DNA from: a virus
Strand: one strand, 5' to 3'
DNA length: 20,160 nucleotides
Virus record (IMG/VR): IMGVR_UViG_3300027714_000177
Span: 1 to 20,160 of that record
Part shown: one piece after another, positions 1 to 20,160 of the stretch
Layout of the letters: each line of letters begins with the position of its first letter
Position numbering within the stretch: position 1 is the first letter of the stretch
Notes under the pieces: model-generated
Seen by the model: only the letters and a program-made list of their open reading frames with translations
Databases searched by the model: none
What the model was told of the DNA's origin: nothing
Position numbers and translations under genes: made by a program

Positions 1-444
1 GCTAAAGACCGTTCTGACAAAGCAGAAGTTGCGAAGGAGGAGACGTTTACTCCAGCCGCCACGCCTCCCCCCGAGAAACCTTTGGCAAAGCCCGACCTCA
101 AAGCGCAGTCTTGGGCCGAGGGCAATACATGGTTTGGCGCGGATGAGGTTATGACATACGCAGCTTTTGGGATACACCAAAAGATGGTAGAGCAAGAAGG
201 GTTTGACCCGACGAGCGATGACTACTATAGTGAGGTTGATCGCCGTATACGTGTGGAGTTTCCACACAAGTTTCAAAAGGCGAACAAAACGGGAGGAGCA
301 CAGGTCGCATCCGCTGGCGCATCCGCATCCCGCAGCACTACAAAACAGGGGCGCAAGTCGGTTAAGCTCTCACCGTCACAAATAGCGATGGCGAAACGTT
401 TGAACGTGCCGCTTGAAGAATACGCTAAGTATGTGAAGGATTAA
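1..444 (+). CDS. Putative scaffold-like head protein, C-terminal part (5' end outside window)
   Basis: The reading frame is open from base 1, so the true start lies upstream; the in-window TTG at 82 has no convincing ribosome site and is unlikely to be the start. The visible 147 residues begin with a Lys/Glu/Pro-rich linker. A conserved block follows with W-x-x-G-x-x-W-F, MTYAAFGIHQKMV and YYSEVDRRIRVEFPHKF, then a low-complexity Ala/Ser stretch, and a C-terminal segment VKLSPSQIAMAKRLNVPLEEY. This layout of charged linker, helical block and short conserved tail resembles a protein placed just before the capsid genes in many marine phage contigs, where a scaffolding or prohead-core role is the usual guess. 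Position upstream of the capsid gene fits. The role is inference; the existence of the gene is well supported. Confidence 0.8.
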   Translation, partial: AKDRSDKAEVAKEETFTPAATPPPEKPLAKPDLKAQSWAEGNTWFGADEVMTYAAFGIHQKMVEQEGFDPTSDDYYSEVDRRIRVEFPHKFQKANKTGGAQVASAGASASRSTTKQGRKSVKLSPSQIAMAKRLNVPLEEYAKYVKD

Positions 445-448
445 AACT

Positions 449-907
449 ATGGCTGATCGCAAACCTCGTGAAAGCGAGACCCGTGAAACAAGTTCACGCA
501 GAAAACCTTGGGCACCGCCCAGTCACTTAGAAGCACCAGAAGCCCCTCCGGGGTATGTGCACCGTTGGATACGAGTCGCAATGCGAGGCGAAGAGGACAA
601 GATGAATGTCCATGCCAAGTTGCGCGAAGGATGGGAACCTGTCCGTTCTGATGAGTATCCAGACTATGAGGCCCCTGTCATTGATGACGGAAGGTATCAA
701 GGAGTAATAGGGCAAGGCGGACTAATGCTTTGTCGCATGCCTGCCGAGACTATCGACGAACGATCCGCGTATTACGGGACCCGGACCCGCGAACAGATGG
801 TAGCTGTCGATCAGGATTTAATGAAGGACCAACACCCTTCAATGCCGATATCTAATAGTCGGCAAAGTCGTGTATCGTTCGGAGGCTCACGCCGAGACTC
901 CGACTAA
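449..907 (+). CDS. Conserved small head-region protein of unknown function
   Basis: This gene encodes 152 residues and starts 4 bases after the preceding stop. The N-terminal 30 residues are charged and probably disordered. The core carries PPGYVHRWIRVAMRGEEDKMNV followed by LREGWEPVRSDEYPDY, a pattern I recall from proteins encoded between the scaffold-like and capsid genes of marine podovirus-like contigs. The middle ends in GGLMLCRMP, and the C-terminus is Ser/Arg-rich. There is no signal peptide or membrane segment. Position argues for a role in head assembly or as a minor capsid component, but I know no demonstrated function for the family. Confidence 0.82.
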   Translation: MADRKPRESETRETSSRRKPWAPPSHLEAPEAPPGYVHRWIRVAMRGEEDKMNVHAKLREGWEPVRSDEYPDYEAPVIDDGRYQGVIGQGGLMLCRMPAETIDERSAYYGTRTREQMVAVDQDLMKDQHPSMPISNSRQSRVSFGGSRRDSD

Positions 908-927
908 CTTAGAGGGATATTGCTATT

Positions 928-1572
928 ATGGCAAATTCAAATGGAGCATTCGGGCTACGTCCGTATGGCATTCTAGGGTCCGCTGCTAATACCACTGGTA
1001 CAACCGAGTATCGGATAGCTTCGGACAATAGTAACCCGATCTTTCAAGGCATGGCGGTTATTCCGCTTGCTGCGGGGGTCATTGACGATCTGCAAGCTGC
1101 GGCTGGCGGTAATGTCGCAATCGCTGGCGTCTTTAATGGATGTGAGTATGTTTCTTCCGTGGATGGTTCAAAGGTTTTTTCAAACTCTTGGCCCGGATCA
1201 GGAGCAGATTCTAACTTCCCTGTAAAGGCGTTCTTGTACGACAACCCTGCACAGTTGTTCACTGTTGCAACGTCTAACGTTGTTGCTGGGGCGAACACTG
1301 AGGCTGAAATTCGTGCAGCGGTCTTTGCAAACATTGCGTTTGCTACAGGCAACAGCGGAACAACAAGTACAGGTATTTCTTCAGCAACCGCTGATTTGAA
1401 TACTATCGCCACCACCAACACATTGGCGTTGCGTATTATGGGCGTCATGGACGATCCTGATAACAGCGACTTTACTGCGGCTGGTATTCCGTTAATTGTT
1501 CGTATCAACAACCACTTTAACGCGCCTACGGGTTCGATTACTGCGGGTACTGTTGCCACGACAGGCGTATAA
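928..1572 (+). CDS. Putative capsid decoration/stabilisation protein
   Basis: This 214-residue protein starts behind a GAGGG ribosome site and ends 12 bases before the major capsid gene. The N-terminus MANSNGAFGLRPYGILGS, then NTTGTTEYRIASDNSNPIFQ, belongs to a pattern common in phage and prophage proteins encoded next to major capsid genes. The rest is rich in Ala, Gly, Thr and Val, as expected for a beta-rich virion protein, and contains VFNGCEYVSSVDG and DNPAQLFTV. Few charged residues and no hydrophobic helix argue against an enzyme or membrane protein. A capsid decoration or stabilising role is inferred from position and composition; another minor head protein is possible. Confidence 0.78.
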   Translation: MANSNGAFGLRPYGILGSAANTTGTTEYRIASDNSNPIFQGMAVIPLAAGVIDDLQAAAGGNVAIAGVFNGCEYVSSVDGSKVFSNSWPGSGADSNFPVKAFLYDNPAQLFTVATSNVVAGANTEAEIRAAVFANIAFATGNSGTTSTGISSATADLNTIATTNTLALRIMGVMDDPDNSDFTAAGIPLIVRINNHFNAPTGSITAGTVATTGV

Positions 1573-1584
1573 GGAGTTTAGAAC

Positions 1585-2496
1585 ATGGCTATTTCTCGCG
1601 CACAACTAGCGAAAGAGCTAGAACCCGGACTAAACGCTTTGTTTGGAATGGAGTACGACCGCTACGAAAACCAACACTCGGAAATTTACACAACGGAATC
1701 ATCGGACAGAGCGTTCGAGGAGGAAGTTATGTTGAGTGGATTCGGCGCTGCGCCTACTAAGGCGGAGGGTTCCAACGTATCGTTTGACGATGCTAACGAA
1801 TCATACACTGCTCGTTACAACCACGAAACTATTGCACTTGCGTTCTCTATAACAGAGGAAGCAATCGAAGACAATCTCTATGATCGTCTTGGTTCGCGGT
1901 ATACTCGTGCGTTGGCTCGTTCAATGGCACACACCAAGCAAGTTAAGGCCGCTGCGGTTCTTAACAATGCATTTACTGCTGGCGCTACTGCTGGTGGTGA
2001 TGGGGTTGCTTTGTGCGATGCGTCTCACCCTCTGACGAATGGTGGCACATTTGCTAACGAACCTTCGACAGCCGCTGATTTGAATGAGACATCTCTTGAA
2101 GATGCCTTAATCAACATTGCTGGTTTTGTTGATGAGCGTGGATTGAAGGTTGCTCTTCGGGGCTTGAAGCTTCTTATCCCACGCCAACTGCAGTTCGTTG
2201 CAGAGCGCCTGATGGTGTCCAACCTTCGCGTTGGTACGGCGGATAACGATACGAACGCAATCCGTTCGATGGGTATGTTGCCTGATGGCTTTGCCGTTAA
2301 CGACTTCCTAACGGACCCAGATGCGTTCTTCATCATGACTGATGCTCCTCGTGGAATGATCCACTTTGAGCGCACCGCTCTTTCCACTAACATGGAAGCA
2401 GACTTCGACACAGGTAACATGCGCTTTAAGGCGCGTGAGCGTTACAGCTTTGGGTTCTCAGACCCACGTTGTATCTTCGGTTCCCCCGGAGCGTAA
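1585..2496 (+). CDS. Major capsid protein (Mu gpT-like)
   Basis: This 303-residue protein would form the icosahedral shell. It looks like the gpT-type major head subunit: ALARSMAHTKQ around residues 109-119, the segment CDASHPLTNGGT around 145-156, VDERGLKVALRGLKLLIPRQ around 180-198, and a C-terminus RERYSFGFSDPR near 285-296 followed by GSPGA. An N-terminal acidic, helix-forming segment replaces the long delta domain of classic HK97 capsids, which fits a separate scaffold gene upstream. The start has a GGAG site 9 bases upstream. A strong intrinsic terminator follows about 45 bases after the stop, as often seen behind highly expressed capsid genes. I am confident it is the capsid protein; the exact family name is from memory. 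Confidence 0.92.
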   Translation: MAISRAQLAKELEPGLNALFGMEYDRYENQHSEIYTTESSDRAFEEEVMLSGFGAAPTKAEGSNVSFDDANESYTARYNHETIALAFSITEEAIEDNLYDRLGSRYTRALARSMAHTKQVKAAAVLNNAFTAGATAGGDGVALCDASHPLTNGGTFANEPSTAADLNETSLEDALINIAGFVDERGLKVALRGLKLLIPRQLQFVAERLMVSNLRVGTADNDTNAIRSMGMLPDGFAVNDFLTDPDAFFIMTDAPRGMIHFERTALSTNMEADFDTGNMRFKARERYSFGFSDPRCIFGSPGA

Positions 2497-2540
2497 CCTG
2501 TGTTACACTAACCGCAAGGATTTCCCCTCCCTGCTCAACT

Positions 2541-2571
2541 GAGGCGGTCTTCGGATCGCCTCTTTCTTTTT
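2541..2571 (+). terminator. Intrinsic terminator with UUCG tetraloop behind the capsid gene
   Basis: A 9-base-pair stem (GAGGCGGTC at 2541-2549 against GATCGCCTC at 2554-2562, one G-U pair) closes on the loop TTCG and is followed directly by TTTCTTTTT. This is a textbook Rho-independent terminator, and the C(UUCG)G loop is an extra-stable tetraloop. It would separate capsid transcription from the downstream genes, fully or partly. Confidence 0.9.
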
Positions 2572-2649
2572 GTCAAAAGGTTGTGTATCATTCTGTCATC
2601 CCTGACAGGCGCATAATGCGTCTGACACTAGCCACGACAGGAGTATAAC
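2572..2649 (+). promoter_or_regulatory. Leader with two overlapping hairpins, possible promoter or processing site
   Basis: This non-coding leader follows the terminator and precedes the gene at 2650. It contains CTGTCA-TCCC-TGACAG (2593-2608). A second inverted repeat, CAGGCGCA (2606-2613) against TGCGTCTG (2617-2624), has a 3-base loop and one G-U pair. The two hairpins share bases 2606-2608, so they cannot fully form together. A CATAAT at 2612-2617 could serve as a -10 box, but I see no good -35 at standard spacing. A phage-polymerase promoter, operator or RNase processing site are all possible. A GGAG site precedes the ATG at 2650. Confidence 0.4.
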
Positions 2650-3378
2650 ATGGCTAATACAACTTTTTCGGGTCCAGTACGGTCTGAAAACGGCTTTCAG
2701 CAAGTTACCAAAAACGGAACTACTGGCACAATATCTCAAAAGCAGTTTGAAATTCAAACGGTTCCAACCTCTGGTATTAACAATGTTGTTGATACAAACG
2801 GTTTCTCTGGAACGGTTACTGCCGCAGGAGCAAACAACGCCAGCTTAGATACGGGTGCAACTATCTTTGGCATTACGCCAAACGCGCACGGCTCTGGTAT
2901 TGCTGATGCTTCTATTAACACTTTTGTTAACAAGATTGGCGGCACTATTGTAACGTCTATTCTTATTGACCTTCAAGGCGGCTTTGTTGGATCATCTACA
3001 GGAGATCGTATTATTGGTGTCGGAACTTCTGCTAATGCGCACATTGCGGTACTTACAAAAGAAGTTAACGGTATTCCAATCCTGTTAGAATTTGGTTGCG
3101 TAGAGGTTCCTACAGGCGGTGATCCAGATATTAACGTAGACATTTCGGCCACGGGAACAACCGCGTCAGGCGCGGCTGTAGCCAGCGGAACTCAGATGAT
3201 GAACAACGGCGACCTTACTTTAGGTTACTACAACTCCGTTGACTCGGCTGCTACTATGGCGGCTTTGTCTAAAAAGTTCATCTATCTAGTTCAAGGCTCT
3301 GCCACAAACGCAGCGTACAGTGCTGGTAAAATTTGGATTAGAATTACCGGAATGAACGTAGACTTCAATAACGGTTAA
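2650..3378 (+). CDS. Putative virion surface protein (capsid decoration/head fibre type)
   Basis: This 242-residue protein is the first gene after the terminator and hairpin leader. The N-terminus FSGPVRSENGFQQV is a short anchor-like motif I recall at the start of beta-rich structural proteins in marine phage contigs. The rest is rich in Gly, Thr, Ser, Ala and Asn with regular beta patterning (for example ILIDLQGG, KIWIRITGM), typical of an extracellular virion component. There is no enzyme motif, signal peptide or membrane helix. Its place just after the major capsid gene suggests a head decoration or head-fibre role, but a tail role cannot be excluded. Confidence 0.72.
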   Translation: MANTTFSGPVRSENGFQQVTKNGTTGTISQKQFEIQTVPTSGINNVVDTNGFSGTVTAAGANNASLDTGATIFGITPNAHGSGIADASINTFVNKIGGTIVTSILIDLQGGFVGSSTGDRIIGVGTSANAHIAVLTKEVNGIPILLEFGCVEVPTGGDPDINVDISATGTTASGAAVASGTQMMNNGDLTLGYYNSVDSAATMAALSKKFIYLVQGSATNAAYSAGKIWIRITGMNVDFNNG

Positions 3379-3389
3379 GGGGCGGTGAT

Positions 3390-3794
3390 ATGGCAGATGC
3401 TGTAGCTACACAGACGCTTTTCGATGGGGCCAAAAGGGTTGTTCAAAAGTTTACGAACATCTCAGATGGCTCCGGAGAATCGGCAGTTAAGAAGGTTGAT
3501 GTTTCTGCACTGACTACGGGTTTGGATGGCGTTGCTTGTACTGGCGTTGTGATAGAACGAATCTGGTGGCAGTGTATTGGCATGAAGGTTCAAATTCTTT
3601 GGGACGCATCAACCGATGTTCTCTGTATTGAACTAGGTGAGAACCAAAGCGGCAACCACGAGTACAGTGTGTTCGGCGGTTTGACTAACAACTCCGGTGG
3701 CGGAAAGACCGGAGATGTTATGTTCACAACAGTCGGTCATACAAGTGCAGACACATACACTATCATATTGGATATGAGAAAAGAGTATGGCTAG
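3390..3794 (+). CDS. Conserved virion-associated protein
   Basis: This gene encodes 134 residues, preceded by a GGGGCGG purine run before the ATG. The start MADAVATQTLFDGAKRVVQKF, then TNISDGSGESAVKKVDVSAL, matches a family I remember from pelagiphages and uncultured marine phages, usually placed between capsid and connector genes. The pattern IERIWWQCIGMKVQILWDAS suggests a beta-sandwich core. The gene end overlaps the next start by 8 bases, consistent with coupled translation. It probably belongs to the virion surface, paired with the gene at 2650; no specific function is established to my knowledge. Confidence 0.75.
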   Translation: MADAVATQTLFDGAKRVVQKFTNISDGSGESAVKKVDVSALTTGLDGVACTGVVIERIWWQCIGMKVQILWDASTDVLCIELGENQSGNHEYSVFGGLTNNSGGGKTGDVMFTTVGHTSADTYTIILDMRKEYG

Positions 3795-4071
3795 TCGTTC
3801 GGATAAGCCGATAAAGCGTAACAAGAAAAATTACCGCCCCACTAAGTCTGGGGCGGGGATGACGGAAAAGGGTGTGAAAGCCCATCGCGCTGCAAACCCG
3901 GGGTCAAAGCTTAAAACAGCGGTCACGGGAAAAGTGAAGAAGGGCAGCAAGGACGCCAAGCGCAGAAAGTCTTATTGCGCTCGTTCGGCAGGACAGATGA
4001 AGAAGTTTCCAAAGGCGGCTAAGGACCCGAATAGCCGTTTAAGACAGGCTAGAAAACGTTGGAAGTGTTGA
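3787..4071 (+). CDS. Small lysine/arginine-rich protein, DUF6321-like
   Basis: This gene encodes 94 residues, of which about a third are Lys or Arg. The core AANPGSKLKTAVTGKVKKG, then SKDAKRRKSYCARSAGQMKK, and the C-terminal RKRWKC match the DUF6321 pattern as I remember it from cyanophages and marine phages (K-RRKSFCAR, terminal RW-C). Two Cys residues are visible, C64 and C94. It opens a run of tiny basic genes and overlaps the gene before by 8 bases and the gene after by 1. The function is unknown. Charge and position suggest nucleic-acid binding or packaging with the virion, which is inference only. Confidence 0.8.
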   Translation: MASRSDKPIKRNKKNYRPTKSGAGMTEKGVKAHRAANPGSKLKTAVTGKVKKGSKDAKRRKSYCARSAGQMKKFPKAAKDPNSRLRQARKRWKC

Positions 4072-4289
4072 TGAAACAAGTGGTAGTTATTCTTCTTACG
4101 GCGGTTATTGGCGGCATTGGCGCGGTCAGTTATAGCTGGGCCACTTGGACAACTCAAACTTTAATCTCTGTAGATAAAAAAACAGAGGTGATAGCGTCAG
4201 AAATATCGTACATTAAATCGTACATGGAGCGTGATTATGGCTATATCCAGAGGTCAGATGGAACAGCAAGTTTCCAAGCCACCCGCTAA
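4071..4289 (+). CDS. Small single-pass membrane protein
   Basis: The ATG at 4071 overlaps the previous stop (TGATG) and gives 72 residues; an upstream in-frame TTG at 4059 is less likely. Residues 4-24 form one hydrophobic helix (VVVILLTAVIGGIGAVSYSWA) after a single basic residue. A mixed-charge stretch with helix potential (SVDKKTEVIASEISYIKSYMER) follows. The last 53 bases are read in two frames because the next gene starts inside. It could be a holin, an inner-membrane spanin-like protein or another membrane-associated lysis or entry factor; nothing in the sequence decides. No endolysin is visible nearby to support a lysis role. Confidence 0.6.
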   Translation: MKQVVVILLTAVIGGIGAVSYSWATWTTQTLISVDKKTEVIASEISYIKSYMERDYGYIQRSDGTASFQATR

Positions 4290-4497
4290 GACTCTCAAGG
4301 GTCTCACCTACTATAAAAGAGGTGGTAAGGCTTCTCCTAAATCCAAGGGCAGCAAGATTTGTCCTGCGGGTAAGGCTTGGGCGAAAAGAACTTTTGACAC
4401 GTATCCTTCGGCGTATGCAAACATGGCGGCTTCAAAGTATTGCAAAGACCCTAACTACGCCAAGGGCGCAAAAGGCAAGAAGAAGAAGAAGTCGTAA
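4237..4497 (+). CDS. Small basic Cys-containing conserved phage protein
   Basis: I chose the ATG at 4237 (86 residues) because GGAG at 4226-4229 sits 7 bases upstream; a GTG at 4231 is also in frame. The core reads GSKICPAGKAWAKRTFDTYP followed by SAYANMAASKYCKDPNYAKG, a motif I recall in many marine phage and cyanophage mini-proteins. The tail ends in a run of Lys (GKKKKKS). Two Cys, one in the ICPAG motif and one in SKYCKD, may pair or bind a metal. It overlaps both neighbours. The function is unknown; it is grouped with other basic mini-proteins that may act together. Confidence 0.8.
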   Translation: MAISRGQMEQQVSKPPAKTLKGLTYYKRGGKASPKSKGSKICPAGKAWAKRTFDTYPSAYANMAASKYCKDPNYAKGAKGKKKKKS

Positions 4498-4865
4498 TGG
4501 GCGAGTTAAAAAAATGGCGCGACCAGAAGTGGGTGAGGATAGGAACTGATGGTAAAATCAAAGGTCCATGCGGTACTTCAAAGGACAAGAAGAACCCTGA
4601 CCGATGCCTTCCGTTGGCTAAAGCACGTTCTCTTTCTAAAGCAGATAGAGCTTCGACTGCTAAGAAAAAGAAAAAAGCTGGCAAAAAAGGAAAAACCGTT
4701 GTCAGTAACACTAAAAAAGCCAAGGTCAGAGGCTATACCCTTGGGGGACAAGTCAAAAGGCCCTACCAAGGCGAAGGCAAAGAAGGCGAAGCGGTCGCGA
4801 AAGGCTGCGGACAAGTAATGGAATCTAGGCGCAAGAGCACCAAGGGCGCTGTTCGTCAGTTTTAA
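4497..4865 (+). CDS. Small lysine-rich protein, DUF5872-like
   Basis: This gene encodes 122 residues, starting at a TAATG overlap. The N-terminus GELKKWRDQKWVRIGTDGKI, then GPCGTSKDKKNPDRCLPLAKA, and the block SKADRASTAKKKKKAGKKGK resemble the small domain I know as DUF5872 (W-x-x-E/Q-x-W, a conserved R-LP, then a Lys-rich helix). The C-terminal part changes character to Gly-rich (GYTLGGQVKRP) and ends in AKGCGQVMESRRKSTKG, a tail shared by other phage mini-proteins. Three Cys are present. The domain is also reported from giant viruses, as far as I remember. The function is unknown; the high charge suggests nucleic-acid contact. Confidence 0.78.
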   Translation: MGELKKWRDQKWVRIGTDGKIKGPCGTSKDKKNPDRCLPLAKARSLSKADRASTAKKKKKAGKKGKTVVSNTKKAKVRGYTLGGQVKRPYQGEGKEGEAVAKGCGQVMESRRKSTKGAVRQF

Positions 4866-4877
4866 AGGAGAAGGCTA

Positions 4878-5039
4878 ATGGCTATGAAACAACCAACAGA
4901 AGACCAGACTGGTCTTAAAAAGTTACCTGAGCCAGTTCGTAATAAAATGGGGTACATGAAAAACGGCGGCAAAGTTGCAAGCTTTAAAAACGGCGGCTGT
5001 GTCATGACTAAAACAAATCAAAAACCTAAGTTGGTTTAA
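4878..5039 (+). CDS. 53-residue basic conserved mini-protein
   Basis: This short frame has AAAGGAGAAGG just upstream of its ATG, the best Shine-Dalgarno sequence in this cassette. The product contains GLKKLPEPVRNKMGYMKNGG, then a second Asn-Gly-Gly (KNGGC), and ends in KPKLV. The GLKKLP--VRNKMGYM motif recurs in marine phage contigs. It closes the run of basic mini-genes and stops 2 bases before the connector gene at 5042. Its length is typical of the family, so it is not a fragment. The function is unknown. Confidence 0.72.
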   Translation: MAMKQPTEDQTGLKKLPEPVRNKMGYMKNGGKVASFKNGGCVMTKTNQKPKLV

Positions 5040-5041
5040 TC

Positions 5042-5707
5042 ATGGCTACTTCTGGGTCCAGAGATTTCAACATTGATGTTGGTGAAATTATTGAGGAAGC
5101 GTATGAGCGGTGTGGACTAGAGGTCCGCACTGGTTACGATGCTCGAACGGCGCGTAGGTCTTTGAACCTGATGTTTGCTGATTGGGCAAACCGTGGCATT
5201 AACATGTGGACCGTGGCGCAAGGCACTATAACTCTGACTAAAGGGTTGGCTACTCAGACGTTAACGGCTGATGTTGTTGATGTACTAGAGGTTGTTCTTA
5301 GGCGCAGTAATACAGACTTTGAGATAGAACGAATTAGTCGGGGGGAGTACGCTACTCTTCCCAACAAAACCACGCAGGGTAGACCAAGCCAGTTTTGGTT
5401 TAACAGACAGATTGATCCTGTTATAAACCTGTGGGCTGTTCCCGAAAACTCTACAGATCAGTTGATCTATTACTATGTGCAGAGGATTGAGGACGCCGAT
5501 ACGTTGGTGAACACAACAGATATGCCGTTTCGTTTCTACCCATGTATGGTAGCAGGACTAGCGTATTATATCGCTATGAAAAAAGCGCCGGAACGGATAC
5601 AACTTTTGAAGAGTGTGTATGAAGAAGAGTTTCAACGGGCCTCTGACGAGGACGAGGATCGTGTTCCTCTTAAACTTCAACCAAGCATTCAGTATTTAAG
5701 GGTGTGA
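5042..5707 (+). CDS. Head-tail connector protein (P22 gp4-like)
   Basis: This 221-residue protein probably sits beneath the portal and joins head to tail. The helical N-terminus IDVGEIIEEAYERCGLE, then the pattern ARRSLNLMFADWANRGINMW, is characteristic of gp4-type tail accessory factors. A beta-rich middle (FWFNRQIDPVINLWAVPE) and YYYVQRIEDADT follow, then a helical end with LAYYIAMKKAPERI. Its place ahead of a second adaptor gene is typical of podovirus-like marine phages. The ATG has only a weak ribosome site and is 2 bases after the preceding stop, so coupled translation is likely. The assignment comes from motif memory and gene order. Confidence 0.82.
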   Translation: MATSGSRDFNIDVGEIIEEAYERCGLEVRTGYDARTARRSLNLMFADWANRGINMWTVAQGTITLTKGLATQTLTADVVDVLEVVLRRSNTDFEIERISRGEYATLPNKTTQGRPSQFWFNRQIDPVINLWAVPENSTDQLIYYYVQRIEDADTLVNTTDMPFRFYPCMVAGLAYYIAMKKAPERIQLLKSVYEEEFQRASDEDEDRVPLKLQPSIQYLRV

Positions 5708-5708
5708 C

Positions 5709-6032
5709 ATGGCCTATGCCTCAGACAAGAATGCGTATGGGATTTCAGACCGCTCTGGCTTTCGCTATAGACTAAGAGATATGCGAAAAGAGTGGACAGG
5801 GGCGCTTGTTGGCAATGACGAGTTTGATCCAAAGCACCCTCAGTTGTTTCCTCCCAAGGTAGGGTCTGATCCCCAAGCTTTGAGAAACCCCCGACCCGAG
5901 GGCGGTTTAGAGGCTCAAAGAAACATTCAGTACGGCTTTAGACCTGTTGGCTTTCACGGGGACGAGGCGTTGACTCCTAACAGATTGAAATCTACAGGGG
6001 AGGTCGGAGAGGTTACGGTGGTCACGTCATGA
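5709..6032 (+). CDS. Conserved connector-region protein (AYGISDRSGFRYRLRDM family)
   Basis: This gene encodes 107 residues, 1 base after the previous stop. The N-terminal block KNAYGISDRSGFRYRLRDM, then KEWTGALVGNDEF and DPKHPQLFPP, is strongly conserved in marine phages as I remember them; relatives often carry a Cys pair here that looks like a zinc knuckle, but this copy has none. The segment ALRNPRPEG follows, and the C-terminus is probably flexible. It always seems to lie among connector or adaptor genes, so a small structural role is likely. There is no known function. It overlaps the next gene at ATGA. Confidence 0.8.
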   Translation: MAYASDKNAYGISDRSGFRYRLRDMRKEWTGALVGNDEFDPKHPQLFPPKVGSDPQALRNPRPEGGLEAQRNIQYGFRPVGFHGDEALTPNRLKSTGEVGEVTVVTS

Positions 6033-6676
6033 GCTTTACATTTGCGCAGTTAAAAACAGCGTTGCAGGATTATACTGAGAACACAGAGACTTCTTTTGTA
6101 GCTAATCTTCCTTTGTTTATACGAGTTGCGGAAGAACGTATTCTAAAGTCGGTTCAGTTAAACTTGTTTCGAAGAAACGTTTCGGGCAACATGTCAGTCG
6201 GCAATAAATTCCTTGCGGCCCCGTCTGACTTTCTTGCTCCTTATTCTTTGAGCTATACCAGTGGTTCTGAGCAAGTGTTTTTAGAGTTCAAGGACGTTAG
6301 TTTTATTCAAACATACAACCCAGACCCTACTGTTACAGGGTTGCCGAAGTATTATGCTTCGTTTGATGTCAGCAATTTTATCTTGGCTCCTACGCCGAAT
6401 GCTTCTCTTGCTGCGGAACTTCATTACTTGTATCGGCCTGTAAGTCTGACCGCAGGAGCGGAAAGCGGCACAACATGGTTGAGTGAAAATGCAGAGTTAA
6501 GCTTACTGTATGGATCGTTGATAGAGGCGTATATTTTCATGAAGGGTGAGCCGGACGTTATGGCAATCTATGATAAGCGTTATCAAGAATCTTTGGTTGG
6601 TCTGAAACTTTTGGGAGAGGCTAAAGAAACTACGCAGGACTATCGTGTTGGTCGGATTATAAGGCCTAAACAATGA
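6029..6676 (+). CDS. Head-tail adaptor protein (SU10 adaptor / T7 gp11-like)
   Basis: This gene encodes 215 residues. The N-terminus FAQLKTALQDYTENTETSF followed by LPLFIRVAEERILKSVQLNL fits the adaptor family known from podophage SU10 and, more distantly, T7 gp11. These form the ring between portal and nozzle. Further signals are LPKYYASFDVSNFILAPTP and the pattern LHYLYRPVSLT with TTWLSENAELSLLYGSLIEA, all typical of the family. The C-terminus ends in YRVGRIIRP. The gene overlaps both neighbours by 4 bases. Two adaptor-type genes so close together support a short-tailed virion. The assignment is from memory. Confidence 0.85.
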   Translation: MSFTFAQLKTALQDYTENTETSFVANLPLFIRVAEERILKSVQLNLFRRNVSGNMSVGNKFLAAPSDFLAPYSLSYTSGSEQVFLEFKDVSFIQTYNPDPTVTGLPKYYASFDVSNFILAPTPNASLAAELHYLYRPVSLTAGAESGTTWLSENAELSLLYGSLIEAYIFMKGEPDVMAIYDKRYQESLVGLKLLGEAKETTQDYRVGRIIRPKQ

Positions 6677-6957
6677 ACAACATGTCCTTTGGAGAATTTA
6701 AGGTTGAGGTTCAAACCACCAATAATCGTGGTTTTACTCCCGAAGAGGTGGCGCACCGATGCGTAGGTAAGATCGTTGCCTTTTCCGAAGACGCTCACCC
6801 TACGTTGCGAGATCAGGCTATTGCCTATCGTGACAGCATAGAGAAGCTACTGGTTATCTATATGAAACAGGCTATCCAAAGTGACCGTACTACGGTATAT
6901 AATGCGATTAAAGAAGCGGGTCATCCAACGTTGGCTGAATATATAAGGAAAATGTAA
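6673..6957 (+). CDS. Small conserved helical protein
   Basis: This gene encodes 94 residues and overlaps the adaptor stop. The sequence contains TTNNRGFTPEEVAHRCVGKI, then PTLRDQAIAYRDSIEKLLVI and the block SDRTTVYNAIKEAGHPTLAE. It is mostly helical with no membrane segment. The same arrangement recurs right after adaptor genes in marine phage contigs. A role in connector assembly is possible but unproven. The YNAIKEAGHPTLAE end looks like a small helix-turn-helix-type fold, but I would not call it DNA-binding. Confidence 0.78.
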   Translation: MNNMSFGEFKVEVQTTNNRGFTPEEVAHRCVGKIVAFSEDAHPTLRDQAIAYRDSIEKLLVIYMKQAIQSDRTTVYNAIKEAGHPTLAEYIRKM

Positions 6958-7391
6958 TGGCGTTTAACGGAAATTTCCTGTGTACTTCGTTCAAAAAAGA
7001 ATTGATGACGGCTACACATAACTTTACTGTGGCAAGCAATGTTTTTAAACTGGCGCTTTATACTAACAGCGCGACTTTTAATGCTGCGACTACGGCCTAT
7101 AGCAGTAGCAATGAGATTACTGGCACGAACTACACTGCGAAAGGCAACTTCTTAACAAGCGTAACGCCGACCACTAGCGGTACAACGGCGCTTACAGACT
7201 TTGCTGACGAGGTGTTTTCCAACGTGACAATCTCTTCTGTAAGAGGCGCGTTAATTTACAATGAGGCTGCAACGAGTGATCCATCAGTATGTGTGTTGGA
7301 TTTTGGAGCGGATAAGGGCGCAAGCGCGGGGGACTTTACTATTGTTTTTCCTACCGCTGACGCAAGCAACGCGATTATACGGATAGCATAA
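6957..7391 (+). CDS. Putative tail/virion structural protein
   Basis: This gene encodes 144 residues, starting at a TAATG overlap. The start CTSFKKELMTATHNFTVASN, then VFKLALYTNSATFNA, is a widespread phage structural pattern. Later blocks are TTSGTTALTDFADEVFSNVT, GALIYNEAATSDPSVCVLDF and an end DASNAIIRIA. The protein is beta-rich, with few charges and no catalytic motif. Its position between the connector genes and the fibre genes suggests a tail component or fibre-attachment protein. Homologues are common in both marine and non-marine tailed phages, from memory. Confidence 0.8.
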   Translation: MAFNGNFLCTSFKKELMTATHNFTVASNVFKLALYTNSATFNAATTAYSSSNEITGTNYTAKGNFLTSVTPTTSGTTALTDFADEVFSNVTISSVRGALIYNEAATSDPSVCVLDFGADKGASAGDFTIVFPTADASNAIIRIA

Positions 7392-7392
7392 C

Positions 7393-8598
7393 ATGGCAAT
7401 ATCGTTAGGTAATCGTGCAAAAATGTCCACCAGTACCACGGGTACTGGAACGATTAGCTTGGGCAGCGCACTTTCGGGCTACCAATCCTTTGAAAGTGCG
7501 GGGATTACCAACGGTCAAACGATAAGGTACGCGATAGAGGACGGGACTGCTTTTGAAATAGGCAGCGGTACTTATACGTCTAGCGGCACTACGCTTACGC
7601 GGTCTGTTACGGAAAGCTCCAACTCTGACAACGCTATTACGCTTAGTGGCAACGCGGAGGTGTTTGTTACAGCGACTGTCGCTGACTTGTTTATTAACGA
7701 TGGCGCGTCAACTCTGACAACCACGGGCGTCATTACGGGTGGCACGGTAGAGGCAACCAGCGATACAGCGGCGGGTGACAATGCCGCTATGGGCTTCACC
7801 AGTGCCGAAGGTTTAATCCTGACAGGCCAAGGCAGCACTAATGACGTAACCATCAAAAACGATGCCGATGCCATTGCTATGCGTATTCCTACGGGAACAA
7901 CGGGAGTAACCTTTGCTTCTACTATTGCCGTTAATAACGTGGATATTGCAACAGGTGCTATTAGTCTAAAGAACAGTGGGGCGCAGTCTTATATCCGGTT
8001 TTATTGTGAGTCGAACAACGCTCACTATGCACAACTACAGGCCCCCGCCCACGGATTGTTTAGCGGAAATGTAACGCTAACACTTCCCGCTACTACAGAC
8101 ACTGTTGCGGGTATTGCCGCAACGCAGACGTTAACCAACAAGACGCTTACTACTCCCGTACTGACTACTCCGATTGCTAACGCTGGTATCCAGCTTAAAA
8201 ACGGGTCTACGTCAGCAGGATTTCTTGAATTTTTTGAAGACAGTGATAACGGCACAAACAAGGTCACTCTTATTGGCCCCGCTTCTACTGCTGACGTAAC
8301 AATAACGCTACCAGCGGCGGCTGATACTCTTGTTGGCAAGGCCACCACTGACACTCTGACTAATAAAACGCTGACTACTCCTGTTGTAAATGCGGGTGTA
8401 CATTTAAAGAACGGAGCGACTTCGGCGGGGTTCCTTCAGTTCTTTGAAGATTCGGACAACGGCACTAACAAGGTGACATTGATTGGCCCCGCTTCTACAG
8501 CGGACATTACGTTGACGTTACCTGCAACTGCGGGAACTATAGCAACAACTGTGTCGGCGGCAGACGAGGCTACGGCGCTGGCGATTGCCCTTGGATAA
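7393..8598 (+). CDS. Tail fibre-like protein with internal repeats
   Basis: This 401-residue protein starts 1 base after the previous stop. The N-terminus (MAISLGNRAKMSTSTTGTGT) and the segment around TIRYAIEDGTAFEIGSGTYT are a typical N-terminal module of phage fibres. Residues about 115-170 carry a module with EGLILTGQGSTNDVTIKNDA that also occurs in the fibre at 11865. Residues about 192-385 are three copies of a beta-rich repeat starting at LKN, with linkers TLTNKTLTTP. The end is AADEATALAIALG. It has low charge and high Thr/Ala/Gly/Asn. It probably forms a trimeric fibre or spike on the tail; the receptor is unknown. Confidence 0.82.
   Translation: MAISLGNRAKMSTSTTGTGTISLGSALSGYQSFESAGITNGQTIRYAIEDGTAFEIGSGTYTSSGTTLTRSVTESSNSDNAITLSGNAEVFVTATVADLFINDGASTLTTTGVITGGTVEATSDTAAGDNAAMGFTSAEGLILTGQGSTNDVTIKNDADAIAMRIPTGTTGVTFASTIAVNNVDIATGAISLKNSGAQSYIRFYCESNNAHYAQLQAPAHGLFSGNVTLTLPATTDTVAGIAATQTLTNKTLTTPVLTTPIANAGIQLKNGSTSAGFLEFFEDSDNGTNKVTLIGPASTADVTITLPAAADTLVGKATTDTLTNKTLTTPVVNAGVHLKNGATSAGFLQFFEDSDNGTNKVTLIGPASTADITLTLPATAGTIATTVSAADEATALAIALG
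7966..8520 (+). repeat. Three in-frame copies of a fibre repeat
   Basis: Copies begin at codons 7966, 8194 and 8404, each with Leu-Lys-Asn. The last two are close: each has GFL-FFEDSDNGTNKVTLIGP, and they lie 210 bases (70 codons) apart. The first is diverged (YIRFYCESNNAHYAQL) but ends in the same VTLTLPA and TLTNKTLTTP blocks. DNA differences fall mostly at third codon positions, so the repeats are old and kept at protein level. Confidence 0.75.
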
Positions 8599-8609
8599 TA
8601 GGATAACAA

Positions 8610-8963
8610 ATGGCTAATACATTTAAGGTAATAACAAGAAGTGCGGCACCCGCCAGTTCAGGAACACCTGAGACGCTGTATACGGTGCAAACTGGTAGCA
8701 CGGTAATTGTTCTTGGACTGACCTTGGCTAACATCCACACTGCGCAGGTTACTGCCAGCGTTACGCTGGTCAGTACCACAACGCAGACCAGTCAGACGCA
8801 AAACACCACGGCCTTTATTGTAAAAGACGCTCCGATACCCATTGGGTCAACGCTCAGTGTTCTTGACGGCAAGATTAACCTGAACGTAGGTGACATTATT
8901 AAGATTGACTGTTCTGTTGCGGACAAGGTTTCTGTTACGATGAGCTACATGGAGATCACCTAA
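8610..8963 (+). CDS. Small virion protein, relative of the protein at 17862
   Basis: This gene encodes 117 residues of beta-sandwich character: ETLYTVQTGSTVIVLGLTLA, a Thr/Gln-rich loop, IVKDAPIPIGSTLSVLDGKI, NVGDIIKIDCSVADKVSVT and an end SYMEIT. This layout (an LYT strand, a domain ending in GD-IK and a final S-x-x-E-I-S/T) is shared with the 106-residue protein at 17862. Such proteins are common among marine phage tail or fibre genes; I believe they are structural. The neighbours on both sides are fibre genes, so it may help attach or cap a fibre. No experimental role is known to me. Confidence 0.75.
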   Translation: MANTFKVITRSAAPASSGTPETLYTVQTGSTVIVLGLTLANIHTAQVTASVTLVSTTTQTSQTQNTTAFIVKDAPIPIGSTLSVLDGKINLNVGDIIKIDCSVADKVSVTMSYMEIT

Positions 8964-9739
8964 TGGCTGGCTACATTGGTAAAAAGGCTGCGTTAACGGT
9001 TGGGATTGCCGCGACTGTTGACGAGCTAAATTACAACGACACGGGGTCCGCTGTTGGCATTGTTGTGGCGAGTAAGACCGTAACTGTGGATGCCAATAAG
9101 GATGTTGCTAGTTTCCGTAATATAACTTTAACAGGAGAGTTGGACGCTGCAACACTGGATATATCTGGGGCAGGCGATGTTGCCGGAGCTTTAACAAACA
9201 ACTCTGTTGCAGTAAAAGTTGCTGGCAAAGAAACTATTTGGATAGCCGCTAGTGCTATGCAGCCCACTACAACTAACGGCTGTTCTTCATTGACCACAGT
9301 TGAAACAACCTCTGGTCGGCCAGATATGGTTGTCTTAGATTTTGATAAAGACAGCGATGAGTTTGCACAATTTACGGTGGCTTTTCCTAAATCTTGGAAT
9401 GAGGGAACAGTAACTTATCAGTTCTTTTGGTCAGGTATCGCGGCTACTACAGGGGTTAGTCTGACTTTGCAGGGCGTTGCTACAGGAGATAACGACACCA
9501 TAGACGTTGCTTATGGAACGTCTGTTTTGGTTAATGATGACGCACAAGGCGCGGTTGAAGAAATGTTGGTTTCTGCTGAAAGTGGGGCGATAACTATTGC
9601 AGGTTCCCCCGCAGTAGATCAGGTGTGTTATTTTAGGATAGGCCGCGATGTTTCTGACAGCGGTGATGATATGGCAGGAGATTGTAGGCTGCATGGCATA
9701 AAGTTGTTCTTTACCACTGACGCAAAGAATGATTCATAA
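8963..9739 (+). CDS. Fibre protein, copy 1 of the shared C-terminal domain
   Basis: This gene encodes 258 residues, starting at TAATG. The N-terminus MAGYIGKKAAL is an anchor type, followed by one copy of a repeat with DELNYNDTG, VVASKTVTVDANKDVAS and TLTGELDAATLDISG. That repeat also occurs in the fibre at 13319. From residue about 83 to the end lies a domain found three times in this window: it starts KVAGKETIW, carries PKSWNEGT in the middle and ends in GIKLFFTTDAKNDS. The domain is probably a trimeric receptor-binding or tip-carrying domain. Its stop overlaps the glycine-rich gene at 9739, so the two products are likely made together and may bind each other. Confidence 0.83.
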   Translation: MAGYIGKKAALTVGIAATVDELNYNDTGSAVGIVVASKTVTVDANKDVASFRNITLTGELDAATLDISGAGDVAGALTNNSVAVKVAGKETIWIAASAMQPTTTNGCSSLTTVETTSGRPDMVVLDFDKDSDEFAQFTVAFPKSWNEGTVTYQFFWSGIAATTGVSLTLQGVATGDNDTIDVAYGTSVLVNDDAQGAVEEMLVSAESGAITIAGSPAVDQVCYFRIGRDVSDSGDDMAGDCRLHGIKLFFTTDAKNDS

Positions 9740-10494
9740 TGACGGGTTTCGGGTATAATATAAACACGTTGGGGGCTTATCCAAACAGGGGTCCAAAATT
9801 TTACACGGCTACTGGTGGAACTGTCACAACAGACGGAAACTATAAAGTTCACAGTTTTACCAGCAGCGGGACTTTTTCAGTTTCAGAGGTGCCTGCTGAC
9901 CCATCTAGTGCAGAACTTGATTATTTAATCCTTGCGGGTGGGGCTTCTGGTGGTGCAAACTCAGGCTCTGGTGGTGGTGCTGGTGGGCGATTATATCTTG
10001 AAAACTATACAGGTATAACAAGCACAGGTAATATTACAGTGACCGTTGGTGCGGGTGGTGCTGGAATGTCATGGGGAGTGCCTTATGGTAGAGGGAACAA
10101 CGGAGCAAATAGTGTTTTTAATTCCATCACTGCAACAGGCGGCGGTGCAGGTTCTGGGAATTACGGTTCTGGCCCATATAGTTATCAAGGCGGGAATGAT
10201 GGCGGCTCTGGCGGTGGCGGCGGTGGTGAAGGAATTGATGGACAAGGCCATGATGGTGGGACAGGTACAAACGGCCAAGGTGGTGGTGGTGCTGGTGGCG
10301 CAGCATCTGGCAGCAATGGCGGTGCGGGTGTTGCGGATAGCATAACAGGCAGTAGTGTGACACGGGCTGAAGGCGGGTCTTCAAATGATTCTGCTGGTGG
10401 GGCAAATACAGGTACTGGCGGTGGACGTAAAGATGAATCTAACACAAATGGTGGTGGCTCAGGCATCGTTATCATACGATATAAGTTTCAGTAG
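9739..10494 (+). CDS. Glycine-rich putative fibre-tip adhesin 1
   Basis: This gene encodes 251 residues, starting at a TAATG overlap with the fibre gene. Residues 1-70 are a beta-rich head starting MTGFGYNINTLGAY. Residues about 72-235 are Gly-rich with many GGG, GGAGG and GSGG runs broken by short loops, and the end is GGGSGIVIIRYKFQ. Gly-rich bodies of this kind occur in phage adhesins such as T-even gp38, where polyglycine helices present variable loops. I infer a similar receptor-binding tip here. The N-terminal pattern M-T-x-F-G-Y resembles the start of the protein at 14665. Antisense frames here are artefacts of GGN codons. Confidence 0.8.
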   Translation: MTGFGYNINTLGAYPNRGPKFYTATGGTVTTDGNYKVHSFTSSGTFSVSEVPADPSSAELDYLILAGGASGGANSGSGGGAGGRLYLENYTGITSTGNITVTVGAGGAGMSWGVPYGRGNNGANSVFNSITATGGGAGSGNYGSGPYSYQGGNDGGSGGGGGGEGIDGQGHDGGTGTNGQGGGGAGGAASGSNGGAGVADSITGSSVTRAEGGSSNDSAGGANTGTGGGRKDESNTNGGGSGIVIIRYKFQ

Positions 10495-10500
10495 GTAGAC

Positions 10501-10851
10501 ATGGCACATTATGCAAAAATAGTAGACGGTGTAGTAACCAACGTCATTGTTGCGGAGCAAGACTTTATTGACACTCAGGTAGGCACTTGGGTTCAGACCA
10601 GCTACAATACGCACGGTGGTCAGCATACGCTAGGCAACACGCCTCTGCGTAAAAACTATGCTGGCATTGGTTATACATATGACAGTACCCGTGATGCTTT
10701 TTATACACCAAAACCTTATTCAAGCTGGACACTAAACGAAACAACATGTCAGTGGGAAGCACCTGTTGCCTACCCCGACGATGACAAAAACTACGCTTGG
10801 AACGAAGATACAACAAGTTGGACAGAGGTGACTGATGCCCCGATACCATAA
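10501..10851 (+). CDS. Cyanophage-like tail-associated protein
   Basis: This gene encodes 116 residues. The sequence starts MAHYAKIVDGVVTNVIVAEQ, followed by WVQTSYNTHGG, then LRKNYAGIGYTYDSTRDAFY, the aromatic segment PKPYSSWTLNETTCQWEAP, and NYAWNEDTTSWTEV. This matches a family common in T4-like cyanophages and marine phage contigs, located among tail and fibre genes. The regular Trp/Tyr-containing beta strands suggest a small virion or assembly protein. It overlaps the chaperone-like gene by 17 bases, so the two may be made together. The exact role is unknown. Confidence 0.78.
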   Translation: MAHYAKIVDGVVTNVIVAEQDFIDTQVGTWVQTSYNTHGGQHTLGNTPLRKNYAGIGYTYDSTRDAFYTPKPYSSWTLNETTCQWEAPVAYPDDDKNYAWNEDTTSWTEVTDAPIP

Positions 10852-11116
10852 CATAAACGGCGAAATGGTGCAGTTTACTGCTGATGAAGAAACTGCCCGT
10901 GATGCAGAAGAAGCGGCATGGGCTGCGGGTGCTGACACCCGCGCTGCAACGTCTGCGCGTGAAGAGCGCGATAAAGTGTTGGCAGAAACGGATTGGATGG
11001 GTAATAGTGATGTTACCATGTCCAGCGCGTGGACAACGTATCGACAGTCACTTAGGGACGTACCAACGCAGTCAGGGTTTCCAAACTCGATTACGTGGCC
11101 TACGAAGCCTAGCTAG
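10835..11116 (+). CDS. Putative tail assembly chaperone (Phage_tail_APC-like)
   Basis: This gene encodes 93 residues and starts within the end of the gene before it. The first half is acidic and helical (ADEETARDAEEAAWAAGA). The second half has the family pattern ERDKVLAETDWMGNSDV, AWTTYRQSLRDVP and GFPNSITWPTKP, as in the Pfam family Phage_tail_APC. That family is named as a tail assembly chaperone, usually encoded next to tail fibre genes. Here it probably helps fold or assemble one of the surrounding fibres. I see no slippery heptamer supporting a frameshift with its neighbour. Confidence 0.82.
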   Translation: MPRYHNINGEMVQFTADEETARDAEEAAWAAGADTRAATSAREERDKVLAETDWMGNSDVTMSSAWTTYRQSLRDVPTQSGFPNSITWPTKPS

Positions 11117-11126
11117 AGGATAAGTT

Positions 11127-11855
11127 ATGACTAGAGCCAGAGATATAGCTAATGTAACTGTTACCCCCACGTTTCCTGACGGCAGCATAAACATTGCCGA
11201 TCTAAACATAGACGGTGGCACAGACATTGGTGCAGCCTTAGTAGACGCAGACTTGATGATTGTAGATGACGGTGCAGGGGGCACTAATCGTAAAGCTACG
11301 ATGACTAGGTTATCCACTTATATAGCTACTAAGATTACTGGTGGTAGTAAGGTTTTTATTGCTTCTACTGGTGTGATTAGTAATGCAGCTACTATTAGTT
11401 TTACGCAATTTGATGATAGTAAATTTGATCATTATGAGTTTTGGTTTCAACACGTTAAACCTGCTACTGATAATCAAGCAATTAGAGGCCACGCATCTAT
11501 AGATGGTGGTTCTAATTATGATGATACAAATGGTAATTATCACTTTAATGGGACTGCTGATACTACAGGTTTTTTAATCCATCGTTATGGGAGTGGTAAT
11601 GCCTCTGGTGAGTATGGTTTTTCTGGTGCCCTGTATCTTTTAGCACCGCACAATCAATCATTTACTTATGCATATGGAAAGGGTGTTAATATGTTAGCTA
11701 ATAGTGATGTTAAAGGTGCTGCTGATGGCAGTGTAAGTCAAGTTTCAACCGCACACCTTTCGGCTAATGATGTAGATGCAATACAGTTTAAATTTCCAAG
11801 TGGAAACATAGCTTCAGGTGAAATAGTTATGTACGGCATAGCAAATGGAACATAA
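11127..11855 (+). CDS. Mosaic fibre protein with AT-rich distal part
   Basis: This gene encodes 242 residues. Residues 1 to about 65 hold an N-terminal module common in marine fibres: TRARDIANV, then LNIDGGTDIGAALVDADLMI and VDDGAGGTNRKATMTRLSTY. The remaining part is a beta-rich domain with FDHYEFWFQHVKPATDNQAI, GHASIDGGSNYDD and a C-terminus IASGEIVMYGIANGT, a distal domain seen in other phage fibres. Base content falls from about 50 % GC in the N-terminal part to about 28-43 % per line between 11341 and 11760, then recovers. This suggests the distal part was acquired by recombination. It probably binds a receptor. Confidence 0.8.
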   Translation: MTRARDIANVTVTPTFPDGSINIADLNIDGGTDIGAALVDADLMIVDDGAGGTNRKATMTRLSTYIATKITGGSKVFIASTGVISNAATISFTQFDDSKFDHYEFWFQHVKPATDNQAIRGHASIDGGSNYDDTNGNYHFNGTADTTGFLIHRYGSGNASGEYGFSGALYLLAPHNQSFTYAYGKGVNMLANSDVKGAADGSVSQVSTAHLSANDVDAIQFKFPSGNIASGEIVMYGIANGT

Positions 11856-11864
11856 GGAAACAAT

Positions 11865-12884
11865 ATGTCTGGATACATTGGTATACTACCCGTTCCGCAG
11901 GCAACAGAGACACGAAACTCGTTTACTGCTACATCGAACCAGACTTCGTTTACTACAGACGGGTACACCCCCAACTTTGTTTCTGTTTATCTAAACGGGG
12001 TTTTGCTGTCCGCCGCTGACTTCACCGCGACCAACGGCACTGATGTTGTGTTGGCCTCTGGCGCTGCGGCTGATGATGTTGTTGAGGTTATTGCTTTCAG
12101 CACTTTCACTGTTTCATCACAGACATTTACGGGTGATGTAACAGCAAGTGGCGGGACGTTTCTGCCTACAGGCGATACTTCCGCAGGCGATGATGCTGCA
12201 ATGGGTTACACTGCCGCAGAAGGTCTTATCCTTACGGGGCAAGGTAGCACCAACGATGTAACCATTAAAAATGACGCAGATGCAGACGTTCTTGAAATAC
12301 CTACAGGCACTACAAATGTAGCTGTCGTAGGTAGCATAACATCTGGTGGTGCTTCGGTCAAAGTTGCTGGCAAGGAAAGCATTTATGTTCCCGCAGCGGA
12401 TATGTATCCAAGCACAACCAACCCTTGTAGCAGCCTGACCCAAGTAGAAACAACAGCATTGCGTCCTGATTTAAAAGTGTTGGACTTTGCAGCGGCGGCG
12501 GATGACTTCGCTCAATTTACTATAGCGTTTCCCAAGTCTTGGAACGAAGGGACTATAACCTTTCAACCTTTTTGGACCGTTACAGGTACAAATACTGGCA
12601 CTGTGGTTTGGCAGCTTGGTGGTATTGCCGTTTCTTCTGATGATACAATTAACACCGCCTTTGGAACACTGGTTGCTACTACGGCCTTGGCGCACTCTGG
12701 CACTTCAAATGACCTCATGGTTAGCGCAGAAAGCGGTGCTGTTACTATAGCTGGCAGTCCAGCAGCCAATGATATGTGTTTCTTCCAAATCAACAACGAT
12801 GCAAGTGCTAGCGGTCAAACAGGAGTGGCTCGTTTACTGGGCATAAAACTGTTCTTCACTACAGACGCGGCGAATGACGCATGA
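11865..12884 (+). CDS. Fibre protein, copy 2 of the shared C-terminal domain
   Basis: This gene encodes 339 residues. The N-terminus SGYIGILPVPQATETRNSFT is followed by a beta domain with TDGYTPNFVSVYLNGVLLSA and VVLASGAAADDVVEVIAF, a known fibre-anchor module. Residues about 105-150 repeat the module of the 7393 fibre (EGLILTGQGSTNDVTIKNDA). The C-terminal domain begins near residue 164 (KVAGKESIY), contains PKSWNEGT and ends in GIKLFFTTDAANDA. It is the second copy of the domain also found at 8963 and 13319. Unlike those, it is not followed by an intact glycine-rich gene but by a short remnant. Its stop overlaps an ATG (ATGA). Confidence 0.83.
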   Translation: MSGYIGILPVPQATETRNSFTATSNQTSFTTDGYTPNFVSVYLNGVLLSAADFTATNGTDVVLASGAAADDVVEVIAFSTFTVSSQTFTGDVTASGGTFLPTGDTSAGDDAAMGYTAAEGLILTGQGSTNDVTIKNDADADVLEIPTGTTNVAVVGSITSGGASVKVAGKESIYVPAADMYPSTTNPCSSLTQVETTALRPDLKVLDFAAAADDFAQFTIAFPKSWNEGTITFQPFWTVTGTNTGTVVWQLGGIAVSSDDTINTAFGTLVATTALAHSGTSNDLMVSAESGAVTIAGSPAANDMCFFQINNDASASGQTGVARLLGIKLFFTTDAANDA

Positions 12885-12924
12885 CGGCTCTGGCGTAGTA
12901 ATATTTAAATATCAGTATCAATAG
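12881..12924 (+). pseudogene. Remnant of a deleted glycine-rich adhesin gene
   Basis: Directly at the end of the fibre gene, an ATGACGG matches the first 7 bases of the glycine-rich gene at 9739, but that frame stops after five codons. In another frame, 12883-12924 reads DGSGVVIFKYQYQ then a stop. This matches the end of the glycine-rich protein at 9739 (GGSGIVIIRYKFQ) at 7 of 13 residues, with conservative changes in nearly all others. Start and end lie in different frames, as expected of a deletion that removed the body. A chance match is possible because the stretch is short, but its position is exactly where an intact partner would lie. Confidence 0.6.
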
Positions 12925-12933
12925 GAGTAAACA

Positions 12934-13260
12934 ATGTTAGGTTTTTCCCCACTAGCTGACAACTCCATTGCTGGTTTTGGCAATATCCCCGCTGACGTTG
13001 CGGTTACGGGTGTTGCTGGTACGGGTGCTGTTGGCACTGTTAGTGTAGAAGCCGACATTCAAGTAACGGGTGTTGCTGGCACCAGCGCTGTTGGTTCGGT
13101 AACTTTAATACAAAAACACAACATATCGGTTACGGGTGTTGCTGGCACCAGCGCTGTTGGTTCGGTTCTTGTTTGGGGTCAAATCATCCCGATTCAATCT
13201 TCAAACTTTTCTGCTATTACGCCATCTCAGTCTCCAAACTGGGAGGAGATTGCTGCGTAG
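12934..13260 (+). CDS. Small repeat-containing structural protein
   Basis: This gene encodes 108 residues with a good AGGAG site 6 bases ahead of the ATG. The N-terminus MLGFSPLADNSIAGF resembles the starts of small cyanophage and marine phage structural proteins. Three copies of a 13-residue unit follow at residues 24-36, 44-56 and 66-78, of which the last two are identical (VTGVAGTSAVGSV). The C-terminus ends in PSQSPNWEEIAA. Repeat proteins of this type occur among marine phage tail genes, from memory, with copy number varying between relatives. A beta-helical or fibre-surface role is plausible. No function is established. Confidence 0.72.
   Translation: MLGFSPLADNSIAGFGNIPADVAVTGVAGTGAVGTVSVEADIQVTGVAGTSAVGSVTLIQKHNISVTGVAGTSAVGSVLVWGQIIPIQSSNFSAITPSQSPNWEEIAA
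13003..13167 (+). repeat. Tandem 39-base coding repeat, three copies
   Basis: Copies start at 13003, 13063 and 13129 (60- and 66-base spacing, so always in frame). Copies two and three differ at a single base over 39 bases (GTAACGGG against GTTACGGG). Copy one differs at a few positions (GTACGGGTGCT in place of GCACCAGCGCT). The near-identity of two copies points to recent duplication or gene conversion. Confidence 0.8.
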
Positions 13261-13289
13261 TTGCTTAGAAGCAGAAGTATGGGTATAGT
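13261..13289 (+). promoter_or_regulatory. Possible sigma70-type promoter before the third fibre gene
   Basis: The 58-base gap before 13319 contains TTGCTT (13261-13266) and TATAGT (13284-13289) with a 17-base spacer. The -10 box matches consensus at 5 of 6 positions and the -35 box at 3 of 6. It is one of few gaps in the fibre module large enough for a promoter. The -35 box begins right after the preceding stop codon. A chance match cannot be excluded. Confidence 0.3.
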
Positions 13290-13318
13290 CCAATTAAATT
13301 TATAGCTGAGGTCACATC

Positions 13319-14665
13319 ATGGCTACATACACTGCAGCAAACGCGCTCAAGAAAATATCAACGGGTGATGAGTCTGGCACATGGGGCGACAGCACCAATA
13401 ACAACTTTGATATTATAGACCGTGCTTCGAACGGATTTGTTTCAATTGCTCTGTCTGCTACTTCTTTTACGTTGGCATTATCGACTACGGCAGTTTTGTC
13501 TAATGGTCACTATAAGGCAATAAAATTTACAGGGTCTCCGGGCGGCACATGCACCGTTACGTTGCAGCAAAACGACAAGGCCAGAATCTACATGATTCTG
13601 AACAGTACCAATCAATCTCTGTCTATTACGCAAGGGTCGGGGGCCAACGTCACTATTCTTGCGGACAACTCTGCAATTATTTTAGCTGACGGCGCTGGTT
13701 CGGGAGCCGCCGTTACTGATTTTAGTTCTCTTATTCGCATCTCGGAGTTGGACGGTGTTACTGCGGGAACAGTTACTGCCAGCAAAGCGGTTATTGTTGA
13801 CAGCAGCAAGGACATTACAGGTTTTAGAAATGTTACGCTGACGGGAGAGTTGGACGCGGCTACTTTAGACATTAGCGGGAACGCTGATATTGATGGCACA
13901 TTGGAGACAGATGCTTTTTCTATATCAGGCACTGTAGTATCTGCGACTGCGGCCGAGTTAAACTACAACGACACAGGTGCGGCAGTTGGAACGGTTGTTG
14001 CCAGCAAGACAGTCACGGCTGATGCTAACAAGGACGTGGCAAGCCTGCGCAACCTAACTCTTACGGGTGAGTTAGACGCGGCAACGTTAGACATATCTGG
14101 CGCGGGTGACGTTGCAGGGGCGCTGACCAACAACTCCGCAGCGGTAAAGGTCGCGGGTGTAGAAACTATTTATGTTCCTGCTGGAGCAATGTCTCCCACT
14201 ACTTCCTTTGGCTGTGCAGGGTTGTCTCAAGTGGAACTGTCAAACGGCCCTGAAATTAAAACGTTAGACTTTGACGCAAGCACTGACGAAAACGCGCAGT
14301 TTACCGTGTGCTTTCCCAAGTCTTGGAACGAAGGAACCATTACGTTTCAAGCGTTTTGGACAGTAACGGGTACAAACACAGGCACTGTGGCTTGGGGATT
14401 GCAGGGCGTAAGTATAGCAGACGATGTTTCTATAAATACCGCATTTGGGACTAACGTAGTTGCTACGGCTAAAGCATTCAGCGGCACATCTAACGACATG
14501 ACTGTTTCTGCGGTAAGTGGCGCGGTAACTGTAGCTAGTGCAGCGGTAGATACACAGACATACTTTCAGATTATGCGGGACGTATCGGCAGACGATCAGT
14601 CAGGGGATGCTAGGCTTTTAGGGATAAAACTGTTTTACACAACAGACGCAAAGAATGATGCCTAA
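13319..14665 (+). CDS. Long fibre protein, copy 3 of the shared C-terminal domain
   Basis: This gene encodes 448 residues. The N-terminal module has ANALKKISTGDESGTWGDST and NNNFDIIDRASNGFVSIAL, a familiar anchor domain of marine phage fibres ending near residue 145. Two copies of a repeat with TLTGELDAATLDISG follow, the second carrying ELNYNDTGAAVG and VASKTVTADANKDVAS as in the 8963 fibre. The C-terminal domain starts near residue 274 (KVAGVETIY), contains PKSWNEGT and ends in GIKLFYTTDAKNDA. The stop overlaps the glycine-rich gene at 14665 (TAATG), mirroring the 8963/9739 pair. It is probably a receptor-binding fibre or the carrier of the glycine-rich tip. Confidence 0.84.
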   Translation: MATYTAANALKKISTGDESGTWGDSTNNNFDIIDRASNGFVSIALSATSFTLALSTTAVLSNGHYKAIKFTGSPGGTCTVTLQQNDKARIYMILNSTNQSLSITQGSGANVTILADNSAIILADGAGSGAAVTDFSSLIRISELDGVTAGTVTASKAVIVDSSKDITGFRNVTLTGELDAATLDISGNADIDGTLETDAFSISGTVVSATAAELNYNDTGAAVGTVVASKTVTADANKDVASLRNLTLTGELDAATLDISGAGDVAGALTNNSAAVKVAGVETIYVPAGAMSPTTSFGCAGLSQVELSNGPEIKTLDFDASTDENAQFTVCFPKSWNEGTITFQAFWTVTGTNTGTVAWGLQGVSIADDVSINTAFGTNVVATAKAFSGTSNDMTVSAVSGAVTVASAAVDTQTYFQIMRDVSADDQSGDARLLGIKLFYTTDAKNDA

Positions 14666-15483
14666 TGACTTCTTTTGGATATGATATACTAGGGTTTGGC
14701 GTAAGTGGCGGTGGGCCTGTCACGCTTACTTCTGAGACTGCTATAAACAGTCAAAGTAACCGACAGGAAGTTACAACTTCTAGTTTTATATTTAGTGGTG
14801 GCACGTTAATTATCCCAGAAGATTTCTGGGTGTGGTCTGATACGCAAGGGACCGCAGGGCTAATAGTAGACACGCCTAACGCTACCATTGAAAATTACGG
14901 CAAAATTATTGGACGCGGTGGTAATGGATATAATAACCCTACGGGGGGTAGTTTAAACGGTAGTGAAGCAATCAGTATTACTGCTACAGGAGTAACCATC
15001 ATAAATTACTCTGGAGCATACATTGCAGGGGGCGGTGGGTGTGGTGGTCAGGCCCAAAATTCTGGTTCGGGTGGTGGAGCTGGTGGCGGTCACGGCGGCA
15101 ACTCTTTAGGCGGTGCTGGCGGTATATTAAATGCCTCTGGAGCCAACGGAACAGGGGCCGACGGTTTTGGTCGAGGCGGGGGTTCTGGCGGCGGCGGTTG
15201 TCAGATTAGCACGTTTGGTCGCAGTGGCGGCGGTGGCGGGGGTCGTATTTTGCCCGGATCTGGCGGTGCTGGGCTGGGATCTGGCGGTGCTGGTGGCTCC
15301 GCAGGTAATGTAGGCGGCAGCGGTAGCGGAAATGCAAACGGCGGCGGTGGCGGCTGGGGAGCAAATGGCGGAGCGGCAGCACAGCCACAGATAGGCGTGG
15401 GTCTTGGTGGCAAGGGCATTAAATCCAACAGCAATAGTTTTACACTGACGAACAACGGTACTATTTACGGCGCACAATCGTGA
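14665..15483 (+). CDS. Glycine-rich putative fibre-tip adhesin 2
   Basis: This gene encodes 272 residues. It starts MTSFGYDILGFGVSGGGPV, similar in its first residues to the adhesin at 9739. Residues about 30-80 form a beta-rich part (FSGGTLIIPEDFWVWSDTQG) and residues about 82-245 are Gly-rich, with INYSGAYIAGGGGCGG and many GGG runs. The C-terminus LTNNGTIYGAQS differs from that of adhesin 1 and resembles the N-x-G-x-I-Y-G ends of other phage glycine-rich fibre proteins. The overlap with the fibre gene suggests the pair functions together, as a tip on a shaft. The receptor is unknown. Two Cys residues in the Gly-rich part could form a disulfide. Confidence 0.8.
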   Translation: MTSFGYDILGFGVSGGGPVTLTSETAINSQSNRQEVTTSSFIFSGGTLIIPEDFWVWSDTQGTAGLIVDTPNATIENYGKIIGRGGNGYNNPTGGSLNGSEAISITATGVTIINYSGAYIAGGGGCGGQAQNSGSGGGAGGGHGGNSLGGAGGILNASGANGTGADGFGRGGGSGGGGCQISTFGRSGGGGGGRILPGSGGAGLGSGGAGGSAGNVGGSGSGNANGGGGGWGANGGAAAQPQIGVGLGGKGIKSNSNSFTLTNNGTIYGAQS

Positions 15484-15490
15484 GGGTGTT

Positions 15491-17695
15491 ATGCCACTAG
15501 CAAAGTTAAAGTTTAAACCCGGAATTAACAAAGAAACCACTCCGTTCTCTGAAGAAAACGGTTGGGTAAATTGTGATAAGATACGGTTTCGTTTTGGGTA
15601 TCCTGAAAAGCTTAACGGCTGGGAAAAGAACTCTAACAAAGCCTTTTTAGGTTTATGTCGTGGGATGCACGAGTTTGTAGCGTTAAATGGTGAGAAGTTT
15701 CTGGGCCTTGGAACCGAGTTAAAGTTTTATATCAAGCAAGGAACGGGCTTCAAAGACGTTACTCCTCTCAGGCAAACAACTTCTGCGGGAGATGTTACTT
15801 TTTCTGCAAGCAACGGTTCCGCTGTAATTACAGTGACGGATACAAATCATGGTTGTGTGGCTAATGACTTTGTTACTTTTTCTGGAGCAGCCACACTGGG
15901 TGGCACCATAACAGCTAATGTTTTGAATCAAGAGTATCAGATTACAGATGTTGTGGATGGAAACACTTACAAGATATCGGCAAGGACCCTCACTACGATT
16001 GAAAGCATTACCGTATCGGGAGGGTTAGATGCTACCGCTGTTGCTGCTAACGGTAGCGACACGGGCAATGGTGGGAGTAGCGTTGTTGGGACATACCAAA
16101 TTGGCACTGCATTAAACGATGCTGTGTTTGGCACGGGTTGGGGTGCAGGAGTTTGGGGCGGAACAACAACAGGGGCGCTTACCACAACATTGAATGAGGG
16201 CGGCACCCTTTCTAACAGTGATACTACTATTACGGTGGCTAGTTCCACGGGCATTGTTGCTACCGATATTATCATGATAGGCACGGAACTTATTCTGGTG
16301 GGTGGTATAAGCTCTAACGACTTGACGGGTTGTACTAGGGGTCACAAGGGCACTACTGCTACAACACATACGGACGGGTCTGCAGTACGGCTTGCTTCGG
16401 GTAACGCTTCTACTGCGGATAACTTTTCAGGGTGGGGTTTGGCCTTAATCTCGGGAACCATTACTTCATCTGCAAACCTGCGCATTTGGTCACAAGACAA
16501 CTTTGGTGAAGACTTGCTGTTGAACGAAAGAAACGGCAGGATTTATTATTGGGACAGAACTAACGGCACAAGTACAAGGGCCAAGTTTCTAACCGATAGT
16601 GCCTTGGGCCTTGGCACACGGACATCGGTTCCTACTATAGCCACACAGGTTCTTCTGTCTGACCGAGACAGGCATGTTATTGCGTTTGGCGCGGACGGTC
16701 TTGGCGCTACATCGGCAGCAACGGATGGCAGTGGGGTTCAAGACCCGTTGCTAATACGGTTTAGCAGCCAAGAAAACCCTGTTGATTGGTATCCTACCTC
16801 CACCAATACGGCGGGTGATTTGCGTATAAGCTCTGGCTCCAAGATTATTCAAGCTGTAGAAACACGGCAACAGATATTGGTGTTTACAGATGTTTCTATC
16901 CACGCAATGCAGTTTCTTGGACCGCCATTTACGTTTGGTATAAACCTAATTTCTGAAAACATTACCATCGCTAGTCCGAAGGCTGCGGTTGCGGTGGACG
17001 ATGCGGTGTTTTGGATGGGTGCGGCAGAGTTCTATGCGTTTACGGGGGCTGTTCAAAGAATACCCTGCACTGTTAGGGACTATGTGTTTGATGACATTAA
17101 CGAGTCTCAGTTTGATAAGATTGTTGCAGGAGCTAACGTGTCCTTTTCGGAGGTGTGGTGGTTTTATCCTTCTGCAGCCTCAAGCGAGAACGACAGGTAT
17201 GTGGTTTACAACTACCTTGAGAAGCTTTGGTTTATCGGAAACCTAGCTAGAACGGCATGGTTGGATCGGGGGATTTCTTCGCTGCCTTTAGCTGCGGGGA
17301 CTACAAACTTCTTGTTTAATCAAGAGGTGGGCGCACAGGATGACGGCTCTGCTATGACCTCGTTTATTGAGTCGGGGGACATGTCTATTACAGAAGGCAA
17401 TCAGTTCTCTTTTATCAGCAGGGTAATACCGGACATTAACTTTAGGGAAACTGTAAACACTTCCTCTATGGATTTCATTATGGAGACTAAGAACTTTCCG
17501 GGCCAAACGGACCAGAACAGTTCCACCAATACAATATCAAAGACATCTAGTACGCCTGTGGATCAGTACACTAACCAATACTTTACACGATTAAGAGGGC
17601 GGAGCTTTACGCTCAAGCTACAATCTACAGATGCAAACGTCCTCTGGAGATTGGGTGTGCCGCGTGTAGATATTAGACCAGATGGGAAACGATAA
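15491..17695 (+). CDS. Tail nozzle / DNA stabilisation protein (P22 gp10-like or T7 gp12-like)
   Basis: This 734-residue protein is the largest in the window. The N-terminus PLAKLKFKPGINKETTPFSE, then ENGWVNCDKIRFRFGYPEKL and LGLCRGMHEFVALNGEKFLG, is typical of the stabilisation/nozzle proteins of podovirus-like marine phages. Residues about 233-302 hold an inserted beta module with TELILVGGI and LTGCTRGHKGTTATTHTDG, a domain that recurs in unrelated phage tail proteins. The C-terminal half contains FSSQENPVDWYPT, ETRQQILVFTDVSIHAMQ and YNYLEKLWFIGNL, with the end RLGVPRVDIRPDG. It would close the tail below the adaptor ring. P22 gp10-like and T7 gp12-like are both possible; a general nozzle role is well supported by size, motifs and order. 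Confidence 0.83.
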   Translation: MPLAKLKFKPGINKETTPFSEENGWVNCDKIRFRFGYPEKLNGWEKNSNKAFLGLCRGMHEFVALNGEKFLGLGTELKFYIKQGTGFKDVTPLRQTTSAGDVTFSASNGSAVITVTDTNHGCVANDFVTFSGAATLGGTITANVLNQEYQITDVVDGNTYKISARTLTTIESITVSGGLDATAVAANGSDTGNGGSSVVGTYQIGTALNDAVFGTGWGAGVWGGTTTGALTTTLNEGGTLSNSDTTITVASSTGIVATDIIMIGTELILVGGISSNDLTGCTRGHKGTTATTHTDGSAVRLASGNASTADNFSGWGLALISGTITSSANLRIWSQDNFGEDLLLNERNGRIYYWDRTNGTSTRAKFLTDSALGLGTRTSVPTIATQVLLSDRDRHVIAFGADGLGATSAATDGSGVQDPLLIRFSSQENPVDWYPTSTNTAGDLRISSGSKIIQAVETRQQILVFTDVSIHAMQFLGPPFTFGINLISENITIASPKAAVAVDDAVFWMGAAEFYAFTGAVQRIPCTVRDYVFDDINESQFDKIVAGANVSFSEVWWFYPSAASSENDRYVVYNYLEKLWFIGNLARTAWLDRGISSLPLAAGTTNFLFNQEVGAQDDGSAMTSFIESGDMSITEGNQFSFISRVIPDINFRETVNTSSMDFIMETKNFPGQTDQNSSTNTISKTSSTPVDQYTNQYFTRLRGRSFTLKLQSTDANVLWRLGVPRVDIRPDGKR

Positions 17696-17862
17696 TGGCT
17701 ACCAGCACTCCTGCACCATTCTTTCCGTTACCGCCTCAAGAATACAAGCAAGAGTATTTGAACGAGGTGGTTCGATCTTTCTCTGTGTTTTTGAATCAAT
17801 TCAACAACACTCAACAAGTTGCAGACGATGACACGACTGCACTAAGCTGGTTTATGGGCTGA
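17695..17862 (+). CDS. 55-residue tail-region mini-protein
   Basis: This short gene starts in the stop of the nozzle gene (TAATG) and ends in the start of the next (TGATG). The product reads MATSTPAPFFPLPPQEYKQE, then a helix with EVVRSFSVFLNQFNN and an acidic end with SWFMG. Proteins of this size with a Pro-rich N-terminus and one helix recur next to nozzle-type genes in marine phages, as I recall. Tight coupling on both sides and normal codon use support a real gene. A role as a small nozzle plug or assembly factor is only a guess. Confidence 0.7.
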   Translation: MATSTPAPFFPLPPQEYKQEYLNEVVRSFSVFLNQFNNTQQVADDDTTALSWFMG

Positions 17863-18182
17863 TGGCTAACGCATATGTAAACGCAAAGGTTGATCTAACA
17901 ACAACCAACGTGACCACACTTTATACGTGTGGACCCTTTGCTACCGCAATTATAAAGTCTATCCTTGTATCAGATGACAGCAACAACGCGGACACTCTGA
18001 CGTTAACGTTGACCAACGGCACAAGCATTTTTAGTTTGTATAAGGACAAGGCGGTTGGAGCTAAGGGCACGGTTGAGTTATTGACGGCTCCTCTGGTGGT
18101 TCAAGCGGATGAAGTTTTAAAGGTTACGGCTGCAACAGCTAACAGGTTGCATGTTGTAGCTAGTATTTTGGAGATTTCCTGA
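17862..18182 (+). CDS. Small virion protein, relative of the protein at 8610
   Basis: This gene encodes 106 residues of beta-rich sequence: TNVTTLYTCGPFATAIIKSI, LTLTLTNGTSIFSLYKDKAV, VVQADEVLKVTAATANRLHV and an end VASILEIS. The pattern of an LYT strand, a strand with I-x-x-I-L/V-V-S-D, a turn with A/G-D-E/I-x-K and a terminal S-x-L-E-I-S aligns by eye with the protein at 8610. It probably has the same fold, in the tail or as a fibre cap. It lies between the nozzle gene and the ejection-type genes, and its start is coupled to the mini-gene before it. Confidence 0.75.
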   Translation: MANAYVNAKVDLTTTNVTTLYTCGPFATAIIKSILVSDDSNNADTLTLTLTNGTSIFSLYKDKAVGAKGTVELLTAPLVVQADEVLKVTAATANRLHVVASILEIS

Positions 18183-18215
18183 TAATGTGCAGGCAATTCA
18201 TAGCGGTGGTTTGGT

Positions 18216-19022
18216 ATGGGCATTAACTTTGGCGGTATTATAGGCGGCATTGCTGGGGCGTTGATCCCCGGAGCGGCTGGAGCGGGGTTCTTGGCTCCTG
18301 CTATTGGTGCAGGGTTAGGCACGTTGGCTGGTGGCGGAAGCTCTAAGAACGCTATTAAGTACGCGCTTTTGGCTGGCGGTGCTAACACAGCCTTTGGTAT
18401 TGGTGATGCTCTTAAAGGCACACAAATGGGCGGAGCTTTAAGTAATCAAATGGGTAAGGCTGGCTTTGGCCCGGGAAGTCCTATGAAAACCATAGCTGGA
18501 GGCAATGACAAGAAGGGTATTTTATCAAACCCGTTTGTTCAAGCTTTTGGATTGTCGGCGTTGGCCGGGAAACCAAAGCAGCCTACTACTTACACAGGCA
18601 CGGGAAGTTCTGGGGGATTCGATGGATCAAGCATTGATAGGTCTAAGTTTTTAGACAACCTCTACGCAAGTCGGTTCGATGGTACGAGGTTTAACACTGC
18701 CGGAGAACGAGATGAGTACGACAGGAATATGGAAGATGGTGTAGGTATTGATCCTACACTATACGCAAGAGGTGGCTTAATCGAAGGCCCCGGAACAGGG
18801 ACCAGTGATGATATCCCTGCAATGATCTATCAGGACGGCAACCCTGTTCAGGAAGCTATGCTTTCAAATGGGGAAGTTGTTTTGTCTCTAAAGGACTTGA
18901 GCAATATAGGTGGCGGAGACGCTGAGATGGCAGGCAAAATGATCGGGGATGCTCCCAATGGCACCCGAGGAGCCGTAGCCGCCAAGCTATTTAGGAACAT
19001 GCAGGAATTTAAAAATGGTTGA
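18216..19022 (+). CDS. Candidate internal virion (ejection) protein with Gly/Ala-rich membrane-active segment
   Basis: This gene encodes 268 residues. Residues about 5-40 are a Gly/Ala-rich hydrophobic stretch (GGIIGGIAGALIPGAAGAGF) with GxxxG spacing, able to interact with membranes. The C-terminal part contains RGGLIEGPGTGTSDDIPAM at about 185-203, then LSNGEVVLSLKDLSNIGGG. The GPGTGTSDDIPA motif recurs in internal or ejection proteins and tail-lysin-type proteins of marine phages. Located after the nozzle gene and before a Gln-rich companion, it fits an internal core protein released into the host envelope. It overlaps the next gene by 8 bases. The assignment is inference from motif and position. 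Confidence 0.72.
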   Translation: MGINFGGIIGGIAGALIPGAAGAGFLAPAIGAGLGTLAGGGSSKNAIKYALLAGGANTAFGIGDALKGTQMGGALSNQMGKAGFGPGSPMKTIAGGNDKKGILSNPFVQAFGLSALAGKPKQPTTYTGTGSSGGFDGSSIDRSKFLDNLYASRFDGTRFNTAGERDEYDRNMEDGVGIDPTLYARGGLIEGPGTGTSDDIPAMIYQDGNPVQEAMLSNGEVVLSLKDLSNIGGGDAEMAGKMIGDAPNGTRGAVAAKLFRNMQEFKNG

Positions 19023-20088
19023 AACTGTAACACAGATTAGCAGGACCGAGATTCCTGACTACCTTCGCAAGTATCAAGAAGAAATACTTACACGAGCGCA
19101 AGGGTTAGGCAAAGATGCTGGGTTTGTTCTGCCAGAGTATAATGTTGCGGGTCGAAGTCCTATGCAGCAACAAGCCTCGAACCTTACATCGGCTGGGTTG
19201 GGGTCGTATGCTCCCATGTTACAGGCAGGAGCTAACACATTGGGCGCTGGCATCGGCACCATGTACGGGGGTGCAGGCGCTCTTGGTCAAACTAACCAAG
19301 CAATCAGCGGTATTCAGGGCGCTGTCGGTCAGGGGTACTCGGACCTTGCAGGAACGGGCGCACAGTTTGACCCGAGTGGCATTCAACAGTTCATGAACCC
19401 GTATGAGGATCAGGCTGTTCAGCAAGCCATGACGGACATTCGCCGTCAGGGTGAGCAGCAACGTGCTGGTATTGACGCTCAGGCTACTGGTGCTGGAGCA
19501 ATGGGCGGGTCTCGTCAGGCCGTCCGTCAGGGTCAGTTGGATGAAAGTATTCTAAACCAGCAAGGTCGCACTGCGGCTGGCATGCGTCAGGCTGGTTATC
19601 AAGGTGCCGCGCAACGTGCGCAATCAGCATACGAGCAATCAATGGGCCGTCAACAACGGGCCGCATTGTCGGGTGCGCAAATGGGTATTCAAGGTGGTCA
19701 GGCTTCAGGGCAGTTGGGTGTTGGCATGGCTGGTCAATACGGTTCGTTGGGCCGTGGTATTGGGTCCTTGGGCATGCAGCAAGCGCAGCTTGGCGAGGCA
19801 ACTCAGGGTCTTGGATTTAAAGACATCAACATGCTTAGTACGATGGGCGGACAAGAGCAGACACAACAGCAGGCTATGCTGGATGCTACCCGCCAGAACC
19901 AATACCAGAATGTTATGTCTCCGTATCAGCAACTTGGGTTCTACTCGGACATTTATCAGGGCATGCCCACGGCGCAGCAGACATTCCAGCAGCAACAGCA
20001 ACCAAGCCCGAGTGCGATCTCTCAGATCGGTGGCCTTGGCTTAGGTCTGTATGGTCTACAACAATCAGGCATGTTTGGAGGTAATTAA
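19015..20088 (+). CDS. Candidate internal virion protein, Gln/Gly/Ala-rich
   Basis: This gene encodes 357 residues. The N-terminus has EIPDYLRKYQEEILTRAQGL and the segment LPEYNVAGRSPMQQQASNL. Residues about 126-170 carry FMNPYEDQAVQQAMTDIRRQ and GAGAMGGSRQAV, a hallmark I recall from internal virion proteins of marine podovirus-like phages. The middle is a long helical Gln/Ala/Gly region and the end is Gln-rich (FQQQQQPSPSAIS) with a final GGLGLGLYGLQQ. The composition suits a protein that unfolds through the tail channel. It stops in an overlap with the next start (TAATG). Confidence 0.77.
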   Translation: MVETVTQISRTEIPDYLRKYQEEILTRAQGLGKDAGFVLPEYNVAGRSPMQQQASNLTSAGLGSYAPMLQAGANTLGAGIGTMYGGAGALGQTNQAISGIQGAVGQGYSDLAGTGAQFDPSGIQQFMNPYEDQAVQQAMTDIRRQGEQQRAGIDAQATGAGAMGGSRQAVRQGQLDESILNQQGRTAAGMRQAGYQGAAQRAQSAYEQSMGRQQRAALSGAQMGIQGGQASGQLGVGMAGQYGSLGRGIGSLGMQQAQLGEATQGLGFKDINMLSTMGGQEQTQQQAMLDATRQNQYQNVMSPYQQLGFYSDIYQGMPTAQQTFQQQQQPSPSAISQIGGLGLGLYGLQQSGMFGGN

Positions 20089-20160
20089 TGAATGTATTAA
20101 ACAGAGGTATGTTCAAGAACCGTGATTCTCGAAACAGGCTGGCACAGATGGGTGGCATTC
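20088..20160 (+). CDS. Start of a further putative internal virion protein (cut by window end)
   Basis: An ATG overlaps the previous stop (TAATG) and opens a frame to the window end: MNVLNRGMFKNRDSRNRLAQ, then MGGI. The pattern RGMFKNRD-RN-L--MGGI matches N-termini of proteins that follow the Gln-rich internal protein in marine phage contigs. A large internal or ejection protein is expected, but only 24 residues are visible. Confidence 0.62.
   Translation, partial: MNVLNRGMFKNRDSRNRLAQMGGI

Follow-up and report, generated by a model that had tools for sequence, protein, structure and literature searches.

The analysed stretch of DNA (hereafter the window) is a 20,160-base metagenomic IMG/VR virus record of a marine phage. 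Its capsid protein is 71% identical to that of Pelagibacter phage HTVC023P, and a 734-aa protein encoded at 15491 shares ~31–39% identity with proteins of HTVC023P, phage DSL-LC04, Roseobacter phage CRP-901 and others; these two matches make a podovirus-like marine phage the probable source. Three fibre genes in the window (starting at 8963, 11865 and 13319; slots 1 to 3) share a C-terminal domain of ~175 residues, as seen in a domain alignment. The glycine-rich gene that follows a fibre gene is referred to here as a tip. The features of the locus are:

8963..9739, + strand: slot-1 fibre (ORF; same C-terminal domain as the other copies)
9739..10494, + strand: slot-1 tip with a Gly_rich_2 domain (PF21722, E=1.8e-16) and the anchor MTGFGYNINTLGAYPNR
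10501..10851, + strand: small phrog_7759 gene (phrog_7759, E=2.4e-31)
11865..12884, + strand: slot-2 fibre, 339 aa (ORF), intact and now without a tip
12874..12924, + strand: 16-codon ORF MTHDGSGVVIFKYQYQ made by the join, in the frame of the putative remnant; its ATG lies within the conserved fibre end
12881..12887, + strand: putative 5' remnant of a tip gene, ATGACGG (start codon and next four bases), overlapping the fibre stop
12888..12924, + strand: putative 3' remnant, the last codons of a tip gene to its own TAG (end of GSGVVIFKYQYQ), in a different frame from the start codon
12934..13260, + strand: gene directly 3' of the putative scar, which borders slot 2 on the right in relatives
13319..14665, + strand: slot-3 fibre (ORF; same C-terminal domain as the other copies)
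14665..15483, + strand: slot-3 tip of another body type, ending in NGTIYG, with the anchor MTSFGYDILGFG

The slot-2 fibre terminates at TGA 12882–12884, and only 49 bases then remain before the 12934 gene. A sequence-only reading had proposed that the fibres at 8963 and 13319 each overlap a glycine-rich gene at TAATG, and that the fibre at 11865 is followed instead by the first seven bases of the 9739 gene and, in another frame, by a match to its last 13 codons. The ORFs bear out both overlaps (tips 9739 and 14665), and the bases at 12881–12887 (ATGACGG) match the 9739 gene start exactly, as they do the tip starts of three related contigs (L121, L120 and L090). The surviving start codon now encodes just MTALA-stop. 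The +1 frame from 12883 reads DGSGVVIFKYQYQ-stop (12883–12924), which is the usual end of a Gly_rich_2 tip and is identical at 7/13 residues to GGSGIVIIRYKFQ, the end of the 9739 tip. When a profile of 10 residues of tip C-termini was run over the 26,274 stop-free windows of the two strands, the 9739 tip ranked first (40.2 bits), the frame at 12883 second (26.0 bits) and the next 4.8 bits; both leading scores are somewhat inflated because the profile holds the identical L121 end and the 9739 end, but the gap is still large. Judged by this ranking, the resemblance of the remnant to a tip end is not due to chance.

A degenerate pattern encoding GSGVVIFKYQYQ-TAG, scanned against IMG/VR, returned three contigs, L001, L120 and L121. 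L001 is a separate contig with the same junction; it is 99.88% identical to window positions 10173–14361, with five differing positions, and the two could represent one virus population. L120 and L121 carry intact glycine-rich tip genes with this end. L121 (contig 3300025132_000475, also numbered L091 and L125) has its tip in the same slot, with the same fibre C-terminus, ATGACGG start, 3' end and downstream gene: the tip (867 bases including the stop) starts with ATGACGGGGTTTGG on the same fibre end GACGCGGCGAATGACGC and ends with GGCGGCTCTGGCGTAGTAATATTCAAATACCAGTATCAATAG, followed by the same GGAGTAAACAATGTTAGG of the 12934 gene. Both sides of the window junction, which reads CATGACGG and then CTCTGG across the join, match this gene (start ATGACGGGG, end AATGGCGGCTCTGGCGTAG). 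Compared with L121, the window lacks 823 bases, a number not divisible by 3, so that the frame is broken. Positions 12888–12933 are identical to the L121 tip end and spacer at 44/46 bases, the two differences being silent in the frame of the lost tip, and 12888–12924 are identical to L120 at 36/37 bases, so close a match that the remnant looks fresh. The L121 homologue of the lost gene covers the whole PF21722 model (E=1.4e-26, residues 42–286 of 288). The locus thus has both ends of a tip gene with the middle absent and the frame destroyed, and relatives have the gene intact. On this comparison, 12881–12924 is very probably the scar of a deleted slot-2 tip gene. The proposal that an ancestral third fibre-tip pair lost its tip by deletion, with the two ends fused out of frame, is upheld by the intact L121 and the fused window; the glycine-rich gene with a VVIFKYQYQ-like end that was expected behind a relative of the 11865 fibre is present in L121 in the same slot, and L120 has the same end.

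The polarity of this change follows from the other relatives. The last 170 aa of the slot-2 fibre are 98% identical to L004, 91% to L125 and 90% to L090, and all three have the same fibre with an intact tip in slot 2 (279 residues in L004 and 278 in L090, ending in GGSGVVIIRYQYQ and GGSGVVIVRYKYQ, respectively), indicating that the slot-2 tip is ancestral and was lost in the window. The reverse order, in which the short spacer is ancestral and relatives gained tips by insertion, has as its sole support the absence of a tip in this record. Since the two ends of a tip gene stand in the spacer in different frames, L121 has an intact orthologous tip with the same two ends in slot 2 and nearly every fibre of the family carries a tip, this order is vanishingly improbable. 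In L125/L121 and L090, the slot-2 tip is followed by the 12934 gene; in L004, one further gene separates the two. The 12934 gene encodes a 108-aa protein with three VTGVAGT.AVG repeats; L133 and L135 have several matching stretches further upstream, which suggests longer arrays in these loci.

The remnant might alternatively still be in use, either as the 16-residue peptide from 12874 or as a fibre tail reached by a +1 frameshift past the weak TGAC stop. An open frame does exist, and the silence of both differences from L121 would fit such use, yet little change is expected anyway if the deletion is recent, and no relative keeps such a frame without a tip. The scar peptide makes up the C-terminal edge of the Gly_rich_2 domain, whose profile alignment runs to its final column at residue 286, and falls within the last strand, residues 280–286, of the predicted L121 tip; a single predicted strand taken out of a larger fold is not likely to fold by itself. 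Continued use is thus extremely unlikely, and the 16-codon ORF MTHDGSGVVIFKYQYQ is probably meaningless.

The join lies within an imperfect 7-base repeat, ATGACGG on the left and ATGGCGG on the right, with CGG in common, and 12885–12887 (CGG) can be assigned to either side. The most plausible history is a within-genome deletion. The ancestor would have carried fibre 2 followed by an ATGA-overlapping tip gene of ~285 codons ending in GGSGVVIFKYQYQ-TAG; recombination between the short imperfect repeats at the start codon (ATGACGG) and near the end (ATGGCGG) would have removed ~0.8 kb and fused the last 13 codons, out of frame, to the first seven bases. An assembler might have skipped such a gene, given the repetitive nature of glycine-rich genes and the metagenomic source of the record; however, the ends share three exact consecutive bases (6/7 overall), far fewer than an assembler word, and the same join occurs in L001, a contig that differs at five positions. 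An assembly artefact is therefore very unlikely.

The join may instead have arisen by illegitimate recombination between two phage genomes, one supplying the fibre and the other the tip end. Such a crossover is possible because the fibre left of the join is nearest to L004 (98%) and the remnant right of it is nearest to L121. In the C-terminal half of fibre 2, positions 12585–12824 are identical to L004 at 239/240 bases, but blocks of 60 bases there share only 67–83% identity with L125; across the remnant and the start of the following gene, by contrast, L125 agrees at 118/120. Mosaicism extends over the whole module. Fibre mosaicism is nevertheless common at this locus and can be older than the join, and the tips of L121 and L090 begin with the ATGACGG of the junction, in contrast to ATGACTG in L004. 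We regard the two-genome origin as a minority possibility that deserves mention beside within-genome deletion; the tip is lost under either route. A gapped pattern scan (fibre end, at most 30 bases, GSG[IV][VI]I) revealed no scars besides those of the window and L001: of its nine matches, L001 is the scar, seven lie inside long glycine-rich ORFs and the one in L193 is a chance DNA match. A paper search brought up no report of fibre gene loss by microhomology, and a paper on HTVC023P-type pelagiphage genomes makes no mention of tail fibres.

All fetched loci were surveyed for distinct fibre ends with at least 120 bases behind them, yielding 214 ends, a non-random sample, as loci had been retrieved through similarity to the window's fibres or through a motif at the fibre end. 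A tip follows 200 of the 214, comprising 199 found by automatic classification, which begin within ~20 bases of the fibre stop, and one recognised by eye (L221), whose variant anchor FGHQILGFG was missed by the automatic class. Ten slot-3 fibres without a tip (L014, L025, L028, L030, L103, L112, L115, L145, L153 and L154) are joined directly to the homologue of the 15491 gene. The automatic classification placed five ends elsewhere, namely those of the window (counted once with L001), L221 (the tip recognised by eye), L230, L240 and L324, and the window/L001 junction is the only scar among the 214. In L324 (EBPR siphovirus 2), a non-glycine-rich gene comes after the fibre, and the fibre ends at L230:3221 and L240:254 are followed by unrelated genes (a 500-aa ORF and a 129-aa ORF) with no tip.

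In the ten tipless slot-3 loci, the fibre stop overlaps the start codon of the 15491 homologue at a junction GATGCC-T(A/G)ATG-CC, and the tip is gone from its own start codon to that of the next gene. A DNA tree built from 31 slot-3 ends, with the remaining two fibres of the window as outgroup, requires two changes for the tipless state (bootstrap range 2–2): nine tipless members form one clade (100/100), and L115 is tipless and sister to the tipped slot 3 of the window (100/99). Slot-3 tips were thus probably lost twice, independently and by clean removal, a polarity that is likely rather than proven given the long outgroup branches and the recombining fibres. Together with the slot-2 scar, this brings the tip losses to three. 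An earlier protein tree of all fibre C-terminal domains was discarded, as its crude classifier mislabelled the window's slot-3 tip and omitted fibre 2. Of the suggestion that tips are gained and lost as units, the part concerning loss is shown by the scar and probably by the two slot-3 events, and no case of de novo gain emerged; comparison does show that tip bodies have been replaced while the anchors in front of them were conserved.

Tips start with a short anchor of 12–17 residues that is nearly constant within a slot. In the window and its nearest relatives, the anchors are slot-specific (MTGFGYNINTLGAYPNR in slot 1, MTGFGYNVSGFGSFPSR in slot 2 and MTSFGYDILGFG in slot 3), those of the window lying at 9739–9789 and 14665–14710, and bodies are exchanged just behind them. 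DNA divergence begins ~40–60 bases into the tip gene, and many pairs of bodies are 33–46% identical behind fibres that are 94–99% alike; the bodies are just 36% identical behind 95–98% fibres when the window is compared with L004 in slot 1 and with L125 in slot 3. Bodies are of the Gly_rich_2 type, of a type ending in NGT..G, or long (460–690 residues). Very long tips of low glycine content (670–690 aa) with the same kind of anchor occur in L013, L014, L025, L028 and L034. Gly_rich_2 (PF21722) matches 25/28 aligned tips, and the slot-3 tip of the window is without a match. The fibre C-terminus ends in TTDA.ND, which is invariant in the family alignment.

The L121 tip was predicted with a pLDDT of 90 and its anchor (residues 1–20) with ~50, as would be expected of a part that folds on its partner. 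The model of the fibre C-terminal domain is of moderate quality (pLDDT 77.8). Its many beta-sandwich matches were weak (carbohydrate-binding modules, meprin, ephrin receptors; TM-scores mostly 0.3–0.5 by query length) and yielded no usable fold assignment. Sequence searches of solved structures with the fibre and tips returned chance matches only. Because anchors stay nearly constant while bodies differ, and because the fibre end TTDA.ND is invariant, it appears reasonably likely that the tip binds, through its short N-terminal anchor, to the conserved C-terminal domain of its fibre, and that once docked it would present its variable glycine-rich body to the receptor.

The best fold match of the predicted tip is to tail-tip chains Qa/Qb of mycobacteriophage Bxb1 (PDB 9d93, E=8.5e-7), although this is the tail tip of a phage with an actinobacterial host and TM-scores to the predicted tip are only 0.40–0.51. 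The predicted tip also shows a tentative fold resemblance to gp24, the fibre of cyanophage Pam3 (PDB 7ypx and 7yfw; a significant Foldseek E=2.1e-5 but a TM of ~0.45–0.51), whose distal part comprises a TNF-like and a glycine-rich domain (PMC9608196). The glycine-rich domain of Pam3 is within the fibre chain, whereas here it is a separate gene. Pam3 gp25 is a partner or chaperone of gp24 (PMC9608196), and here a small gene usually follows the tip. A phrog_7759 gene is found after 49/53 tips ending in GSG..IIRY as against 5/33 ending in NGT..G, and after 51/80 tips with other ends, a mixed group. The phrog_7759 protein has no sequence match to a solved chaperone; since it tracks GSG..IIRY tips, as gp25 serves the Pam3 fibre, it is possibly a chaperone of tips of this type. 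An in-frame phrog_7759 scar lies behind the slot-2 tip at L090:4957–5001 (MSHFAKIEDGVEVT-stop), where the start MSHFAKIEDGV is fused to the end EVT-stop; L004 keeps the whole gene.

Phages T2, PP01 and S16 likewise use two genes: the long tail fibre gp37 is followed by gp38, a glycine-rich tip encoded separately, which attaches by its N-terminal part and has a variable receptor-binding body. Gene order and anchors suggest that the tips described here are also separate parts attached to the fibre end, as gp38 is, with no sequence match to gp38 in Pfam and PDB searches of the fibres and tips. A T2-type phage lacking gene 38 formed no plaques with PP01 gp38, and did so once the 113 N-terminal residues of PP01 gp38 were swapped for those of T2 (PMC12892980), which is the same logic as that of slot-specific anchors. 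Unlike in gp38, the anchor comprises ~12–17 residues rather than 113, and in contrast to T2, PP01 and S16, there are three tandem fibre/tip slots in a podovirus-like phage.

The tipless fibre 2 remains open and departs once from 31 highly conserved columns, in the same way as the tipped L004; relaxed constraint was considered, and these columns give no sign of decay. Fibre 2 would presumably still be made without a receptor-binding tip of its own, and attachment would rest on the slot-1 and slot-3 tips, or on the tip of another slot if anchors cross-fit. As the T2-type phage without gp38 needs a tip N-terminus that fits its fibre, fibre 2 is probably silent in attachment unless the tip of another slot fits. 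More tentatively, and with less than even confidence, parallel slots with slot-specific plug-in tips may let any one tip be lost or have its body swapped without stopping infection, the tipless fibre then staying bare in the virion or borrowing a tip from another slot.

Under laboratory selection, ~0.6 kb deletions arose in gp37 of PP01 in all evolved populations (PMC6027323). These likewise hit a host-attachment gene, but the fibre shrank and was still functional, whereas here a whole tip gene was destroyed. The event is real and understandable within a known kind of mosaic host-recognition module. It provides a wild phage that lacks one of three predicted receptor-binding tips, with the intact counterpart, the breakpoints and the relatives all visible. 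The module is built of conserved fibre ends, slot-specific anchors and exchangeable bodies, and because this build is visible, the rules of host-recognition exchange in these marine phages become testable from sequence alone.
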